From: Streptomyces sp. NBC_01244
Lineage (GTDB): Bacteria > Actinomycetota > Actinomycetes > Streptomycetales > Streptomycetaceae
DNA length: 64,000 nucleotides
Direction of reading: 5' to 3'
Assembly (NCBI RefSeq): GCF_035987325.1
Contig: NZ_CP108488.1
Span: forward strand, 4,340,001 to 4,404,000
The translations under genes and the position numbers were made by a program. How positions within the stretch are numbered: position 1 is the stretch's first letter; every line of letters begins with the position of its first letter. Positions 1 to 64,000 of the stretch are shown one piece after another. Below the pieces are notes generated by a model that ran no database searches, was not told the origin of the DNA, and worked only from the letters and a program-made list of their open reading frames with translations.

Positions 1-139
1 GGGTGCCGGCCGCGGCTCCCGCCGCGAAGAGCCTGAGCAGGTCGCGGCGGTCCACTCCGGCCGAGCGGGCACGGCCGCGCGCCCACTGGCGCAGGCGCGC
101 ACGGTCGTACTGGCTCTCGTCGGACAGGTCGAGGGGCAT
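1..139 (-). CDS. N-terminus of a TAT-exported molybdopterin (sulfite oxidase-like) oxidoreductase, partial
   Basis: Only the first 46 codons lie in the window. The gene reads off the left edge on the minus strand from an ATG at 137-139. The N-terminus is acidic, then arginine-rich, and leads into an RRDLLRLF twin-arginine-like motif (about residues 33-40) followed by alanines and glycines, which is the start of a TAT signal peptide. This order (DLSDE..YDR..RQW.RGRARS..VDRRDLLRL) is the pattern I know from Streptomyces sulfite oxidase-type molybdopterin enzymes. No catalytic domain is visible, so the enzyme assignment is inferred from the signal region alone. Any TAT-exported oxidoreductase would be an alternative. 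Confidence 0.5.
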   Translation of the reverse strand, partial: MPLDLSDESQYDRARLRQWARGRARSAGVDRRDLLRLFAAGAAAGT

Positions 140-284
140 GGCGGGACACTCCCTTGATCGCGATTCAGACGGACCCTAGGAGTCCGGCCCGGCGCGCGGG
201 AGCCTCTCTTCACGATGGCCACGAACCTTTAACACTGCCGCAATGTCCGGCCCGGTCAGGGCGGCTGGATCCTCAAGTGGCCCT

Positions 285-2762
285 CTAGGCAGGGAACTTG
301 CGGTTCACCCACCGGAAGGTGAACTCGATGAGGACGGCCGCGACGGCGGCGATGCCCACGGCGGTCCACGGCATCGCGGCGCCCTCCAGCTTGAGCTGGA
401 AGAAGTCCTGGAGCCAGGGCACGACGAGCACGATCAGGAACGCCCCGCCCATCGCGCCGACCAGGCCGACCCGCCACCACGTATAGGGGCGGGCGATGAT
501 CGCCAGGACCCACATCGAGGTCAGGAACAGCGCGAGCGTCGCGGCGCTGGTCTCGGCCTTGAGGGCGTCCGGGCCGGTGTAGTGGTGGCGGGCGATCACG
601 TACGTCACGAAGCAGGCGACGGCGGCGATGACCCCGCCCGGGATCGCGTACCGCATCACGCGTTTCACGAAGTGCGGCTTGGCCCGCTCCTTGTTGGGCG
701 CCAGCGCCAGGAAGAAGGCGGGGATGCCGATGGTCAGCGTGGACAGCAGCGTCAGGTGGCGCGGCAGGAAGGGGTACTCGACCTGGGAGCAGACCACCAA
801 CACGGCCAGCAGCACCGAGTAGACCGTCTTCGTGAGGAAGAGGGTGGCGACGCGGGTGATGTTGCCGATGACCCGGCGGCCTTCGGCGACCACCGAGGGC
901 AGGGTGGAGAAGCTGTTGTTGAGGAGGACGATCTGGGCGACGGCCCGGGTGGCCTCCGAGCCGGAGCCCATCGAGACGCCGATGTCGGCGTCCTTGAGCG
1001 CGAGCACGTCGTTGACCCCGTCGCCGGTCATCGCGACGGTGTGGCCCCGGGACTGGAGGGCGGCGACCATGTCTCGCTTCTGCTGCGGGGTGACCCGCCC
1101 GAAGACGGCGTTCCGGTCGAGGGCCTCGGCCATGGCGCCCTGGTCGGTGGGGAGCTTTCGCGCGTCGACGGTGTTCTCGGCGCCGGGCAGGCCGAGCTTC
1201 CCGGCGACCGCGCCGACCGAGACGGCGTTGTCCCCGGAGATGACCTTGGCCTTGACGTCCTGGTCCTCGAAGTAGCGCAGGGTGTCGGCGGCGTCGGGGC
1301 GCAGCCGCTGCTCCAGGACGATCAGGGCCGTCGGTTTGACCCCGGTGGCCACGGCCGGGTCGTCGAGTTCGCGGGCGGCACGGCCCAGCAGGAGGACCCG
1401 TAGGCCCTGTTCGTTGAGCTCGTTGATCTCCTCCAGGGCCGGGTCCCCGGCCGGGAGCAGCACGTCGGGGGCGCCGAGCAGCCAGGTGTTGTTCTCGCCG
1501 TCGCCCTCGCTGAAGCTGGCGCCGCTGTACTTGCGGGCGGAGGAGAAGGGCAGCGACTCGGTGCAGCGCCACTCGGCGCTGTCGGGGTAGGCGTCGATGA
1601 TCGCCTGGAGGCTGGCGTTGGGGCGCGGGTCGCTCTCGCCGAGCGCGCCGAGGACCTTCTTGACGTACGCGGCGTCCGCGCCGCCGAGCGGGCGGCACTC
1701 GGTGACGTCCATGCCGCCCTCGGTGAGGGTGCCGGTCTTGTCGAGGCAGACCACGTCCACGCGGGCGAGGCCCTCGATGGCGGGCAGCTCCTGCACCAGG
1801 CACTGCTTGCGGCCGAGCCGGATGACGCCGATGGCGAAGGCGACGGAGGTGAGGAGGACCAGGCCTTCGGGGATCATCGGGACGATGCCGCCGACGGTGC
1901 GGGCGATGGCGTCCTTGAGGTTGTTGTCCTTGACGATCAGCTGGCTGATGATCAGGCCGATGGAGGTCGGGATCATCATCCAGGTGACGTACTTGAGGAT
2001 GGTGGAGATGCCGGAGCGCAGCTCGGAGTGGACGAGCGTGAACCGGGAGGCCTCTTCGGCGAGCTGCGCGGCGTAGGCCTCGCGGCCGACCTTGGTGGCG
2101 GTGAAGGCGCCGCCGCCGGCGACGACGAACGAGCCGGACATGACGGGGTCGCCGGGCTTCTTCAGGACGGGGTCGGCTTCGCCGGTGAGGAGGGACTCGT
2201 CGATCTCCAGGCCGTCGGCCTCGCCGACGAGCCCGTCGACGACGACCTTGTCCCCGGGACCGAGCTCGATGACGTCGTCGAGGACGATCTCGGAGGTGGA
2301 GATCTCGGCGGTGCGGCCGTCGCGGCGGACGCTGGGTTTGGCCTCGCCGATGACGGCGAGGCTGTCCAGGGTCTTCTTGGCGCGCATTTCCTGGATGATG
2401 CCGATTCCGGTGTTCGCGATGATCACGAAGCCGAAGAGGCTGTCCTGGATCGGGGCGACGAAGAACATGACCACCCACAGGACGCCGATGATGGCGTTGA
2501 AGCGGGTGAAGACGTTCGCACGGACGATGTCGGCGGTGGAGCGGCTGCTGCGGACGGGGACGTCGTTGACGGCTCCGCGGGCGACGCGCTCGGCGACTTC
2601 GGCGGTGGTCAGCCCGGCCGGCTTGAACCGGGGTGCGGGCGGTCGGACCGGGTGTACGGGATCGAGCTCGGCCCCCGCGTCGATGGCGGTCCCGGCGGGT
2701 GCGGGGCCGACGCTGGCGCCCGGCTCCGGTCCCTCTGATTCGATCTGTGCCCGCTCCGTCAT
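285..2762 (-). CDS. P-type cation-transporting ATPase, CtpE-like
   Basis: An 825-residue P-type ATPase in the cytoplasmic membrane. The actuator motif appears as SLLTGEADPV (about residues 190-200), where many relatives have TGES. The phosphorylation motif CLDKTGTLTEG lies near residue 340 and the hinge motif MTGDGVNDVLALKDAD near residue 580. Hydrophobic segments flank the actuator domain, and a block of about six follows the HAD domain. The TGEA variant, the lack of N-terminal heavy-metal domains and the overall length fit CtpE, a calcium-linked ATPase described in mycobacteria. Substrate is therefore inferred to be a divalent cation such as calcium. It appears to be a single-gene unit. The ATG at 2760-2762 gives a plausible cytoplasmic N-terminus. 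Confidence 0.85.
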   Translation of the reverse strand: MTERAQIESEGPEPGASVGPAPAGTAIDAGAELDPVHPVRPPAPRFKPAGLTTAEVAERVARGAVNDVPVRSSRSTADIVRANVFTRFNAIIGVLWVVMFFVAPIQDSLFGFVIIANTGIGIIQEMRAKKTLDSLAVIGEAKPSVRRDGRTAEISTSEIVLDDVIELGPGDKVVVDGLVGEADGLEIDESLLTGEADPVLKKPGDPVMSGSFVVAGGGAFTATKVGREAYAAQLAEEASRFTLVHSELRSGISTILKYVTWMMIPTSIGLIISQLIVKDNNLKDAIARTVGGIVPMIPEGLVLLTSVAFAIGVIRLGRKQCLVQELPAIEGLARVDVVCLDKTGTLTEGGMDVTECRPLGGADAAYVKKVLGALGESDPRPNASLQAIIDAYPDSAEWRCTESLPFSSARKYSGASFSEGDGENNTWLLGAPDVLLPAGDPALEEINELNEQGLRVLLLGRAARELDDPAVATGVKPTALIVLEQRLRPDAADTLRYFEDQDVKAKVISGDNAVSVGAVAGKLGLPGAENTVDARKLPTDQGAMAEALDRNAVFGRVTPQQKRDMVAALQSRGHTVAMTGDGVNDVLALKDADIGVSMGSGSEATRAVAQIVLLNNSFSTLPSVVAEGRRVIGNITRVATLFLTKTVYSVLLAVLVVCSQVEYPFLPRHLTLLSTLTIGIPAFFLALAPNKERAKPHFVKRVMRYAIPGGVIAAVACFVTYVIARHHYTGPDALKAETSAATLALFLTSMWVLAIIARPYTWWRVGLVGAMGGAFLIVLVVPWLQDFFQLKLEGAAMPWTAVGIAAVAAVLIEFTFRWVNRKFPA

Positions 2763-2900
2763 GGTTTCGACGGTAAAGGGGGATCCAACGGTTCACCCGC
2801 CGAAAGGTATGAAGATCAGACTTCGGGATGAGTCGAATCGTCCGCTGGTAGCCCCTTCGCCCGACCCGGTGCGGCGCGCCGGGCACGTGCGGCGCCGTTT

Positions 2901-2957
2901 CCAGGGGGCTCCGCCCCCGGACCCCCGCGCCTCAAACGCCGGCGAGGCTGGATTTGA
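2901..2957. repeat. Intergenic REP-like repeat (CTCAAACGCCGG family)
   Basis: A GGGGGCTCCGCCCCC hairpin is followed by the core CTCAAACGCCGGCGAGGCTGGA. The same core recurs between genes at about 6.95, 13.16, 30.9, 31.0, 31.2, 46.66 and 46.9 kb. It sits just downstream of the stop codon of the DUF2530 gene, where it can fold and act as a transcription terminator. Confidence 0.7.
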
Positions 2958-2961
2958 CGGG

Positions 2962-3261
2962 CTAGCCCGCCTGGGGAGACGGGCCCGCCGGGGTGTCTTC
3001 GTTCCGGGCGGCCAGCTCGGCCGCGTGGCGCTTCAGGGCCGCGTCACGGCCGCGGACGTACCAGAGGCCGATGAGGCCGAGGACCCCGCCGACCGCGCAG
3101 GTCCACACCCACCACAGCATGCCGCGGTCCGCGAACCACCCGTAGAAGGGGAGCTGGAGGAGGAAGAGGGCGAACCAGATGATCGTGCCGCCCGCGACGG
3201 TGCCGACGATCGGACCCTCGAGGGGCTCGGGGGCCTCGTGCTGCGCAGTCCATTTCGCCAT
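2962..3261 (-). CDS. DUF2530 small membrane protein
   Basis: A 99-residue protein starting at ATG 3259-3261 (MAKWTAQHEAPEPLEGP). It has two transmembrane segments, about residues 22-42 and 52-70, separated by FYGWFADRG, followed by a basic cytoplasmic tail. The EAPEPLEGP start and the WYVRGRDAA motif after the second helix are hallmarks of DUF2530, a family of actinobacterial membrane proteins with no known function. The frame stays open further upstream, but those residues do not resemble the family, so the internal ATG is preferred. It is divergent from the NCS2 permease about 140 bp away. Confidence 0.8.
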   Translation of the reverse strand: MAKWTAQHEAPEPLEGPIVGTVAGGTIIWFALFLLQLPFYGWFADRGMLWWVWTCAVGGVLGLIGLWYVRGRDAALKRHAAELAARNEDTPAGPSPQAG

Positions 3262-3397
3262 GGGGACAAGTCTAGGCCGGTCGGCGGAGGGTCTACGCGC
3301 GGAGATAGACGCTCCTTCGTTCATGTGTTCATACTGAAACGGTTTGGGCTTGGCCCGTTTTCGTCGTATGAAACCACCACCGAGGACCAGGACCCCC

Positions 3398-4804
3398 ATG
3401 AGCACGTCGGCCCCCGTGGACCGCTACTTCAAGATCTCCGAGCGCGGCTCGACCATCGGCCGCGAGGTCCGCGGCGGGTTCGCCACCTTCTTCGCGATGG
3501 CCTACATCATCGTGCTGAACCCGATCATCCTGGGCAGCGCGAAGGACATGTACGGCAACCAGCTCGACGGCGGCCAGCTGGTCACCGCCACCGTGCTGAC
3601 CGCGGCCTTCACCACCCTCCTGATGGGCGTGATCGGCAACGTCCCGATCGCCCTCGCGGCCGGCCTCGGCGTCAACACCGTCGTCGCCCTCCAGCTCGCC
3701 CCGCGCATGAGCTGGCCCGACGCCATGGGCATGGTGGTCCTGGCGGGCTTCGTGGTGATGCTGCTGGTCGCCACCGGCCTGCGCGAGCGGGTCATGAACG
3801 CGGTCCCGGTCGGCCTGCGCAAGGGCATCGCCATCGGCATCGGCCTGTTCATCCTGCTGATCGGCCTGGTCGACTCGGGCTTCGTCACCCGCATCCCGGA
3901 CCTCGCGCACACCACGGTCCCGATCCAGCTCGGCGGCAACGGCCACCTGCACGGCTGGCCCGTCCTGATCTTCGTGGTCGGCGTCCTGCTGACGCTCACC
4001 CTGATCATCCGCAAGACCCCCGGCGCGATCCTGATCTCCATCGTGGCCATGACCGTCACCGCCCTGGTGATCCAGCTGATCACCAAGCTCCCGGACGCCG
4101 CCTGGGGCCTGACGGTCCCCGAGTGGCCGGGCAACCCGGTGGCCGCGCCCGACTTCGGCCTCATCGGCCAGGTCAGCCTGTTCGGCGGCTTCGGCAAGGT
4201 CGGCATGCTCACGGGCATCCTGTTCGTCTTCACCGTGCTGCTGTCCTGCTTCTTCGACGCGATGGGCACCATCCTCGGCGTCGGCGACGAGGCGAAGCTG
4301 ACGAAGCCGGACGGCTCCTTCCCCGGCATCAACCGGGTCCTGTTCGTGGACGGCATGGCCGTCGCCGCGGGCGGCGCCTCCTCCTCCTCGGCCACCACCT
4401 GCTTCGTGGAGTCCACGGCCGGCGTCGGCGAGGGCGCCAGGACGGGCCTGGCGAACATCGTGACGGGCGGCCTCTTCACCGTGTCGCTGTTCCTCACGCC
4501 GCTCGCCACGATGGTCCCCTCGCAGGCGGCCACGCCCGCTCTCGTCGCGGTCGGCTTCCTGATCATGGCCGGCTCGGTCAGGGACATCGACTGGAACGAC
4601 TTCACGATCGCCGTCCCGGCCTTCCTGGCCATGGTGATGATGCCGTTCACGTACTCGATCACCAACGGCATCGGCATCGGCTTCGTGGCCTTCTCCGTAC
4701 TGCGGCTGGCGACCGGCCGGGGCCGCGAGGTCCCGGTGGCCATGTACATCGTGTCGGCGGTCTTCGTCTTCTACTACGCGATGCCGGCCCTGGGCCTCAC
4801 GTAA
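3398..4804 (+). CDS. NCS2 family purine permease (AzgA type)
   Basis: A 468-residue polytopic membrane protein of the nucleobase:cation symporter-2 family, AzgA branch (hypoxanthine/guanine/adenine uptake). Diagnostic stretches are the NPIILGSAKD segment after the first helix, the PIALAAGLGVN helix and FFDAMGTILGVGDEA in the second half, together with about 12 hydrophobic helices. An ATG at 3398 (MSTSAPVDRYF) matches the family start. An ATG at 3368 would add ten proline- and arginine-rich residues and is less likely. The stop overlaps the convergent ribbon-helix-helix gene by 8 bp. The exact purine transported cannot be read from the sequence. Confidence 0.85.
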   Translation: MSTSAPVDRYFKISERGSTIGREVRGGFATFFAMAYIIVLNPIILGSAKDMYGNQLDGGQLVTATVLTAAFTTLLMGVIGNVPIALAAGLGVNTVVALQLAPRMSWPDAMGMVVLAGFVVMLLVATGLRERVMNAVPVGLRKGIAIGIGLFILLIGLVDSGFVTRIPDLAHTTVPIQLGGNGHLHGWPVLIFVVGVLLTLTLIIRKTPGAILISIVAMTVTALVIQLITKLPDAAWGLTVPEWPGNPVAAPDFGLIGQVSLFGGFGKVGMLTGILFVFTVLLSCFFDAMGTILGVGDEAKLTKPDGSFPGINRVLFVDGMAVAAGGASSSSATTCFVESTAGVGEGARTGLANIVTGGLFTVSLFLTPLATMVPSQAATPALVAVGFLIMAGSVRDIDWNDFTIAVPAFLAMVMMPFTYSITNGIGIGFVAFSVLRLATGRGREVPVAMYIVSAVFVFYYAMPALGLT

Positions 4805-4979
4805 GGCCGTAGAACTTCTCCGTCTCGTCGACGGCCGCCTTGAAGCGTTCGTCGAAATCGTCGCGAATGAGCGTCCGGACCACATAGTCCTGGACGCTCA
4901 TTCCTCGTTTGGCGGCATGAGTCCGGAGCCTGTCGAGGAGCTCCCCGTCTATGCGCATGCTCAGCACATGTGTCCCCAT
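4797..4979 (-). CDS. Small ribbon-helix-helix DNA-binding protein
   Basis: A 60-residue protein starting at ATG 4977-4979. The N-terminal strand HVLSMRIDGELLDRL and the helices LRTHAAKRGMSVQDYVVRTLIRDDF form a classic MetJ/Arc (CopG-like) ribbon-helix-helix fold, followed by a short acidic tail. Such proteins bind DNA as dimers and often act as antitoxins, but no toxin-like gene is adjacent. It lies between the convergent permease, which it overlaps by 8 bp, and the divergent marR-MFS operon. It may regulate its own promoter or act as a standalone repressor. Confidence 0.65.
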   Translation of the reverse strand: MGTHVLSMRIDGELLDRLRTHAAKRGMSVQDYVVRTLIRDDFDERFKAAVDETEKFYGLT

Positions 4980-5073
4980 GCCGAAAGAGTCGGGGCACAG
5001 GGCATGGACGCGTGTCACTTTCCGGAGCCGACTCACCCGTACGAGTGACACCAGATAAGTGGTGTTCCTTAGG

Positions 5074-5093
5074 TAGAGTAATGAGTTACTCTA
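5074..5093. promoter_or_regulatory. Perfect 8-bp-arm dyad, likely MarR operator
   Basis: TAGAGTAA and TTACTCTA are perfect inverted arms around a TGAG spacer, giving a 20-bp dyad of the size MarR dimers bind. It covers the upstream in-frame ATG at 5081 and ends 5 bp before the ATG at 5099. That argues for 5099 as the real start and for autorepression at this site. Confidence 0.7.
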
Positions 5094-5098
5094 AAGAC

Positions 5099-5536
5099 AT
5101 GCATGACCTTTCCCATGGTGACGACGCAGCCGCCGTGAACGACCTCCGCTCCGCCGTCATGCGGCTGGGCCGGCGCCTCAAGCACCAGCGCGTCGACGAA
5201 TCGCTGAGCCCGACCGAGATGTCGGTGCTCGGCACCCTCGCCCGCTGCGGCCAGGCCACCCCCGGTGAGCTGGCCCGGCGCGAGCACGTGCAGCCGCCGT
5301 CCATGACGCGCATCGTCGCGTTGCTGGAAGCCAAGGGACTGGTCACGCTGGAACCGCACCCCGACGACCGCCGCCAGAAGGTGGTCCGCCAGACGGAGGA
5401 GGCCGAAGCGATGCTCGAAGAGAGCCGTCGCAAGCGCAACGCCTTCCTCGCCGGGCTCGCGGCCGAGCTGACCGAGGACGAATGGGCGAAGCTGCGCGAA
5501 GCCGCGCCCGTCCTGGACAAGCTCGCGCACCTATAG
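5099..5536 (+). CDS. MarR family transcriptional regulator
   Basis: A winged helix-turn-helix regulator of 145 residues if started at ATG 5099 (MHDLSHGDD), or 151 from ATG 5081. The MarR core is clear. SPTEMSVLGTLARCGQATPGELARRE is followed by the recognition helix QPPSMTRIVALLEAKGLV and then the wing PHPDDRRQKVV. The N- and C-terminal helices form the dimer interface. I prefer 5099 because the 20-bp dyad at 5074-5093 overlaps the earlier ATG. It is followed 25 bp downstream by an MFS exporter, so this is the common arrangement in which the regulator represses its own efflux operon. The ligand is not predictable. Confidence 0.85.
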   Translation: MHDLSHGDDAAAVNDLRSAVMRLGRRLKHQRVDESLSPTEMSVLGTLARCGQATPGELARREHVQPPSMTRIVALLEAKGLVTLEPHPDDRRQKVVRQTEEAEAMLEESRRKRNAFLAGLAAELTEDEWAKLREAAPVLDKLAHL

Positions 5537-5561
5537 GAACGACGCCAGGAGGCGACCCCTT

Positions 5562-6920
5562 TTGAGTACGGGACCCGGAGCAGACTCCGCCCCCGGCCAC
5601 ACACCCACCACTACGCGCACGCACCGCACGTCCAAGAACGCGCGGAACAAGAACTCGATGTTCAGCTCGCTGAAGATCCGGAACTACCGGCTCTTCGCCA
5701 CGGGCCAGGTCGTCTCGAACACCGGCACCTGGATGCAGCGCATCGCACAGGACTGGCTGGTCCTGTCGCTGACCGGATCCGCCTCGGCGGTCGGCATCAC
5801 CATCGCGCTGCAGTTCCTGCCGATGATGCTGTTCGGGCTCTACGGAGGCGTACTCGCCGACCGGCTCCCCAAGCGGCCGCTGCTGCTCTGCACCCAGGCG
5901 GCCATGGGCCTCACCGGCCTCGCACTCGGTGTCCTCACCCTCGCCGGCCACGTCAACGTCTGGCACGTCTACCTCGCGGCCTTCCTCCTCGGCCTGGTCA
6001 CCGTCGTGGACAACCCGGCCCGGCAGACCTTCGTCTCCGAGATGGTCGGCAAGGACCAGGTGGCCAACGCGGTCAGCCTGAACTCGGCCAACTTCCAGTC
6101 CGCGCGACTGGTCGGCCCCGCCATCGCCGGTGTCCTCATCACCGCCGTCGGCTCCGGCTGGGCCTTCCTGCTCAACGGCCTGTCCTTCGCGGCGCCGATC
6201 GCGGCCCTGCTGCTGATGCGGACCCGCGAACTGCACCAGGTCGAGGTCCAGCCCCGCGCGAAGGGCCAGCTCCGCGAAGGCCTGCGGTACGTCGCCGGGC
6301 GGCCCGAGCTGATCTGGCCGATCGTGCTCGTCGGCTTCATCGGCACCTTCGGCTTCAACTTCCCGATCTGGCTGTCCGCCTTCGTCAGCAAGGTCTTCCA
6401 CGGCGACGCGGGCACGTACGGGCTCTTCAACACCCTGATCGCGGCGGGCTCCCTGGCGGGTGCCCTGCTGGCGGCCCGGCGGGGCCTGTCCCGCCTGCGG
6501 CTGCTGGTCGCGGCGGCGGTGCTCTTCTCCGTCCTCCTGCTCGTGACGGCCTTCGCGCCGAGCTTCTGGCTGTTCGCGGCGCTGCTGGTCCCCCTCGGGG
6601 TCTTCGGCCTGACGGTGAACGTCACCGCCAACTCCAGCGTCCAGATGGCCACCGACCCCGAGATGCGGGGCCGGGTGATGGCCCTGTTCATGATGGTCTT
6701 CACCGGCGGCACCCCCATCGGCGCCCCGCTGGTCGGCTGGGTCACGGACACCTACGGCGCGCGGATCGGCATGGCCGCGGGCGGAGCGGTCTCCCTGGCC
6801 GCCGCCGTCACGATCGGCCTCGTCCTCTCGCGCATCGGCAACCTCCGCCTCAGCGTGAACCGCCACGGCGTGACCTTCGTGCCCTCGGACCGCCGCCGCC
6901 AGCTGGCGACGGCGGCGTAG
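5562..6920 (+). CDS. MFS transporter, DHA3-like (transmembrane secretion effector type)
   Basis: A 452-residue major facilitator protein. The TTG start at 5562 is supported by an AGGAGG 9 nt upstream (5547-5552). After a roughly 35-residue hydrophilic leader comes FSSLKIRNYRLFATGQVVSNTGTWMQRIAQDWLVL, the opening typical of the DHA3/MFS_3 group. ADRLPKRPLLL forms the loop 2-3 motif and about 12 helices follow. It ends in a basic tail. It is co-transcribed with the MarR gene, which suggests export of a small toxic molecule that is the MarR ligand. The 25-bp stem at 6941-6993 terminates the operon. Confidence 0.85.
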   Translation: MSTGPGADSAPGHTPTTTRTHRTSKNARNKNSMFSSLKIRNYRLFATGQVVSNTGTWMQRIAQDWLVLSLTGSASAVGITIALQFLPMMLFGLYGGVLADRLPKRPLLLCTQAAMGLTGLALGVLTLAGHVNVWHVYLAAFLLGLVTVVDNPARQTFVSEMVGKDQVANAVSLNSANFQSARLVGPAIAGVLITAVGSGWAFLLNGLSFAAPIAALLLMRTRELHQVEVQPRAKGQLREGLRYVAGRPELIWPIVLVGFIGTFGFNFPIWLSAFVSKVFHGDAGTYGLFNTLIAAGSLAGALLAARRGLSRLRLLVAAAVLFSVLLLVTAFAPSFWLFAALLVPLGVFGLTVNVTANSSVQMATDPEMRGRVMALFMMVFTGGTPIGAPLVGWVTDTYGARIGMAAGGAVSLAAAVTIGLVLSRIGNLRLSVNRHGVTFVPSDRRRQLATAA

Positions 6921-6940
6921 CGCCTCGCGGTGCCTGAGGG

Positions 6941-6993
6941 CGCCTCGAACGCCGGCGGGGCTGGAAAATCCAGCCCCGCCGGCGTTTGAGGCG
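6941..6993. terminator. Strong hairpin terminator from paired REP-like repeats
   Basis: Two inverted copies of the CGCC(T)C(G/A)AACGCCGGCGGGGCTGG repeat face each other (6941-6965 and 6969-6993). They make a 25-bp stem with one G-U wobble and a 3-nt AAA loop. A third half-copy follows at about 6999-7022. The position is just after the MFS stop codon. Confidence 0.75.
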
Positions 6994-7086
6994 ATCTTTC
7001 AGCCCCGCCGGCGTTCGAGGAGCGGGGCTCCGGGGGCCGGCCCCGGTAACGGCGCCGCACCGGGCACCCGCCGCTAGGCTCGGGCC

Positions 7087-7677
7087 ATGAGACTGTTCGC
7101 AGCCGTCATCCCGCCCGAGGCGGCCATCGCGGAACTGGCCGAGGCCGTGCGCGACCTGCGCGACGACCACCTCCGCTGGACCGCGGAAGCGGGCTGGCAC
7201 TTCACCCTCGCCTTCATGGGCGAGGTACGGGAGGAGCTGCTCCCCGAGCTCCACACCCGCCTCGCCCGCGCCGCCGCGCACACCGCACCCTTCCCGCTCC
7301 GGATCCACGGCTCCGGCCACTTCGGCCACCGCTCCCTGTGGGCCGGCGCCGCCGGCGACCTCGACGCCCTGCGCATGCTCGCCGAGCGCGCCGACGCCGC
7401 CGCCCGGCGCTCCGGGGTGCCCATGGACCAGCACCACCGCTACACCGCCCACCTCACCCTCGGCCGGCTCCGCGACGAGCGGCACGACGTCCGCCCCTAC
7501 TGCACGGCCCTGGCCTCCTTCGAGGGCACCGCCTGGCAGGTCGGCGAGCTCAGCCTGGTCCGCAGCAACCTGCCCGACTCCGGCGTCCCCGGCGAGCAGC
7601 CCCGCTACGAGGTCGTCGGCTCGTGGGAACTGGGAGAGCCCGCCCCTCCGTACGAAGGGCGGGCCCGCTCGCGTTAG
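7087..7677 (+). CDS. thpR: RNA 2',3'-cyclic phosphodiesterase (2H family)
   Basis: A 196-residue cytosolic 2H phosphoesterase. Both catalytic His-x-Thr motifs are present: HFTLAFMG (about residues 38-45) and HLTLGRLR (about residues 122-129). The protein begins MRLFAAVIPPE, the normal start of bacterial ThpR/LigT proteins. The family hydrolyses 2',3'-cyclic phosphate ends of RNA and can ligate 2'-5' tRNA halves in reverse. The length is normal. A GC-rich hairpin at 7638-7664 overlaps the last codons and may terminate transcription. It stands alone with no pathway context. Confidence 0.9.
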   Translation: MRLFAAVIPPEAAIAELAEAVRDLRDDHLRWTAEAGWHFTLAFMGEVREELLPELHTRLARAAAHTAPFPLRIHGSGHFGHRSLWAGAAGDLDALRMLAERADAAARRSGVPMDQHHRYTAHLTLGRLRDERHDVRPYCTALASFEGTAWQVGELSLVRSNLPDSGVPGEQPRYEVVGSWELGEPAPPYEGRARSR

Positions 7678-7686
7678 GCTCGACGG

Positions 7687-7776
7687 GTGGATCCCAAGAC
7701 CAGAAACCGCGTCATGGCCGGTGTGCTCGTACTGATGTTCGTCGTGGTGGCCGTGGCCGCCGCCGTGGGCCAGTAG
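7687..7776 (+). CDS. Tiny single-span membrane protein (29 aa)
   Basis: A 29-codon frame begins at GTG 7687 and stops at TAG 7774-7776. The product starts MDPKTRNR, which is hydrophilic and basic, and continues into one hydrophobic helix rich in Val, Leu and Ala that ends at GQ. Charged residues precede the helix, consistent with an N-in single-span peptide. It follows thpR by 9 bp and codon third positions are G/C-rich. I recall similar very short membrane peptides in streptomycete genomes, but no function. It is too short for homology to be certain. Confidence 0.5.
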   Translation: MDPKTRNRVMAGVLVLMFVVVAVAAAVGQ

Positions 7777-7800
7777 GACGGCGGGCCCGCCGGGCGGCTC

Positions 7801-8790
7801 CTACCAGGCGAACGCCTCCGGAGCCGGCCCCGGCCCCGGGAAGACCTCGTCCAGCCCGGCCAGCACCTCCGGCGATAGCTCCAGCTCCACCGCCCGCAGC
7901 GCGGACGCGAGCTGCTCCGGCGTACGCGGACCGACGATCGGGCCGGTGACCCCGGGACGCGTCAGCAGCCAGGCCAGGGCGACCTCGCCGGGCTCCAGTC
8001 CGTGCTTGTCCAGCAGGTCCTCGTACGCCTGCACCTGCGCCCGTACGGAACTGTTCGCGAGCGCGTCCGCCGAGCGGCCGCTCGCCGTCCGCCCCGACTC
8101 CGCCGCCTTGCGGATGGCCCCGCCCAGCAGCCCGCCGTGCAGCGGGGACCACGGGATGACGCCGAGCCCGTACGCCTCGGCCGCCGGAATGATCTCCAGC
8201 TCCGCCCGCCGCTCGGCGAGGTTGTAGAGGCACTGCTCGCTGACCAGGCCGAGCCGCCCCGAACGCGCCGCGGCCTCGTTGGCCTGGGCGATCTTCCAGC
8301 CGGGGAAGTTCGAGGAGCCGGCGTACAGCACCTTGCCCTGCTGGATCAGGACCTCGACGGCCTGCCAGATCTCCTCGAAGGGCGTCAGCCGGTCCACGTG
8401 GTGGAACTGGTAGATGTCGATGTAGTCGGTGTTCAGGCGCTTGAGGCTGGCGTCGACGGCCCGCCGGATGTTCAGCGCCGACAGGCGGTCGTAGTTGGGC
8501 CACGGGTCGCCCTCCGCGGCCATGCTCCCGTAGACCTTGGTGGCGAGGACCGTCTTCTCACGGCGTCCGCCGCCCTGGCCGAACCAGGTACCGATGATCT
8601 CCTCGGTACGGCCCTTGTTCTCGCCCCATCCGTACACGTTGGCCGTGTCGAAATAGTTGATACCGGCGTCGAGCGCCGTGTCCATGAGGGCGTGGCTCTC
8701 CGGCTCTCCCGTCTGGGGGCCGAAGTTCATGGTGCCGAGGACAAGTCGGCTGACCTTGAGACCGGTGCGTCCGAGCTGCGTGTACTCCAT
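7801..8790 (-). CDS. Aldo/keto reductase
   Basis: A 329-residue NADPH-dependent oxidoreductase with the AKR TIM-barrel. It starts MEYTQLGRTGLKVSRLVLGTM. The catalytic tetrad is visible as Asp in FDTAN, Tyr in NVYGWGENK, Lys in LATKVYG and His in YQFHHVD. The C-terminal GPRTPEQLASAL segment contributes to NADP binding. Length and spacing are normal, so the enzyme looks intact. The ATG at 8788-8790 is preceded, on its own strand, by GAAGGAG and a MerR-type dyad (8798-8832), so induction by a MerR regulator is likely. The TnpB-like island begins immediately upstream of this promoter region. Confidence 0.88.
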   Translation of the reverse strand: MEYTQLGRTGLKVSRLVLGTMNFGPQTGEPESHALMDTALDAGINYFDTANVYGWGENKGRTEEIIGTWFGQGGGRREKTVLATKVYGSMAAEGDPWPNYDRLSALNIRRAVDASLKRLNTDYIDIYQFHHVDRLTPFEEIWQAVEVLIQQGKVLYAGSSNFPGWKIAQANEAAARSGRLGLVSEQCLYNLAERRAELEIIPAAEAYGLGVIPWSPLHGGLLGGAIRKAAESGRTASGRSADALANSSVRAQVQAYEDLLDKHGLEPGEVALAWLLTRPGVTGPIVGPRTPEQLASALRAVELELSPEVLAGLDEVFPGPGPAPEAFAW

Positions 8791-8797
8791 GGGCCAC

Positions 8798-8832
8798 TAG
8801 CCAACTCCTTCGAGCCCACTCCAGGCAAGACC
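8798..8832 (-). promoter_or_regulatory. MerR-type dyad / promoter region of the aldo/keto reductase (left island flank)
   Basis: On the minus strand this reads GGTCTT, then a 20-nt imperfect palindrome (8807-8826), then AGTTGGCTA. The CTGGAGTG...CTCGAAG dyad set between -35-like and -10-like boxes resembles MerR-family operators at streptomycete aldo/keto reductase genes. A related copy sits at the other side of the TnpB-like gene (11185-11219), in the same overall orientation but with the 20-nt core inverted. Confidence 0.5.
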
Positions 8833-9146
8833 AAGACCCTCCGCATGGAGTCGGTAGCCCCTTGAGTCGGGCGATGCGCGCTCGGCCCGGCGCTTGGCGA
8901 GCGGCTTGCTCTTATGCGATGGCTCTGAGGAGTACGCGATAGTCCAACAGGCGCGCGAGGAAGGCCCTTCCTGGGAGTCCGACCCACTGGAGCAGGGGTT
9001 TTGGGCGCAGGCTGACGACTTGGTCTGCGACAGGACGAAGAGTGCAGACGTGCTGGATGGCAATCTCGAGCCGCACCAGCCCTCCACGCGTAGTCACGAT
9101 GCTGTCGCATTGCGTGATGATGGTCGGCTAATCTGCGACAGAGGGG
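8833..9146. other. Gene-free left arm of the TnpB-like island
   Basis: About 310 bp with no convincing gene. Short open frames exist on both strands (for example 8894-9190 plus and 8912-9097 minus) but lack recognisable domains. G+C is visibly lower than in neighbouring genes. This is the expected place for the left end and promoter of the transposon-derived gene that starts at 9147. Confidence 0.5.
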
Positions 9147-11168
9147 GTGACAGTGGTGCGGGCTGCTCAGACGTGCAGGTTCCGGGGTAAGAACAAGGCT
9201 CCGAAGTGGAAGAAGCCCGACGACGGGCAGGTGTCGGTGATGGTGCTGCCGCTGGCCGTCGACGATCCCGCTGACCTGGCCCGCGTGGAGAAGCTGTTCG
9301 GCGCGATGTGGGCGATCAAGCGAGCCGTCCAGCGCGATGCCCGCGCCAAGGTTGATGCCTGCTGGGTCGCGTTCCACGAGCGAGAGCGCGACGGGGTGAA
9401 GGCCGTGCGGCAGCGTCTCGGGCTGTCCCGTGAGGCCTTGGAGCGGTGTGCGTACAAGCACCTCGAAGACTCGGGGCACTTGAAGCACCACGCCTCGAAG
9501 GCCCTGGCCATGCACATGGCCGACGAGGTGTGGAACGGAGTCCAGCGCCACCTGTTCCCCGACGCCACCGGCAAGCGGCACGGCCGCCCGAAGACGGGTC
9601 GCTGGTACGACTTCACCCGCGTCCCCGGCCGCGCCCGCTCCCACACCACCGACCGCAAGTGGGAGACCTTCCGCCTCGTCGGCTCATTGCACGGCCACAC
9701 GATGGCCTACACCAACGGCGGCCGGCACACCCTTCAGCAGCCCCGCCGGATGCCAGTGCCGGCCGCACCGTCTGGCAGCGTGCCCACCGGCAACGCCACG
9801 GCGTCGCGAAAGCCGGGCACGCGAAAGGCGACGTGGTGGGACCACGCGGGACCGCTCGCCGTGGTGTTCACGGGCGGCCCGGACGGGAGCCGGGGTGACC
9901 TGGTGCTCCCGGTGCGTATCCCGCAGCAGCCCGGCCAGTGGGAGCGCGTCGAACACTTCCTGTCGAATCCCGGCCGCTGGCACAAGGTCGATCTCGTCCG
10001 CCGCCGCAGGGCATCCGCTCCGGGCGGCTGGGTGTATGAGGCGCACCTAATGACCCTCGGCCCCGGATACGCCGCCCCCGCCGTGCGGCAGATGCGCGAC
10101 CGGGCTGCTGAGATGGACCGGATCGGCGGGGTGGACGGCAACGTCTCCAACGTCTCGATCGTCTCCCTGCCCGCCGGCCTCGACCCGGCCGCCGGTGTCC
10201 CGGCCTCCACCGAGATCACCCTCAGCCCCGCCGAACGGGCTCTGCTGGAGCAGGAGGCAAAGAAGCGACGCGGACGATCTCGGGCCTTGGAGCGATCCCG
10301 CCGGGCCACCAACACTGCACAGTACGGCCTGTCGAAGAAGCAGGCCCGCCGCGCCGAGCACCGGGCCTCCAAGGGCCTGCCCGAGAAGGCTGTGACGGTA
10401 CCGGGCGGTGCCCGCGCTTCCCGGTCGGACGGGGTGCCGAAGCGGGCGTTCCGCCGTGACCGTCTGTCCACCGAGTACCGGGAGCTGCGCGCCCGCCAGG
10501 CCGAGGCGGCAGCTTCGGCCGCCGAGCGCCGCCGCCATCGCGCCCGTCTCCTCGCCCGGCAGATCATCGCCGCGCACGGCCCCGTGCTCGTGGTCGAGGA
10601 CTGCGACATCCGCACCTGGTACCGGCTGTGGGGCAAGCGACTCTCCCAGACCACACCCGGCCTGCTCATCGCTGCCCTTGAGCGCGAATGCACGGCTGCG
10701 GGCGGCCGTCTGGTACGGGCCTCCATGTGGTCGACGGCCCTGTCTCAGCACTGCCTGTGCGGCGAACGCGTGAAGAAGACCCTGCGGGACCGGGAACACA
10801 AATGCATCGCGTGCGGACTCACCGGGAAACGCGACCTCGTGTCCGCCGCCCTGGCCTCCTTCGTCCGCTTCACCGACGTGGACGACCCCAAGACCGCGTA
10901 CCTGGACACCACCGCGTCCCAGCATGCACAGATCACCTTCGCCCAAGGGCTGGAAGAAGCCCTGCGGGAGTCAACCGCACCGAGCCAGACCACCACGTCT
11001 CGTGGTGCTGGTCATGCGGCAGTCCCACGGCAACGCCGTGGGACCTCTGCTCCCCGAACCGCCGGACGGCGGTCCCGAGCGACCCCGGATGAGCCACGCC
11101 CCGTGCGTGACCACGCCGGAAAGCCCGGACACCGCCCCGGCTGCAACCCGCAGCTCACCCTCTGGTGA
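9147..11168 (+). CDS. Large TnpB/Cas12-like RuvC nuclease (solo, no TnpA)
   Basis: A 673-residue protein with a split RuvC nuclease site: Asp330 in GGVDGNVSN, Glu484 in VLVVEDCDI and Asp563 in GKRDLVSAALA. A zinc ribbon lies between the last two (Cys536, Cys538, Cys553, Cys556). That is the TnpB/IS605-OrfB/Cas12 architecture. It is much longer than the usual 370-450 residue TnpB because of an extended N-terminal domain (residues 1-310) and an Arg-rich loop (residues 365-470). The GTG at 9147 follows an AGAGGGG stretch; GTGs at 9153 and 9156 are alternatives. No TnpA transposase or CRISPR array is near. Three hairpins occupy the 3' end of the frame. All catalytic residues are intact, so activity is plausible. 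Confidence 0.8.
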   Translation: MTVVRAAQTCRFRGKNKAPKWKKPDDGQVSVMVLPLAVDDPADLARVEKLFGAMWAIKRAVQRDARAKVDACWVAFHERERDGVKAVRQRLGLSREALERCAYKHLEDSGHLKHHASKALAMHMADEVWNGVQRHLFPDATGKRHGRPKTGRWYDFTRVPGRARSHTTDRKWETFRLVGSLHGHTMAYTNGGRHTLQQPRRMPVPAAPSGSVPTGNATASRKPGTRKATWWDHAGPLAVVFTGGPDGSRGDLVLPVRIPQQPGQWERVEHFLSNPGRWHKVDLVRRRRASAPGGWVYEAHLMTLGPGYAAPAVRQMRDRAAEMDRIGGVDGNVSNVSIVSLPAGLDPAAGVPASTEITLSPAERALLEQEAKKRRGRSRALERSRRATNTAQYGLSKKQARRAEHRASKGLPEKAVTVPGGARASRSDGVPKRAFRRDRLSTEYRELRARQAEAAASAAERRRHRARLLARQIIAAHGPVLVVEDCDIRTWYRLWGKRLSQTTPGLLIAALERECTAAGGRLVRASMWSTALSQHCLCGERVKKTLRDREHKCIACGLTGKRDLVSAALASFVRFTDVDDPKTAYLDTTASQHAQITFAQGLEEALRESTAPSQTTTSRGAGHAAVPRQRRGTSAPRTAGRRSRATPDEPRPVRDHAGKPGHRPGCNPQLTLW

Positions 11169-11180
11169 ATTACGGATCAA
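10988..11180 (+). ncRNA. Candidate omega-RNA (guide scaffold) overlapping the 3' end of the TnpB-like gene
   Basis: Three consecutive perfect hairpins lie in the C-terminal tail region. They are 10991-11007 (7-bp stem, TCT loop), 11022-11044 (10-bp stem GTCCCACGGC, AAC loop) and 11058-11073 (7-bp stem, GA loop). The encoded tail is low-complexity (Arg, Ala, Pro, Thr) and lies beyond the last RuvC residue, as if the DNA were selected for RNA structure and not protein. TnpB guide RNAs are known to overlap the 3' end of tnpB and run to the right end of the element. Boundaries here are inferred. Confidence 0.5.
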
Positions 11181-11184
11181 GTCT

Positions 11185-11219
11185 TAGCCAACTGCCTGGA
11201 GTGCGCTCGAAGCAAGACC
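11185..11219 (-). promoter_or_regulatory. MerR-type dyad, right flank of the TnpB-like island
   Basis: On the minus strand this reads GGTCTTG, then CTTCGAGCGCACTCCAG, then GCAGTTGGCTAAG. A palindromic core of this kind between -35-like and -10-like boxes is the layout of MerR-activated promoters. TAGCCAACT and AAGACC match the left flank (8798-8832) in direct orientation, while the 20-nt core matches it best (18 of 20) as its reverse complement. Confidence 0.45.
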
Positions 11220-11236
11220 CGCCCGTGAAGCGCGTG

Positions 11237-11929
11237 TTACGTGTCCTGCCGCGGCCGGTACGGGCCCCCCAGGCCCCAGGCCTGGTGCAGGACCGCCGCG
11301 AACTCCCCCGCCAGGCGGTGCTCGCCGCAGGCGTTGGGGTGCGTGCCGTCGTAGGTGTCCCGGTCGATCTCGTACGCCTCCGGGCGGGCGGCCAGCAGGA
11401 TCGGCGAAGCGGGGGTCGACAGGTCGGCGACCGCCTTGCCGAGCAGCTCGTTGAAGAGCTCGACCTGCTGCGCGAAGGGCGCGTCGTCCCGGGCCCGGAC
11501 GTTGGGTATGACGGGCAGCAGGACCATCCGTATCCCGGGCCGGGCGGCGCGGGCCTCCGCGATGAACCGGCGGACGTTGGCGGCGGTGCCCTCGGCGGAG
11601 GTGTAGAAGCCCAGGTCGATCAGCCCGAGGGAGACCAGCAGCAGGTCGGCCCCGCAGGAGCGGACGGCGGGCCCGATGAGCGGGGCCATGTGCTGCCAGC
11701 CCTCGCCCCAGCCGGCCAGGTGGCGGCGGGCGTCGGCGGGGAAGCCCGGGTCGGCGTAGGCCTCGCTGGTCGGCGCGTCCGCGAGGGCGTCGTAGAGGCC
11801 GCTGCGCGGGCCGACGATCTCGTACGGGCCGCCGAAGGTGGTGTCGAGGTGCTGCCACATCCGATAGCGCCAGGTGTAGTCGCCGGCGCATCCGACGGTC
11901 ATGGAATCCCCGACGAACATGAAACGCAT
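11237..11929 (-). CDS. SGNH/GDSL hydrolase family protein
   Basis: A 230-residue esterase-fold protein starting at ATG 11927-11929. The nucleophile block is GDSMTVG (residues 7-13) and the catalytic Asp/His block is YDGTHPN near residue 200. Together with LLLVSLGLIDLG in block III position these define the SGNH hydrolase fold. There is no signal peptide from this start, so it is probably cytoplasmic. The substrate is unknown; family members cleave acyl, acetyl or thioester bonds. The frame remains open upstream, but the earlier residues are alanine-rich noise that overlaps the divergent secreted-protein gene. It is about 75 bp from that divergent gene. Confidence 0.8.
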   Translation of the reverse strand: MRFMFVGDSMTVGCAGDYTWRYRMWQHLDTTFGGPYEIVGPRSGLYDALADAPTSEAYADPGFPADARRHLAGWGEGWQHMAPLIGPAVRSCGADLLLVSLGLIDLGFYTSAEGTAANVRRFIAEARAARPGIRMVLLPVIPNVRARDDAPFAQQVELFNELLGKAVADLSTPASPILLAARPEAYEIDRDTYDGTHPNACGEHRLAGEFAAVLHQAWGLGGPYRPRQDT

Positions 11930-12005
11930 CCGGTCATCTTCGCGGATCACCGGGCCGCGGCCCCTGTGATGCCGGACACGCGGGGCGGGCTGGCAGGGTA
12001 GGGGG

Positions 12006-13031
12006 ATGCGCCCGCACCTGCTGCCCCTGACCGCCGCCGCCGCTGCCGTCCTCGCCCTGCTGCCCTCGGCCGCCGCCGCCGCGGCAGGGTCGGCCGGGTC
12101 CGCGTCCGGGTCCGCCGCGTCCGGGTTCACGATCACCGACCCCCGGATCAAGGAGTCGAGCGGGCTCACGGCCAGCCGGATCCACCCCGGCGTCTACTGG
12201 ACGCACAACGACAGCGACGACGGCCCGTACGTGTACGCCGTGGACTCCGCGACCGGGAAGACGGTCGCGCGGATCACCCTGACGGGCATCGGCACACCGC
12301 GGGACATCGAGGGGATCTCGCTGGGCCCGGACGGGCGGCTGTACGTCGGTGACATCGGGGACAACCGGGGCGGCTCCTGGAACCACGTGTGGATCTACCG
12401 GTTCGCCGAGCCGAGGACGCTCCGGGACGCCACGCTCAAGGCCGAGCAGTTCACGGTGAAGTACGCCGACGGGCCGCGGAACGCGGAGGCACTGATGGTG
12501 CATCCGGTGACGGGGCGGGTGTACATCGCGAGCAAGGACGAGAAGGCCGGCGGGCTGTACGAGGGCCCGGAGTCGCTGTCCGCCTCCGGCACGAACACCT
12601 TCCGGCGGATCGGGGACGTCCCGTGGGTCACGGACGGGGCGTTCTCCCCGGACGGGGGGCGGCTCGCGCTGCGGGGGTACTTGTGGGCGAAGACGTACCC
12701 GTGGAAGGACGGGCGGCCCGCCGGGGACGGGGAGGCGGTGGCCGCGCCGTGGCAGGGGCAGGCGGAGTCCGTGACGTACACGGCGGACGGGACGACGCTG
12801 ATGTTCGGGGCGGAGGGGGCGAACAGCCGGGTCGTCGCCGTGCCGGTCGCGGCCGCCGCGAAGCCGTCGGCGTCGGGGTCCGCCCCCGTTTCCGGTGCTC
12901 CGGCTCCTTCCCCGGGCGCGCCCGCCGCCCCCGACGGCGGAAGCTTCACGAAGGGCGCGCTCGTCCTGGTCGCGGCCCTGACCCTCACCCTTGCCGCGAA
13001 GCGGCTCCTCCGCCGCCGCCCCAAGCCCTGA
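12006..13031 (+). CDS. Secreted, membrane-anchored beta-propeller-like protein
   Basis: A 341-residue protein with a Sec signal peptide (residues 1-29, ending in AAAAAAG). The luminal domain has repeated blade-like motifs: YWTHNDSDDG, GPDGRLYVGDIGDNR, HPVTGRVYIASKDE, FSPDGGRLALR and TADGTTLMFG. A Pro/Ala/Ser linker (about residues 285-312) leads to a C-terminal helix and an RRRPKP tail, so it stays anchored outside the cell. Streptomycetes have many such WD40-like proteins of unknown role. No enzyme signature is visible. It diverges from the SGNH hydrolase gene about 76 bp away. Confidence 0.65.
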   Translation: MRPHLLPLTAAAAAVLALLPSAAAAAAGSAGSASGSAASGFTITDPRIKESSGLTASRIHPGVYWTHNDSDDGPYVYAVDSATGKTVARITLTGIGTPRDIEGISLGPDGRLYVGDIGDNRGGSWNHVWIYRFAEPRTLRDATLKAEQFTVKYADGPRNAEALMVHPVTGRVYIASKDEKAGGLYEGPESLSASGTNTFRRIGDVPWVTDGAFSPDGGRLALRGYLWAKTYPWKDGRPAGDGEAVAAPWQGQAESVTYTADGTTLMFGAEGANSRVVAVPVAAAAKPSASGSAPVSGAPAPSPGAPAAPDGGSFTKGALVLVAALTLTLAAKRLLRRRPKP

Positions 13032-13075
13032 CCCTCCGGGGCGGGGCCGGGTGCGGGTGCGGGTGGGTGGGCCCT

Positions 13076-13290
13076 GCGGGGCGAAGTCCCCTACCCGCCC
13101 TTCCACCGTTCCCCGGGCGCTGCCCGGACCCCTCCTGGGGCTTCCGCCCCAGACCCCGGTCCTCAAACGCCGGACGGCTGAAAAACCCGAACGCCAGCGG
13201 GCACGTGCGGTCCGACGCCGGCAAAATCCAGCCCCTCCGGCGTTTGAGGAGCAGGGGTCCGGGGACTGGTCCCCGGCAACGGCGCCGCGC
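13076..13290. repeat. Composite REP-like repeat between convergent genes
   Basis: It begins with the GCGGGGCGAAGTCCCC module shared with 30847 and 46601. Inverted CTCAAACGCCGGA copies at 13162-13174 and 13236-13248 can pair over 13 bp. A GGGGACTGGTCCCC hairpin follows near 13262. It lies between the convergent secreted-protein and flotillin genes, so it probably terminates both. Confidence 0.65.
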
Positions 13291-13299
13291 CGCTGCGGC

Positions 13300-14802
13300 T
13301 CAGGCTCCCTGGATCGGGATCTGGTGGGAGGTCGCGGGAGAGGATCCGTTGGTCGGAGCTTCCGTGGGAGGCGTCGGCTGGGACATCGTCGACAGGAGTT
13401 GGCGGGCCAGGCCAAGGCCCGTGCCGCCCATCGTCAGGGCCTTCGCAAACATCTCCGACATGCCCTCCGCCCCGTTGAGCAAGATCATGTGCTCTACGTT
13501 GCCGAAGGCACCCGCTCCCGCCTCCACGATCGCCGGCCAGTTCTCGGCGAGCTGCTGCGCGACCACCGCCTCCTGGTTCTCCGCCAGCGCGGCGGCCCGC
13601 GCCTGGATGGCCGCCGCCTCCGCGAGGCCCTTCGCCTTGGCGGCCTCCGCCTGCGCCAGCCCGTTCGCCTGGGCCGACGCCGCCTCCGCGAGGCCCTTGG
13701 CCTGCGTCGCCGCCGCCTCCGCCTCGCCGGTCGCGCGGGTGGCCGTCGCCGCGGCCAGGCCGCGTGCCTCCGTGGCCTTCGCGTCGGCCGCGGCCGCCGT
13801 GGTCACCCGGGTCGCCTCGGCCGCGGCCGCCAGCTCCGTCTCCTTCGCCTTGGCCTGCGCCGCCGAGATGCGGGCGTCGCGGTCGGCCTCGGCCCGGGTC
13901 CGGGTCTCGTACGCCGCCGCGTCCGCCGGCTTGCGCACGTCCGCCTGGAGCTGCTGCTCGCGCCGGTGCGCCTCCAGCTCCGCCACCCGGGTCTCCTGGA
14001 CCACGACCTCCTGCCGCGCCGCCGCCTCCGACAGCGGGCCCGCCTGCCGGGCCGTCGCGGCCGCCTTGTCCCGCTCGGCCTGGTAGCCGGCCTGGAGGAT
14101 CTCGCTGTCCCGGGTGGCCTCCGACATCCGCGCGAAGGCGGCCTGTTCGGCCTCGGTGGCCCGCAGGTTGGCGTCCGCCTGGGCGATGCGCGCGTCCCGC
14201 TGGACGGCCGCCGCGTGCGGCATCGCCAGGTTCTTGATGTAGCCCGTCGGGTCCTCGATCTCGTGGATCTGGAGGGAGTCGACGATCAGGCCGAGCTTCT
14301 CCATCTCGGTCCCGCACGCGGCCCGGGTCTGCCCGGTCAGCTTCTCCCGATCGCGGATCATGTCCTCGACCGTCAGGCCGCCGACGATGGACCGCAGATG
14401 GCCGGCGAAGACGATGTGCACCCGCTCGGGCATCATCTTCTGCTGGTCCAGGAAGCGGCGGGCCGCGTTGGCGATGGACACGAAGTCGTCGCCGATCTTG
14501 AAGATGACCACGCCCTTGACCCGCAGCGGAATGCCCTGGTGGGTCACGCAGTCCACGTTCAGCTGGGTCTCGTTGAGGTCCAGCGACAGCTTCCGCACGG
14601 CCTGCACGCCGGGCATCACCATGGTTCCGCGCCCGGTGACGATCCGGAAGCCCATGCCCTCCGCGATGCCCTCGGTCTTGTGCGCGGAGCCGGAGATGAC
14701 CAGTGCCTCGTTGGGCTCGGCCACCCGCCACATGAGCTTGAACAGGCCGATCGCGGCCGCGATCGCACCCACGACAATCCCTGCCAGTACGCCGACAGAC
14801 AT
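13300..14802 (-). CDS. Flotillin family (SPFH domain) membrane scaffold protein
   Basis: A 500-residue protein starting at ATG 14800-14802, with a GGGGGAG ribosome site 6 nt upstream. A TTG two codons earlier is less likely. An N-terminal membrane helix (about residues 6-25) leads into an SPFH domain (about residues 28-200, with PNEALVISG and GIPLRVKGVVIFKIGDD). A long alanine/glutamate heptad-rich coiled coil (about residues 205-430) follows, with repeated AKGLAEAA units. Flotillins organise membrane microdomains. A small NfeD-like gene lies 127 bp upstream on the same strand, the usual partner. The C-terminal tail is Pro/Thr-rich and unstructured. Confidence 0.88.
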   Translation of the reverse strand: MSVGVLAGIVVGAIAAAIGLFKLMWRVAEPNEALVISGSAHKTEGIAEGMGFRIVTGRGTMVMPGVQAVRKLSLDLNETQLNVDCVTHQGIPLRVKGVVIFKIGDDFVSIANAARRFLDQQKMMPERVHIVFAGHLRSIVGGLTVEDMIRDREKLTGQTRAACGTEMEKLGLIVDSLQIHEIEDPTGYIKNLAMPHAAAVQRDARIAQADANLRATEAEQAAFARMSEATRDSEILQAGYQAERDKAAATARQAGPLSEAAARQEVVVQETRVAELEAHRREQQLQADVRKPADAAAYETRTRAEADRDARISAAQAKAKETELAAAAEATRVTTAAAADAKATEARGLAAATATRATGEAEAAATQAKGLAEAASAQANGLAQAEAAKAKGLAEAAAIQARAAALAENQEAVVAQQLAENWPAIVEAGAGAFGNVEHMILLNGAEGMSEMFAKALTMGGTGLGLARQLLSTMSQPTPPTEAPTNGSSPATSHQIPIQGA

Positions 14803-14929
14803 CGGCAACTCCCCCTCTTACGCGGCGGCGTTCGCCGTCGAGAAGGCGAGTGTGCGCCCGTGTCGCAGGGGCGTGAAGACGGCTGCCGAATCTTGTCGCC
14901 ATCTTGATACGAGAGGACGGGACCCCTGG

Positions 14930-15148
14930 TCAGTCGCCGTACGCGGCCATCACGTAGACCGTCCGCGGCGGCAGGTACTCGACCACCGTGACCACCGTGC
15001 CGACCGTCAGCCGGCCCGTCCCCGGCGCCGGGTGCGCGAGGAAGTGCTCGGCTCCGCCCCGGATCCGCACGATGACCTCGCCGACCAGCCCCGGCCCGAC
15101 CGTTCCGGTGACCCGGCCGTCCAGTCCCACCATGTCCGATTCCCCCAT
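14930..15148 (-). CDS. Small NfeD-like OB-fold protein, flotillin partner
   Basis: A 72-residue protein from ATG 15146-15148; ATG at 15131-15133 (MVGLDG) is an alternative. The sequence GLDGRVTGTVGPGLVGEVIVRIRGGAEHFLA...GTVVTVVEYLPPRTVYV resembles the C-terminal OB-fold (beta-barrel) domain of NfeD proteins without its membrane part. NfeD-flotillin gene pairs are widespread and their products interact at the membrane. Here the gene precedes the flotillin gene on the same strand, so co-transcription is likely. It starts about 18 bp from the ABC ATPase stop and may belong to a longer transcript. Confidence 0.6.
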   Translation of the reverse strand: MGESDMVGLDGRVTGTVGPGLVGEVIVRIRGGAEHFLAHPAPGTGRLTVGTVVTVVEYLPPRTVYVMAAYGD

Positions 15149-15165
15149 GCACCGAGCGTACGGGG

Positions 15166-16473
15166 CTATCCCCGTGCGGGGTCCTCGTCGAGCCGGTATT
15201 CCTCGCCGTCCGCGTGATAGCCGTACAGCTCCCCGTAGCGGCCCCAGTCCGTCGCCGTCTCCAGTTGCTGCTCCAGCTGCTCGCTCGTGTAGTGGTGCGA
15301 GAGCAGGTCGCGGAAGAAACCGGCCCGCTGGGTGCCGCCCCGGGAGCGCTCCAGGGTGGTGTGGATCAGGTGGACCAGCGGGACCTCCATGGCCCCCTCG
15401 GCGAACAGTTCCTTCGACTCCTGTACGTCGGCCCCCGCGAAGGCGGTGCCGCGCGCGGTCAGCACCAGGTGCAGGTCCCGTACCTCGGCCAGGCCCAGCA
15501 GTTCCAGCCCGTCCACCTGGGGCAGTACGTCGTCCACCTCGAGGCCCAGTTCCTCGGCGAGGTCGGCGAGGTCCACGCTGCCGTCGCCGGTGCCCCGCTG
15601 GAGCACGATCTCGGCGAGGCCCGCCATGCCGTCGACGCTGGCCGCCGGGAGCGGGGTGTTGGCCGGGGTGCGTTTGGCCGGCGGGGCCGTGGCCGGGGTC
15701 TTGGCGGTGCGGCCGGTCATCACCGCGTACACGGCGTCCACGATCCGCTCGAAGTCGGCGCCGCCCCGGTCCCGGGGGCGGGCCAGGTCCACCGCGAAGG
15801 TCTCCTTGATGGTGCCGTAGGGCCGCGAGCCCAGCACCACCACCCGGTCGGCCATCAGCACCGCCTCCTCGATGTTGTGCGTGACCAGCACCACCGCCTT
15901 GGCGGGGAAGCGGTCGGAGGCCCACAGCTCCATCAGCTCGCCGCGCAGGTTCTCGGCGGTGAGCACGTCCAGCGCGGAGAACGGCTCGTCCATCATCAGC
16001 ACGTCCGGTTCCACGACGAGCGCCCGGGCGAAGCCGACGCGCTGGCGCATCCCGCCGCTGAGCTCCTTCGGGTAGGCCGACTCGAAGCCGTCGAGGCCGA
16101 TCAGGTCGATGGCCTCCACCGCCTGCCGGGCCCGCGCCTCGCGGTCCATGCCCTTGGCTTCCAGGCCCAGTTCGACGTTCTGCTGCACCGTCAGCCAGGG
16201 CAGCAGCGCGAAGGTCTGGAACACCATCGCCGTGCCCGGGTTCGCCCCGCGCAGCTCGTCGCCCCGGTAGGTGACCGAGCCGGAGCTGGCGGGGATCAGC
16301 CCGGCGAGGCAGCGCAGCAGGGTGGACTTGCCGCTGCCGGACTTCCCGAGGAGGGCGACGATCTCGCCCTCGCGGATCTCCAGGTCGATGCCGCCGAGCA
16401 CGGGCAGCTCCCCGTCGGCGCCGGCGTAGGACTTGGTGAGGGCGGCGGCCTGGAGGATCGTGGTCGCGGTCAT
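15166..16473 (-). CDS. ABC transporter ATP-binding protein, nitrate/sulfonate/taurine type with C-terminal AAA-associated domain
   Basis: A 435-residue protein. The first 250 residues form an ABC ATPase with Walker A GKSGSGKST, signature LSGGMRQRVGFARAL, Walker B DVLMMDEPFSALD and switch His in VTHN. The rest, about residues 285-430, is an AAA-associated domain found fused to this ATPase subfamily and containing winged-helix-like segments (ADLAEELGLEVDDVLPQVDGLELLGLAEV). Such proteins pair with a double permease, and here that gene lies just upstream on the same strand. No substrate-binding protein gene is visible, so the substrate is unknown. Confidence 0.85.
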   Translation of the reverse strand: MTATTILQAAALTKSYAGADGELPVLGGIDLEIREGEIVALLGKSGSGKSTLLRCLAGLIPASSGSVTYRGDELRGANPGTAMVFQTFALLPWLTVQQNVELGLEAKGMDREARARQAVEAIDLIGLDGFESAYPKELSGGMRQRVGFARALVVEPDVLMMDEPFSALDVLTAENLRGELMELWASDRFPAKAVVLVTHNIEEAVLMADRVVVLGSRPYGTIKETFAVDLARPRDRGGADFERIVDAVYAVMTGRTAKTPATAPPAKRTPANTPLPAASVDGMAGLAEIVLQRGTGDGSVDLADLAEELGLEVDDVLPQVDGLELLGLAEVRDLHLVLTARGTAFAGADVQESKELFAEGAMEVPLVHLIHTTLERSRGGTQRAGFFRDLLSHHYTSEQLEQQLETATDWGRYGELYGYHADGEEYRLDEDPARG

Positions 16474-16510
16474 CGGGGCGGGCTCCTCGGATCGGGCGGG
16501 CGAGCGGGGT

Positions 16511-18253
16511 TCAGATGGAGTAGCGGCGCTCCGCGAGCCGGTACAGGGGCCGCCAGAACAGCCGGTTGAGGCCGACGACGTACAGGCTCATGACGGCGAT
16601 CCCGGCGATCAGCTTGGGGAAGTCCCCGGCCTCGGTGGCGTGGAAGATGTAGGCGCCCAGCCCGGTCGCGGACAGGGTCGTACCGGCGAAGGTGACGACC
16701 TCTCCGACGATGGAGGCGTTCCAGGCGCCGCCCGAGGCGGTGATGCCTCCGGTGACGTACGAGGGGAACACGGCCGGGACGATCAGGCGCTTCCAACGCT
16801 GGAGCCCGCGGACGCCGAGGTCGTCCATGGCCTCTTTGAGGTCGGACGGGATGGCCATGGCTCCGGCGATGGCGTTGAAGAGGATGTACCACTGTGCGCC
16901 CAGGGCCATCAGCAGGATGCAGCCGATGTTGATGTTCAGCCCGGTCTTGAGGAAGAACCAGACGGCCACCGGGAAGAGCAGGTTCGCGGGGAAGCTCGCC
17001 AGGACCTGCACGACGGGCTGGGCGATCTTCGTGAGCCGGGGCGAGGAGCCGATCCACACGCCCACGGGCACCCATACGACGGTGGCTGCGGCGACGAGCA
17101 CGATCACCCGGACGAAGGTGATCAGCCCGAGCAGCAGCGGTTCCCCGAAGACCCCGAGGCCGGTCTCGCGCTGGAGGTAGCGCACGAGGTCGTACAGGCC
17201 CCACAGGATGACGGCTCCGGCGACGACGGTGAAGACGATGTCGCCGGTCCGGCGGCGGGCCGGATCCACGGACAGTGCCATGTCGTCGCGGCCCAGTACG
17301 CGGGCGGCCCGGCCGGTGGCGTCGCGGACGGGGGCGGTGGCGCGGCCGAGCAGGCGGGGCCAGTGGGAGCGGCGCAGGAAGTCCAGTACGTAGCTGCGCT
17401 GGACGTCGGTGGACTCCGACTGCTCGTTCTTGTACTTCTCCGCCCAGGCGGTGAGGGGCCGCCAGAAGAAGAAGTTGACGGTGACGATGGTGACGGTCAT
17501 CGCGAGGATGACCCAGCCGACCTTCCCGAGGTCCCCCTCGCCGATCGCGGTGCCCGCGTACGAGCCGAGGCCGGGGACGGCGTACTCCTGCCCGGAGACG
17601 GAGACCGCCTCGGAGGCCACGAGCATGAACCAGCCGCCGGCGAAGCTCATCATGCCGTTCCACACCAGGTCGATGACCCCGGCGGGGACCTCCACGCGCC
17701 AGAAGCGCATCCAGCGGGTGAAGCCGAACGAGCGGGAGACCTCGTCGAGTTCGCGGGGCAGCGAGGTCAGGGTGGCGTAGAACCCGAAGGTCATGTTCCA
17801 AGCCTGCGAGGTGAAGATGGCGAAGATGACGGCGCATTCGAGGCCGAGGAGCGAGCCGGGGAAGAGCGCGACGAAGAAGGTGACGAGGACGGAGAGGAAG
17901 CCGAGGACGGGGACGGACTGGAGGATGTCCAGGGCCGGGATCAGCACCCGTTCCAGGCGGCGGCTGCGGGCGGCGGCGTAGGCGTAGCCGAAGGTGAAGA
18001 CCACGGAGGCGATCAGCGCGATGAACATGCGCAGGACGCTGCGGGCGGCGTAGTACGGGAGCTTCGCGGGGTCCGTGTCCACGTCGGGGACGTCGGCGGG
18101 GTCGAAGTTGACGGTGGTGCCCTTGCCGACCTGGAGGATCGCGTACCCGAGCACGAGGAAGGCGGCGGCCACGGCGAAGTCCACCCAGGACAGGCGGGTG
18201 CGCGTGGGGGCCGCCTGACCGGTGTGGGTCTCGGGGGGCGCGGAGGTCTTCAT
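16511..18253 (-). CDS. ABC transporter permease, two fused membrane domains
   Basis: A 580-residue permease starting at ATG 18251-18253 (MKTSAPPETH). It contains two tandem BPD_transp_1 domains, each with about six helices and its own EAA-like loop. The first is near ELDEVSRSFGFTRWMRFWRVEVP (about residue 190) and the second near KEAMDDLGVRGLQRWKRLIVP (about residue 470). One polypeptide therefore supplies both halves of the channel for the ATPase encoded 38 bp downstream. The fusion is typical of this ATPase/AAA-associated subfamily. The absence of a nearby binding protein makes the cargo uncertain; nitrate, sulfonate or metal-type cargo has been proposed for relatives. Confidence 0.82.
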   Translation of the reverse strand: MKTSAPPETHTGQAAPTRTRLSWVDFAVAAAFLVLGYAILQVGKGTTVNFDPADVPDVDTDPAKLPYYAARSVLRMFIALIASVVFTFGYAYAAARSRRLERVLIPALDILQSVPVLGFLSVLVTFFVALFPGSLLGLECAVIFAIFTSQAWNMTFGFYATLTSLPRELDEVSRSFGFTRWMRFWRVEVPAGVIDLVWNGMMSFAGGWFMLVASEAVSVSGQEYAVPGLGSYAGTAIGEGDLGKVGWVILAMTVTIVTVNFFFWRPLTAWAEKYKNEQSESTDVQRSYVLDFLRRSHWPRLLGRATAPVRDATGRAARVLGRDDMALSVDPARRRTGDIVFTVVAGAVILWGLYDLVRYLQRETGLGVFGEPLLLGLITFVRVIVLVAAATVVWVPVGVWIGSSPRLTKIAQPVVQVLASFPANLLFPVAVWFFLKTGLNINIGCILLMALGAQWYILFNAIAGAMAIPSDLKEAMDDLGVRGLQRWKRLIVPAVFPSYVTGGITASGGAWNASIVGEVVTFAGTTLSATGLGAYIFHATEAGDFPKLIAGIAVMSLYVVGLNRLFWRPLYRLAERRYSI

Positions 18254-18295
18254 CCCGCCCAGCGGAACACGCCGGGCAACCGGCCACACCCCAGG

Positions 18296-19705
18296 TCACC
18301 CAACCGGGCGAGGTCCTCCCGGGGCGGCCGGGGACCGGCGCGGGAAGGTCAGCCACAAGGCCGCGGCCATGCCGACGACGGCGGCCAGCGAGGCCAGCGC
18401 GTAGGCGAGGGACACGCGGGTGGAGACCTCGCCGGGGAGCAGGGTCGCGCCGGTCAGGACCAGGGTGGCCACGGCCCAGCCGAGCAGTTGCAGGCGGTGC
18501 TCGTGCAGGACCAGGAGGGCCTGGCCGAGCACCATGGCGAGCATGTAGAAGAGGGTGCCGGCGGAGATCCAGAAGAACACGGCGTGGCCGAGCCCCGCCT
18601 CGGCCTTGAAGAGCACCTCGATGAGCCACGGGCCGAACAGGGTGGCCGGGACGCCCCCGGCCAGGCCGAGCGCGGTGACGACCAGGGAGGTCCGCCCGAG
18701 GAGCCGGGAGAAGCCGGCGCGGTCGCCGGCGGCCGCCGCGGTGGACAGCCCGGAGAGCAGCGAGGCCTGGAGCGAGCCGAAGACGAAGAGCGGTACCCGG
18801 GCCAGCACGATCGCGTTCAGCAGACCCGCGACGAGCGCGCCGTCCTCGGGCGCGAGGAGCTTGGTGCTGACCACGGCGGCGTTGACGACGACCTGGGACA
18901 GCAGGGTGGAGACGACGAGCGGGCCGAGGCCGCCGAGCAGCCCCGGCCACCGGTCGAACGGCCCCCGGCCGAGCCCCCGGAAGACGGGTACCGAGGTGGC
19001 CAGGGCGGCGGCGAGCGGCGCGACGGTGAGGATCAGGGCGAAGGCCAGCGGGGAGCGGACCCCGGCGAGGGCGAAGCCCACGGCGAGGCCGATGCGCAGG
19101 ACGCCGTCGATGCCCAGCTGCCGGCCGAACGGGCCGAACCGGCCGAGGCCGGCCAGGACCCCCCGGCAGATGTTGCCGATGCCCATCGCGGCGAAGGCCA
19201 GGCCGAGCGCGCCGACCATCTCGGTGTGCCCGTTGAAGAACGTGTCGGCGAGGAGCGGGGTCGCCCAGGCCAGCCCGGCCGCCAGCAGGACGAGCATGCC
19301 GAGGGTGAGCCCGGCGATCTGGCGCAGGACGCCGGAGACGCCCGTACCGGCGACGCGGTGCGCGGCGACGATCCGGGTGAGCTCCTGCTCCACGGGGAAG
19401 AAGAGGCCGATGCCCACGGACATGAGGATCGTCCAGAGCACCGAGAGGGCGGCCATGCCGTCGGTGTCGAGGCTGTGGCCCGCCGCCATCAGGTGGATGT
19501 ACGAGGCCGCGCCGAGCACGACCGTGCCGCTGATCACCAGCAGGGTGCCGGGGGGCAGGGTGCTCGCGATCCTCCCCAGCGGCGACCGCTTCACGGACAC
19601 GGCCGCGTCCGGAGCGCTCGCGGCCGCGTCCGGAACACCCACGGCCGCGTCCGCAGCGCTCACCGCCGCGTCCGCAGCGCTCACCGCCGCGTCCGGACCG
19701 TTCAC
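18296..19705 (-). CDS. Polysaccharide flippase-like MATE/MOP family membrane protein
   Basis: A 469-residue polytopic membrane protein with about 12-14 helices and no soluble domains. Short Arg-rich loops (LLGRTSLVVTALG, LHEHRLQLLG) resemble Wzx-type lipid-linked oligosaccharide flippases of the MOP superfamily. The best start is GTG 19703-19705, whose GTGA overlaps the stop of the upstream rfbB gene, a sign of translational coupling. The N-terminal 35 residues are encoded by five 21-bp repeats and are low-complexity (DAAVSAA-like). With rfbB and the divergent glycosyltransferase genes it suggests surface glycan assembly. Confidence 0.75.
   Translation of the reverse strand: MNGPDAAVSAADAAVSAADAAVGVPDAAASAPDAAVSVKRSPLGRIASTLPPGTLLVISGTVVLGAASYIHLMAAGHSLDTDGMAALSVLWTILMSVGIGLFFPVEQELTRIVAAHRVAGTGVSGVLRQIAGLTLGMLVLLAAGLAWATPLLADTFFNGHTEMVGALGLAFAAMGIGNICRGVLAGLGRFGPFGRQLGIDGVLRIGLAVGFALAGVRSPLAFALILTVAPLAAALATSVPVFRGLGRGPFDRWPGLLGGLGPLVVSTLLSQVVVNAAVVSTKLLAPEDGALVAGLLNAIVLARVPLFVFGSLQASLLSGLSTAAAAGDRAGFSRLLGRTSLVVTALGLAGGVPATLFGPWLIEVLFKAEAGLGHAVFFWISAGTLFYMLAMVLGQALLVLHEHRLQLLGWAVATLVLTGATLLPGEVSTRVSLAYALASLAAVVGMAAALWLTFPRRSPAAPGGPRPVG
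19600..19704 (-). repeat. Five 21-bp tandem repeats in the flippase N-terminal coding region
   Basis: The unit begins CGGCCGCGTCCG (CCGCCGCGTCCG in two copies) and recurs exactly every 21 bp at 19600, 19621, 19642, 19663 and 19684. Each unit encodes seven residues, so copy-number change keeps the reading frame and alters only the length of the cytoplasmic leader. Confidence 0.8.
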
Positions 19706-20679
19706 GACTGCCGGGCGGCCTTCGCCTTGAGCGGCTCCCACCAGGCGCGGTTCTCGCGGTACCAGTCGATCGTCGAGGCCAGGCCCTCTTCGAAGCCGAC
19801 CTGCGGCGCGTAGCCGAGCTCCTCGCTGATCTTGGTGATGTCGAGGGAGTAGCGCAGGTCGTGGCCCTTGCGGTCCTCCACCGGCTCGACCATGTCCCAG
19901 TCGGCGCCGGCGGCGTCCAGCAGCAGGCCGGTGAGCTCCTTGTTGGTGAGCTCGACGCCGCCGCCGATGTTGTAGACGTGCCCGGCGCGGCCCTTGTGCA
20001 GCGCCAGCTCGATGCCGCGGCAGTGGTCCGCGACGTGCAGCCAGTCACGGATGTTGCCGCCGGTGCCGTAGAGCGGGACCTTCTTGCCGTCGATCAGGTT
20101 CGTGGTGAAGAGCGGGACGACCTTCTCGGGGAACTGGTACGGCCCGTAGTTGTTGGAGCAGCGCGTCACCACGACGTCCATGCCGTGGGTGCGGTGGTAG
20201 GCCAGCGCCAGCAGGTCGGAGCCCGCCTTGGACGCGGAGTAGGGGGAGTTCGGCGCGAGCGGCCACTCCTCGGTCCAGGAGCCCTCGCTGATCGAGCCGT
20301 ACACCTCGTCGGTGGAGACGTGGACGAAGCGGCCGACGCCGTGTTTGCGGGCGGCGTCCAGCAGCACCTGCGTGCCCACGACGTTGGTCATCACGAAGGG
20401 GCCCGCTCCCGCGATGGAACGGTCCACGTGGGACTCCGCGGCGAAGTGCACCACCGCGTCGTGGCCGGCCATGACCTGGTCGACGGCGTCGGCGTCACAG
20501 ATGTCACCGCGGACGAAGGCGTAACCGGGGTGGCCCGCCACGGGCGCGAGGTTCTCCTCGACGCCCGAATAGGTCAGCTTGTCGAAGACCGTGATCGTGG
20601 CGGCAGGGTCTGCCGAGAGGAGGGAGCGTACGAACTGCGAGCCTATGAAACCGGCGCCACCGGTCACGAGAATGCGCAT
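19702..20679 (-). CDS. rfbB: dTDP-glucose 4,6-dehydratase
   Basis: A 325-residue short-chain dehydrogenase/reductase of the RmlB group. It shows the NAD-binding TGGAGFIGS (residues 6-14), HFAAESHVDRSI, the catalytic STDEVYG (about residues 120-126) and the YSASKAGSD active-site Tyr/Lys. It converts dTDP-glucose to dTDP-4-keto-6-deoxyglucose, the entry to deoxysugars such as rhamnose. The length is normal and the ATG at 20677-20679 is unambiguous. No rmlA, C or D homologues are in the window, so the later sugar steps lie elsewhere. Its stop overlaps the GTG start of the flippase gene. Confidence 0.93.
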   Translation of the reverse strand: MRILVTGGAGFIGSQFVRSLLSADPAATITVFDKLTYSGVEENLAPVAGHPGYAFVRGDICDADAVDQVMAGHDAVVHFAAESHVDRSIAGAGPFVMTNVVGTQVLLDAARKHGVGRFVHVSTDEVYGSISEGSWTEEWPLAPNSPYSASKAGSDLLALAYHRTHGMDVVVTRCSNNYGPYQFPEKVVPLFTTNLIDGKKVPLYGTGGNIRDWLHVADHCRGIELALHKGRAGHVYNIGGGVELTNKELTGLLLDAAGADWDMVEPVEDRKGHDLRYSLDITKISEELGYAPQVGFEEGLASTIDWYRENRAWWEPLKAKAARQS

Positions 20680-20930
20680 AGTGCGGTCACTGTACTGGGC
20701 CCATCCGGGTGCGGTGGTCCCCGCGTTGACGGGTGCCGGAGCCGGCTCCGCCGCGCCACGGACTGTTCATGGAGCCGTCCCGTTCCCGTCCCGTTCCGGC
20801 CCCTCGCCGAGACGCCCTGGTCGGGCATCCTGCCCGATTACGAGGAATGCCCGGCCCACCGTCGGTCACTGAGCGACGGCCACCGGACACCTCGCGTCCC
20901 GTCCCCTGCGAAGGACCCGGTGCACCCCCG

Positions 20931-21827
20931 ATGACCACTCTCGACATCATGCTTCCCTACTACGGCGACGTGGCCCTGATGCAGGCCGCGGTACGGAGCG
21001 TGCTGGCGCAGACCGACCCCGACTGGCGGCTCACGGTGGTGGACGACGGCACGGAGCCGTCCGTTCCCGGCTGGTTCGCGGAGCTCGACGACCCGCGCGT
21101 CTCCTACCGGCGCAACGAGCGGAACCTCGGTGTCACCGGCAATTACCGCAAGTGCCTGGGGCTGGTCCGCGAGGCGCACTTCGTGCTGATGGGCACCGAC
21201 GACATCATGCTGCCCGCGTACGTGGCCACCATCCGGGCCGCGCTCGCGAAGCACCCCGGCATCGGCATGATCCAGCCCGGTGTCGAGGTCATCGACGGGG
21301 CGGGCAAGCCCACCGAGGGACTCGTCGACCAGTCCAAGCGCCGCCTCTACAAGCCCGCGTTCAAGGGCGAGGTGCTGATGGGCGGCGAGGCGCTCGCCAC
21401 GAGTCTGCTGCGCGGGAACTGGCTGTTCTTCCCCTCCATCTGCTGGCGCACCGAGGCCGTCCGCACGGCGGGTTTCCGGGACGGCCTGGAGGTCACCCAG
21501 GACCTCGCCCTGGTCATCGACGTGCTCCAGGCGGGCGAGCAGATGCTCCTGTCGGACGCCCTGTGCTTCCAGTACCGCCGGCACGCCGTCAGCATCTCCT
21601 CCCGGCAGGCCTTCACGGGCGTCCGCTTCGAAGAGGCGAACCGCTTCTTCATGGACGTCGCCGACCGGCTGGACGGCACGGGCTGGACGAAGGCCGCCAA
21701 GGCCTCCCGGCTTCACCTGTCCTCCCGGATCCACGCCCTGACGATGCTCCCCGGCGCGCTGAAGAACAAGCAGGCCGAGGGCGCCCGCACCCTGCTGCGG
21801 CACGTCGCCGGCGCCGACCACCGCTGA
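20931..21827 (+). CDS. Family 2 glycosyltransferase
   Basis: A 298-residue GT-A fold enzyme starting at ATG 20931 (MTTLDIMLPYYGD). The nucleotide-sugar pocket is marked by WRLTVVDDGTEPS and the metal-binding DXD-like site by LMGTDDIMLP (about residue 85). Later QYRRHAVSISS resembles the acceptor-site region of GT2 enzymes. There is no membrane helix. It transfers a sugar onto a growing surface glycan, inferred from its neighbours (epimerase, acyltransferase, divergent rfbB and flippase). The frame extends upstream to 20733 but those residues are non-family. Donor and acceptor are unknown. Confidence 0.85.
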   Translation: MTTLDIMLPYYGDVALMQAAVRSVLAQTDPDWRLTVVDDGTEPSVPGWFAELDDPRVSYRRNERNLGVTGNYRKCLGLVREAHFVLMGTDDIMLPAYVATIRAALAKHPGIGMIQPGVEVIDGAGKPTEGLVDQSKRRLYKPAFKGEVLMGGEALATSLLRGNWLFFPSICWRTEAVRTAGFRDGLEVTQDLALVIDVLQAGEQMLLSDALCFQYRRHAVSISSRQAFTGVRFEEANRFFMDVADRLDGTGWTKAAKASRLHLSSRIHALTMLPGALKNKQAEGARTLLRHVAGADHR

Positions 21828-21932
21828 CGGGACACCCCCGGCAGCCACCGCTGCCGGCGCACCCCCGCAGCCACCGCTGACGGCACACCCCCCACAGCCC
21901 CCACTCCCTCCCCACCGTCCGGAGCCAACGCC

Positions 21933-22886
21933 ATGTCCCTCACCAGCCAGACCCTGCCCCGTGTGGCCGTCCTCGGAGCCACCGGCTTCATCGGCCGGGC
22001 CCTGTGCGCCACGCTCGACGAGCGCGGCCACGGCCTGCTCGCCGTCGCCCGCAAGCAGCCGACCGTCACGCCGCCGGGCGCGTTCGTCGCCTTCGACCTC
22101 ACCCTCGACCCGCCGGCCGAGCTCGCCGCGATCCTCGCGGCACACCGGATCGACGCCATCGTCAACGCGGCAGGCGGCAACTGGGGCCTGACCGAGGAAC
22201 AGATGGTCCCGGCCAACCTCGGCATGGTCGAACGCCTGCTGGAAACCCTCGAGGGCATGGCGAAGCCGCCGCGGCTGGTGCACATCGGATCCGTGCACGA
22301 GTACGGCCTCTTCCCGATCGACACGAGCATCACCGAGGACTCCCCCGCACACCCCTCGACGTTCTACGGGGAGCTCAAGCTCCGGGCCACCGAGCTGATC
22401 ACCGAGGCCGTCCGCGACCGAGGCCTGGACGCCCTCGTGCTGCGCCTGGGCAACGTCGTGGGAGCGGGCCAGCCCGCGCACAGCCTCCTCGGCGTGATGG
22501 CGGCCAAGCTGGCCGAGGGCCGGGCCGCCGGCGGTGCGGAGCTGTCTCTGATGCCCCTCACCGCCCGGCGCGAGTTCCTCCACCTCCTCGACGCGGTGGA
22601 GGCGGTGACCGCCGCCCTCGCCCCGGCGCGCACCTGCCCGCCGGTCCTCAACCTCGGACTCGGCCGGGCCACGTCCGCCCGCGAGGTGGTCGAGCTCCTG
22701 ATCGAGGAGAGCCACGTACCGACGCGGATCGTGGAGGTGCCCGCCCCGGACGGAACCGGCCCGGAGACCGAGTGGCACCGGTTCGACATGTCCGCCACCG
22801 AGCGGGCGCTGGACTGGAAGCCGAGCCGGAGCCTGCGCGACGCCGTCGCCGAGCTGTGGGCCGCGGTCTGCCCGGTCGGCGTCTGA
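21933..22886 (+). CDS. NAD-dependent epimerase/dehydratase
   Basis: A 317-residue extended SDR enzyme. The Rossmann motif VAVLGATGFIGRAL lies at residues 10-23. The active-site YxxxK appears as FYGELKLRATE (about residue 145) after the HIGSVHEYG segment. GNVVG and LNLGLG further support the family. It probably modifies an NDP-sugar used by the neighbouring glycosyltransferase. The ATG at 21933 follows CCGGAGCC at a good distance. It lies between the GT2 and acyltransferase genes on the same strand, about 105 bp after the former, in a likely operon. The exact reaction cannot be told. Confidence 0.82.
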   Translation: MSLTSQTLPRVAVLGATGFIGRALCATLDERGHGLLAVARKQPTVTPPGAFVAFDLTLDPPAELAAILAAHRIDAIVNAAGGNWGLTEEQMVPANLGMVERLLETLEGMAKPPRLVHIGSVHEYGLFPIDTSITEDSPAHPSTFYGELKLRATELITEAVRDRGLDALVLRLGNVVGAGQPAHSLLGVMAAKLAEGRAAGGAELSLMPLTARREFLHLLDAVEAVTAALAPARTCPPVLNLGLGRATSAREVVELLIEESHVPTRIVEVPAPDGTGPETEWHRFDMSATERALDWKPSRSLRDAVAELWAAVCPVGV

Positions 22887-22969
22887 CCGGGACCGCCGGT
22901 CCTCGCAGGACCACCGCCGGGCCCCCGGCGAACCCCCGGCGAACCCCTCCAAGGAAGTCTGACTCCCCT

Positions 22970-24229
22970 ATGTCTCGCAGCGCACCCGTCCTGCCCGGCC
23001 GGCGCGGAACCCTCGGTGAGCTGTACTCGCCGCGGGCCAACAGCTTCGGCGTACTGCGCCTGGTCCTCGCCTCGTCGGTCGTGGTCTCACACCTGTGGCC
23101 GATCGGATGGGGCCCCCTGGACCCGATGTGGAAGTACACCGGGGCGCAGACCGACGTCGGCAAGATGGCCGTCATCGGCTTCTTCGTCCTGTCGGGGTTC
23201 ATGATCACGGGCAGTGGCGCCCGCAGCACCTCCGGCCGCTACGCCTGGCACCGCGCCCTGCGCATCCTGCCCGGCCTGTGGGGCTCGCTCCTCGTCTCCG
23301 CGCTGGTCGTCCTCCCCCTGCTGTACTTCCACCTGCACGGCTCGACGGACGGGTACTGGAACCACCCCGAGGGCCCGGTCAGTTACCTCCGGGGCATGTG
23401 GAACACCTCGGTCAGCACCCACTGGGACATCTCCGGCGTGCTGAGCGAGGGAAAGGCCCGCGGGACCAACTTCGACCCCGGCGTCAACGGCGCCCTGTGG
23501 TCCCTCAAGTACGAGATCTTCTGCTACGTGATGGTCGGCGTGCTGGCCGCCTCCGGCGCGCTCCGGCGGGCCCGCAGGCTCGTCCCGCTGTCGGCGGCCG
23601 CACTGGGCCTGCTGATCCTGCGGGACTGGGTCACCGCCCCCTCACCGCGCGGCGTCCCCGGTGACATGACGGCCGCCGTGCAGGTGCCGCTCCTGGGCTC
23701 CATGTCGGTGCACTTCCTCGTCCACCTGTGCTTCGTGTTCCTGATCGGCGCCACGTTCCAGCTGTACCGCGACCGGGTGCCGGTCCACGACGGCCTGGCG
23801 CTGGTCTGCGCCGCGGTGCTCGGCGGCACGCTGGTCTACGGCGGGGTCTTCGTCTTCGGCTACCCCGCGTTCGCGTACCTGCTGCTGTGGCTCGCGATCC
23901 GGCTGCCGCGGCCGTTCCAGGGGATCGGGCGCAAGCGGGACTACTCGTACGGGATCTACATCTACGGCTTCACGGTGGAACAGGCGCTGGCCCTGCTGGG
24001 CTACGCGCAGTACGGCAAGCCCGTCTTCCTGCTGCTGGCCATGGCCGGCACGGTGCTGCTGGCGGCGCTGTCCTGGCACCTGGTCGAGTCGCCCGCCATG
24101 AAGCTGAAGGACTGGACGCCGTGGTTCGTCCGCAGGCTCCGGCAGCGCGGGACCCCCGCGGCGGCGCCACGGCCGCGGTCTGCCGCCGTGGACGAACCGG
24201 AGCCGGCCCCGGCGGCCACCACCGGCTGA
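22970..24229 (+). CDS. Acyltransferase family 3 membrane protein
   Basis: A 419-residue polytopic protein starting at ATG 22970, with AAGGAAG about 14 nt upstream. N-terminal features are FGVLRLVLASSVVVSHLWPIGWG, the catalytic-region His of acyltransferase-3/OafA-like enzymes, and GFFVLSGFMITGSGARS. About ten helices follow and SYGIYIYGFTVEQ near residue 325 is also typical. The C-terminal tail is Arg/Pro-rich and cytoplasmic. These enzymes O-acetylate or otherwise acylate surface sugars. It is the last gene of the GT2-epimerase-acyltransferase run and is followed by a strong hairpin terminator. Confidence 0.85.
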   Translation: MSRSAPVLPGRRGTLGELYSPRANSFGVLRLVLASSVVVSHLWPIGWGPLDPMWKYTGAQTDVGKMAVIGFFVLSGFMITGSGARSTSGRYAWHRALRILPGLWGSLLVSALVVLPLLYFHLHGSTDGYWNHPEGPVSYLRGMWNTSVSTHWDISGVLSEGKARGTNFDPGVNGALWSLKYEIFCYVMVGVLAASGALRRARRLVPLSAAALGLLILRDWVTAPSPRGVPGDMTAAVQVPLLGSMSVHFLVHLCFVFLIGATFQLYRDRVPVHDGLALVCAAVLGGTLVYGGVFVFGYPAFAYLLLWLAIRLPRPFQGIGRKRDYSYGIYIYGFTVEQALALLGYAQYGKPVFLLLAMAGTVLLAALSWHLVESPAMKLKDWTPWFVRRLRQRGTPAAAPRPRSAAVDEPEPAPAATTG

Positions 24230-24245
24230 CGCGGTCACAGCAGCA

Positions 24246-24274
24246 GAACGGCGCGGGCCGGGCCCGCGCCGTTC
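24246..24274. terminator. Bidirectional hairpin terminator
   Basis: GAACGGCGCGGGC (24246-24258) and GCCCGCGCCGTTC (24262-24274) form a perfect 13-bp stem with a 3-nt CGG loop, placed between the convergent acyltransferase and DUF3027 genes. Confidence 0.8.
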
Positions 24275-24280
24275 CCGGTG

Positions 24281-25189
24281 TCAGGAGTGGCCGAGGTCCG
24301 GGGCCAGGGGGTCCGTGGTGAGGACCGAGCCGGAGTCGGAGGACGGGCGGAGGTGGAACTCGTCCGAGGCCATCGAGTCCAGGACGGGCGGCGCGGGTCG
24401 CGGCGGCTTCGGCATGACCGCGGCCTCCGAGTGGCCGCCGCAGCCGTAGGACAGGGAGACCAGCCGGCCGTCCGCCGGTCCGAACTCGTTCGCGCAGATG
24501 CCGAAGGCCTGGCCCAGCGAGCCGCCGATGGCGACGAGGAAGCCACAGGAGACGCAGGAGGCGGGAGCCGCCTGCGCCATCGGGGTCTTCGCGCCGAAGG
24601 ACTCGTCCCAGCGGTCGGCCGCGCTGTGCAGCCCGTAGCGGGAGAGGACGCGCGCACGGCGCATGCCCAGTTCTTCGGCCACCGAGGTGATGGAGCCGCG
24701 TACGGGCACCACCGCGCGGTCGGTGACGTCGGCGTCCTCCGCCTCGACCAGTTCGGCCATCTCGGTGGACACCACCGAGTTCGGCGGCGGGGCGTCCTCG
24801 CCCGACCAGCCGGCCTCCAGCCGCAGGTCCTCCGCGTCCGTGGGGAGCAGGTCCCCCGGACCCATGTCGCCCGGCCTCAGCCGCTCGCTCCACGGCACCC
24901 ACTCGGGGGCCAGCAGGGCGTCGTCGCCCGGCAGCAGCACCGTTTCGTCGAGGGTGACGTTCTTCGCGCGGGACGCACGGGTCACCGTCACGGCCCAGCG
25001 CCAGCCGCGGTACCCGGGGTCCTTGCACTCGAAGAAGTGCGTGACGACCCTGTCGCCCTCCGAGATGGCAGCGGTGTGCTCGCCCACCACTCCGGGGTAG
25101 GCGGCCTCTTCGGCCGCCGCCCGGGCGAGGGCTACCGCCTCGACGCACAGGCGGTCGGGGGTACGGCTTCGCGTCGTCGCAGCACTCAC
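24281..25189 (-). CDS. DUF3027 domain-containing protein
   Basis: A 302-residue soluble protein. Family-typical segments are HFFECKDPGYRGWRWAVTVTRA, VLLPGDDALLAPEWVPWSERLRPGD near residues 85-110, and a C-terminal CVSCGFLVAIGGSLGQAFGICANE metal-site-like cluster. DUF3027 is conserved across actinomycetes without an assigned function. It is always close to an MFS gene and the mqnB/mqnD block in streptomycetes, as here. The start at 25187-25189 (MSAATTRSRTPDRL) fits. Conserved cysteines suggest a zinc or iron site, but that is inference only. Confidence 0.85.
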   Translation of the reverse strand: MSAATTRSRTPDRLCVEAVALARAAAEEAAYPGVVGEHTAAISEGDRVVTHFFECKDPGYRGWRWAVTVTRASRAKNVTLDETVLLPGDDALLAPEWVPWSERLRPGDMGPGDLLPTDAEDLRLEAGWSGEDAPPPNSVVSTEMAELVEAEDADVTDRAVVPVRGSITSVAEELGMRRARVLSRYGLHSAADRWDESFGAKTPMAQAAPASCVSCGFLVAIGGSLGQAFGICANEFGPADGRLVSLSYGCGGHSEAAVMPKPPRPAPPVLDSMASDEFHLRPSSDSGSVLTTDPLAPDLGHS

Positions 25190-25544
25190 AGGTCTCGTTC
25201 TCTCCTACGCCGTCTCACGAGTGCGCCGTCCGTACTTGTCGTCCACAACGACCCGTCGGCTGTCCCTACGTAGCGCGGGCGGAGCGGACCAGGGGGCCGC
25301 GTCGACGTCCGCGCCCGATCGGGTTCCAGGGCGCACCTACCTGCGATCCATTCTGCGGGATCGCGAAGAGGCGCGCGGCCAGGAGCAACCGCCGGTGGCG
25401 CGCTACGCACGCTACCTCCTCCGGCGCCTTCGGCCCACATGCAAGGTCCGATTCGCGGACACCCACGGCCGAGGCGGGGCGCGGCCGGGTCCCCGCGACG
25501 CGCCGGGAGGGGTCCCGGGGGGCCGAGTGGGGCACTATGGCCAC
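25190..25544. other. Divergent promoter region, no gene seen
   Basis: About 355 bp between the divergent DUF3027 and MFS genes. I see no convincing small gene, strong dyad or repeat. It presumably holds both promoters. Confidence 0.5.
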
Positions 25545-26909
25545 GTGGCACCCGTACGGTCGTCCGATGACGGCTCGGGACCGGCCAGGCGGGCCGGCCG
25601 GGCCGTCGGGCGTGCCCTGCACCTGCCGTTCACCGGTACGGCGCGCGGGATCCGGCGGGCCACGCACGCGCACGGGGCGGGTGAATCTGGCCTCGGCAAA
25701 CTGATCGAGCTGCACGCGATCAACGGCGCCGGTGATGTGATGATCACAGTCGCGCTCGCCTCCACCGTCTTCTTCTCTGTCCCGACGGACGAGGCACGCG
25801 GCCGAGTGGCCCTGTACCTCGCCATCACGATGGCCCCCTTCACCCTGCTGGCCCCGGTGATCGGCCCCCTGCTGGACCGGCTGCCGCACGGACGGCGGGC
25901 CGCGATGGCCGGCGCGATGCTCACCCGGGCCCTGCTGGCCGTGATGATGTCGGGCGCGGTGGCCACGGGCGGCCTGGAGCTGTACCCGGCCGCCCTCGGG
26001 GTGCTCGTCGCCTCCAAGGCCTACGGGGTGGTGCGCAGCGCCGTGGTCCCCCGGCTCCTCCCACCGGGGTTCTCCCTGGTCAAGGCGAACTCCCGGGTCA
26101 CCCTGGCCGGCCTGCTGGCCACCGGCGCCGCCGCGCCCGTGGGCGCCGCCCTGCACACGATCGGCCCGCCGTGGCCGCTCTACGGGGCGTGCGCGATCTT
26201 CATCTGGGGCACCTTCGCGGCGTTCACGCTGCCGCACAAGGTCGACGAGGCCAAGGGCGAACGCCGGGCCCGGCTCTCCACCCACGAGGCGCACTCGAAG
26301 CGGCCCGGACTGCGGACGGTCAGCCGGCCGGTGCTGTGCGGGCTGCTGGCGAACGCGTCGATGCGCGGCCTGTCCGGGTTCCTGATCTTCTTCCTGGCGT
26401 TCCTGCTGCGCGAGCATCCGCTCGCCGGGCAGAGCGCGGCGGTGTCGCTGGGCATCGTCGGCATCTCGGCGGGCGTCGGCAACGCCTGCGGGACCGCCGT
26501 CGGAGCCTGGCTCCGGGCCCGGGCGCCCGAGGCGATCATCGCCGCCGTCCTGTCCCTGACCCTCGCGGTGGCCGTCCTCGCGGCGGTCTTCTTCAGCGGG
26601 GTGTTCATGGCCGTCCTGGGCGCGACGGCCGGCTTCTGCCAGGCCCTCGCGAAGCTCTCGCTGGACGCGATGATCCAGCGCGACGTGCCCGAGGCCGTCC
26701 GCACGTCGGCCTTCGCCCGTTCGGAGACCCTGCTCCAGGTGGCCTGGGTCCTGGGCGGCTCGATCGGCATCGCCCTCCCCCTGAACGGCGTCCTGGGCAT
26801 GTCCGTCGCCGCGGTGGTGGTCGCCCTCGGCACGACGATGGCCCTGCGCGGCTTCCTCACGTCCCCGCGGCACCAGCACCCCACCTCGTCGCGGCCGCGG
26901 GTGGCTTAG
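25545..26909 (+). CDS. MFS transporter
   Basis: A 454-residue transporter from GTG 25545 (MAPVRSSDDGSGPARRAGRA). A basic cytoplasmic leader is followed by GAGESGLGKLIELHAINGAGDVMITVALASTVFFSVP, the signature opening of the actinobacterial MFS that neighbours DUF3027. About 12 helices follow, with LLDRLPHGRRAAM as the loop 2-3 motif. The substrate is unknown. Upstream in-frame codons exist back to 25221 but lack family similarity. DUF2771 and mqnB/mqnD follow on the same strand in an arrangement conserved in streptomycetes. Confidence 0.8.
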   Translation: MAPVRSSDDGSGPARRAGRAVGRALHLPFTGTARGIRRATHAHGAGESGLGKLIELHAINGAGDVMITVALASTVFFSVPTDEARGRVALYLAITMAPFTLLAPVIGPLLDRLPHGRRAAMAGAMLTRALLAVMMSGAVATGGLELYPAALGVLVASKAYGVVRSAVVPRLLPPGFSLVKANSRVTLAGLLATGAAAPVGAALHTIGPPWPLYGACAIFIWGTFAAFTLPHKVDEAKGERRARLSTHEAHSKRPGLRTVSRPVLCGLLANASMRGLSGFLIFFLAFLLREHPLAGQSAAVSLGIVGISAGVGNACGTAVGAWLRARAPEAIIAAVLSLTLAVAVLAAVFFSGVFMAVLGATAGFCQALAKLSLDAMIQRDVPEAVRTSAFARSETLLQVAWVLGGSIGIALPLNGVLGMSVAAVVVALGTTMALRGFLTSPRHQHPTSSRPRVA

Positions 26910-26989
26910 CCGGGGGCGCTCGCGCCACGGCGCCGCACCACAGGACCCCGTGCAGCAAGGCACGCCACCCGCCCGATAGCCTTCGGCTC

Positions 26990-27475
26990 ATGACCGCACC
27001 GCTTTTCTCGGGTAGGGCCCGCCGCAGCGTCGCGGCCCTCGGAGCCGTTTCCGCCGGCCTCCTCCTCCTCTCCGCCTGTGACAAGCCGACGCCGCTGGCG
27101 ACCGTGACGGTCGGCACCTCGTCGGTGTCCACCGAAGCCGCCTGCAGCGACAGCAAGGAACTCACGGGCGAGAAGGTCCAGGAGTGCTTCGCCGACGTGA
27201 AGCACGCCAAGAACATCGACTACGGCCGCGGCGACACGCTGCGCCTGGGTGTCGAGCCGGACGTCGTCGAGGACGGCAAGAAGTGGCAGGCGGTCCTCGA
27301 CGGGCAGCCGATCACCGAGCCCTCCTCCAACACCTACCGCAGCTTCCCGGGCGCCGACCTGTTCGCCACCGGCGGCCAGGGCGATGCCCCGGCCTCCAAG
27401 AAGCTGAACATCGTCCAGGTCTCCGAGGACGGCAAGCCCCTCGCCGTCTGGGCCTTCACCGTCAAGCTCAAGTAG
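26990..27475 (+). CDS. DUF2771 putative lipoprotein
   Basis: A 161-residue exported protein. The signal peptide ends in the lipobox LLLLSAC, with the lipidated Cys at residue 30, so it is anchored outside the membrane. The mature part begins DKPTPLATVTVGTSSVSTEA and ends in a beta-rich PLAVWAFTVKLK, as in DUF2771 proteins. Function is unknown. ATG 26990 is supported by the signal peptide. It precedes mqnB by 13 bp and may be co-transcribed with the menaquinone genes, an arrangement kept in many streptomycetes. Confidence 0.8.
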   Translation: MTAPLFSGRARRSVAALGAVSAGLLLLSACDKPTPLATVTVGTSSVSTEAACSDSKELTGEKVQECFADVKHAKNIDYGRGDTLRLGVEPDVVEDGKKWQAVLDGQPITEPSSNTYRSFPGADLFATGGQGDAPASKKLNIVQVSEDGKPLAVWAFTVKLK

Positions 27476-27488
27476 TCACGTACCCACC

Positions 27489-28205
27489 ATGCGCGCGCTC
27501 ATCGTGACCGCGGTGACGGCGGAGGCCGACTCCGTCGTCCGAGGCCTGTCCGGTCCGGACCACTCCCCGGGTCCCGAGCCGCGCACCCTCCCCGGCGGTT
27601 ACCTCATCCACCGCCGGGGAGCCTTCGACGTGCTGGTCGCCGGAGTCGGCCCGGCCGCCGCGGCGGCCGGTACCGCGACCGCCCTGGCGCTCGCGGCCGC
27701 CCCCGACGGCTACGGCCTCGTCGTCTCCGCCGGCATCGGCGGCGGGTTCGCGCCCGCCGCCCCGATCGGCTCCCTCGTGGTCGCCGACGCGATCGTCGCC
27801 GCCGACCTGGGCGCCGACACCCCGCAGGGATTCCTCACCGTCTCGGAACTGGGCTTCGGCCGCAGCGTGCACCTGCCTCCCGCAGAGCTCGCCGCGCTCG
27901 CCGCCGAGGCGACCGGGGCGCTGATCGCGCCCGTCCTGACCGTCTCCACCGTCACCGGCACCGCCGCCCGTACGACCGCCCTCGCCGCCCGGCACCCGCT
28001 CGCCGGGGCCGAGGCCATGGAGGGCTTCGGGGTCGCCGAGGCCGCCGCCGCCCACGGGCTGCCCGTACTGGAAGTCCGTGCCGTCTCCAACGCCGTGGGC
28101 CCCCGGGACCGCGACGCCTGGCGGATCGGCGAGGCGCTGAGCGCGCTGGCCGACGGCTTCCGGGCACTGGGCCCCGTACTCGCTTCCTGGGGAGGACCTC
28201 CATGA
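27489..28205 (+). CDS. mqnB: Futalosine hydrolase
   Basis: A 238-residue nucleoside phosphorylase-fold enzyme that cleaves futalosine to dehypoxanthinyl futalosine and hypoxanthine in the futalosine route to menaquinone. It shows the family N-terminus (RALIVTAVTAEADSV), VAGVGPAAAAAGTA, VVSAGIGGGF and the nucleoside-binding EAMEGFGVAEAA near residue 175, followed by EVRAVSNAVGPRDRD. The length is normal. Its stop overlaps the start of mqnD in an ATGA, which implies translational coupling. Streptomycetes lack the classical men pathway, so this gene should be essential. Confidence 0.93.
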   Translation: MRALIVTAVTAEADSVVRGLSGPDHSPGPEPRTLPGGYLIHRRGAFDVLVAGVGPAAAAAGTATALALAAAPDGYGLVVSAGIGGGFAPAAPIGSLVVADAIVAADLGADTPQGFLTVSELGFGRSVHLPPAELAALAAEATGALIAPVLTVSTVTGTAARTTALAARHPLAGAEAMEGFGVAEAAAAHGLPVLEVRAVSNAVGPRDRDAWRIGEALSALADGFRALGPVLASWGGPP

Positions 28206-29062
28206 CCGGAACAGACGCCACGGCACCCGTACGGATCGCGTACTCGCCCTGCCCGAACGACACCTTCGTCTTCGACGCCTGGGCCCACGGCCGGGTCCCC
28301 GGCGCGCCCGACCTCGACGTCACCTTCGCCGACATCGACATCACCAACGGCATGGCCGAGCGCGGCGAGCTCGACGTGCTCAAGGTCTCCTACGCCGTCC
28401 TGCCGTGGGTCCTGGAGGAGTACGCGCTCCTCCCCTGCGGCGGCGCCCTGGGCCGCGGCTGCGGCCCCCTGGTCCTGACCCGGGAGCCGGGCCTGGACCT
28501 GACCGGCAAGACGGTCGCGGTCCCGAGCGAACGCTCCACCGCCTACCTGCTGTTCCGCCTGTGGGCAGCCGACGTGCTGCCGGAAGGGGTCGGCAAGGTG
28601 GCCGTGCTCCCCTTCCACGAGATCATGCCCGCCGTGCGCGACGGCCGCGTGGACGCCGGACTGGTCATCCACGAGGCCCGGTTCACCTACCGGGACTACG
28701 GCCTGCACTGCCTGGCCGACATGGGCGAGCACTGGGAGTCCACGACCGGACTGCCGATCCCGCTCGGCGCGATCATCGCCAAGCGCTCCCTGGGCGCGGA
28801 CGCGCTGCGCGCCCTCGCCGAGTCGGCCCGTACGTCGGTCCGGATGGCCTGGGCGGACCCGGAGGCGTCCCGGCCCTACGTACGGGCGCACGCACAGGAG
28901 CTGGACCCGGCCGTCGCCGACCAGCACATCGGGCTGTACGTCAACGAGTTCACCGCCGACCTCGGCGAAGCCGGCTACGCGGCCGTCCGCGGGCTGCTGA
29001 CCCGGGCCGCCGCGGAGGGTCTGGTTCCGGCCATCGCCGCCGACGCCCTGGCCTTCCCGTAG
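28202..29062 (+). CDS. mqnD: 1,4-dihydroxy-6-naphthoate synthase
   Basis: A 286-residue periplasmic-binding-protein-fold enzyme acting on cyclic dehypoxanthinyl futalosine to release 1,4-dihydroxy-6-naphthoate. Characteristic segments are AYSPCPNDTFVFDAWAHG (about residues 12-29), DVLKVSYAVLPWV, GCGPLVLTREP, the VPSERSTAYLLFRLW strand-helix, and VHEARFTY-like VIHEARFTYRDYGL, which carries the proposed active-site His. Its length is typical for MqnD. It overlaps mqnB by 4 bp and ends before a strong convergent terminator. Confidence 0.93.
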   Translation: MTGTDATAPVRIAYSPCPNDTFVFDAWAHGRVPGAPDLDVTFADIDITNGMAERGELDVLKVSYAVLPWVLEEYALLPCGGALGRGCGPLVLTREPGLDLTGKTVAVPSERSTAYLLFRLWAADVLPEGVGKVAVLPFHEIMPAVRDGRVDAGLVIHEARFTYRDYGLHCLADMGEHWESTTGLPIPLGAIIAKRSLGADALRALAESARTSVRMAWADPEASRPYVRAHAQELDPAVADQHIGLYVNEFTADLGEAGYAAVRGLLTRAAAEGLVPAIAADALAFP

Positions 29063-29078
29063 ACCTTCCCCCAGGCGT

Positions 29079-29118
29079 GACCGTGCCCCGCGGCCCTGGC
29101 GGGCGGCGGGGCACGGTC
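29079..29118. terminator. Bidirectional hairpin terminator
   Basis: GACCGTGCCCCGC (29079-29091) pairs perfectly with GCGGGGCACGGTC (29106-29118) over 13 bp with a 14-nt loop. It lies between the convergent mqnD and cold-shock-protein genes. Confidence 0.8.
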
Positions 29119-29129
29119 GTACGAGGTAC

Positions 29130-29513
29130 TCAGACGTCGAGCTGGTCGGCCACCGCCCGCAGCATGCCGGCGATCTTGCCGCCCTGCGCCTTGTCGGGGT
29201 AACGGCCCCGCTCCAGCGACTGCGTGACGTTCTCCAGCACGGTCGTGAGGTCCTGCACGATGGAGGCCAGCTCGTCCGGCTTGCGCCGCTGCGCGGCCGC
29301 GACGGAGGGTGCCGGATCCAAGACGATCACCGAAAGTGCCTGGTCACCGCGCTGCCCCGCAACAACACCAAACTCGACGCGCTGGCCGGGCTTGAGCGCG
29401 TCCAGCCCGTCGGGGAGCACCGACGAGTGGACGAAGACGTCGCCGCCGTCGTCGCGGGAGAGAAAGCCGAAGCCCTTCTCACTGTTGAACCATTTGACCT
29501 TGCCGGTAGGCAA
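29130..29513 (-). CDS. Cold-shock domain protein with C-terminal extension
   Basis: A 127-residue protein. The first 65 residues are a complete cold-shock domain with KVKWFNSEKGFGFL (RNP-1) and DVFVHSSV (RNP-2), so it binds single-stranded RNA or DNA. The remaining 60 residues are a helical extension (AAQRRKPDELASIVQDLTTVLENV) found in an actinobacterial subgroup. I chose the TTG at 29511-29513 (MPTGKVKWF), which matches the family N-terminus. A TTG at 29541-29543 would add ten residues. It is convergent with mqnD. Confidence 0.85.
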   Translation of the reverse strand: MPTGKVKWFNSEKGFGFLSRDDGGDVFVHSSVLPDGLDALKPGQRVEFGVVAGQRGDQALSVIVLDPAPSVAAAQRRKPDELASIVQDLTTVLENVTQSLERGRYPDKAQGGKIAGMLRAVADQLDV

Positions 29514-29641
29514 AGCGAGCACCCCATTCCGCCAGTCAGCCAAACCACTGTTCCCGCAGGTCAGGCTATCCAGCGCTTGCTCTTGCCTGCCATTGCCCGA
29601 AGCCTCTCCGTCTATCTACCCCTCGTCAAGCCGCTCCACCC

Positions 29642-29668
29642 ATACCGGCCAGCGGCACTGGCCGGTAT
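29642..29668. promoter_or_regulatory. Perfect 11-bp inverted repeat
   Basis: ATACCGGCCAG and CTGGCCGGTAT are perfect arms around a CGGCA spacer. The dyad lies in the divergent region between the cold-shock gene and the small membrane protein gene. Stem stability would allow an RNA hairpin, but the position suits an operator better. Confidence 0.55.
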
Positions 29669-29771
29669 CGATCGGGCTCCTTCTCCCGCTGATCCAGACG
29701 GTCGCGGAGCGTCGCGGGCAACTCGTCCGTGCGCGGCGGAGCCGATGCGGCCAGGGAACTACCCTGGCCGA

Positions 29772-30053
29772 GTGACTGCTACTCCTCAGCCCGAGACCCC
29801 TCAGCCCGAGCAGGGCGCCGACGACACCGCCCGCCCCGGCGACGCGCTCGTCAAGGCCGGCGGCATCGTCTTCATCGCCGGCGCCGTGGCCACGCTCGCC
29901 ACGATGGCCCCGCTCTTCCTCGACATGGACCCGTTCCCGTCGTACGCGTGGGCCGTGTGCATGCTCATGGGCGTCGGCTTCGCGATCTCCGCGGCGGGCG
30001 TACTGCGCTCGGCCGCCGCGCAGCGCACGGCGGCCCGCGCCTCGCAGGCGTAG
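29772..30053 (+). CDS. Small two-helix membrane protein
   Basis: A 93-residue protein from GTG 29772 (MTATPQPETPQPEQ). A Pro/Glu-rich acidic leader (residues 1-24) is followed by two hydrophobic helices, about residues 27-46 and 55-76, joined by DMDPFPSYAWA, then a short Arg/Ala tail. I do not recognise a named family. Similar small proteins sit in this position in other streptomycetes. Nothing in the sequence indicates an enzyme. The stop is 10 bp from the convergent HAD gene stop. Confidence 0.6.
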   Translation: MTATPQPETPQPEQGADDTARPGDALVKAGGIVFIAGAVATLATMAPLFLDMDPFPSYAWAVCMLMGVGFAISAAGVLRSAAAQRTAARASQA

Positions 30054-30063
30054 GGGTCCGCGG

Positions 30064-30693
30064 TCACGCGGTCCGCGTGCGCTCGTACTCCGCGAGCCAG
30101 GCCGGCAGCTCCGTGAGGTCGCTCAGGACCACGTCCGCACCCGCCGCGCGCAGTTCCGGCTCCGGGCACGGGCCCGTCGGGACCGTCACCGACACCGCGC
30201 CGGCCGTGCGGGCACCGCGGACGTCGCCGACGTGGTCGCCGACGTAGACCTGGGCCGCGTACTCGCGCAGGGCGACCGCCTTGGCCTCCGCCCACAGCGA
30301 GCCGATGACCGCGTCGGGCTTGATGCCCAGGTGGTCCAGGTGCAGGCGGGCGTTGGGCTCGTGCTTGGCGGTGACGACGATCGCACGGCCACCGAGGGCC
30401 CGGACCGCTTCGACCGCCTCGCGGGCGCCGGGCATCGCCGGGGTCGGCTCGATGGCGTGTGTGGGATAGATCTCCCGGTAGCGGTCGGCCACGGCGGGGA
30501 TCTCCGCCTCCGGGAACCAGTACGCGAGCTCCTGGTCCAGCGGCGGGCCGAGGCGGGAAATGGTCTGCTCGGTGTCGATGAACGTACCCGTCTCGGCCGA
30601 AAGCGCCTCAAAGGCCGCCTTGATGCCCGGCCGGGAGTCGATGAGGGTCATGTCGAGGTCGAATCCGACGGTCAGCTGCGTCTCGGGGCTCAT
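30064..30693 (-). CDS. HAD family hydrolase
   Basis: A 209-residue phosphatase of the haloacid dehalogenase superfamily. The nucleophile motif FDLDMTLID gives Asp11 and Asp13. Motif II is VVTAKHEPN, and motif IV YVGDHVGDV carries the metal-binding acidic pair. The cap insertion between motifs I and II (TEQTISRLGPPLDQ) resembles phosphoglycolate phosphatase. The substrate is not determined. ATG 30691-30693 is preceded closely by GGAGGG; an ATG three codons earlier (30700-30702) is also possible. A long repeat-rich region lies upstream. Confidence 0.82.
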   Translation of the reverse strand: MSPETQLTVGFDLDMTLIDSRPGIKAAFEALSAETGTFIDTEQTISRLGPPLDQELAYWFPEAEIPAVADRYREIYPTHAIEPTPAMPGAREAVEAVRALGGRAIVVTAKHEPNARLHLDHLGIKPDAVIGSLWAEAKAVALREYAAQVYVGDHVGDVRGARTAGAVSVTVPTGPCPEPELRAAGADVVLSDLTELPAWLAEYERTRTA

Positions 30694-30846
30694 GCCCTCC
30701 ATTGTGCCGAGCCGGGCACCGCGGCCGGGAACGCGGACTGTGTCCCGCCTGACCGGGCGGTGAAATGTGGCGACATCTCGGCCCACGCCACCGCCCCGAC
30801 GGATCCGCTGCGCGGGGCGGAGTCCCCGCGGCACCCCTCGCCGCTG

Positions 30847-31011
30847 CGCGGGGCGAAGTCCCCTACCCACCCTTCCACCGTTCCCAGGGCCCGGCCCTGA
30901 CCCGGTCCTCAAACGCCGGACGGGCTGAAAGCGGGGTCCCGGGCTGCGCCCGGACCCCCTGGGGCTCCGCCCCAGACCCCGGTCCTCAAACGCCGGACGG
31001 CTGAAATACCC
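30847..31011. repeat. REP-like modules, left part of a composite repeat
   Basis: Contains the GCGGGGCGAAGTCCCC module and two copies of GGTCCTCAAACGCCGGACGG (about 30904 and 30981). The first stretch is nearly identical to 46601-46682 and related to 13076-13190. No gene is visible in the 586-bp space from 30694 to 31279. Confidence 0.7.
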
Positions 31012-31257
31012 GGTCGGAGGCTCGCGGCCCGGGGCGGGGACGGGGGCGGGGTGGGGTGTTGGCCGGGACGTAAAGCGTGATGTGTGGCGCAGGTACACCC
31101 CACACCCTGTCGAAGCTGCGCCCAGGGCGCCTAAATCATGCAGTCCAGGCCGACACCCCACCCCGCCCCCGGCACCGACCCCCCACCCGCAGCCAGACCG
31201 ACGCCGGCCACAACCCAGCCCCGCCGGCGTTTGAGGCGCAGGCGACGGCGCCGCACC
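31012..31257 (-). repeat. Structured 246-nt intergenic element, copy A
   Basis: Nearly identical to 46722-46966. A 23-nt GC-rich arm (31042-31064) pairs with 31148-31170 along its full length (one G-U wobble) around an 83-nt loop. The loop itself holds smaller hairpins (GTGTGG with CCACAC; GCGCC-CAG-GGCGC) and a short TAAATCATGCAG stretch conserved in both copies. The right edge ends 23 bp before the stop codon of the minus-strand gene at 31280; copy B has the same relation to cutC. No open frame is conserved, so it is either a structured 3' RNA or a non-autonomous mobile repeat. Confidence 0.75.
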
Positions 31258-31279
31258 CGGCGACCGACCCCGGAGGGGA

Positions 31280-32218
31280 TCAGCGGCGGCGGGAGCGCCA
31301 GAGAAGGTAGACCGCGGAGGAGACCGCCGCGGCCCGCGCCAGCCAGGGCAGCAGGTCCTGGAAGGTGCCACTCAGGGCCTCGTCGGCCAAGGGCGCACCC
31401 CACCGGCCGTTCAGACGGCCCCACAACCACCCCACGGCCCCCGCGAAGACCACCCCGGGCAGCCCGAAGACCACCCACTTCCGCTCCGCGGACCCCAGCA
31501 CGCGCGAGGCGTACGCGAGCAGCCAGCCCGCGGCGAGCAGCAGCCAGTAGCCGGAGACGGCCCCCGCGATCAGCGCCACCGCCGCAAGCATCAGGAAGGC
31601 GTACGGCTTCCGCTTCGGCGCGGCCGCCACCGGAGCGGCGGTGGCGGCCGCGGCTTCCGCCTTCGCGCGGCGCCGCCGCTCGCGCAGGTGGCCCATGAGC
31701 GTGCTCCGCCCGCCCTCCGGGGCGGCTCCGGCGGGATCTGCGGGATCGGCGGCCGCCGGAACCGGGCCCTTCAGGAGTTCCGGGATCTCGATCCCGCCCG
31801 CGAAGCCCTCCACCGTCGATCCCGGACCGACCGTCCACCAGTCGGGCTCCAGCTTCTCGCCCGGACCCAGTTCGTCGAGCCCCGCGAGGTGCGGCGGCGC
31901 GGCCCCCCGCTGCACCGGCACCGAGGGAGCGGAGGGAGCGGAGGGGGCCGAAGGCGGGGCTGAAGCCCAGGGAGCCGCGTCCGCCGCGCCCGCCCCCGGC
32001 AGCGTGTCCAGGACCTCCTCCGGCGTGCCGATCCGTTCCAGGATGCGCCGTACCGCTGCCGGCGTCTCCGGTTCGTACTTGGCCCGCCGCCGGTCGATCT
32101 CGTCCCGCAGCCCCGCCACCAGCCGCATCCGGTCCCCGGACGACAGGTGCCTGCGCTGTGCCAAGTCCCCGACCCGGCTCAGATATTCGTAGACCAGATG
32201 GTCGCTCTCGATCCCCAC
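31280..32218 (-). CDS. Membrane protein with N-terminal HAAS-like domain
   Basis: A 312-residue protein. The first 65 residues (MGIESDHLVYEYLSRVGDLAQ... RLVAGLRDEIDRRRAKY, then VRRILERIGTPEEVL) resemble the HAAS/DUF1700 helical domain that accompanies regulated membrane proteins. A long Pro/Ala-rich linker with an Arg-rich patch (residues about 75-205) leads to several membrane helices in the last 100 residues. Function is unknown. It could sense or regulate through the HAAS module, but no PadR partner is adjacent. It diverges from the helicase-associated gene about 134 bp away. Confidence 0.6.
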   Translation of the reverse strand: MGIESDHLVYEYLSRVGDLAQRRHLSSGDRMRLVAGLRDEIDRRRAKYEPETPAAVRRILERIGTPEEVLDTLPGAGAADAAPWASAPPSAPSAPSAPSVPVQRGAAPPHLAGLDELGPGEKLEPDWWTVGPGSTVEGFAGGIEIPELLKGPVPAAADPADPAGAAPEGGRSTLMGHLRERRRRAKAEAAAATAAPVAAAPKRKPYAFLMLAAVALIAGAVSGYWLLLAAGWLLAYASRVLGSAERKWVVFGLPGVVFAGAVGWLWGRLNGRWGAPLADEALSGTFQDLLPWLARAAAVSSAVYLLWRSRRR

Positions 32219-32352
32219 GCCCCGGCTCCTCCCGTGCCACCTCCAGCGAAGGTAGCGCGTGCGCCCGTGGAGCGGCCGGGGGCGCAGCGGATACCGTTGA
32301 CCGGATGGGGACCGGCCGACTGACCGGCCGACGCGACCAGGAGGCGACGACC

Positions 32353-34785
32353 GTGCCTGACCCGAGCACCGCGGGAAGCGCTCCGCGCTCCCTCGCCGAA
32401 GCGCTGCGCGCCCGTGACGACGACGGCCTCGGCGCCCTGTTGCGCGCCCGGCCGGACCTGCTGAGCCCGGTCCCCGGAGACGTGACGCAGCTCGCCACGC
32501 GGGCCGGGACGCGGGCTTCGGTGGTGCGCGCGCTGGACCACCTGGACCGGTTCGCCCTGCAGGCCGCGGAGGCCCTCGCGGTGGGCCCGGAGCCCTGCCC
32601 GTACGCGGTACTGGAGTCCCTGCTCAGCGGTGACACCGGCACCACCTCCGGCGAGGACAACGGGGCCCGCGCCGAACTCCCCCGGGCCCTGGCGACCCTG
32701 CGCGAGCAGGCCCTCGTATGGGGCGACGACGAGCGGCTGCGCCTGGTGCGCACCGCCCGCGAGCTGCTCGCCCCCTCCGCTTCGCGGCCCTCCCCCACCG
32801 GGCTCGGCCCGACCGTCGCCGAGGCCACCGCGGGCATGTCGCCGACCCGGATCCAGGAGATCGTGGCGGCCGTCGGGCTGCCCGCGACGCACGACCCGGT
32901 GTCGGCGGTGACCGCGCTGACGGGCCTGTTCACCGACCCGGAGCGGATGTCCGCGCTGCTCGACGAGGCTCCGGCGGAGGCCCATCAGGTGCTGGGCCGG
33001 CTCGTGTGGGGGCCGCCCTACGGGGAAGTGACGCCCCATCCGACGCCTCCGGTGCGCTGGCTGCGCGACCGGGGTCTGCTGCTGCCGGCCACGGCGCGCA
33101 CGGTGCTGCTGCCGCGCGAGGTGGCGCTGTACCTGCGCGGCGGGCTCGCGCACCGGGCGACGGAGCCGCTGGCCCCGGCCGTTCCCGCGCACCGCGAGCA
33201 CCGTCCACAGCTTGTGGACGCGAACGCGGCGGGCCAGGCACTGGCCGCGCTGTCGACGGTCGAGGAGCTGGTGAAGTCCTGGGAGCACGCCGGTCCGGCC
33301 GTGCTCCGGGCGGGCGGGCTCTCCGTACGCGACCTGAAGCGGGCGGCGGCCACCCTGGACACCGACGAGCCGTCGGCGGCGTTCTGGATCGAGCTGTCCT
33401 ACGCGGCGGGCCTGTTGGCCAGCGACGGCGAGGCCGACGAGCGGTACGCCCCGACCCCCGCCTTCGACGTCTGGCTGGAACTCCCGCCCGCCGAGCGCTG
33501 GTCGGTGCTGGCGGCGGCCTGGCTGACCGCCACCCGGACCCCGGGCCTGGTCGGCGAACAGGACGCGAAGGGCCGCACCCTGTCGGCGCTCGGCGCGGAA
33601 CTGGACCGCTCCGCCGCCCCGGAGGTGCGCCGCCGCATCCTGAGCCTCCTCGCCGACCTCCCCGAGGGCGGCTCCCCGGACCCGGCCGTGGTCCTCGCCC
33701 GCCTGACGTGGGAACGGCCGGTGCGCGGTACGAGCGAACTGCGCGCCCGCCTCGCACGCTGGACCCTGACCGAGGCGGAGGTCCTCGGAGTCACCGGCCG
33801 GGGAGCGCTCGCCGCGCCCGGCCGGGCTCTGCTGGAGGGGCGCGACCCGGCGCCGCTGCTCGCGCCGCTGCTGCCCGAGCCCGTGGACCACGTACTGCTC
33901 CAGGCCGACCTGACGGCGGTGGCCCCCGGGCCGCTGCGGCGGGCGCTCGCCGAGGTGCTGGCCGTGCTGGCGGAGGTGGAGTCCAAGGGCGGGGCCACCG
34001 TGTACCGCTTCACGCCCGGGTCGGTGCGCCGCGCCCTGGACGCCGGTCACACCGCCGTCGACCTGCAGTCCTTCCTCACCGAGCACAGCCGGACCCCGGT
34101 GCCGCAGCCGCTGTCGTACCTCATCGACGACGTGGCCCGGCGGCACGGACACCTCCGGGTCGGCGCGGCCTCCTCGTACGTGCGCTGCGACGACGACGGC
34201 ATGCTGAACGAGATCCTCGCCGACAAGCGGTCCGCCGGCCTCGGGCTGCGCCGCCTCGCCCCGACCGTCCTGGCCGCGCAGGCCCAACCGACCGCACTGC
34301 TCGACGGGTTGCGGGCCATGGGGTACGCCCCGGCCGCGGAATCCCGTACGGGAGACGTCCTGGTCTCCCGCGCCGACGCCCACCGCACCCCGGCCCGCGC
34401 CCTGCCCGTACCGGTCCCCGACGGGCCGCCGGTCCCGGACAGGACGCTGCTGGGGGCGGCCGTACGGGCGATCCGCGCGGGCGACCTGGCGGCGACGGCG
34501 GTCCGCAAGGAGCCGGCCCCCTCCGGCGCCCCGGGTGTCCCCGGCGAACTCCCGCGCACGAGCGCGGCGGAGACCCTGGCGACCGTGCAGGCGGCGGCGC
34601 TCACCGGGTCGGCGGTGTGGATCGGCTACGTCAACGCCGACGGCGCCGCGAGCCAGCGGGTCATCGCCCCGGTACGGGTGGAGGGCGGCTTCGTCACCGG
34701 CTACGACCACACGGCGGACGAGGTACGGACCTTCGCGCTGCACCGGATCACGGGGGTCGCCGAACTGGCGGAGGACCAGGTCTAG
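32353..34785 (+). CDS. Helicase-associated (XPB N-terminal-like) protein with C-terminal WYL-like domain
   Basis: An 810-residue protein starting at GTG 32353, with AGGAGG 9 nt upstream. The first 500 residues are helical with winged-helix-like repeats. Residues about 512-645 (VLLQADLTAVAPG..., then TPGSVRRALDAGHTAVDLQSFLTEHSR.PVPQPLSYLIDDVARRHG) match, motif by motif, the N-terminal domain of the XPB helicase encoded at 39912 in this window. Residues about 740-806 look like a WYL-type domain. No ATPase motifs are present. This is the actinobacterial helicase-associated family (Helicase_C_3), probably acting with XPB in DNA repair. Confidence 0.8.
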   Translation: MPDPSTAGSAPRSLAEALRARDDDGLGALLRARPDLLSPVPGDVTQLATRAGTRASVVRALDHLDRFALQAAEALAVGPEPCPYAVLESLLSGDTGTTSGEDNGARAELPRALATLREQALVWGDDERLRLVRTARELLAPSASRPSPTGLGPTVAEATAGMSPTRIQEIVAAVGLPATHDPVSAVTALTGLFTDPERMSALLDEAPAEAHQVLGRLVWGPPYGEVTPHPTPPVRWLRDRGLLLPATARTVLLPREVALYLRGGLAHRATEPLAPAVPAHREHRPQLVDANAAGQALAALSTVEELVKSWEHAGPAVLRAGGLSVRDLKRAAATLDTDEPSAAFWIELSYAAGLLASDGEADERYAPTPAFDVWLELPPAERWSVLAAAWLTATRTPGLVGEQDAKGRTLSALGAELDRSAAPEVRRRILSLLADLPEGGSPDPAVVLARLTWERPVRGTSELRARLARWTLTEAEVLGVTGRGALAAPGRALLEGRDPAPLLAPLLPEPVDHVLLQADLTAVAPGPLRRALAEVLAVLAEVESKGGATVYRFTPGSVRRALDAGHTAVDLQSFLTEHSRTPVPQPLSYLIDDVARRHGHLRVGAASSYVRCDDDGMLNEILADKRSAGLGLRRLAPTVLAAQAQPTALLDGLRAMGYAPAAESRTGDVLVSRADAHRTPARALPVPVPDGPPVPDRTLLGAAVRAIRAGDLAATAVRKEPAPSGAPGVPGELPRTSAAETLATVQAAALTGSAVWIGYVNADGAASQRVIAPVRVEGGFVTGYDHTADEVRTFALHRITGVAELAEDQV

Positions 34786-34795
34786 CCTGGGACGC

Positions 34796-34819
34796 CCGGG
34801 GGCGCCGAGGGCGCCCGGA
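34796..34819. terminator. Short GC-rich hairpin
   Basis: GGGCGCC (34800-34806) pairs with GGCGCCC (34810-34816) around a GAG loop in the gap after the helicase-associated gene. It has no U-tract, as is usual in streptomycetes. Confidence 0.4.
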
Positions 34820-34866
34820 GGGAAATCCCCTGGCCCGGTCGGGGTGTTGGCCCGCACCCTGGAGCC

Positions 34867-35502
34867 ATGTCCGACGCAACCCCCACTGGCACCACCGGCC
34901 CCGTCAGCCCCGCCGACCAGGTACCCCGTCATCAGATCCGCGCCTCGCACACCGCCGACACCCTCACCGTGTACCAGGCGTACCACCCCCGGATCGGGGT
35001 GCCGGCCGTCCGTGAGGGCCGCTTCCCGCCCGCCTGGAAGCGGGAGCGGATGACCTGGGTCAAGCCCTCGTTCCTGTGGATGATGTACCGCTGCGGCTGG
35101 GCCACCAAGGCCGACCAGGAGACGGTCCTGGCCGTCGAGATCACCCGAGCGGGCTTCGACCGCGCGCTGCGCGAGGCCTGCCTGTCGCACTACGTCCCCG
35201 GAGTGCACGCCGACCGCGAGGACTGGAGCCGGGCCCTGCGCACTTCCCCGGCCCGCGTCCAGTGGGACCCGGAGCGGGACCCGCACCTGAACCCGCTGCC
35301 GTACCGCTCGCTGCAACTGGGCCTGTCCGGGCCCGCATCGCGGGCCTACGCCGACGAGTGGACGGTCTCCATCCGCGATGTCACCCCGCTGGCGCGGGAG
35401 GTCCACGGCCTGCTCCGCGCGGGCGAGGAGGAGGCGGCGCGGGCCCTGCTGCCGGTGGAGACGCCCTATCCGGCGGGGCCGCTGGAGCACCTGGGCGCGT
35501 AG
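34867..35502 (+). CDS. DUF4291 domain-containing protein
   Basis: A 211-residue soluble protein. Family signatures are HQIRASHTADTLTVYQAYHPRIG near the start, RMTWVKPSFLWMMYRCGWATK around residue 70, VQWDPERDPHL and YRSLQLGL near residues 135-160. DUF4291 proteins occur in bacteria and fungi with no assigned activity. The conserved Tyr, Arg and Trp-Lys motifs suggest an enzyme, but I cannot name a reaction. The ATG at 34867 is followed directly by the family core. A hairpin terminator begins right after the stop. Confidence 0.85.
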   Translation: MSDATPTGTTGPVSPADQVPRHQIRASHTADTLTVYQAYHPRIGVPAVREGRFPPAWKRERMTWVKPSFLWMMYRCGWATKADQETVLAVEITRAGFDRALREACLSHYVPGVHADREDWSRALRTSPARVQWDPERDPHLNPLPYRSLQLGLSGPASRAYADEWTVSIRDVTPLAREVHGLLRAGEEEAARALLPVETPYPAGPLEHLGA

Positions 35503-35534
35503 CAGGAAACAGGCTGCGAGAGCCGTTTTTCCTG
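35503..35534 (+). terminator. Hairpin terminator after the DUF4291 gene
   Basis: CAGGAAA (35503-35509) pairs with TTTCCTG (35528-35534), with an inner GGCT/AGCC stem around a GCGAG loop. It includes a run of five T on the plus strand, unusual here. Confidence 0.65.
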
Positions 35535-35689
35535 TTGCACGGCGGTGACATTCCGGCGACGGATTGGGGATGCGACCTGTGTGAGGATCAGCTCATCGCA
35601 GGAGCGACCGGGGGGAAGCAACCGGACCGCCGGCGAGAACCAAGCACCATCGGACCGGCCCTCAGTAGCCGGCCACCTCGCGCGGCCTC

Positions 35690-35814
35690 TCTTTCTCTGC
35701 CTCACCTCTGCCCTACCTCTGCGCGGCCTCTGCACTGCCTCCGCACTGCACTGCCTCCGCACTGCCTCTCGGCCTCTCGGCCTCTCGGCCTCTCGGCCTC
35801 TCGGCCTCTCGGCC
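35690..35814 (+). repeat. Pyrimidine-rich microsatellite upstream of the wall-anchored protein
   Basis: An almost G-poor C/T tract. It contains CCTCTG-type words, then two GCACTGCCTCC units, then five and a half exact copies of the 8-bp unit GGCCTCTC (35771-35814). It ends 43 bp before the ATG of the LAxTG protein, so copy-number slippage would alter the leader of that gene. The rest of the 35503-35857 gap holds no gene that I can see. Confidence 0.8.
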
Positions 35815-35857
35815 GCCACTGCCATGTGTTCTTGACGATTCCTGGGGGGAATCCGCC

Positions 35858-37159
35858 ATGTCCGCTCGCTCCGCCGTCTTCCGCTCCGCCGCCCTCCGCA
35901 CCGCCACCCTGCGCTCCGCCGCCCTGCGCACGGGCTCGGCCGCCGTGGTTGCCGCCGCCGTCGCCGGCACCTTCCTGACGCCGCTGTCGGCCTCCGCCGA
36001 CGAGGGCAACCCGAAGGCGCTGAAGACCGCCATGAGCGCGCCGGTCCCGAGCGGACCGCTGACCCGGGGCGGGGCGACGGAGACCTTCGACCTGACGGTG
36101 ACGAACACGACGGACAAGTCCTCCTCCTACCACCCGTGGATGCTCCTCGACCCCACCGGCGCCAGCCCGCTCCAGAAGGCCGACGTGATCTACAAGGTCG
36201 AACCGGTGAGCGCCCCGGCGACCTCCTTCTCGATCGGGCAGCAGGACAACGGATGGCAGGGCATGTTCTACCCGGCGGGCACGAACTCCGCGCAGGGCTT
36301 CGAGATCCCGGCCGGCGGCAAGCTGGTCTGGAAGGTCACCATCGGCCTCGGCAAGAGCTACCCGACCGTCAACGGCGACTTCACCCTGCGGGCGGCGAGC
36401 GTCCAGAACGAGATCGCGGACGGCGGCATGGGCTCCCTCACCTTCAAGACCAGCCCGGCGGGCAAGCCCGGTGTGCTGGAGACCTCGTTCGGCAAGGCGG
36501 CCCCCTGCGCGGACGGCGGGTCCCCCGACTGCCGGGAGATGGACCTGCGCTACCGGGTCACCGGTGACGGCGCCTTCTCCTCCGGGCTCGGCACCTGGAT
36601 CGAGGTGGCCATGGCCGATCTGGCCGCAGCCGACCTCCGGGCCAGCGTGAAGGTCGACGGCACCTGGAAGGACCTGAAGGGCGAGACCGGCAACTTCAAC
36701 CTGCCGGTCATCGCCCAGGGCTTCGGCGCCGCCTCCGGCGACCACGTCGTGCGCCTGCGGCTGGGGCTCGGCCCGAAGGCACAGCTCAAGAAGCTCACCC
36801 CGGCCAAGGTGACCGCCTCCGTCGGCCTGGCCGAGGGCAACACCTACCCCTTCCAGTCCGCCGAGGGGCAGTTCGAGCTCGGCCCGAAGACCACCACCCC
36901 GCCCACCACCCCCGCGCCCACCACCCCGGCGCCGACGAAGCCCGCGCCCACCACCCCGGCCCCGACCGGCTCCGCGACCACCGCTCCCGCGGCCACGACG
37001 ACCCCGGGCACGGGGAACACCCCCGCGCCGACCGGCTCCCTCGCGCACACCGGCTCGGACTCCGACACCGCCCTGTACTCCGGCCTGGCCGCCGTCCTCA
37101 TCGGCCTCGGCGGCGCTGCCGCCTGGTTCGCCCACCGCCGGCGCACCGTCCGCGGATAG
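35858..37159 (+). CDS. Cell-wall-anchored surface protein, class E sortase substrate (LAHTG)
   Basis: A 433-residue exported protein. The Sec signal (residues 1-47, ending SASA) carries an unusually long N-region of short FRSAALRT-like repeats. The mature body is beta-rich and Ig-like (TETFDLTVTNTTDKSS, FEIPAGGKLVWKVTIGLG, EMDLRYRVTGDGAF). A Pro/Thr-rich wall-spanning linker with PAPTTPAPT repeats (about residues 347-395) leads to SLAHTGSDS, a hydrophobic helix and an RRRTVRG tail. LAxTG is recognised by class E sortases in actinobacteria, so the protein is covalently attached to peptidoglycan. The ligand or role is unknown. Confidence 0.82.
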   Translation: MSARSAVFRSAALRTATLRSAALRTGSAAVVAAAVAGTFLTPLSASADEGNPKALKTAMSAPVPSGPLTRGGATETFDLTVTNTTDKSSSYHPWMLLDPTGASPLQKADVIYKVEPVSAPATSFSIGQQDNGWQGMFYPAGTNSAQGFEIPAGGKLVWKVTIGLGKSYPTVNGDFTLRAASVQNEIADGGMGSLTFKTSPAGKPGVLETSFGKAAPCADGGSPDCREMDLRYRVTGDGAFSSGLGTWIEVAMADLAAADLRASVKVDGTWKDLKGETGNFNLPVIAQGFGAASGDHVVRLRLGLGPKAQLKKLTPAKVTASVGLAEGNTYPFQSAEGQFELGPKTTTPPTTPAPTTPAPTKPAPTTPAPTGSATTAPAATTTPGTGNTPAPTGSLAHTGSDSDTALYSGLAAVLIGLGGAAAWFAHRRRTVRG

Positions 37160-37179
37160 TCACCCCGTACGACCACCAC

Positions 37180-37226
37180 CCCGAAGGGGCCCGGCCCGTG
37201 CACCGCACGGGCCGGGCCCCTTCGGG
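37180..37226. terminator. Strong bidirectional terminator, 22-bp stem
   Basis: CCCGAAGGGGCCCGGCCCGTGC (37180-37201) pairs perfectly with its complement at 37205-37226 around a 3-nt ACC loop, between the convergent surface-protein and GNAT genes. Confidence 0.85.
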
Positions 37227-37231
37227 CGCGC

Positions 37232-37714
37232 TCACCTCGCCGCGTAGGCGATGCGCTCCGCGTCGAACGGCCAGACCTCGGCGAGCCAGCGCATGACGGT
37301 CTCGTACACCGTCTTGTCGAGCGCGGCCCGGTCGGCGCACACCCAGGAACTGATGTGCACGCGCCCCGGGTCCGCCTTCGCGGGGTAGATGTAGAGGCAC
37401 CCGATGACCTCGCCCTCCCCCTCCTGCTCCCCCTCCAGCACGCTGTAGGTGAAGCCCCGCCGCTCGGCGAAGTCCCGTGCGTGGCGCACCAGGTCGGCGA
37501 GGTTGGCCTCGGGGGTCATGCCCTCCGGCGGAGGCCAGTCCCCCAGGAATCCGGGCGTCGCCCGCACGTGCGCGATGCTCCCGCTCCAGGCGGCGAGGTC
37601 GCCCTCGTTGTGCTCGGGCCCGAGGGGCTCCAGCCGGAAGCCCTCCCCGACGAGCCGGACGGGCACCTCGAACACCTCGGCCGGCGGTACGAAGCTCTGC
37701 TGATCGCTACTCAT
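37232..37714 (-). CDS. GNAT family N-acetyltransferase
   Basis: A 160-residue protein with GNAT-like layout. It has FRLEPLGPEHNEGDLAAW at the N-terminal beta strand, FTYSVLEGEQEGEGEVIGCLYIYPA in the central strands and VHISSWVCADRAALDKTVYETVMRWL near the acetyl-CoA site. The match to the fold is moderate and the acceptor is unknown. It begins 9 bp after the stop of the thioredoxin-fold gene on the same strand, so the two are probably co-transcribed from the TetR-controlled promoter at 38388-38442. Confidence 0.7.
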   Translation of the reverse strand: MSSDQQSFVPPAEVFEVPVRLVGEGFRLEPLGPEHNEGDLAAWSGSIAHVRATPGFLGDWPPPEGMTPEANLADLVRHARDFAERRGFTYSVLEGEQEGEGEVIGCLYIYPAKADPGRVHISSWVCADRAALDKTVYETVMRWLAEVWPFDAERIAYAAR

Positions 37715-37723
37715 GCGGCGACC

Positions 37724-38365
37724 CTACGCAGACGTTCCCGCAGCGCCCACGGGATATCGGGCCGCCGCCAGCCGGAGCAACTCGTCGACGGACCACTGGT
37801 CGTAGACGTGCTCCCCGTACTTGGCGGCCAGCACCCCGCCGTCCGGCCCGATCAGCAGGTCGGCGGGCAGCCCGAGCCGTCCGTTCGGCTGCCGCGGGGC
37901 GGGAAGCCGCTCCCGGCCGCGCACCACCTCGGCGGCCGACCGGGCGATCGCCCACAGCACCGGCCCCCAGGCGCGCGGGTCCAGCAGGGAGCGCGGGGAG
38001 GACTCGACGCCGAACTCCCGGTACAGCCGCTGCCGTGGGTCGGCGATCACGGCGAAGGGGAAGTCGGCGACATGCGGGCGGAGTTCCTCCGCGGAGGAGT
38101 GGAAGAGCACGACCTCGCGGATCCCGGCGGCCTCGATCTCCGCGTGGCGCCGGACGACGGACCGCAGGTGGAGGTGGCAGACGGGACAGCCGGCGAAGCG
38201 CCGGAACTGGAGATGGACGAGCCGCTCCGGGTCGGGGACGGAGACAGAGGCGGAGACAGAGGCGGAGGCGGAGGCGGACGCGGAGGCGGCCCCTGCCGCG
38301 AGGTGCGTGACGGACGTGACGGACGTGAGCAGGCGTGCGGGTACCACGGAACCGGGTTCGAGCAT
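37724..38365 (-). CDS. AhpC/TSA-like thioredoxin-fold protein with CxxC
   Basis: A 213-residue peroxiredoxin-like protein. The active-site region reads FRRFAGCPVCHLHLRSV (about residues 55-71) with a CPVC pair, followed by REVVLFHSSAEEL and PFAVIADPRQRLYREFGV, as in AhpC/TSA-type reductases. A low-complexity Ala/Ser/Val stretch (about residues 27-44), encoded by GGAGGC-type repeats near 38240-38290, interrupts the N-terminal region and is unusual for the family. It probably reduces peroxides or disulfides. It diverges from a TetR gene, with two operators between them. Confidence 0.75.
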   Translation of the reverse strand: MLEPGSVVPARLLTSVTSVTHLAAGAASASASASASVSASVSVPDPERLVHLQFRRFAGCPVCHLHLRSVVRRHAEIEAAGIREVVLFHSSAEELRPHVADFPFAVIADPRQRLYREFGVESSPRSLLDPRAWGPVLWAIARSAAEVVRGRERLPAPRQPNGRLGLPADLLIGPDGGVLAAKYGEHVYDQWSVDELLRLAAARYPVGAAGTSA

Positions 38366-38387
38366 GGGAAACCCTCCCTCGACAGGC

Positions 38388-38442
38388 GTAAGCGTATGCC
38401 GTACGCCTACCTCTCCAGCGTAGGCGTATGTCGTACGCTGTC
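38388..38442. promoter_or_regulatory. Two tandem TetR-type operators
   Basis: GTA-n-GCGTA-n5-TACGC-n-TAC at 38388-38410 is a near-perfect dyad. A second copy, GTA-n-GCGTA-n5-TACGC, lies at 38420-38442. Their centres are 32 bp apart, about three helical turns. They sit between the divergent thioredoxin-fold and TetR genes and so probably control both. Confidence 0.75.
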
Positions 38443-38449
38443 AACCGTC

Positions 38450-39058
38450 ATGCCGCGCCCCCGCTCGCACACCCCGGACCAACTGGCCGCCGCCGCCCTC
38501 GCCGTCATCGACCGCGACGGGCTCCCCGGCCTCTCCATGCGCGCCGTCGCCACCGAGCTCGGCATCAGCCCCATGGCTCTGTACCGCTACGTCCCGAGCC
38601 GCGAGGAACTCGAAGCGCTCGTCGTCGAGCTCGTCCTCAGCGGCGTCGACACCACCCCGCCGCCCCCGGGCCCCTGGCACGGCCGGATCACGGTCCTGGC
38701 CCGCCGCCTGCGCGACACCATGACCGCCCACCCGGCCACCCTGCCGCTCACCCTGACCCACCGGCACCGCTCGCCGGGCGGGCTGCGCTGGTCGGAAACG
38801 GTGCTCGGAGTCCTCACCGAGGCCGGCATCGAGGCCGAGGAGCGGGTCCTCGCGCTGCGTGCCCTCATCGCCTACGTGATCGGCGCCACACAGCTGGAAC
38901 ACCTCGGGCCGCTGTCCGGCCCCGGAACCACCGCCATCGCCGGTCTCCCCCCGCAGGAGTTCCCGTACATGACGGCCACCGCCCGCGACGCCCGCTCGGT
39001 CACCCCGGACCGGGAGTTCGAGGGCGGCCTGAAGCTGCTCCTGCGCGGCCTGGCATGA
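38450..39058 (+). CDS. TetR/AcrR family transcriptional regulator
   Basis: A 202-residue regulator from ATG 38450 (MPRPRSHTPDQLAAAAL). The N-terminal helix-turn-helix is GLSMRAVATELGISPMALYRYVPSREEL (about residues 28-55), the canonical TetR DNA-binding unit. The C-terminal domain is helical with RALIAYVIGATQLEHL, resembling the TetR_C ligand pocket. It lies 8 bp downstream of the second operator, so it is likely autorepressed and controls the divergent peroxiredoxin-like/GNAT pair. The HAD gene downstream starts 7 bp after its stop. The inducer is unknown. Confidence 0.88.
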   Translation: MPRPRSHTPDQLAAAALAVIDRDGLPGLSMRAVATELGISPMALYRYVPSREELEALVVELVLSGVDTTPPPPGPWHGRITVLARRLRDTMTAHPATLPLTLTHRHRSPGGLRWSETVLGVLTEAGIEAEERVLALRALIAYVIGATQLEHLGPLSGPGTTAIAGLPPQEFPYMTATARDARSVTPDREFEGGLKLLLRGLA

Positions 39059-39065
39059 TCCGCCG

Positions 39066-39740
39066 GTGACCACCGCAGCCACCGCTCCCACCGCTCCCGC
39101 TCCTGCCGCCGCTCCCGCCCGGTACGTCCTGTTCGATGTCGACGGCACCCTCGTCGACGCCGTCGCCAACCAGCGCCGGGTCTGGGCGGCCTGGGCCGCC
39201 CGCCACGGACTGGACCCGGACGCGGTGTACGCCGTGGCCCTGCGGACCCGCCCGATGGAAACCTTCGCGGCCGTCGCCCCGGACCGGGACCCGCACGCGT
39301 GCCTGGCCGCGCTGCACGAGCTGGAGGACGAGGACGTCCGCTCCGGCACCTACTCCGCCTTCGACGGCGCGGCCGAGCTGCTGACCGCCCTGCCCCCGGG
39401 GAGCTGGGGACTGGTCACCTCCAACTACGCGCACCGGGTGCGCGGCCGCTTCGCCCGCACCGGCCTGCCCGTCCCCGAGGTCCTCGTGGACGCCGCCTCG
39501 GTGACGGAGGGCAAGCCCTCCCCGGTCCCGTACCTGCTGGGCGCCGAGCGCCTCGGCGCGGCCCCGCCGGACTGTCTCGTCATCGAGGACGCCCCCTCGG
39601 GCGTCCGGTCGGGACTCCTGGCCGGCATGACGGTCTGGTCCGTCAACGTCCCCACCCCGCCCCCGGGCACCCACCGCCACTTCGCGACGCTCCGCGAGGC
39701 GGCCCCCGCCGTCCTCGCCTTCGTCACCGGCGGAGCCTGA
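39066..39740 (+). CDS. HAD family hydrolase
   Basis: A 224-residue phosphatase from GTG 39066. Motif I is VLFDVDGTLVDA (about residues 21-32), motif II GLVTSNYAHRV, motif III KPSPVPYLLGAERLG with the conserved Lys, and motif IV CLVIEDAPSGVRSGLLAGM. This order is that of the sugar-phosphatase/beta-phosphoglucomutase-like branch. The substrate is unknown. It follows the TetR gene by 7 bp and may be co-transcribed with it. A run of GCACC pentamers follows at about 39769-39803. Confidence 0.85.
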   Translation: MTTAATAPTAPAPAAAPARYVLFDVDGTLVDAVANQRRVWAAWAARHGLDPDAVYAVALRTRPMETFAAVAPDRDPHACLAALHELEDEDVRSGTYSAFDGAAELLTALPPGSWGLVTSNYAHRVRGRFARTGLPVPEVLVDAASVTEGKPSPVPYLLGAERLGAAPPDCLVIEDAPSGVRSGLLAGMTVWSVNVPTPPPGTHRHFATLREAAPAVLAFVTGGA

Positions 39741-39768
39741 CCGCGAGCGGAGCCCCGGCAACCGCGCC

Positions 39769-39804
39769 GCACCGCGCCGCACCGCACCGCACCGCACCGC
39801 ACCG
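39769..39804 (+). repeat. GCACC/GCGCC pentamer tandem repeat
   Basis: About seven consecutive five-base units (GCGCC or GCACC) lie in the gap between the HAD and XPB genes. No role is evident. Confidence 0.7.
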
Positions 39805-39911
39805 ACGGGACCCCGCACGGCCCAGAACCGCCCGGCCCGCGGAGCGATACGGCAGACTGGAGGTTTGGCCGCCCGCGTCCGGGCGGTCCTCCCCCGCAGG
39901 AAAGGACGCGC

Positions 39912-41555
39912 GTGAACGGGCCCCTGATCGTCCAGAGCGACAAGACGCTCCTCCTCGAGATCGACCACGAGCTCTCCGCGGCCGCACGGCGCGCCATCGC
40001 GCCCTTCGCCGAGCTGGAGCGTGCTCCCGAGCACATCCACACCTACCGGATCACGCCGCTCGGGCTGTGGAACGCGCGGGCCGCCGGGCACGACGCCGAG
40101 CAGGTCGTGGACGCGCTCGTGGAGTTCTCGCGCTACCCCGTCCCGCACGCGCTGCTCGTCGACGTCGCCGAGACCATGGCCCGGTACGGCCGGCTCACCC
40201 TCTCCAAGCACCCCGTCCACGGGCTGGTGCTGACCAGCACCGACCGGCCGGTACTGGAGGAGATCCTGCGGTCGAAGCGGGTCGCCCCGCTGGTCGGCGC
40301 GCGCCTCGACGCCGACACCGTCGCCGTGCACCCCTCGGAGCGCGGGCAGATCAAGCAGACCCTGCTCAAGCTGGGCTGGCCGGCCGAGGACCTCGCCGGG
40401 TACGTGGACGGCGAAGCACACCCGATCGAGCTCGACGAGACCGGCTGGGCACTGCGTCCCTACCAGCAGCAGGCCGTCGAGGGCTTCTGGCACGGCGGCT
40501 CCGGCGTGGTCGTGCTGCCCTGCGGCGCCGGCAAGACGCTGGTCGGCGCCGGTGCGATGGCGAAGGCCAAGGCGACCACGCTGATCCTGGTCACGAACAC
40601 CGTCTCCGCCCGCCAGTGGAAGCACGAGCTGATCAAGCGGACCTCGCTGACCGAGGAGGAGATCGGCGAGTACTCCGGTACGCGCAAGGAGATCCGGCCC
40701 GTCACGATCGCCACGTACCAGGTCCTGACGACCAAGCGGAAGGGCATCTACCCGCACCTGGAGCTCTTCGACTCCCGGGACTGGGGCCTGATCCTCTACG
40801 ACGAGGTGCACCTGCTGCCGGCTCCGGTGTTCAAGTTCACCGCGGACCTGCAGGCACGGCGGCGGCTCGGACTGACGGCGACGCTGGTGCGCGAGGACGG
40901 CCGCGAGTCGGACGTGTTCTCGCTGATCGGGCCCAAGCGGTTCGACGCCCCGTGGAAGGAGATCGAGGCGCAGGGCTACATCGCGCCGGCCGACTGCGTC
41001 GAGGTCCGGGTGAACCTCACGGAGTCGGAGCGCCTCGCCTACGCGACCGCCGAGACGGAGGAGAAGTACCGCTTCTGCGCGACCACCGCCACCAAGCGGA
41101 AGGTCACCGAAGCGCTGGTGCGCAAGCACGCGGGCGAGCAGACGCTGGTCATCGGGCAGTACATCGACCAGCTCGACGAGCTCGGTGAGCACCTCGACGC
41201 GCCCGTCATCAAGGGCGAGACCTCCAACGCGCAGCGCGAGAAGCTCTTCAACGCCTTCCGTGAGGGCGAGATCAGCGTGCTGGTCGTCTCCAAGGTCGCG
41301 AACTTCTCCATCGACCTGCCCGAGGCCACGGTCGCCATCCAGGTGTCCGGCACCTTCGGCTCCCGCCAGGAGGAGGCCCAGCGGCTCGGCCGGGTGCTGC
41401 GCCCGAAGGCGGACGGCCACGAGGCGCGCTTCTACTCGGTCGTCGCGCGCGACACCATCGACCAGGACTTCGCCGCGCACCGCCAGCGCTTCCTGGCCGA
41501 ACAGGGCTATGCCTACCGGATCATGGACGCCGACGAGCTGCTGGCCGGGGACTGA
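39912..41555 (+). CDS. XPB-type DNA repair helicase
   Basis: A 547-residue SF2 helicase. Residues 1-175 form the actinobacterial XPB N-terminal domain. The helicase core follows: LRPYQQQAVEGF, Walker A VVLPCGAGKTLVGAGAM (about residue 200), Walker B LILYDEVHLLPA, motif III LGLTATLVREDG and motif VI QRLGRVLRPK. Bacterial XPB unwinds DNA 3' to 5', in some species with an XPF-like partner. The GTG at 39912 is well placed after AGGAAAGGA. The helicase-associated protein at 32353 repeats its N-terminal domain without the motor. Confidence 0.92.
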   Translation: MNGPLIVQSDKTLLLEIDHELSAAARRAIAPFAELERAPEHIHTYRITPLGLWNARAAGHDAEQVVDALVEFSRYPVPHALLVDVAETMARYGRLTLSKHPVHGLVLTSTDRPVLEEILRSKRVAPLVGARLDADTVAVHPSERGQIKQTLLKLGWPAEDLAGYVDGEAHPIELDETGWALRPYQQQAVEGFWHGGSGVVVLPCGAGKTLVGAGAMAKAKATTLILVTNTVSARQWKHELIKRTSLTEEEIGEYSGTRKEIRPVTIATYQVLTTKRKGIYPHLELFDSRDWGLILYDEVHLLPAPVFKFTADLQARRRLGLTATLVREDGRESDVFSLIGPKRFDAPWKEIEAQGYIAPADCVEVRVNLTESERLAYATAETEEKYRFCATTATKRKVTEALVRKHAGEQTLVIGQYIDQLDELGEHLDAPVIKGETSNAQREKLFNAFREGEISVLVVSKVANFSIDLPEATVAIQVSGTFGSRQEEAQRLGRVLRPKADGHEARFYSVVARDTIDQDFAAHRQRFLAEQGYAYRIMDADELLAGD

Positions 41556-41769
41556 CGGACGGGGCCGCCGAGCCCTACGTCGGCCGGATGACGCGCCAGG
41601 AGCCCTACGAGGTCCTGTTCACGGAGTCGGCGGGCCGTGAGCGGGCCCGGCTGGAACCCGTGCACCGCGCGTTGGGGGATCACCGGCCTGTGCGGGTGAT
41701 CGGCTACTCGTTCGGGTGGTGCGTCGGGGTTCCGGAGACCGGAGCAGGCTACGGTTCCAGGTTGGCGTC

Positions 41770-42881
41770 ATGGGGGCATTGGCGGAGGTCGGGGAGGGCG
41801 TGCGCGCCCGGTACACCTTCCGGCTGCGCGTGTCGTCTGCTGCGGACTTGGCCCTGATGCGTGAGTGGGACCGGTGCCGATGGGTGTGGAATCAGTGCGT
41901 CGCTCAGTCGCGGGCGGCACACAAGGCCAAGCAGAAGTGCGGGCCTGCCGGTCTCGACAGGATGCTCACCGGATGGCGCGGTGAGCGTGAGTGGCTGCGC
42001 GCGGGTGGGAGTGTGCCGCAACAGCAGGTCATCCGGGACTTCGCCGCCTCCCGTACCAAGGCATTGAAGGACATCAAGGCACGATTGCCGGTCCGGCGGC
42101 GAGCGGGGATGCCGCGATTCAAGAAGAAGGTCGTCGCCGGTCCGAACTTCCCTCCGATCCGTCCAGCGTCCGCGTCAACCGGGACAGTCTCGGGCACTGG
42201 TACGCCTCCTTCGTCGTCCAGACGGAAATGCAGCCGCTGCCGACAACAGGCGCGGTGATCGGTGTCGACTGGGGTGTGAAGGAGACCGCCACCACGACGA
42301 GCGACGCCCAAGACCTGCCGCATCCCGAGTACGGCAGGCGGTCGGCGGGGAAGCTGGCGGGCTATCAGCGGATGATGGCACGCCGGAAGCCCAGGCGCGG
42401 CCAGGCCGCTTCGGCGGGCTACCGGAAGGCGAAGCGGCAGGCCGCGAGAGTCCAGAAGAAGATCGCGCGGCAGCGGCAGGACACAGCCCGCAAGTGGGCC
42501 AAGCGCGTGGTGACGGACTTCGACCACCTCGCGGTGGAGGACTTCCGGCCGAAGTTCCTGGCCAGGTCGACGATGGCGCGCAAGGCTGCCGACGCGGCGA
42601 TCTCGGCGACCAAGCGCGAGTTGATCAGCATGGCGCGCAAGCACGGCCGGATCATCCATCTTGTGCATGCGGCTCACACGACTATGGACTGCGGACGGTG
42701 CGGGGCGAGAACCAAGCACGCACTGCCACTGTCGGAACGTACGTACACGTGCACCAGGTGCGGATCCATCTCTCCACGGGACAAGAACTCCGCACGCGTG
42801 ATGCTCGTCCGGGCTGGTCTCAACCCGGCTACCACTGATCGCGGAAGACCTGGCGGACCGCCGGTCCGCCAGGCAGCGTGA
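41770..42881 (+). pseudogene. Decayed tnpB (IS605 OrfB), frameshifted by internal deletion
   Basis: The first part (ATG 41770) encodes ARYTFRLRVSSAADLALMREWDRCRWVWNQCV and reaches RFKKKVVAGP in one frame. The rest continues in another frame from about SELPSDPSSVRVNRDSLGHWYASFVV (42130 onward). RuvC residues remain: Asp in IGVDWGVKET, Glu in HLAVEDFRPK and Asp in PRDKNSARV, with a CGRCG...CTRCG zinc ribbon. Compared with intact relatives, about 30 residues between FKKK and the ELP motif are missing. The junction near 42130 is therefore a deletion that also shifted the frame. The protein should be inactive. Confidence 0.75.
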
Positions 42882-42910
42882 GGTAGGAATCCCCCTCATC
42901 CATGAGGGGG
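42849..42910 (+). ncRNA. Right-end hairpins of the tnpB element, presumed omega-RNA scaffold
   Basis: An 11-bp perfect hairpin (CCTGGCGGACC, GCC loop, GGTCCGCCAGG; 42849-42873) overlaps the end of tnpB. A 9-bp hairpin (42891-42910) forms the right end. In active elements this RNA continues past the end into flanking DNA as guide. With the tnpB broken it could work only with a related protein in trans. Confidence 0.5.
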
Positions 42911-42915
42911 AGGAT

Positions 42916-43758
42916 TCAAAGATCGTGGCCGAGGCAGCGCCGATCAGGTACATGGTGTCGCGCGGGCGGCTGCTGCTCGTGGTGCTGCGGGTCTTCGACG
43001 ACGCGGACATCCTGCTGCCCGGAGGGTGACCGCAGGCGCAGGGCGGCGGCGAGCAGGGCCGTGAGCAGCGGGACGGTCCAGACCCACAGGTGGGGCCAGT
43101 CGAGCAGGAGCGAGCGGCCGCCCGCGGGCGGGTGCCGGGACCAGAACTCGGCGGAGGCACCTGGGAGGACCAGCAGCCCGAGCAGGCCGCTGCCCGCGAA
43201 GGCGCCCAGCGCGGTCAGCCCGGCCCTGACCCGGCCGGTCAGCAGGAGGTACGGGATCAGCAGCGCCGGGGTCAGGGTGATCCCGGCGGCCGTGCCCAGC
43301 GCGAAGCCCTTGCCGAGCGCGCCGCGCGGCCGGTGCAGGTCCCACAGGACGAGGCAGGCCAGGGCCAGGGCGATCTGGCCGGACAGCGGGGTCTGGAACA
43401 GCGGTTCCAGCCACAGCCCGGCGACGGTGGCGGCCAGCACGGGACCGGGCCGGGCCCGCAGTCCCGCCAGCCGGCACGACAGCAGGATCAGCAGGGCGAA
43501 CAGGCCCGCGCTGCCGCCCACCAGGACGGCCTTCAGTACGCCCGTCGGCAGCCAGGCGGCCGGGGCGAAGAGGATGGCCGCGAAGGGCGGATATGCGGCG
43601 GGCGGGCTCCACTCGGCTGCGGAGAGGCCGGGGGCCAGGGCATCGGCCACCGGGATGCGCAGGGCGACGCAGAGCACGCCGAGCACGAGCAGCAGGCCCG
43701 CGAGCAGCACACCGGCGCGGGGCGACGGAGAGCGGCTGGGCTCGGAACTCCGGGTCAC
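42916..43758 (-). CDS. Shortened GT87-like (DUF2029) polyprenyl-sugar membrane glycosyltransferase, likely degenerate
   Basis: A 280-residue membrane protein. AAYPPFAAILFAPAAWLP, LLSCRLAGLRA, LWLEPLFQTPLSGQIALALACLVLWDL and LIPYLLLTGRVRAGLTALGAFAG match the first half and middle of actinobacterial GT87 mannosyltransferase-like proteins, normally about 400 residues. The region after GASAEFWSRHPP is much shorter than in relatives. The open frame runs on antisense to the split gene remnant and stops only inside the IS right end, so the natural C-terminus has been lost or the reading past about 43030 is spurious. Function is doubtful. Confidence 0.6.
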   Translation of the reverse strand: MTRSSEPSRSPSPRAGVLLAGLLLVLGVLCVALRIPVADALAPGLSAAEWSPPAAYPPFAAILFAPAAWLPTGVLKAVLVGGSAGLFALLILLSCRLAGLRARPGPVLAATVAGLWLEPLFQTPLSGQIALALACLVLWDLHRPRGALGKGFALGTAAGITLTPALLIPYLLLTGRVRAGLTALGAFAGSGLLGLLVLPGASAEFWSRHPPAGGRSLLLDWPHLWVWTVPLLTALLAAALRLRSPSGQQDVRVVEDPQHHEQQPPARHHVPDRRCLGHDL

Positions 43759-43885
43759 GGCGCGACCCTAGTGGATCAACGCCCCGAGACCCGCGCGGAG
43801 TCCTCCGGCCGACGCGCACGGACGGCACCGACGCGGCGGCGCAGCGCCTCCGGCTCCGGCTCGGCGCCGGGCCTCAGTCGCGCGT

Positions 43886-44077
43886 TCAGTGACGTATGAC
43901 GCCCGCGTCCTCGGCGTATTCACCGAGGACGACCACGCTCACGGCGGTCGCCGCGAAGACCTTGGCCGCGCGCAGGACGCTGCCGACGCCGTGGCGGGGG
44001 CGGGGGCGGGAGACGGAAGTGGCGGTGGCGCCGCGAGGGCGGCGACCCTGGACCGGGGTGTAGGTTGCGGTGCTCAT
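43886..44077 (-). CDS. Small conserved hypothetical protein with one hydrophobic helix
   Basis: A 63-residue protein from ATG 44075-44077 (MSTATYTPVQGRRPRG). A basic, Arg/Pro-rich N-terminal half is followed by LRAAKVFAATAVSVVVLGEYAEDAGV, a hydrophobic helix with an acidic end. I recall similar short proteins next to helR-type genes in streptomycetes but know no function. It may be a single-span membrane peptide. It diverges from helR across a 322-bp gap. Confidence 0.55.
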   Translation of the reverse strand: MSTATYTPVQGRRPRGATATSVSRPRPRHGVGSVLRAAKVFAATAVSVVVLGEYAEDAGVIRH

Positions 44078-44399
44078 GTATCCATGGTCGGTTTTCGACC
44101 GGCTTGTCACATCGCCCTGAGGGCTGAACCTCCAGGTCTCCCGCCTCCTCCTCCCGGCCCATGCCTCCCCCTACGGGCTCTGTCCGAAGGAGGACACGGA
44201 CCGAACACCCCCCGTACGGGGTCACGGCCCCGAAGGACTTCCGGCCCCCTTCAATCCATTCGCGCAGCGCCCTCGCGATGGCTAGAATCTCCGCTCTTGC
44301 CGCCTCCCGCCGCGTCACCGGGAGCGCCGCCCGCCGCTCGGAAACCGGCGGGCCCGTCCGCCCGCATCACGCAGGTCCTCAGCAGATGGAGGCAGTTCC
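44078..44399. promoter_or_regulatory. Intergenic region upstream of helR with a 12-bp palindrome
   Basis: Contains the perfect palindrome CCCCGTACGGGG (44210-44221), an inverted GTCCG/CGGAC pair just before it and a small GGTCG/CGACC hairpin near 44086-44100. I did not find a match to the 19-bp rifamycin-associated element (GGGGCTTGCGGCAAGCCCC-like) reported upstream of helR in other species. No gene is seen. Confidence 0.45.
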
Positions 44400-46526
44400 G
44401 TGCCCGCGCACGCCCACGTCACCGACCCCGACGCCGACCCCGACGCCGCCCCTTATGCCGACGCGGCCGCCACCGATCCCCTGGGTCGCGAGCGGGCCCA
44501 CCTCGCCGCCTCCCGGTCCGCGCTCCGCGCGATGCGCGAGGACGTCCAGAACCTCGACATCCGCGACGTCACCGCGAACTGGGTCAACGCGATCGTCCTC
44601 CAGGCCCAGATCGACGACCGGATCAAGGCGCTCGCCGACCTCGCCCACACCCCCCTCTTCTTCGGCCGCCTCAACTACCTGCACGCGCCCGGCGCGGAGC
44701 TCGCCGAGGGCGCGGAGGGCGAGCAGTTCTACATCGGCCGCCGCCACGTCCACGACGCGGGCGGCGACCCCATGGTGATCGACTGGCGCGCGCCGGTCTC
44801 CCAGCCCTTCTACCGGGCCTCGAAGAACGACCCGCAGGACATCGGGCTGCGCCGCCGCTTCGGCTACACGGGCGGCGAGCTGACCGCGTACGAGGACGAG
44901 CACCTCTCCGACCCGGCCGAGGCGGCGGCCGTCAGCAAGCTGCTCCAGCAGGAGATCGAGCGCCCGCGCGTCGGCCCCATGCGCGACATCGTGGCGACGA
45001 TCCAGCCCGAGCAGGACGAGATCGTCCGTTCCGGCCTGTCGGGCTCCGTCTGCGTGCAGGGCGGTCCCGGCACCGGAAAGACGGCCGTCGGCCTGCACCG
45101 TGTCGCGTACCTCCTCTACGCGCACCGCGACCGCCTCGCCCGCACCGGCACCCTGGTCATCGGGCCGAACCGTTCCTTCCTGCACTACATCGAGCAGGTC
45201 CTGCCCGCCCTCGGCGAGCTGGAGGTGAAGCAGGCCACCGTCGACGACCTGGTCGCCCGCGCGGACCTGGAGGTACGCGGCGCGGACGCCGCCGAAACCG
45301 CCGTGGTCAAGGGCGATGCCCGGATGGCGGAGGTCCTGCGCCGCGCGGTCCACTCGCACGTGTCGGAGCCCGTCGAACCGCTGATGGTGGTCCGCGGATC
45401 GCGCCGCTGGCGGGTGCCCGCGTACGAGATCGCCGAGATCGTCGCCGAGCTCCAGAACCGCGACATCCGCTACGGAGCCGCCCGCGACGCCCTCCCGCAG
45501 CGGATCTCGCACGCGGTCCTCGTCCGCATGGAGCAGGCGGGCGAGGCGCCCGACGACCGGGTCCAGGACGCGGTGGCGCGCACTCCCGCCGTGAAGGCCG
45601 TGGTCAAGGCCGTGTGGCCACTGGTGGAACCGGCCAAGCTGGTGCTGCGCCTCCTCTCCGACGCGGAGTTCCTCGCGGAGCACGCGGACGGGATCCTGTC
45701 GGAGCGGGAACAGCGGCTGCTGCTGTGGGCCAAGCCGGCGCGCAGCGTGAAGTCGGTGAAGTGGTCGGCGGCGGACCTGGTCCTCATCGACGAGACGACC
45801 GACCTGGTCGAGCGCACGCACTCGCTCGGCCACGTCGTCATCGACGAGGCGCAGGACCTCTCCCCGATGCAGTACCGGGCGGTCGGCCGGCGCTGCACGA
45901 CCGGCTCCGCGACGGTCCTGGGAGACCTCGCCCAGGGCACGACCCCGTGGGCGACGCGCAGCTGGGACGAAGCGCTGGGGCACCTGGGCAAGCCCGGCGC
46001 GGTGCTGGAGGAACTGACGGCGGGCTTCCGCGTGCCGCGCGAGGTCATCGCCTACGCCTCGCGGCTGCTACCGGCGATCTCGCCGGGCCTGTCGCCGGTC
46101 TCCTCGGTCCGTGAGACCCCGGGCTCGCTGATCGTCTCCCCGGTCGAGTCCCCCTCCGCCCTTCCGGCGGCGGTGATCGCGGCCTGCCGGGCCTCTCTCG
46201 AGCACGAGGGGTCGATCGGGCTGATCGCGGCGGACGCGCGGATCGCGGAGCTGGCGGAGGCGCTGCTGGCGGCCGGCCTGCCCTACCTCTCGCCCGGCGA
46301 GGAGACGACTGCGCAGTCGCGGCTGACGCTGGTGCCGGCGTCGCTCGCGAAGGGTCTGGAGTACGACTACGTCGTGCTGCACGAGCCGGCGGACGTGGTG
46401 GCGGGCGAGCCCGACGAACGCACCGGCCTGCGCCGCCTCTACGTCTGCCTCACCCGAGCCGTCTCGGGCCTCACCCTCCTCCACACGACCCCCCTCCCGG
46501 AGCCCCTGGCCCCCACCGGCCCCTGA
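44400..46526 (+). CDS. helR: RNA polymerase recycling motor ATPase, HelR/HelD class
   Basis: A 708-residue UvrD-like SF1 ATPase. The N-terminal coiled-coil arm (about residues 30-85, RERAHLAASRSALRAM...) enters the polymerase in known structures. FYIGRRHVHDAGGDPMVIDWRAPVSQPFYRA follows. Walker A is VQGGPGTGKTAVGLHRVAYLL (about residue 222), Walker B VVIDEAQDLSPMQY, and later helicase motifs include GLEYDYVVLHEP and RLYVCLTRAV. This organisation is that of actinobacterial HelR, which removes stalled or rifamycin-bound RNA polymerase from DNA and gives rifamycin tolerance. GTG 44400 follows a GGAGG about 9 nt upstream. Confidence 0.85.
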   Translation: MPAHAHVTDPDADPDAAPYADAAATDPLGRERAHLAASRSALRAMREDVQNLDIRDVTANWVNAIVLQAQIDDRIKALADLAHTPLFFGRLNYLHAPGAELAEGAEGEQFYIGRRHVHDAGGDPMVIDWRAPVSQPFYRASKNDPQDIGLRRRFGYTGGELTAYEDEHLSDPAEAAAVSKLLQQEIERPRVGPMRDIVATIQPEQDEIVRSGLSGSVCVQGGPGTGKTAVGLHRVAYLLYAHRDRLARTGTLVIGPNRSFLHYIEQVLPALGELEVKQATVDDLVARADLEVRGADAAETAVVKGDARMAEVLRRAVHSHVSEPVEPLMVVRGSRRWRVPAYEIAEIVAELQNRDIRYGAARDALPQRISHAVLVRMEQAGEAPDDRVQDAVARTPAVKAVVKAVWPLVEPAKLVLRLLSDAEFLAEHADGILSEREQRLLLWAKPARSVKSVKWSAADLVLIDETTDLVERTHSLGHVVIDEAQDLSPMQYRAVGRRCTTGSATVLGDLAQGTTPWATRSWDEALGHLGKPGAVLEELTAGFRVPREVIAYASRLLPAISPGLSPVSSVRETPGSLIVSPVESPSALPAAVIAACRASLEHEGSIGLIAADARIAELAEALLAAGLPYLSPGEETTAQSRLTLVPASLAKGLEYDYVVLHEPADVVAGEPDERTGLRRLYVCLTRAVSGLTLLHTTPLPEPLAPTGP

Positions 46527-46600
46527 CCACCGCGGCCGGGGGCTGCGCCCTGCCCTGGCCGGGGGCCCGTAGCGGCCTACCGCCGCGGCGGGGTCGCCCT

Positions 46601-46682
46601 GCGGGGCGAAGTCCCCTACCCGCCCTTCCACCGTTCCCAGGGCCCGGCCCTGACCCGGTCCTCAAACGCCGGACGGCTGAAA
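46601..46682. repeat. REP-like modules, left part of a composite repeat
   Basis: GCGGGGCGAAGTCCCC, then a stretch nearly identical to 30847-30930, then GGTCCTCAAACGCCGGACGG. It stands in the gap between the convergent helR and cutC genes (46527-46987), which has no gene. Confidence 0.7.
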
Positions 46683-46721
46683 AGACCAACCGCCGGCGGG
46701 ACCGGACTATCACCCGGTCGG

Positions 46722-46966
46722 GGTCGGAGGCTTGCGGCCCGGGTAGGGGACGGGGGCGGGGTGGGGTGTTGGCCGGGACGTAAAGCGTGATGTGTGGCGC
46801 AGGCACACCCCACAACTGTCGAAGTCGAGGGCAGGGCGCCTAAATCATGCAGTCCAGGCCGACACCCCACCCCGCCCCCGGCACCGACCCCCACCCGCAG
46901 CCAGACCGACCACCGACCACACCCCAGCCCCGCCGGCGTTTGAGGCGCAGGCGACGGCGCCGCACC
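46722..46966 (-). repeat. Structured 245-nt intergenic element, copy B
   Basis: Second copy of the element at 31012-31257, almost base for base except in part of the loop. The same long GC-rich stem closes a loop holding TGTGG/CCACA pairing and the conserved TAAATCATGCAG stretch. Its right edge lies 22 bp from the cutC stop codon, matching the 23-bp distance seen in copy A. Both copies are thus 3' neighbours of a minus-strand gene. Confidence 0.75.
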
Positions 46967-46987
46967 AGGCCGGGCCACGGGCACCCG

Positions 46988-47683
46988 CTAGCTCAGGGAC
47001 GCCCGCCAGGCTTCGACCGCCGTCGGAGACACCGGCCGGGACCAGCCGTCGGGACGAGCCGCGCTGCCGATGTGGAAGGCGTCGATGCCCGCCTCGCGCA
47101 GCACGGGAAGGTGGGAGAGGGCGAGGCCGCCGCCCACCAGGATGCGCGGCTCGTAGCCGGGGGCACCCGCCTTCGCCGCCTCGGCCAGCAGCACCGGCAG
47201 GCCCTCGTCGACCCCGCCCGCCGCGCCCGCGGTGAGGTAGGTGTCGAGCCCGGGCAGGTCCGCGACCGCCTTGCGGAGCTGGTCCCGGTCCGCCGCGCGG
47301 TCGATCGCCCGGTGGAACGTCCACCCGCAGCCGCCGAGCTCCGCCACGACCGCCTCGACGGCGGTGAGGTCGGGGCTGCCGTCGGGGTTCAGGAAGCCCA
47401 GGACGAACTCCTCCGCTCCCTCGGCGCGCAGCGCCCGCGCCTCCTCCACCAGGCGTTCCACGTCCTGCGCGGAGCCCGCCGAGAAGCCGTCGGCCTTCCG
47501 GAGCATCACGCGCAGCCGGATGTCGACCGCCGCCCGGATCGCCGCGAAGGTCTCGCGCGACGGGGTGAGCCCGTCGGCGGCCATGTCGGTGACCAGTTCG
47601 AGTCGGTCCGCCCCACCGGCCTGGGCCGCGACCGCGTCCTCCACGTCGAGGGCGATCACCTCCAGGAGCGCACGGTTGCTCAT
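46988..47683 (-). CDS. cutC: CutC family protein
   Basis: A 231-residue TIM-barrel protein from ATG 47681-47683 (MSNRALLEVIALDVEDA). It shows QAGGADRLELVTDMAADGLTPS at the N-terminus, RVMLRKADGFSAG, EEFVLGFLNPDGSPD, the TFHRAIDRAAD strand and ILVGGGL near the end. CutC was named for copper homeostasis in E. coli, but the copper role is disputed. The length is normal. A DasR-like dyad lies about 31-46 bp upstream of its start. The 3' end abuts the structured repeat. Confidence 0.88.
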   Translation of the reverse strand: MSNRALLEVIALDVEDAVAAQAGGADRLELVTDMAADGLTPSRETFAAIRAAVDIRLRVMLRKADGFSAGSAQDVERLVEEARALRAEGAEEFVLGFLNPDGSPDLTAVEAVVAELGGCGWTFHRAIDRAADRDQLRKAVADLPGLDTYLTAGAAGGVDEGLPVLLAEAAKAGAPGYEPRILVGGGLALSHLPVLREAGIDAFHIGSAARPDGWSRPVSPTAVEAWRASLS

Positions 47684-47713
47684 GTAATCCCATCCTTCGT
47701 CCCGCATTGGCAA

Positions 47714-47729
47714 ATAGGTCTAGTCCAAT
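47714..47729. promoter_or_regulatory. DasR-like (GntR/HutC) operator candidate
   Basis: ATAGGTCTAGTCCAAT matches the dre consensus ACTGGTCTAGACCAGT at 12 of 16 positions, including GGTCTAG and CCA. It lies upstream of cutC on the minus strand and 65 bp upstream of the HD-domain gene. DasR is the GlcNAc-responsive regulator of streptomycetes. Binding is inferred. Confidence 0.5.
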
Positions 47730-47793
47730 ATCCAGGGTACGGGCCTTCGCCCACCCTCCACCAGCACAATCACGCCACCACCACAATGTGCGC

Positions 47794-48516
47794 ATGACAT
47801 CCGCCATGACTTCCGACACGCACCGCGAGCAGAGCCTCCGCTCCCGCTGGCACGCCACCACCGCCGCCGCCGGAGCCACCCCCGGCCTCGACCCCGCCCC
47901 CTACGCCGACCGCCTCCTCACCGCCTGGGCGGAGCCGCAGCGCAGGTACCACACCACCGCGCACCTGGCCGACGTACTCGCACGCATCGACGTACTCGCA
48001 GACGCGGCGGCGACCACGGCGGAGCAGGCACCGGACCGCCCCGCCGTGGAACTCGCCGCCTGGTTCCACGACGCCGTCTACCGCCCCGACCGCTCGGAGA
48101 ACGAGGAGCGCAGCGCCGCCCTCGCCGAGCGCGCCCTGCCCGAGCTCGGCATCGACGACGCCCGCACCGCCGAGGTGGCCCGCCTCGTCCGGCTCACGAT
48201 CACCCACGACCCCGCACCCGGCGACGCCAACGGCGAGCTCCTCTGCGACGCCGACCTCGGCGTCCTCGCGGGCCCGCCCGAGGAGTACGCCGCCTACGCC
48301 GCAGCCGTGCGCGCCGAGTACGGCTTCGTCCCCGACGAGGCCTTCCGCGCCGGCCGGGCCGCCGTGCTGCGCCAGCTGCTGGAGCTGCCCCGCCTCTTCC
48401 GCACCGCCTACGGAGCCGCGCACTGGGAGGCCCCGGCCCGCGCGAACCTGGCCGCGGAGCTGGCGCGGCCGGCAGACCTCGGCGAGAGCGGCGCCACCCG
48501 GCCCCCGGGAATGTGA
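47794..48516 (+). CDS. HD-domain metal-dependent phosphohydrolase-like protein
   Basis: A 240-residue protein from ATG 47794; ATG 47806 is possible. Metal ligands fit the HD superfamily: QRRYHTTAHLADVL (His), VELAAWFHDAVY (the HD pair), LVRLTITHDP (His) and LLCDADLGVLAG (Asp). The YHxxxH start is shared with a group of predicted metal-dependent HD proteins related to HDIG enzymes. It may hydrolyse a nucleotide or phosphate ester. The gene diverges from cutC and precedes the efflux pump gene by 28 bp, so the two may be co-transcribed. Confidence 0.8.
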   Translation: MTSAMTSDTHREQSLRSRWHATTAAAGATPGLDPAPYADRLLTAWAEPQRRYHTTAHLADVLARIDVLADAAATTAEQAPDRPAVELAAWFHDAVYRPDRSENEERSAALAERALPELGIDDARTAEVARLVRLTITHDPAPGDANGELLCDADLGVLAGPPEEYAAYAAAVRAEYGFVPDEAFRAGRAAVLRQLLELPRLFRTAYGAAHWEAPARANLAAELARPADLGESGATRPPGM

Positions 48517-48543
48517 TCCCGTTCGCCGTCGTTGAGGTAGTTC

Positions 48544-49800
48544 ATGCCCGCAGCAGCCGAACGCACCCGTATGCCCGTTGCCGTCTACATCCTCGGCCTC
48601 TCCGTCTTCGCACTCGGTACCAGCGAGTTCATGCTCTCCGGGCTGCTGCCACCCATCGCCGAGGACATGGGCGTCACCATCCCCCAGGCGGGCCTGCTCA
48701 TATCCGCCTTCGCGATCGGCATGGTCGTCGGTGCGCCCCTGCTCGCCGTCGCCACGCTGCGGCTGCCCCGGCGCACCACGCTGCTGTCGCTGATCAGCCT
48801 CTTCGGCCTGGGGCAGGTCGCGGGCGCGCTGGCCCCCTCGTACGAGCTGCTCTTCGCCTCCCGCATCGTCTCCGCGCTCGCCTGCGCCGGCTTCTGGGCG
48901 GTCGGCGCCGCCGTGGCCATCGCCATGGTGGAGCAGCACCAGCGGGCCCGGGCCATGGCCGTCATGATCGGCGGGCTGTCCATCGCGAACGTCCTCGGCG
49001 TCCCGGCCGGCGCGTTCCTCGGTGAGCACCTGGGCTGGCGTTCCGCGTTCTGGGCGGTCGGCGCGGCCTCCGCCGTCGCGCTGGTCGGCATCCTCGCGCT
49101 GATCCCGAAGATCCCGCTGCCGGCCGAGAGGCCGACGCTCGCGCGCGAGCTGCGCATCTACCGCGACCGCCAGGTGTGGCTGTCGATCGGTGTCACGGCC
49201 CTGGCCGCGGGCGGCGTCTTCTGCGCCTTCAGCTACCTGTCCCCGCTGCTCACGGACGTGGCCGGGCTCGATTCGAAGTGGGTCCCCTGGATCCTCGGCC
49301 TCTTCGGGATCGGCGCGCTGGTGGGCACCACGGTGGGCGGGCGGATCGCCGACGCGCACCTGTTCGGGGTGATGCTGTGGGGCATCACCGCCTCCACCGT
49401 CTTCCTGGCGGCGCTGGCCCTGCTGGCCTCCACCGCGGCGGCCGCGATCGCCCTCTCGTTCCTGATCGGCTTCTCGGCGTTCTTCACCGCCCCGGCGCTC
49501 AACGCCCGCATGTTCAACGTCGCGGGCGCCGCCCCGACCCTGGCCGGCGCGACCACCACGGCCGCCTTCAACCTCGGCAACACCGGCGGCCCGTGGCTCG
49601 GCGGCACCGTCATCGACGCCGGGTACGGCTTCTCCGCCACCGCCTGGGCGGGCGGCGCGATGACCGTCACCGCCATCGCCCTCGGCCTCGTGGCGCTGCG
49701 CCTGGACCGCCGTACGGGATCCCGCGCGGCCCGCCCGACCCGCGTGGTGGCCGCCTCGGCCCCGGCCCCGACCCGCTCGGGCGCGACCGAAAAGGTGTGA
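48544..49800 (+). CDS. MFS efflux transporter, Cmx/CmlR-like (DHA1)
   Basis: A 418-residue, 12-helix drug:H+ antiporter. MPVAVYILGLSVFALGTSEFMLSGLLPPIAEDMGVTIPQAGLLISAFAIGMVVGAPLLA is the hallmark opening of the actinobacterial Cmx/CmrA chloramphenicol exporter group. Helix 4-5 has the drug-antiporter motif GGLSIANVLGVPAGAFLGEHLGWRSAFW. The substrate is inferred; paralogues of unknown specificity are common. It has a Ser/Ala-rich cytoplasmic tail. A short run of CCTGCGGGA repeats (about 49810-49840) follows the stop. Confidence 0.83.
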   Translation: MPAAAERTRMPVAVYILGLSVFALGTSEFMLSGLLPPIAEDMGVTIPQAGLLISAFAIGMVVGAPLLAVATLRLPRRTTLLSLISLFGLGQVAGALAPSYELLFASRIVSALACAGFWAVGAAVAIAMVEQHQRARAMAVMIGGLSIANVLGVPAGAFLGEHLGWRSAFWAVGAASAVALVGILALIPKIPLPAERPTLARELRIYRDRQVWLSIGVTALAAGGVFCAFSYLSPLLTDVAGLDSKWVPWILGLFGIGALVGTTVGGRIADAHLFGVMLWGITASTVFLAALALLASTAAAAIALSFLIGFSAFFTAPALNARMFNVAGAAPTLAGATTTAAFNLGNTGGPWLGGTVIDAGYGFSATAWAGGAMTVTAIALGLVALRLDRRTGSRAARPTRVVAASAPAPTRSGATEKV

Positions 49801-49864
49801 CGGACCCGAGGTGCCTGCGGGACCTGCGGGACCTGCGGGGCCCGAGGGGCCCGCGAGCCGCCGC

Positions 49865-50398
49865 TCAGCGGCAGAGCTCGAAGAGGTCGTCCTCGAAGGT
49901 CGCGAACTCCGCCTGCGCCTCCGTGACGATCTCGCGGGCGGGCCTGCGCGGGGTCGTCGCGTGCCGCCCGGCGAGCTCGGACAGGGCAGCGTCCGGGCGG
50001 GCTTCCCGGTCCGGGTGCAGGGCCGCTTCGAGCGGCCCGAAACCGTCCGCCAGCACCCACAGGAAGTCGGACAGGTTCCCGGCCACCACGCCGACCTCGC
50101 CCTCCGAGCCCATGAACACCACGGGCTGCGCGTCGAGCGGCAGTCCCGGCCGGACGCACCAGAGCGCGGCGAGGCCGCCGGTGCCGTCCTGGCCGAAGAC
50201 CCGGTAGGCGTCGCCGTCGAGCGCGTGGTTCGCCGTCCAGTGACGCAGCCAGTCGGTGGTCTCCGCGGCGGGGTAGAAGGCCTCGTAGGGCTCGAAGTCG
50301 ACGCCCTCGCCCTCGTCGCCGTAATCGAACGCGACCCGGGACACATCGGCCAGGGCGGGCGGGAAGCGGCGGTCGTCGCCGTTGATCGTCTCTGTCAC
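49865..50398 (-). CDS. SUKH (SMI1/KNR4-like) protein
   Basis: A 177-residue soluble protein. The end of the domain reads QPVVFMGSEGEVGVVAGNLSDFLWVLADGFGPLEA, the last strands and helix of the SUKH fold, and the front contains FDYGDEGEGVDFEPYEAF. SUKH proteins often serve as immunity proteins for polymorphic or contact toxins, but many streptomycete copies are isolated as here. No toxin gene is adjacent. The start at 50396-50398 (MTETINGDDRRF) is reasonable. It is convergent with the MFS gene. Confidence 0.7.
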   Translation of the reverse strand: MTETINGDDRRFPPALADVSRVAFDYGDEGEGVDFEPYEAFYPAAETTDWLRHWTANHALDGDAYRVFGQDGTGGLAALWCVRPGLPLDAQPVVFMGSEGEVGVVAGNLSDFLWVLADGFGPLEAALHPDREARPDAALSELAGRHATTPRRPAREIVTEAQAEFATFEDDLFELCR

Positions 50399-50506
50399 CG
50401 CCGCAGGCTACCCGGCGCCACCGACAGCGCTCCCGGCCGACAGCACGGGCAGAACCAGCACCACCGGCACCCCCGCAGCACCCTCAGCACCCGCAGCGGC
50501 CAGCGC

Positions 50507-50773
50507 CTACGCCGGCCGCCCCTTGGGCCGCCGCAGCCCGGCGGCCGTGATCCTCCGGACCAGCTCCTTGCTGCCGATCTCCACCGCCCCCGCGCCCACC
50601 GCGTCCGCGTACCGCTGCTCCGGGACGTCGTAGTGGTCACGTTCGAAGGCCTTGGGCGGGCAGCCGATCGATGCGGCGAAGGCGTGCAGTTCCTCGAACG
50701 AGGAGTCGCTGACCAGGTGCGACCACATGCGGCCGTGACCCGGCCAGTCGGGCGGGTCGATGTACACCGTCAC
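50507..50773 (-). CDS. DUF4031 domain-containing protein
   Basis: An 88-residue protein that is essentially the whole DUF4031 domain: MTVYIDPPDWPGHGRMWSHLVSD at the start, FEELHAFAASIG, and FERDHYDVPEQRYADAV around residues 42-58. The conserved His, Asp and Tyr residues hint at metal or substrate binding. No activity is known. It starts 7 bp after the stop of the upstream 144-residue protein, so the two form a small operon on the minus strand. Confidence 0.85.
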   Translation of the reverse strand: MTVYIDPPDWPGHGRMWSHLVSDSSFEELHAFAASIGCPPKAFERDHYDVPEQRYADAVGAGAVEIGSKELVRRITAAGLRRPKGRPA

Positions 50774-50780
50774 CGGCGGC

Positions 50781-51215
50781 TCATTCGCCGTACCCGAAGG
50801 CGGAGCCGCCGCCGGAGCCGCTGCCGGAATCGCTCCCGGAGCCGAGGCCGCCGAGGACCGGTGCGAGGCCGCCCACCGGCGCCACCCGCACGCCGGCCTC
50901 CGAGCACACCCACATCGGGTCCGGTCCGAGCTCGGGCTCCACGTCCAGCGCGTGCGGCTCGCCGTGGTTGCAGACCGGGCACAGCGGCCAGCGCCCGTAC
51001 TTCTCCAGCAGCGCGTCCTTCACGTCCTGGGCGACGAGTCCGGCGAGGTAGTCGACACCCTCCGGCCACTCCTCCACCCACCAGCGGCGGTGGGTGACCG
51101 CGTCCTCGACGAGGGAGACGACATCGGCTTCGGCGACCTCGCCCGCGACGAGATCGGCGAGTACCAGGGCGCGTGCGGCGTGCAGCGCCTGTTCCAGGGG
51201 GGTCGCGTGGTCCAT
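50781..51215 (-). CDS. Conserved hypothetical protein with a putative zinc ribbon
   Basis: A 144-residue protein from ATG 51213-51215 (MDHATPLEQALHAAR). The first 75 residues are helical, with YLAGLVAQDVKDALLEKYGRWPLCPVCNHGEPHAL leading into a Cys-x-x-Cys site and a third Cys in MWVCSEAG. The tail is Gly/Ser-rich and low-complexity. I do not recognise a named family, but it precedes the DUF4031 gene in a likely operon. Transcription starts close to the divergent MurNAc regulator, so the two promoters share about 100 bp. Confidence 0.6.
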   Translation of the reverse strand: MDHATPLEQALHAARALVLADLVAGEVAEADVVSLVEDAVTHRRWWVEEWPEGVDYLAGLVAQDVKDALLEKYGRWPLCPVCNHGEPHALDVEPELGPDPMWVCSEAGVRVAPVGGLAPVLGGLGSGSDSGSGSGGGSAFGYGE

Positions 51216-51281
51216 GGACACATTGTGGACCCGGACGGGCCCTGTGGCGAAGGTCCCCTTCCACCGGTGACTTATGGCGTC

Positions 51282-51310
51282 TTGACGTTCCCGCCCTCTG
51301 AAAATAAGTT
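51282..51310 (+). promoter_or_regulatory. Leaderless promoter of the MurNAc operon
   Basis: TTGACG (51282-51287), a 17-bp spacer, then TAAGTT (51305-51310). The expected transcription start falls on or beside the GTG at 51317, so the mRNA would be leaderless. No ribosome-binding site precedes that GTG. Confidence 0.65.
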
Positions 51311-51344
51311 TCAAGGGTGAGCGAGAACGTGAAAGAAACCTTCA
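51299..51344. promoter_or_regulatory. Two RpiR/MurR-type operators, one inside the coding start
   Basis: TGAAA-n5-TTTCA (51299-51313) overlaps the -10 box. A second imperfect copy, TGAAA-n5-CTTCA (51330-51344), lies within codons 5-10. The copies start exactly 31 bp apart, about three helical turns. This fits cooperative autorepression by the RpiR-family product. Confidence 0.65.
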
Positions 51345-52294
51345 GCGAAGGCGTGGACACGACGGTCCCCGTCCCCCTCCCCGTCCCCGCCCCCGCCCCC
51401 GCCGCGCTGCGGGCCCGCGTCCGCAGCCTCGGCCCCTCGATGACCCGCTCCATGCAGGCCGTCGCCGAGGCCGTCGCCGAGGACCCCGCGGCCTGCGCCG
51501 CGCTCACCGTCAGCGACCTCGCCGCCCGCACCGGCACCAGCGAGGCCACCGTCGTGCGCACCGCCCGCCTCCTCGGCTACCCCGGCTACCGCGACCTGCG
51601 CCTCGCGCTCGCCGCCCTCGCCGCCCAGCAGGAGTCCGGCGCGGCCCCCGCCGTCACCGTGGACATAGCCGTCGACGACTCCCTCGCGGACGTGGTCGCC
51701 AAGCTGGCCCAGGAGGAGGCGCAGACCCTCGCCGACACCGCCGCCGGACTCGACGTCGCCGCCCTCGGCTCGGCCGTCGCCGCCCTCGCGGGCGCCCGCC
51801 GCATCGAGATCTACGGCGTCGGCGCCTCCGGCCTCGTCGCCCAGGACCTCGCGCAGAAGCTGTCGCGCATCGGGCTCATCGCCCACGCGCCGGGCGACCC
51901 GCACCTGGCCGTCACCACCGCCGTGCTGCTGCGCCCCGGCGACGTGGCCGTCGCCATCACCCACTCCGGCGGCACCGGCGACGTCATCGAGCCCCTGCGG
52001 ACCGCCTTCGAGCACGGAGCCACCACCCTCGCGCTCACGGCCCGCGCGGGCTCCCCCGTCGTCCACTACGCCGACCTCGTGCTGGCCACCTCCGCCGCCC
52101 GCGAGACCCAGCTGCGACCGGCGGCCATGTCGAGCCGTACCAGCCAGCTCCTCGTCGTCGACTGCCTGTTCGTGGGCGTCGCCCAGCAGACCTACGAGAC
52201 GGCGGCGCCCGCGCTCGCGGCCTCGTACGAGGCGCTCGCGCCCCGCCACCACACCCCCGTACCCACCGCCAAGCGCAACAGCACCACCCGTTAG
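51317..52294 (+). CDS. MurR/RpiR family transcriptional regulator
   Basis: A 325-residue regulator from GTG 51317. The N-terminal HTH_6 domain (about residues 40-110) includes ALTVSDLAARTGTSEATVVRTARLLGYPGYRDLRLAL. The C-terminal SIS domain binds a phosphosugar (IEIYGVGASGLVAQDLAQKLSRIG, AITHSGGTGDVIEPL). It heads an operon with murQ and a PTS permease, so the effector is inferred to be MurNAc-6-phosphate or a related phosphosugar. Two TGAAA-type operators surround its start codon. The N-terminus has a Pro/Val-rich extension. Confidence 0.85.
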   Translation: MSENVKETFSEGVDTTVPVPLPVPAPAPAALRARVRSLGPSMTRSMQAVAEAVAEDPAACAALTVSDLAARTGTSEATVVRTARLLGYPGYRDLRLALAALAAQQESGAAPAVTVDIAVDDSLADVVAKLAQEEAQTLADTAAGLDVAALGSAVAALAGARRIEIYGVGASGLVAQDLAQKLSRIGLIAHAPGDPHLAVTTAVLLRPGDVAVAITHSGGTGDVIEPLRTAFEHGATTLALTARAGSPVVHYADLVLATSAARETQLRPAAMSSRTSQLLVVDCLFVGVAQQTYETAAPALAASYEALAPRHHTPVPTAKRNSTTR

Positions 52295-52321
52295 CAGCCA
52301 GTAGCCCAGGAGCCGAAGCCC

Positions 52322-53248
52322 ATGACCGCGTACGCCGAACTCCGCGCCCAGCTCGCCACCTTGACCACCGAGGCCTTCCGCTCCGAACTGGCCGAGATCG
52401 ATCAGCTGCCCACCCTCGAGATCGCCCGCCTGATGAACGCCGAGGACGCCACCGTCCCGGCCGCCGTCGCCGGCGAGCTGGAGACGATCGCCGCCGCCAT
52501 CGACGGGATCGCCGAGCGGATGGCCCGCGGCGGACGCCTGATCTACGCGGGCGCCGGCACCGCCGGCCGGATGGGCGTACTGGACGCCAGCGAGTGCCCG
52601 CCCACCTTCAACACCGACCCCTCCGAGGTCGTAGGCCTGATCGCGGGCGGCCCCTCCGCCATGGTCAGGGCCGTCGAAGGCGCCGAGGACTCCAAGGAAC
52701 TGGCCGCCGGGGACCTGACCGCGCTGGCCCTGACCGCCGAGGACACCGTCATCGGGATCTCCGCCTCCGGGCGCACCCCGTACGCGATCGGCGCCGTCGA
52801 GTTCGCCCGCGGCCGGGGCGCGCTCACCGTCGGCCTGTCCTGCAACGCCGGCTCCGCGCTCGCCGCCGCGGCCGACCACGGCATCGAGGTCGTCGTCGGC
52901 CCCGAACTCCTCACCGGGTCCACCCGGCTGAAGGCCGGCACCGCGCAGAAGCTCGTCCTCAACCTCATCTCGACCCTCACGATGATCCGGCTCGGCAAGA
53001 CGTACGGAAACCTGATGGTCGACATGCGCTCCTCCAACGAGAAGCTGCGCGCCCGCGCCCGGCGCATCGTCTCGCTGGCCACCGGCGCCCCCGACGCCGA
53101 GATCGAGGCCGCGCTCACCGCGTCCGGCGGCGAGGTCAAGCAGGCCATCCTCGTCATCCTCGGCGGAGTGGACGGCCCCACGGCCGGCGAACTGCTCACC
53201 GCCTCCAAGGGCCACCTCCGGGCCGCCCTCACCCAGACCCCCCGCTGA
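52322..53248 (+). CDS. murQ: N-acetylmuramic acid 6-phosphate etherase
   Basis: A 308-residue SIS-domain lyase that splits MurNAc-6-phosphate into GlcNAc-6-phosphate and D-lactate, part of cell-wall recycling. Diagnostic stretches are EIARLMNAEDATVP, RLIYAGAGTAGRMGVLDASECPPTFNTDP (about residues 76-104) with the catalytic Glu, GISASGRTPYAIGAV and the C-terminal helices RARARRIVSLATGA. The length is normal for MurQ. It follows the regulator by 27 bp and precedes the PTS permease by 79 bp, in one operon. Four 11-bp CTGACCCACC repeats begin at its stop. Confidence 0.93.
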   Translation: MTAYAELRAQLATLTTEAFRSELAEIDQLPTLEIARLMNAEDATVPAAVAGELETIAAAIDGIAERMARGGRLIYAGAGTAGRMGVLDASECPPTFNTDPSEVVGLIAGGPSAMVRAVEGAEDSKELAAGDLTALALTAEDTVIGISASGRTPYAIGAVEFARGRGALTVGLSCNAGSALAAAADHGIEVVVGPELLTGSTRLKAGTAQKLVLNLISTLTMIRLGKTYGNLMVDMRSSNEKLRARARRIVSLATGAPDAEIEAALTASGGEVKQAILVILGGVDGPTAGELLTASKGHLRAALTQTPR

Positions 53249-53280
53249 CCCACCCCTGACCCACCGCTGACCCACCCCTG
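53245..53280 (+). repeat. 11-bp tandem repeat after murQ
   Basis: CTGACCCACC(C/G) occurs three times in a row from 53245 and begins a fourth copy at 53278. The first unit contains the murQ stop codon. It separates murQ from the PTS gene and may be neutral spacer. Confidence 0.7.
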
Positions 53281-53327
53281 CCCCCAGGCCACCCCCGCCG
53301 ACCCCCCAGCAGCAAGGCGAACACCAC

Positions 53328-54866
53328 ATGTCCACTGACAAGAACCGCGCCACAGCCGCCGCGATCCTTCCCCTGGTCGGCGGTCCGGACAACATCCTCT
53401 CCATCGCGCACTGCATGACCCGCCTGCGGATCACCCTGCGCGACCGCACCCTGGTCCAGGACGAGGCCCTCAAGGCCCTCCCCGCCGTGATGGGCGTCGT
53501 CGAGGACGACACGTACCAGATCGTGCTGGGACCGGGCACCGTCGCCCGCGTCACCCCCGAGTTCGAGGCCCTGGTCGCCGAAGGCCGCTCGGCCGCCCCG
53601 GCGCCCGCCGCCCCCGCCACCCCCCACACCGTGACGGCCGGCGAACTCGCCGCCCAGGGCGCGGCCATCAAGAACGCCCAGAAGGCGAAGAACTCCACCC
53701 CCTTCAAGCTGTTCCTGCGCCGCATCGCGAACATCTTCGTCCCGCTGATCCCGGCCCTGATCGGCTGCGGCATCATCGCCGGACTCAACGGCTTCCTCAC
53801 CAACATGGGCTGGGTGCCGGCCGTGGTCCCCGCCCTCGCCGCGATGGCGAGCGGCTTCATGTCCCTGATCGCGGTCTTCGTCGGCTACAACACGGCCAAG
53901 GAGTTCGGCGGCACCGCCATCCTCGGCGGCGCGGTCGCCGCGATCATCGTCTTCCCCGGCGTCGCGAAGATCGACGCCTTCGGCCAGCAGCTCTCCCCCG
54001 GCCAGGGCGGCGTCCTCGGCGCGCTGGCGGCCGCGCTGCTCGCCGTCCAGGTGGAGAAGTGGTGCCGCAAGTGGGTCCCGGAGGCCCTGGACGTCCTGGT
54101 CACCCCCACCCTCACCGTGCTGATCTCCGGCCTCGTCACCATCTTCGGCCTGATGTTCGTCGCCGGTGAGGTCTCCACCGCCATCGGCACCTTCGCCACC
54201 TGGCTGCTCGCCACCGGCGGCGCCTTCGCGGGCCTGGTCCTCGGCGGGCTCTTCCTCCCGCTGGTCATGCTGGGCCTGCACCAGGCCCTGATCCCCATCC
54301 ACACCACCCTGATCGAACAGACCGGCTACACCGTCCTGCTCCCCATCCTCGCCATGGCGGGCGCGGGCCAGGTCGGCGCGGCCATCGCCGTCTACTACAA
54401 GCTCCCGCACAACCGCTCGATCCGCGCCACCATCAAGTCCGCCCTCCCGGCCGGCTTCCTGGGCGTGGGCGAACCCCTCATCTACGGCGTCTCCCTCCCC
54501 CTGGGCCGCCCCTTCGTCACCGCCTGCATCGGCGGCGCCGCGGGCGGAGCCTTCGTCGGCCTCTTCAACCAGCTCGGCACCGCCTTCGGGTCCACCGCCA
54601 TCGGCCCCTCGGGCTGGGCGCTGTTCCCGCTGCTGGACGGCAAGTCGGGCATGGGGATGACCATCGCGATCTACGCGGGCGGCCTGGCCGTCGGCTACCT
54701 CGTGGGCTTCGCCGCCACCTACTTCTTCGGCTTCACCCAGCAGATGCTGACCGAGTTCAACGCCGCCCCGGACGCGGGAGCCACCTCGCAGACCGCTCCG
54801 GAGGCGACCCCGGCCACCGACCCCGCGCCCGCCGCGGACGCGGCCCCGGTCCCGGTCGGCCGCTGA
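53328..54866 (+). CDS. murP: PTS EIIBC permease, MurNAc type
   Basis: A 512-residue sugar-phosphotransferase membrane component. The EIIB domain (residues 5-80) carries the phosphorylation cysteine Cys29 in AHCMTRLRI. A Pro/Ala linker leads to EIIC (about residues 125-480) with ten or so helices and motifs IPALIGCGIIAGLNG, GVGEPLIYGVSLPLG and the His-containing LGLHQALIPIHTTLIEQTG. There is no EIIA domain, so a shared EIIA such as Crr is needed. Next to murQ it is best assigned to MurNAc import as MurNAc-6-phosphate. A Pro/Ala-rich tail ends the protein. Confidence 0.82.
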   Translation: MSTDKNRATAAAILPLVGGPDNILSIAHCMTRLRITLRDRTLVQDEALKALPAVMGVVEDDTYQIVLGPGTVARVTPEFEALVAEGRSAAPAPAAPATPHTVTAGELAAQGAAIKNAQKAKNSTPFKLFLRRIANIFVPLIPALIGCGIIAGLNGFLTNMGWVPAVVPALAAMASGFMSLIAVFVGYNTAKEFGGTAILGGAVAAIIVFPGVAKIDAFGQQLSPGQGGVLGALAAALLAVQVEKWCRKWVPEALDVLVTPTLTVLISGLVTIFGLMFVAGEVSTAIGTFATWLLATGGAFAGLVLGGLFLPLVMLGLHQALIPIHTTLIEQTGYTVLLPILAMAGAGQVGAAIAVYYKLPHNRSIRATIKSALPAGFLGVGEPLIYGVSLPLGRPFVTACIGGAAGGAFVGLFNQLGTAFGSTAIGPSGWALFPLLDGKSGMGMTIAIYAGGLAVGYLVGFAATYFFGFTQQMLTEFNAAPDAGATSQTAPEATPATDPAPAADAAPVPVGR

Positions 54867-54896
54867 CCGCGGCGGCCCCCGCGCGGCCCCACGTAC

Positions 54897-54937
54897 GAAG
54901 GCTCCCGGCCGGTGCGGTCCACCGGCCGGGAGCCTTC
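54897..54937. terminator. Strong bidirectional terminator, 18-bp stem
   Basis: GAAGGCTCCCGGCCGGTG (54897-54914) pairs perfectly with 54920-54937 around a CGGTC loop. It lies between the convergent PTS and lipase genes. A short run of CTGCTG triplets follows. Confidence 0.9.
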
Positions 54938-54983
54938 ATTCGCTCCTGCTGCTCCTGCTGCTGCTGCTCAGGAACCCGTCACG

Positions 54984-56315
54984 TCACGGGCAGTTGGACG
55001 GAGCGGGCTTGCCCGCGAAGCGGTCCGCGATCCAGCCCAGGTACTCCGGCTCCGCGACGTTGGGGATCGTCTGGTGCGTCGCCCCCTGGTACTTCGTGTA
55101 CTCGACCGGCTTGCCGAACCGGCAGGCCCGCTTCACGTACTCGTCGGTGGAGTTCGGGTTGATCACCGTGTCGGCCGTGCCCTGCATCACCAGGATCGGC
55201 GCCACCGAGGCGACCAGGCCCGCGGTGTTCTCGCGGAAGCGCTGGTGCCAGATCTCCGGCACCACGGTCAGCGGCTGGAACAGCGTGTCCAGCTGACCCG
55301 CGTTGCCCACGTTGTTCTGGATCACGTCGGCGAGGTGCTCGATGCACATCACCCCGTCCCCGCGCAGCGCCTCCAGACCGGCCGGCTTCAGCACGTCCTC
55401 GGCCTTCAGCCCGGGGTACGCCGCGAGGAAGCCCCGGTAGACGTTGACGCGCAGCGCCGCGTTGTGGGAGGGCGAGGTCGGGGACGTCGGGCCGGGCAGC
55501 ACCAGGCCGCGGAAGTCCGGCCCCAGGTTGGCGGCGGGCGCCAGCGCCGCGATGCCGACCAGCTTGGTCTCCGGGGTGTACGCCTTGTAGTTCTGGGCGA
55601 TGAACGCCGCCGCGCCGCCACCCTGCGACCAGCCCAGGACGGCTGCCTTGTCGTTCGCGCGGGTATCGGTGATCTGGCGGGCCGCGCGCACGGAGTCCAG
55701 GACGTTGTTCGTCTCCGTGACGGCGACCGTGTACTGGTGCACGCCCGGGGTGCCCAGACCCTGGTAGTCCGTACCGACCACGACGTCACCCGAGTCGAGG
55801 AACTGCGTCAGCGCCGGCACGCCGACGTCGATGCCCCACGGGCTGTCGTAGGTGTAGTAGCCGACGAGGTCGGTCGCCGGGTTCGGCACCGCGGAGGGCG
55901 CGCACTGGCGCGGTCCGCCCACGGTCCCGTGCGCCCAGGCCACGACGTTGCGGCCGCTGCGCGGCGCGGGGGCGTCGGGCCAGGCCACGATGCCCGAGAC
56001 GGCGACGCGGGTACCGGTCTGCAGGGTCGACAGGTACAGGATCCGGCAGGCGCGCGCACCGTCGGGGGCGTCGACGCGGCGGGCCCAGATCAGGTCCCCG
56101 TGATCCCCCTCGGGCAGCGGCGACGGCGGGTCGTAGAACTTCTCGCCCTCCGGCCCGATCGGAACGCCCGGGGCGCACAACCCCTTGCCGCCCTTGCCGC
56201 CGTCCGGGTTGGTGCTCGCCGTCGCGGTCGCGGCCGTTCCGCCGCCCAGCGCGAGGATCGCGGCCACACCGGCCGCGGTGATCGCGGAAAGCCGTCGTCT
56301 CATCTCATCGTCCAT
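54984..56315 (-). CDS. Secreted lipase family alpha/beta-hydrolase
   Basis: A 443-residue exported hydrolase. The signal peptide (RRRLSAITAAGVAAILALGG...ATAS) spans about residues 6-34. The nucleophile elbow is GWSQGGGA (Ser near residue 239), the acid GTADTVI and the base GATHQT (His near residue 415). These match the secretory lipase family (LIP) of actinomycetes and fungi. Cys residues at positions compatible with disulfides lie in the mature part. ATG 56313-56315 is the annotated start here; ATG 56301-56303 is an equally good one. The substrate may be triglycerides or other esters. Confidence 0.85.
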   Translation of the reverse strand: MDDEMRRRLSAITAAGVAAILALGGGTAATATASTNPDGGKGGKGLCAPGVPIGPEGEKFYDPPSPLPEGDHGDLIWARRVDAPDGARACRILYLSTLQTGTRVAVSGIVAWPDAPAPRSGRNVVAWAHGTVGGPRQCAPSAVPNPATDLVGYYTYDSPWGIDVGVPALTQFLDSGDVVVGTDYQGLGTPGVHQYTVAVTETNNVLDSVRAARQITDTRANDKAAVLGWSQGGGAAAFIAQNYKAYTPETKLVGIAALAPAANLGPDFRGLVLPGPTSPTSPSHNAALRVNVYRGFLAAYPGLKAEDVLKPAGLEALRGDGVMCIEHLADVIQNNVGNAGQLDTLFQPLTVVPEIWHQRFRENTAGLVASVAPILVMQGTADTVINPNSTDEYVKRACRFGKPVEYTKYQGATHQTIPNVAEPEYLGWIADRFAGKPAPSNCP

Positions 56316-56502
56316 TTCGTTCGGTCACTCGGTACCGGGACGCGAGACTAGGAAGAAAGGGATGAAATGTCGCTTACTGTGATGAAGTTTCCGCCGGTTG
56401 TTACGCCCGCCGGGGCGACCGGCCCCCAATGGCGGCGCCAGGACCCGACCAGCACCGGATACGGGCCCGACACGGTCACGCCGATGGCCCGATGATGACC
56501 CG

Positions 56503-57120
56503 ATGACCGACTCGCCGATCGCCCCGCCCCTCACCCCGCCGACCACCCCCATACCGCCCGTGGTCCCGTCGGGCCGGATGGCCGCGCTCGCCCAGCCCTC
56601 GTACGACCTCCCCTGCGGGTTGCGCCTGCGCCCCTGGGAGCCCTACGACGCCCCCGCGCTCGTGGCCGCGTACGCCGATCCGGACATCCGCCACTGGAAC
56701 CGCCCGGACCCGCTCACCGAGGAGCAGGCCGTCACCCGCATCGCCCGCTGGCGCGAGCGCTGGCACGCCGAAAGCTCGGCGGTCTGGGCCCTCGCCCCCG
56801 CGGACGGCGGCTGCGCCGTCGGCGTGATCGCCCTCGCCGACCTCGATCTGCGCGGCGGCAGCGGCGAGTTCATGTACTGGCTCCTCCCCGCCGGCCGCGG
56901 CGCCGGAGCCACCGCCCAAGGCCTGGCCGTCCTGACCCCCTGGGCCTTCGAGGACCTCGGCCTGCACCGCGTGCGCATCACCCACTCCACGGCCAACCCG
57001 GCCTCCTGCCACGTCGCCACGACCTCCGGCTACCCCCTGGAGGGCACCATGCGCGGCGCCCTCCTCCACGCGGACGGCTGGCACGACGAACACCTCCACG
57101 CCCGGCTCCGCACAGACTGA
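56503..57120 (+). CDS. GNAT family N-acetyltransferase
   Basis: A 205-residue protein from ATG 56503 (MTDSPIAPPLT). After a Pro-rich leader comes LRPWEPYDAPALVAAYADPDIRHWNRPDPLTEE, EFMYWLLPAGRGAGATAQGLAVLTPWAF (acetyl-CoA pyrophosphate loop RGAGAT) and HRVRITHSTANPASCHVATTSGYPLEGTMRGAL. This matches RimJ/RimL-type acetyltransferases, which modify N-terminal amino groups. The acceptor is unknown. It is followed on the same strand by the toxin-antitoxin pair but is probably independent. Confidence 0.83.
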   Translation: MTDSPIAPPLTPPTTPIPPVVPSGRMAALAQPSYDLPCGLRLRPWEPYDAPALVAAYADPDIRHWNRPDPLTEEQAVTRIARWRERWHAESSAVWALAPADGGCAVGVIALADLDLRGGSGEFMYWLLPAGRGAGATAQGLAVLTPWAFEDLGLHRVRITHSTANPASCHVATTSGYPLEGTMRGALLHADGWHDEHLHARLRTD

Positions 57121-57160
57121 GGGCGGGGCCGTCACCCCATCGAGCGAATCGGCACGAAAA

Positions 57161-57275
57161 GGCATCCCGAGGCATGCATATGCCTGGAGCCTATGCACAT
57201 GCACCTCTACGCCCCACACGCCGAACACGGTGGTGGCATCAGAAGTAGCATGGGTGGCATGAGCGATGCCACCCA
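57161..57275. promoter_or_regulatory. Cluster of GGCAT half-sites and dyads at the vapB-like promoter
   Basis: AGGCAT-n4-ATGCCT (57170-57185) is a perfect dyad, preceded by another GGCAT at 57161. A TGGTGGCAT half-site lies at 57230-57238. A second perfect dyad TGGGTGGCAT-n5-ATGCCACCCA (57251-57275) covers the antitoxin start codon. All share the GGCAT core, as expected for autoregulation by an antitoxin or toxin-antitoxin complex. Confidence 0.65.
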
Positions 57276-57531
57276 GAAGTACTCCATCTCGATGCCCCGC
57301 GACATCGCCGAGGCCGCTCGCGCCCGCAGCGGCCCCTCCGGCCTCTCCGCCTACGTCACGGCCGCCGTGGCCCGCCAGATCGAACGGGACAACCTGGCGG
57401 AGCTCGTCGCTGCCGCCGAGGCCGAGATCGGTCCGATCACGGCAGAGGAAATCAGGGAGAAGGCCGACTTCCTCCTGCGCGTCCACGACGAGGCACCGGC
57501 CGATACCGAGAGTGGGCAAAGCGCCGCATGA
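57259..57531 (+). CDS. VapB-like antitoxin
   Basis: A 90-residue protein from ATG 57259 (MSDATQKYSISMPRDIAEAARA); ATG 57250 would add three residues. The KYSISMPRDIAEAARARSGPSGLSAYVTAAVARQIE segment is a ribbon-helix-helix-type DNA-binding unit, followed by an acidic helix (AEIGPITAEEIREKADF) that should wrap the toxin. It overlaps the toxin gene by 4 bp (ATGA). A dyad covering its start codon and GGCAT sites upstream suggest autorepression. Whether it is truly VapB or a generic RHH antitoxin cannot be settled from sequence alone. Confidence 0.8.
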   Translation: MSDATQKYSISMPRDIAEAARARSGPSGLSAYVTAAVARQIERDNLAELVAAAEAEIGPITAEEIREKADFLLRVHDEAPADTESGQSAA

Positions 57532-57941
57532 CACCCCAGAAGGCCACTCCGGCCGGCACCCTCGTCCTCGACAGCGAGGGACTCTCGAAGTACGTCGCCC
57601 GGGACCGCGAAACCGTGGCATGGCTGGCAGCAGCCTTCGCCCGCGACGTGCGCGTCATCACCAGCACCGCCACCCTCGTCGAGGTCGTCCACCCGAAGAT
57701 CAACATGCCCGCCCTCATGTGGGCGCTGTCCCGGGTGGTGGTCGAACCCGTCACCGAGGAGATCGCCCACGCCGCGACGGCCCTGCTCCGCGAGGCCGGC
57801 CTGCACGGGCACAAGTACGCCATCGACGCGATGCTGGCCGCCACCGCACTCGCGGCGCCCGGCCCGGTCACCGTCCTCACCTCCGACCCCGAGGACCTCA
57901 CCGCACTCTGCGGCACCCGGCTCGCCGCCGTGAAGGTCTAG
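57528..57941 (+). CDS. PIN domain toxin, VapC-like
   Basis: A 137-residue PIN-domain ribonuclease. The acidic metal-site residues are visible: Asp in GTLVLDSEGLSKYV, Glu in TATLVEVVH, Asp in YAIDAMLAATAL and Asp in VLTSDPEDLTAL. VapC toxins cleave tRNA or rRNA and are neutralised by the cognate antitoxin, here the 90-residue RHH protein whose gene overlaps it. The length is typical. All catalytic acids are present, so it should be active. Confidence 0.85.
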   Translation: MTPQKATPAGTLVLDSEGLSKYVARDRETVAWLAAAFARDVRVITSTATLVEVVHPKINMPALMWALSRVVVEPVTEEIAHAATALLREAGLHGHKYAIDAMLAATALAAPGPVTVLTSDPEDLTALCGTRLAAVKV

Positions 57942-57960
57942 CGGTCTTCGCTCGCCGGAG

Positions 57961-58299
57961 TCACGGCGTCTCGGCCACGCCCGGGGGCCGGTAGCGGATC
58001 CGTTCGGCCTTGCGCAGGGCGTCCAGGGTGTCCTCGACGCTCAGGAGGACCGTCGTCTCGAACGAGCTGAGCGCGCCGCCGCCGCTGATCGCCAGGGCGA
58101 CCGCGGCCATGGACACGTCGTCCGGGGCCTCCCAGAGGTTGTAGCCGTCGTGCGTGCCGAAGGCGTACCAGAAGCCGTGCAGCTTCCCGCCGACGGACTC
58201 GATGTACGACCGGGCGGCCTGCGAGCGGTCCTCCGGGTGGGCCGTCAGCCTCGCCCAGGTCTCCGGCGTGTAGCTGAACCTCGACAGATACAGCGGCAT
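57961..58299 (-). CDS. GYD domain-containing protein
   Basis: A 112-residue protein from ATG 58297-58299 (MPLYLSRFSYTPETWARL). The family signature GTHDGYNLWEAPDDVSMAAVALAISGGGALSSFETTVLLSVED includes the HDGY-like core from which GYD takes its name. These small beta-alpha proteins resemble ferredoxin-like dimeric alpha/beta-barrel folds and have no assigned function. It is convergent with the VapC gene and lies downstream of the MocR gene on the same strand, 126 bp apart. Confidence 0.85.
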   Translation of the reverse strand: MPLYLSRFSYTPETWARLTAHPEDRSQAARSYIESVGGKLHGFWYAFGTHDGYNLWEAPDDVSMAAVALAISGGGALSSFETTVLLSVEDTLDALRKAERIRYRPPGVAETP

Positions 58300-58425
58300 C
58301 GCGTCACCTTCCTTCGTTCTTTCGTTGCGTCGACGATGCCAACGCCGGACGGCAGAAGGGGCGGACCGGATCGCGGCCGTTCCCCCGAACGGCCGGGGAC
58401 GGCCACCGCCACGGCCCAACGCGGC

Positions 58426-59853
58426 TCAGCCCACCGCCGCCGGGGTGTGGATCCCGGTGGCGCCCGCCGTGAGGGCCCGGTGGGCGGCGGCCAGGCGGCG
58501 GACGGCCTCCGTGAGGCGGGGCGCCGGGAGCGTGTACGGCAGGCGGACATGGCGCTCGAACGCGCCGCCGACCCCGAACCGCGGCCCCGCCGCGATCGTC
58601 ACCCCGTGGTCCGGCGCGATCGCCGCCAGCCGGGAACCGACCGGCTCCGGGAACCGCGCCCACAGCGTCACCCCGCCGGGCGCCCGCGGCGCGCGCACCT
58701 CGGGGAGGTGGTCGGCCAGCGCCGTGAGCAAGGCGTCCTGCTGTGCCCGCAGTTGGAGCAGGGCGTCGGGCCGCCTGGTCTGACCTCCATTCAGGAGCAC
58801 GGCCGTGGCGAGCTGTTCCACCACCGGGGTGCCGAGATCCGTCGCCGGGCGGGCTCGCGCGACGCGCTCCAGCAGCGCGGGCACGGCGCGGATCCAGCCG
58901 ATGCGCAGGCCGCCCCAGATGCTCTTGGACACCGAGCCGACGCTGATGGCGGTGGGGTGCGTCGCGGTGAAGGGTTCCGCGGCCGGGTCCGGGTCCGTCG
59001 CCTCCAGCCCCAGGTCCGCCAGGGTCTCGTCGATGATCGTCGGGCAGGCCGGCCGCAGGCTCCGGCGTACGTCCGCGGGCATGTACATCCCGGTCGGGTT
59101 ATGGAAGTCCGGGATCAGGTACGCCAATTGCGCGGACCGGGCCGCCGCGAGGAGTTGCGGCACGTCCCAGCCGGCCGGCCCCACCGCCACCGGCAGGAGC
59201 CGGGCGCGCGCATCGGTGAACGCCCTGATCGCGTGCGGATAGGTGGGGTGGTCGATCAGCACCTTGTCGCGCGGCGACAGCAGCGTGCGCGCCAGCAGAC
59301 CGATCGCGTGCTGCGCACCGTTGGTGATCATGACGTGATCGGGCGAGGTGGGCAGCCCCCTGCGCCCGTACCACCCGGCAACCGCCTCGCGCAGCTCCGC
59401 GGTGCCGTACCGGTCGTACCCGTGCCGCTCGAAGTGGAGCGGCAGCCGCTCCAGCGCCGTCGCGAAAGCGGCGTGCAGGATCTCGGAGGGCGCGGGAGGC
59501 GCGGCGAAGGACAGGTCGATGCCCTCCGCGTCGGCGTCCGCCTCCGCGTCCGCACCGGCCCTGCGCCGCTCGGCGGGCACGTCCTCGTGCGGGAGTCGTA
59601 CGGTCGCCCGCGCGCGCTCCCTCGTGGCCAGGTAGCCGTGATCCACCAGCGTGCGGTACGCGGCCCCGACCGTGGTCCTGCTCGTACCGAGCGCGGTGGC
59701 CAGGTCCCGTTCGCCCGGCAGCGCCGCCCCGAGGCAGAGACGCCCGTCCAGGATCAGCAGCCGCAGCCGGTCGGAGAGCCGCTGGTGCGCCGGCCCGGGG
59801 CCCTCCTGCCAGGTCCCCACCATGCGTCCGACCGCGTGCGCGCTGATCTTCAT
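58426..59853 (-). CDS. MocR-type PLP-dependent GntR regulator/aminotransferase fusion
   Basis: A 475-residue protein from ATG 59851-59853 (MKISAHAVGRM). The N-terminal GntR winged helix (HQRLSDRLRLLILDGRLCLGAALPGERDLATALGTSRTTVGAAYRTLVDHGYL, about residues 22-75) is followed by a type I aminotransferase fold with PLP lysine in SVSKSIWGGLRIGW and FHNPTGMYMP in the middle. MocR regulators act through bound pyridoxal phosphate. A dyad lies in the 61-bp gap to the divergent YczE-like gene, so it likely controls that gene and itself. The pairing with a YczE membrane protein is conserved. Confidence 0.88.
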   Translation of the reverse strand: MKISAHAVGRMVGTWQEGPGPAHQRLSDRLRLLILDGRLCLGAALPGERDLATALGTSRTTVGAAYRTLVDHGYLATRERARATVRLPHEDVPAERRRAGADAEADADAEGIDLSFAAPPAPSEILHAAFATALERLPLHFERHGYDRYGTAELREAVAGWYGRRGLPTSPDHVMITNGAQHAIGLLARTLLSPRDKVLIDHPTYPHAIRAFTDARARLLPVAVGPAGWDVPQLLAAARSAQLAYLIPDFHNPTGMYMPADVRRSLRPACPTIIDETLADLGLEATDPDPAAEPFTATHPTAISVGSVSKSIWGGLRIGWIRAVPALLERVARARPATDLGTPVVEQLATAVLLNGGQTRRPDALLQLRAQQDALLTALADHLPEVRAPRAPGGVTLWARFPEPVGSRLAAIAPDHGVTIAAGPRFGVGGAFERHVRLPYTLPAPRLTEAVRRLAAAHRALTAGATGIHTPAAVG

Positions 59854-59869
59854 CCGGCCAGCGTACGCA

Positions 59870-59896
59870 ATCTGGCTATCGAATCCAGGGCCAGAT
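59870..59896. promoter_or_regulatory. Inverted repeat between MocR and YczE genes
   Basis: ATCTGGC (59870-59876) and GCCAGAT (59890-59896) are perfect inverted arms with a 13-bp spacer that contains another CCAG. The site lies in the short divergent promoter region, so a MocR operator is likely. Confidence 0.6.
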
Positions 59897-59914
59897 GGCC
59901 CTGAGGCTAAGCCC

Positions 59915-60619
59915 ATGCCCCGCCCCGCACCCGCACCCGCTCCCGCCACCCACCCGCCCCGCCTGAACGCCTTCGCCCAGCTCCGGGCGGGCCGCACCGC
60001 CCGCCGCGTCCCCCAACTCCTGCTCGGCCTGGCGGGCTACGGCGCCGCCGTCATGACGCTCGTCCAGTCCGGCCTCGGCACGGCGAGCTGGAGCGTGCTC
60101 ACCGACGGCGCGGCCAAGAGCCTCGGCATCTCCTTCGGCTGGGCCACCAACCTCATCTCGCTCCTGGTGCTCCTCGCCTGGATCCCGCTGCGCGAGCTCC
60201 CCGGGCTCGGCACCGTCCTCAACGTCGCGATCGTCGGCTTCGCCGCCGACGCCACCGCCGCCGTACTCCCCGCCCCCCAAGGGACCGCCGCCGCCCTCGC
60301 GTACCTCGCCCTCGGCCTGGTCGCCCTCGGCTTCTTCGACGCGCTCTACCTCGGCGCCCAGTACGGCTCGGGCCCGCGCGACGGCATCATGACCGGCCTC
60401 GTCCGCCTGACCCGCCTGCCCGTCGCGACCGTGCGCACCGGCATCGAGGTGACCGTGGCCGGCCTCGGCTGGCTGCTCGGCGGCACCCTCGGCCTCGGCA
60501 CCGTGTTCGTCGCCCTGTGCACGGGCCCCCTGGTCGGCTGGTTCCTCCCGCGCCTGACGGTCCGCCTGGACGGCCCCTCAGGGGTGCGCCCGCTCGTGCA
60601 GTACGGCGGCCAGCCGTAG
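59915..60619 (+). CDS. YczE/YyaS/YitT family membrane protein
   Basis: A 234-residue membrane protein from ATG 59915 (MPRPAPAPAPATHPPRL). After a Pro/Ala leader come five or six helices with VPQLLLGLAGYGAAVMTLVQSGLGTASWSVLTDGAAKSLGISFGWATNLISLLVLL and GLVALGFFDALYLGAQYGSGPRDGIMTGL, the characteristic glycine-rich loops of the YczE family. In Bacillus YczE affects surfactin production, and its role in actinomycetes is unknown. It diverges from its MocR regulator. Its stop overlaps the convergent 72-residue gene by 42 bp. Confidence 0.82.
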   Translation: MPRPAPAPAPATHPPRLNAFAQLRAGRTARRVPQLLLGLAGYGAAVMTLVQSGLGTASWSVLTDGAAKSLGISFGWATNLISLLVLLAWIPLRELPGLGTVLNVAIVGFAADATAAVLPAPQGTAAALAYLALGLVALGFFDALYLGAQYGSGPRDGIMTGLVRLTRLPVATVRTGIEVTVAGLGWLLGGTLGLGTVFVALCTGPLVGWFLPRLTVRLDGPSGVRPLVQYGGQP

Positions 60620-60796
60620 CGCGGTGTCCAGGTTGCAGCGCCCCAGGTCGACCAGCGGCAGCCCGTACGACCCGGCCGCGGACACCCCGTCCACCCCGAG
60701 CGAGGGGAACACCACCCCCACGTCCGTCAGCGCGGCCTTCAGCTGCCCCACGGCCTCCTCGGCCGCCAGCATCCGTTCCATCGGCGTGAGCACCAT
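60578..60796 (-). CDS. Small hypothetical protein near the Scr1-type regulator
   Basis: A 72-residue protein from ATG 60794-60796 (MVLTPMERMLAAEEAVGQLKAALTDVGVVFPSL). The first half is a helix and the second half reads GSYGLPLVDLGRCNLDTALRLAAVLHERAHP. I do not know a named family, although I recall similar proteins beside Scr1-type XRE genes in streptomycetes. It overlaps the YczE gene end by 42 bp on the opposite strand. A 9-bp dyad lies between its start and the XRE gene. Confidence 0.5.
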   Translation of the reverse strand: MVLTPMERMLAAEEAVGQLKAALTDVGVVFPSLGVDGVSAAGSYGLPLVDLGRCNLDTALRLAAVLHERAHP

Positions 60797-60812
60797 GACA
60801 TGTCACCTTTCG

Positions 60813-60841
60813 CTCTGAGTAATCGCGTTCAGTACTCAGAG
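60813..60841. promoter_or_regulatory. Perfect 9-bp inverted repeat in a divergent promoter
   Basis: CTCTGAGTA (60813-60821) and TACTCAGAG (60833-60841) are perfect arms around an 11-bp spacer. It sits 16 bp upstream of the small hypothetical gene and 68 bp upstream of the XRE gene. It is a candidate operator for the XRE regulator. Confidence 0.6.
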
Positions 60842-60909
60842 TGGCGACGCACTGACTAGCCTGCAAGAGTCGCTCTACAACAACCGCACCTGTTGTCAGG
60901 GGAGTTGCA

Positions 60910-61749
60910 GTGCCCGATTCCGGAGGCGTCGACCCGTTCTCCTCACCCCGCACCATGCTCGGCTCCGAACTGCGCGTCGCCCGCAAAAGGGCCGGCCTCA
61001 GCCAGGACAAACTAGGCGAGCCCCTCTTCGTCAGCGGCTCCTTCATCGGCCAACTCGAAGCGGGTACCCGCCGGATGACGGTGGAGCTGGGCCGCGAGAT
61101 CGACCGGATCCTCGGCACGGACGACTTCTTCACCCGCAACTGCCAAGCGGTGACGAAGTTCAAATACCCCGACCACTTCACGGAGGCCGCCGAGGCCGAG
61201 GGCCTGGCGAAGGCCATCCGGGAGTACGCACCCCTGCTGATCCCGGGCCTGCTCCAGAAGGAGGCCTACGCCCGGGCCGTCTTCCGCGCCTACCAGCCGA
61301 CGGCGACGGAGTCGGCCATCGACGCCCTGGTCGAAGCCCGGCTGGCCCGTGCGGCCCTGCTCGCGGAGCCAACAACCCCGTTGTTGTGGTGCGTGCTCGA
61401 CGAGGCGGTGCTGCGTCGGGTCATCGGGAGCCGGGCCGTGATGGCCGAAACGCTGCGGCAGCTCGCGGACCTGATCCGGTCCCACCGGATCATCGTCCAG
61501 GTGCTCCCGTTCAGTGCGGGTGCCCACGCGACCATGGACGGCCCCCTCAAGCTCATGTCGTTCGAAGACGCACCCCCGCTCGCCTATCTCGCAGGCCACA
61601 CAACAGGGCTGCTCCTAGACGATCCGGCCACGGTGGCACGCCACTTCCTGACCTACGATCTCCTTACCGCCAGCGCGCTGGCACCACGTGAATCACTGGC
61701 CTTGATCGAATCTGTGGCGGAGGATTACGCACATGACGAGCAGGCCTGA
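60910..61749 (+). CDS. XRE family regulator, Scr1-type (DUF5753)
   Basis: A 279-residue protein from GTG 60910. The N-terminal XRE helix-turn-helix reads MLGSELRVARKRAGLSQDKLGEPLFVSGSFIGQLEAGTRRM (about residues 17-57). The C-terminal DUF5753 domain includes EYAPLLIPGLLQKEAYARAVFRAYQP, LLWCVLDEAVLRRVIG and PFSAGAHATMDGPLKLMSFED. Scr1 proteins pair with DUF397 (Scr2) proteins and behave like toxin-antitoxin regulators of antibiotic production and development in streptomycetes. The DUF397 gene overlaps its 3' end by 17 bp. Confidence 0.9.
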   Translation: MPDSGGVDPFSSPRTMLGSELRVARKRAGLSQDKLGEPLFVSGSFIGQLEAGTRRMTVELGREIDRILGTDDFFTRNCQAVTKFKYPDHFTEAAEAEGLAKAIREYAPLLIPGLLQKEAYARAVFRAYQPTATESAIDALVEARLARAALLAEPTTPLLWCVLDEAVLRRVIGSRAVMAETLRQLADLIRSHRIIVQVLPFSAGAHATMDGPLKLMSFEDAPPLAYLAGHTTGLLLDDPATVARHFLTYDLLTASALAPRESLALIESVAEDYAHDEQA

Positions 61750-61990
61750 GTACGACATCTCGACTGCCATGTGGCACAAATCCAGCTACAGCGGCGGCGA
61801 CGGCGGCGACTGCCTGGAGATGGCCACCTGGCGGAAGTCCACCCACAGCGGCGGAAGCGGCGGCGACTGCCTGGAAGTCGCCGACGACCACCCCGGCATC
61901 GTCCCCGTCCGCGACTCCAAGGTCCCCGAAGGCCCCCACCTCACCTTCGGCGCCCCCGCCTGGTACGCGTTCGTCGCCGCCCTCGTCTAG
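61733..61990 (+). CDS. DUF397 protein with partly duplicated motif (Scr2-like)
   Basis: An 85-residue protein that is the DUF397 domain: W(H/R)KS(S/T)(Y/H)SGG...GDCLE(M/V)A, then PVRDSKVPEGPHLTFGAPAWYAFVAAL. The first motif occurs twice, WHKSSYSGGDGGDCLEMA then WRKSTHSGGSGGDCLEVA, an internal duplication. The gene overlaps its XRE partner, so translation is coupled. It probably binds the DUF5753 protein and inhibits or modulates it, as described for Scr1/Scr2. Confidence 0.88.
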   Translation: MTSRPEYDISTAMWHKSSYSGGDGGDCLEMATWRKSTHSGGSGGDCLEVADDHPGIVPVRDSKVPEGPHLTFGAPAWYAFVAALV

Positions 61991-62080
61991 GAGCCGTCCC
62001 GCCGGTCATCTGACCACTCGGTCCGCGACCTTTTCCCGGAAGGACGTCCCGAGGCTGCCCTTACCGATCAGACTGTTGTC

Positions 62081-63862
62081 ATGCCCGAGACATCATGGTC
62101 GGACTCCCGGATAGGCCCGTACGCCCTGCTGAAACGGCTGGGCGGCGGCGGCATGGGTGACGTGTATCTGGGGCGCTCGCGGGGCGGGCGGCTGGTCGCA
62201 GTCAAGGTCGTACGGCCGCATCTGGCCAAGGCTCCGGAGTTCCGGCGCCGGTTCGCCGTCGAGGTGGCGGCGGCGCGGCAGGTCGGCGGCTTCTACACCG
62301 CGATGGTGGTCGATGCCGATGTGACGGCCGACGTACCGTGGCTGGCGACGGCGTACGTGCCCGGACCGTCCTTGCAGGAGGCGGTGGACGCCTACGGGCC
62401 GTTGCCGGCCGGAACGGTGGCCGCGCTCGGCGCCGGACTCGCCGAGGGGCTCACCGCGATCCACTCCCACGGCCTGGTCCACCGCGACCTCAAGCCCGGA
62501 AACGTCATCCTCGCAGAGGACGGCCCCCGCATCATCGACTTCGGCATCGCCCGCGCCCTGGACGCGGCCACCCGGCTCACCGCGCACGGAGTGATCGGCA
62601 CCCCCGCCTTCATGTCGCCGGAACAGGCCACCGACGGCGAAGTCGGCCCGTCATCAGACGTGTTCAGCCTGGCCGGCCTCCTGGTGTACGCCGTCACCGG
62701 ACGCACCCCGTTCGGCGGCGTCGCCACCTTCGCGGTCCTGCACCGCGTCGTCCACGAAGAACCCGACCTGACCGGCGTCCCGCCCGAACTCGCCCACCTG
62801 CTTCTGCCGTGTCTTCACAAAGACCCGGCGCAACGACCGACGACAGCGCAGCTGTTGGGGCGGTTCGCGGCGGCGGCGGAGTCGTACGCGCCCGCCGCGC
62901 GCCGGAACCCCGATCAGATCACCACGATGATCGTGGAAAGGGGTGTGCTGGCCGCGACCTGGATCATGGACGAGCCGGACGGAGCCCCGGTCTCGGCGGA
63001 CGAACGCGTGCGCTGGGCGCTGCTGGCCGAGGTCGCCGACGCGATGGGCGCGCTGTACGCGAGGAGGGCGAGCGCGGACCGGATCGTACCGGTGGTTCTG
63101 CCGGCCCTACCGGGGGAACTGGCGGGGGCGGACCGGGCGACGGTGACCCGCTGGCACAAACGGGCCGGAGAGACGGTCGCGACGGGAGAGACGCTCTTCT
63201 CGGTGACCGACGGGCGGCTGCGCGCGGTGGTCGTCTCTCCGGCCGCGGGCGAACTGCGGGAGACCGGCCCGGCGGCCGGAGATACCGTACGGGCCGGTGA
63301 CCTGGTGGGGGTGGTGAGACGACCGAAGGCCGCCGGGTCCGCTGCCAAGAGCACGAAGGCGACAACGGCCAAGCCGAAGGCGCGGCCCGGAACGCCAACG
63401 AAGGCGCCGACGAGGCCCAAGCCAAAAGCGGGACCGATGCCGACCTCAATGCCTGGACTGGGAAGGCCCCCGAGGCCGGCCTTGACGTTCGAGCCGACCC
63501 CGACACCGACCCCACCCCCGACGCCGAAGCGCAACGGCAGGTTCGGGTGCCTCGGCGTCGGGCTGATCGTCCTGTTCATCGCGAGCGCTCTCTGCTTGAT
63601 CGGGCTCGCGGTCTACTCGCAAGACATCTCCAACGCCGAGGCGGGCGACTGTGTCCGTATCGAGGACGGTGAAAAGGGCGGTGCCTACGTCGAACCCTGC
63701 GACTTCCCCATCTGGTGGAACAAGACGTACAAGGTGATTTCGGTCGGCGAGATCGACTGTGCCGCCGGCCGGCTGTTGTCCTGGCCGTCCGACGACAAGA
63801 AGAAGTGGGTCACGCTGTGCCTCCAGGAGATCAGCGCGTGGGACGGCAAGCCCGTCACCTGA
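62081..63862 (+). CDS. Ser/Thr protein kinase with lipoyl/biotinyl-like domain and small ectodomain
   Basis: A 593-residue membrane kinase. The Hanks-type domain (residues 13-265) has GGGGMGDVYLG, Lys42, HRDLKPGN (Asp136) and DFG (153-155), so it looks active. Residues about 335-413 resemble a lipoyl/biotinyl carrier domain (VTRWHKRAGETVATGETLFSV...VVVSPAAGEL...GDTVRAGDLVGVV) but lack the modifiable lysine. A Lys/Pro-rich linker, a membrane helix (490-512) and an outer domain of about 80 residues with Cys524, Cys540, Cys560 and Cys580 follow. There are no PASTA repeats. The fused lipoyl-like domain is unusual in a kinase. Confidence 0.85.
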   Translation: MPETSWSDSRIGPYALLKRLGGGGMGDVYLGRSRGGRLVAVKVVRPHLAKAPEFRRRFAVEVAAARQVGGFYTAMVVDADVTADVPWLATAYVPGPSLQEAVDAYGPLPAGTVAALGAGLAEGLTAIHSHGLVHRDLKPGNVILAEDGPRIIDFGIARALDAATRLTAHGVIGTPAFMSPEQATDGEVGPSSDVFSLAGLLVYAVTGRTPFGGVATFAVLHRVVHEEPDLTGVPPELAHLLLPCLHKDPAQRPTTAQLLGRFAAAAESYAPAARRNPDQITTMIVERGVLAATWIMDEPDGAPVSADERVRWALLAEVADAMGALYARRASADRIVPVVLPALPGELAGADRATVTRWHKRAGETVATGETLFSVTDGRLRAVVVSPAAGELRETGPAAGDTVRAGDLVGVVRRPKAAGSAAKSTKATTAKPKARPGTPTKAPTRPKPKAGPMPTSMPGLGRPPRPALTFEPTPTPTPPPTPKRNGRFGCLGVGLIVLFIASALCLIGLAVYSQDISNAEAGDCVRIEDGEKGGAYVEPCDFPIWWNKTYKVISVGEIDCAAGRLLSWPSDDKKKWVTLCLQEISAWDGKPVT

Positions 63863-64000
63863 TCTGCCGTTGCTCATGTGCGCGTCGATGGGGATCCAGG
63901 AACGCGACCGCAAGGTGTACCGGCCTGTCCGCGGGGCCGGCCTCCAGGTGCCACATGCACTCCGACAACTGGGCTGCACCGGCGCTCTGGACCCGGGCCC
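63855..64000 (-). CDS. C-terminal fragment of an unidentified gene
   Basis: A minus-strand frame enters from the right edge and stops at 63855-63857. The last 47 residues contain AAQLSECMWHLEAGPADRPVHLAVAFLDPHRRAHEQRQIR and third codon positions are mostly G or C. It overlaps the end of the kinase gene by 8 bp. I do not recognise a domain in this short piece, and it could be an artefact of GC-rich open frames. Confidence 0.35.
   Translation of the reverse strand, partial: ARVQSAGAAQLSECMWHLEAGPADRPVHLAVAFLDPHRRAHEQRQIR

Follow-up and report, generated by a model that had tools for sequence, protein, structure and literature searches.

Part of the window, i.e. of the whole stretch of 64,000 nucleotides that was analysed, most probably represents a decayed copy of an IS5-type transposon that had acquired a TnpB-like nuclease. 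The nuclease would be RNA-guided and would re-cut the empty sites of the element, in parallel to the Fanzor transposons of eukaryotes. We assign this reading a probability of roughly 80%, with the activity of the nuclease being deduced from sequence comparisons. The copies of this family share defined ends with inverted repeats, and relatives carry a divergently oriented DDE transposase gene. A covarying RNA stops at the element boundary, and the catalytic residues of the nuclease are conserved. The coordinates of the features in the window are given in Table 1.

Table 1. Features of the transposon copy in the window (positions of the window; strand as + or -)
Feature	Position	Strand	Remarks
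Second copy of the promoter dyad of the neighbouring aldo/keto reductase	8797..8831	.	stands at the expected position of the left repeat
Transposase gene remnant, C-terminal part	8860..8913	-	75-80% DNA identity to the transposase region of eight loci; 89% to a ninth over ~34 bp
Transposase gene remnant, N-terminal part	8954..9022	-	tblastn 65% identity over 23 aa, E 1.4e-6; DNA match ~8955-9035
Nuclease ORF, TnpB-like, 673 aa	9147..11168	+	GTG start; RuvC and zinc ribbon residues
Structured RNA scaffold, omega/reRNA-like	10946..11187	+	overlaps the 3' end of the ORF and stops at the element boundary; covariation
Hairpin 1, 7 bp, loop 3	10991..11007	+	in the consensus structure, covarying
Hairpin 2, 10 bp, loop 3	11022..11044	+	in the consensus structure, covarying
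Hairpin 3, 7 bp, loop 2	11058..11073	+	window only; not in the consensus structure of the relatives
Right terminal inverted repeat TGAATTACGGATCAAGTCTTAG	11166..11187	+	holds the nuclease stop codon; TA at 11185-11186 is the putative target duplication, in which case G 11187 is part of the target
Predicted 20-nt guide (flanking DNA)	11188..11207	+	position by analogy with TnpB and Fanzor

The nuclease and its gene

A previous sequence-only reading had described a protein of 673 residues with a D-E-D triad and a four-cysteine ribbon. This was confirmed: the RuvC triad (D330, E484, D563) and the zinc ribbon (C536, C538, C553, C556) were unchanged in all 29 relatives that were aligned. In the protein database the product of this gene is predicted to have 670 aa, which corresponds to a start at ~9156 instead of 9147. 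The stop codon occupies positions 11166-11168, such that the end at 11180 given previously lies past it. Also the 250-300 extra N-terminal residues claimed for the protein were an overestimate, since the first RuvC aspartate is found at residue 330 compared to ~191 in ISDra2 TnpB.

Among the Pfam domains only the Cas12f1-like/TnpB zinc ribbon was detected in the window nuclease (PF07282, 27.1 bits at a cut-off of 26.3), and the plasmid relatives L146, L147 and L149 remained just under this cut-off with 20.5, 25.1 and 25.3 bits. The curated NCBIfam TnpB models all scored below their cut-offs: guided_TnpB with 42.7 bits vs 100, the IS607 TnpB model with 27.9 bits vs 350 and the IS200 TnpB model with 14.3 bits vs 425. 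Searched as a single sequence, the window nuclease had no match at E<=1 among the solved structures. Sequence comparison with solved structures provided weak matches confined to the C-terminal part (best E 0.0015) and none for the N-terminal half; the PADLOC Cas12u2/Cas12f profiles likewise matched the C-terminal part weakly. In an alignment inspected by eye the motifs around the catalytic residues read GVDGN and VVEDCDI, which differ from the DPG and alternative-glutamate RuvC signatures of Fanzors given in the available part of PMC10711439. The glutamate in its VVED context appears, by the same inspection, to occupy the TnpB-like position. Overall the nuclease seems to act in the manner of TnpB and Fanzor, but it does not reach the cut-offs of the curated TnpB models, belongs to a different type of element than TnpB and lacks the signatures of Fanzor.

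Selection on the gene was estimated from 171 pairs formed by 19 uninterrupted nuclease ORFs. The median dN/dS was 0.27 for residues 1-320, 0.24 for residues 325-600 and 0.45 in the tail. The synonymous divergence was 0.30 in the tail compared to 0.51-0.58 in the body, as expected for an RNA that overlaps the reading frame.

The source genome (10.0 Mb, three contigs) contains one copy of the nuclease and one match of the RNA model described below. A 50-bp DNA match to the RNA region (81%, E 3e-4) lies at positions 6238954-6239003 of contig C1 (genome G000), a site that the RNA model misses. Elsewhere in the window we observed an ordinary TnpB-like gene in two overlapping frames of 180 and 296 aa (41716-42881), which appears disrupted, a 33-bp periodic repeat (13567-13845) within a long minus-strand ORF (13300-14808), and CAGCCCCGCCGGCGTTYGAGG in two 21-nt copies 29 bp apart (6971-7020). 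No spaced repeat array was present at 4000-16000 of the window. The previous statement that neither TnpA nor a CRISPR array is present was correct, and a CRISPR effector was discarded as a candidate given the missing array in this interval. TnpA is absent from the nuclease element because another kind of transposase belongs to it.

Ends and copies of the element

Of 8000 proteins scored in a database search, 916 were related to the nuclease at E<=0.001, the best 120 of which were listed. Scanning genomes for the nuclease yielded 73 loci, 12 of them, some partial, at different places in Streptomyces sp. AP-93. The copies share a sharp right end: the DNA similarity to 44 other loci stops exactly at window position 11187 and different DNA follows. 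This overturns the earlier view that a clean right end is missing. With small variations the right end of these 44 loci reads ...CGGATCAAGTCTTAG. Longer copies begin with CTAAGACTTGATCCG... or close variants, i.e. with the inverted repeat of the right end, and for 18 loci such left ends were tabulated. Complete elements are 2.8-3.2 kb long and occur in Streptomyces as well as on Euzebya and Mycobacteroides plasmids; shorter, deleted ones are also found. No end was recognisable for L030 and L046.

The same layout was seen in distant relatives with ~50-58% protein identity, the ends of which are close to CTAAGAG..ATC.CG. Both ends were found in 8 of 22 distant loci (L040, L041, L042, L043, L044, L045, L051, L066) and the right end only in 10, while four (L056, L059, L060, L071) had no convincing end. 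Three of the latter, the Actinomadura loci L056, L059 and L060, have no recognisable ends and an RNA match that is partial at most. The contigs of L040 (3129 bp) and L043 (3124 bp) comprise exactly one element, from repeat to repeat, which suggests that these genomes hold several near-identical copies.

A plasmid search with tblastn at E<=1e-60 gave five records, four of which were examined. The element on the Euzebya pacifica plasmid measures 2785 bp and encodes a transposase of 254 aa and a nuclease of 665 aa. Its annotated genes reach the very ends of the element, such that both stop codons lie within the end sequences. The Mycobacteroides plasmid element (2833 bp) has perfect 19-bp repeats; in the annotation its nuclease gene encodes 550 aa and is preceded by a separate ORF of 118 aa. 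In both elements the gene order is the same and the RNA match ends at the repeat. For the Streptomyces plasmid copy L148 the left repeat was not seen. The relative on an M. chimaera plasmid (L149, 2048-4450) contains a long nuclease frame and a short transposase gene (108 aa by coordinates); inverted repeats were not found there and the match to the RNA model was not significant (E 0.09).

Reduced copies were seen beside fuller ones. In genome G113 a fuller element is accompanied by a second, truncated copy of nuclease and RNA (L150, 4566-5099), which has a right end of its own. In Streptomyces sp. AP-93 an element of ~300 bp (L048, 4244-4547) is located upstream of a longer copy; it has the two inverted repeats and the RNA but lacks a nuclease ORF. 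The layout of this RNA-only derivative suggests a candidate guide RNA that is served in trans.

The DDE transposase

Between the left repeat and the nuclease gene the element carries a DDE transposase of IS5 type that is oriented divergently from the nuclease. We surveyed 71 loci, i.e. the 73 loci minus L062 and L071. Transposase sequence was detectable upstream of the nuclease on the opposite strand in 39 of them, including 13 with stop-to-stop frames of at least 200 aa, and no transposase remnant was detected in the other 32. HTH_Tnp_4 together with DDE_Tnp_1/DDE_Tnp_4 exceeded the Pfam cut-offs in L052, L051, L066, L040, L146 and L147; for the transposase fragment of L018 the DDE domain stayed under its cut-off. 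The nearest NCBIfam models were those of IS5, under cut-off in four of four cases. A 67-aa ORF between transposase and nuclease in L052 (5728-5931, minus strand) is weakly HTH_17-like, below the Pfam cut-off, and may regulate the element. Of the sequence-only reading, a solo TnpB/Cas12-like nuclease with a structured 3' RNA, the nuclease and the RNA thus persist, while "solo" has to be replaced by a multi-copy element with inverted repeats and with DDE transposase traces or more in 39 of 71 loci.

A transposase query matched 65 of 121 Streptomyces genomes at E<=1e-25. Matches with at least 57% identity were nuclease-linked in G079, G070 (two) and G113, and the one in G109 lies at a contig end. 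Around a transposase fragment with 54-55% identity in G120 no nuclease was found within 8 kb. Six loci (L139-L144) with 43-46% identical transposases had no nuclease match, and the RNA model matched none of the five of them to which it was applied (all except L141). This range of 43-46% was obtained for the L066 transposase compared to the transposases of the retrieved relatives that have no nuclease. L142 and L143 share a nuclease-free unit of 880 bp, and the ends of L142, CTAGAGGCTGTCCCGTAA, are much like those of the nuclease element.

These data bear on an alternative in which an ordinary IS200/IS605 or IS607 TnpB has lost its tnpA and an IS5-type element merely adjoins it. Many solo tnpB genes exist, and the TnpB-family models do match the RuvC part of the nuclease weakly. 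However, the right end of the nuclease is the inverted repeat of the left end of the transposase in both Streptomyces sequence groups, in Euzebya and in Mycobacteroides, and two contigs consist of exactly the nuclease-transposase unit, which makes this alternative highly improbable. A remnant of an IS605/IS607 element was rejected on the basis of the ends and the transposase type.

The 3' RNA

The three perfect tandem hairpins seen earlier at 10991-11073 are real features of the sequence: none of 500 dinucleotide shuffles of 10900-11187 produced three. When the window was divided into 771 tiles of 83 nt in fixed phase, none of them contained three hairpins either, a weak control as the tiling splits the site itself. 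The folding energy of the tail was not unusual compared to synonymous recoding (z +0.16, for a single sequence).

We aligned 46 right ends, comprising 44 of the 73 loci, the window and the second L048 site. Loci truncated at contig ends, more distant loci, the two loci whose end was not recognisable and L073, which has its end but did not pass the filter, were excluded; row L074, which has an internal deletion and a non-homologous first part, was kept in the counts. RNAalifold predicted 49 pairs, 19 of which show compensatory changes. Double-changed cells numbered 123 compared to 32.9 (sd 4.1) after shuffling, and 0 of 500 shuffles were as high, with the proviso that related sequences can beat shuffles. 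Paired cells amounted to 98.0% vs 25.0-42.5% when the structure was slid by 1-3 columns, a percentage that favours the structure, since it was derived from the same 46 rows. A control within the gene used 36 copies, with disrupted or internally deleted ones dropped: the 3' window contained 102 double-changed cells vs 29 in shuffles, and nine other windows contained 0-22, the one with 22 cells (10743-11002) overlapping the start of the RNA.

Conservation and covariation of the hairpins, a check set beforehand, was thereby observed for hairpins 1 and 2 and for a larger fold, and failed for hairpin 3. Hairpin 3 was dropped from the conserved RNA because it is absent from the consensus structure.

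The structure predicted for 18 distant right ends has 37 pairs, 7 of which show compensatory changes. The covariance model R1 was built from the close group and includes some conserved coding sequence; it matched 21 of 22 distant loci, in 18 cases over its full length. Matches of the RNA model were also obtained in the elements of Euzebya (E 2e-11) and Mycobacteroides (E 6e-5). The RNA had no match among the Rfam families, and the guide-RNA families of Rfam were discarded as candidates on this ground. Among 33 close ORFs CCTCTGCTC was present in 32 and GAGTCAACC in 30, each in one frame. Of 17 distant ORFs, 14 contain CCTCTGCTC, which is spread over all three frames (6, 6 and 2 ORFs); GAGTCAACC was seen in 13 of the 17 and occupies two frames (8 and 5 ORFs). 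The reading of an RNA motif in all three frames among relatives indicates that the RNA is conserved rather than the peptide. In 31 of 44 loci a distance of 19 bp separates the end of the nuclease ORF from the right end, and in five the two coincide; the ORF is interrupted or irregular in the other eight. Since the RNA runs through the inverted repeat to the end of the element, flanking DNA would supply the guide, as it does for TnpB.

A conserved RNA that overlaps the end of the nuclease gene could in principle regulate the element, e.g. as an attenuator or as an antisense target controlling the transposase, instead of serving as a guide. We consider this very unlikely: in both groups the RNA stops at the transposon boundary, an arrangement known from the guide RNAs of TnpB and Fanzor, it accompanies an intact RuvC nuclease, and the plain IS5-type relatives gave no match to its model (0 of 5).

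Target site and flanking DNA

The outer base of the 18 left ends was C in 16 and T in 2, with TA next in 17. Of the 46 aligned right ends, 44 have G as their last base and two have A. When the flanks of L052 were joined at CTA+G, contiguous orthologues were found elsewhere: of six that were aligned, one read exactly CTAG and five TCAG. At the CTAG site the next 19 nt were identical once an alignment gap was closed. For L011 three of three aligned empty-site orthologues read TCAG, and for L066 joining the flanks yielded no contiguous empty site. At the window locus the sequence of genome G036 continues through the site without interruption, with CCAG in place of CTAG. The ends and the one exact empty site point to CTAG (YTAR) as the probable target, of which TA would be duplicated. 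Genome G012 reads CTAG at the place of the window insertion and holds there a different insertion of ~160 bp (L106, ~1806-1962) with inverted repeats that start GTGCTGTGACCGGAAAGG. CTAG sites may be shared targets of different insertions.

The left inverted repeat of the window copy was not found. The promoter dyad of the aldo/keto reductase flanks the window element on both sides (8797-8831 and 11186-11222) with its cores in opposite orientation. The duplicated dyad is possibly a repair product that arose after loss of the left end.

The predicted guide occurs once in the genome at <=3 mismatches. This is relevant for the view that the host has domesticated the nuclease, e.g. for RNA-guided regulation or defence, and kept it after loss of the transposase. 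The 32 loci in which no transposase was detectable would fit such a scenario, as would the retention of an open ORF and the RNA in many copies, the purifying selection on the nuclease, and the pair L023 and L036 from two species, whose right flanks resemble each other and which probably have an insertion site in common. However, the guide has no second genomic match at <=3 mismatches, and the element occupies 12 different places in a single genome. Furthermore, TldR is a dead-nuclease type, whereas the triad is intact here; a TldR-like regulator was rejected for this reason together with the single guide match. Domestication, which the sequence-only reading had raised as a possibility, appears unlikely and is not needed as an explanation, with the window copy being a decayed member of a multi-copy element family; some of the copies that lack a transposase may nevertheless have been domesticated.

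Discussion

With TnpB of IS200/IS605 and IS607 elements the system shares the RuvC triad, the zinc ribbon and an RNA that overlaps the 3' end of the gene up to the right end; a guide taken from the flanking DNA would be a further common feature. It differs in that TnpB elements use a Y1 transposase or a serine recombinase, whereas here a DDE transposase, inverted repeats and a presumed CTAG/TA insertion are found. The protein is also larger, with 673 aa compared to ~390-400 aa for TnpB (390 aa on average for IS607 TnpB according to the available part of PMC11061315). Cas12f and other type V effectors share the RuvC domain and the TNB zinc ribbon, while the nuclease described here is transposon-borne. 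With the IS5 family the element has in common a DDE_Tnp_1/DDE_Tnp_4 transposase with HTH_Tnp_4, terminal inverted repeats and a short target duplication, presumably TA in our case; it differs by its length of 2.8-3.2 kb and the added nuclease gene and RNA.

A parallel is provided by the Fanzors. As far as the available parts of PMC3627910 and PMC10711439 go, Fanzors occur in DDE and other transposons of eukaryotes and TnpB in IS605/IS607, with Fanzor1/Fanzor2* sitting in eukaryotic TIR transposons, while the present element is bacterial with an IS5-type transposase. The scaffold of the Fanzor reRNA is predicted to take in the TIR and the TSD (PMC10711439, in part).

In the proposed mechanism the DDE transposase would excise the element and insert it at CTAG, duplicating TA. 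The 3' part of the nuclease transcript would give rise to the RNA, whose scaffold would take in the right inverted repeat and probably TA(G). Following the TnpB/Fanzor layout, the guide would be the DNA after the right end, starting past ...CTTA(G), and for recognition the nuclease would require the CTAG of an empty site with the guide sequence directly after it. Nuclease and RNA would then cut element-free alleles, and repair from the occupied copy would restore the element. The window copy has lost its left end and most of the transposase but keeps the nuclease, the RNA and the right end.

It is likely that these elements constitute an undescribed class of bacterial transposons across Actinomycetota, which combines an IS5-type DDE transposase with a large TnpB-like nuclease. 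Its RNA scaffold would have absorbed the inverted repeat and the target duplication, its motif would be CTAG and RNA-only derivatives could be served in trans, making it an independently evolved counterpart of the Fanzor transposons. No bacterial TnpB-like nuclease in a DDE element was found in the literature searched, to which the central TnpB diversity survey PMC10691335 did not belong. In this literature nucleases of the TnpB line accompany Y1 or serine transposases in bacteria and DDE transposons in eukaryotes. If our reading is true, the bacterial DDE case would mean that nuclease capture took place also outside eukaryotes. It would furthermore provide a nuclease with a predicted 4-nt CTAG motif, and a tractable system for asking whether the cutting of empty sites helps a cut-and-paste element that truly leaves its donor site.
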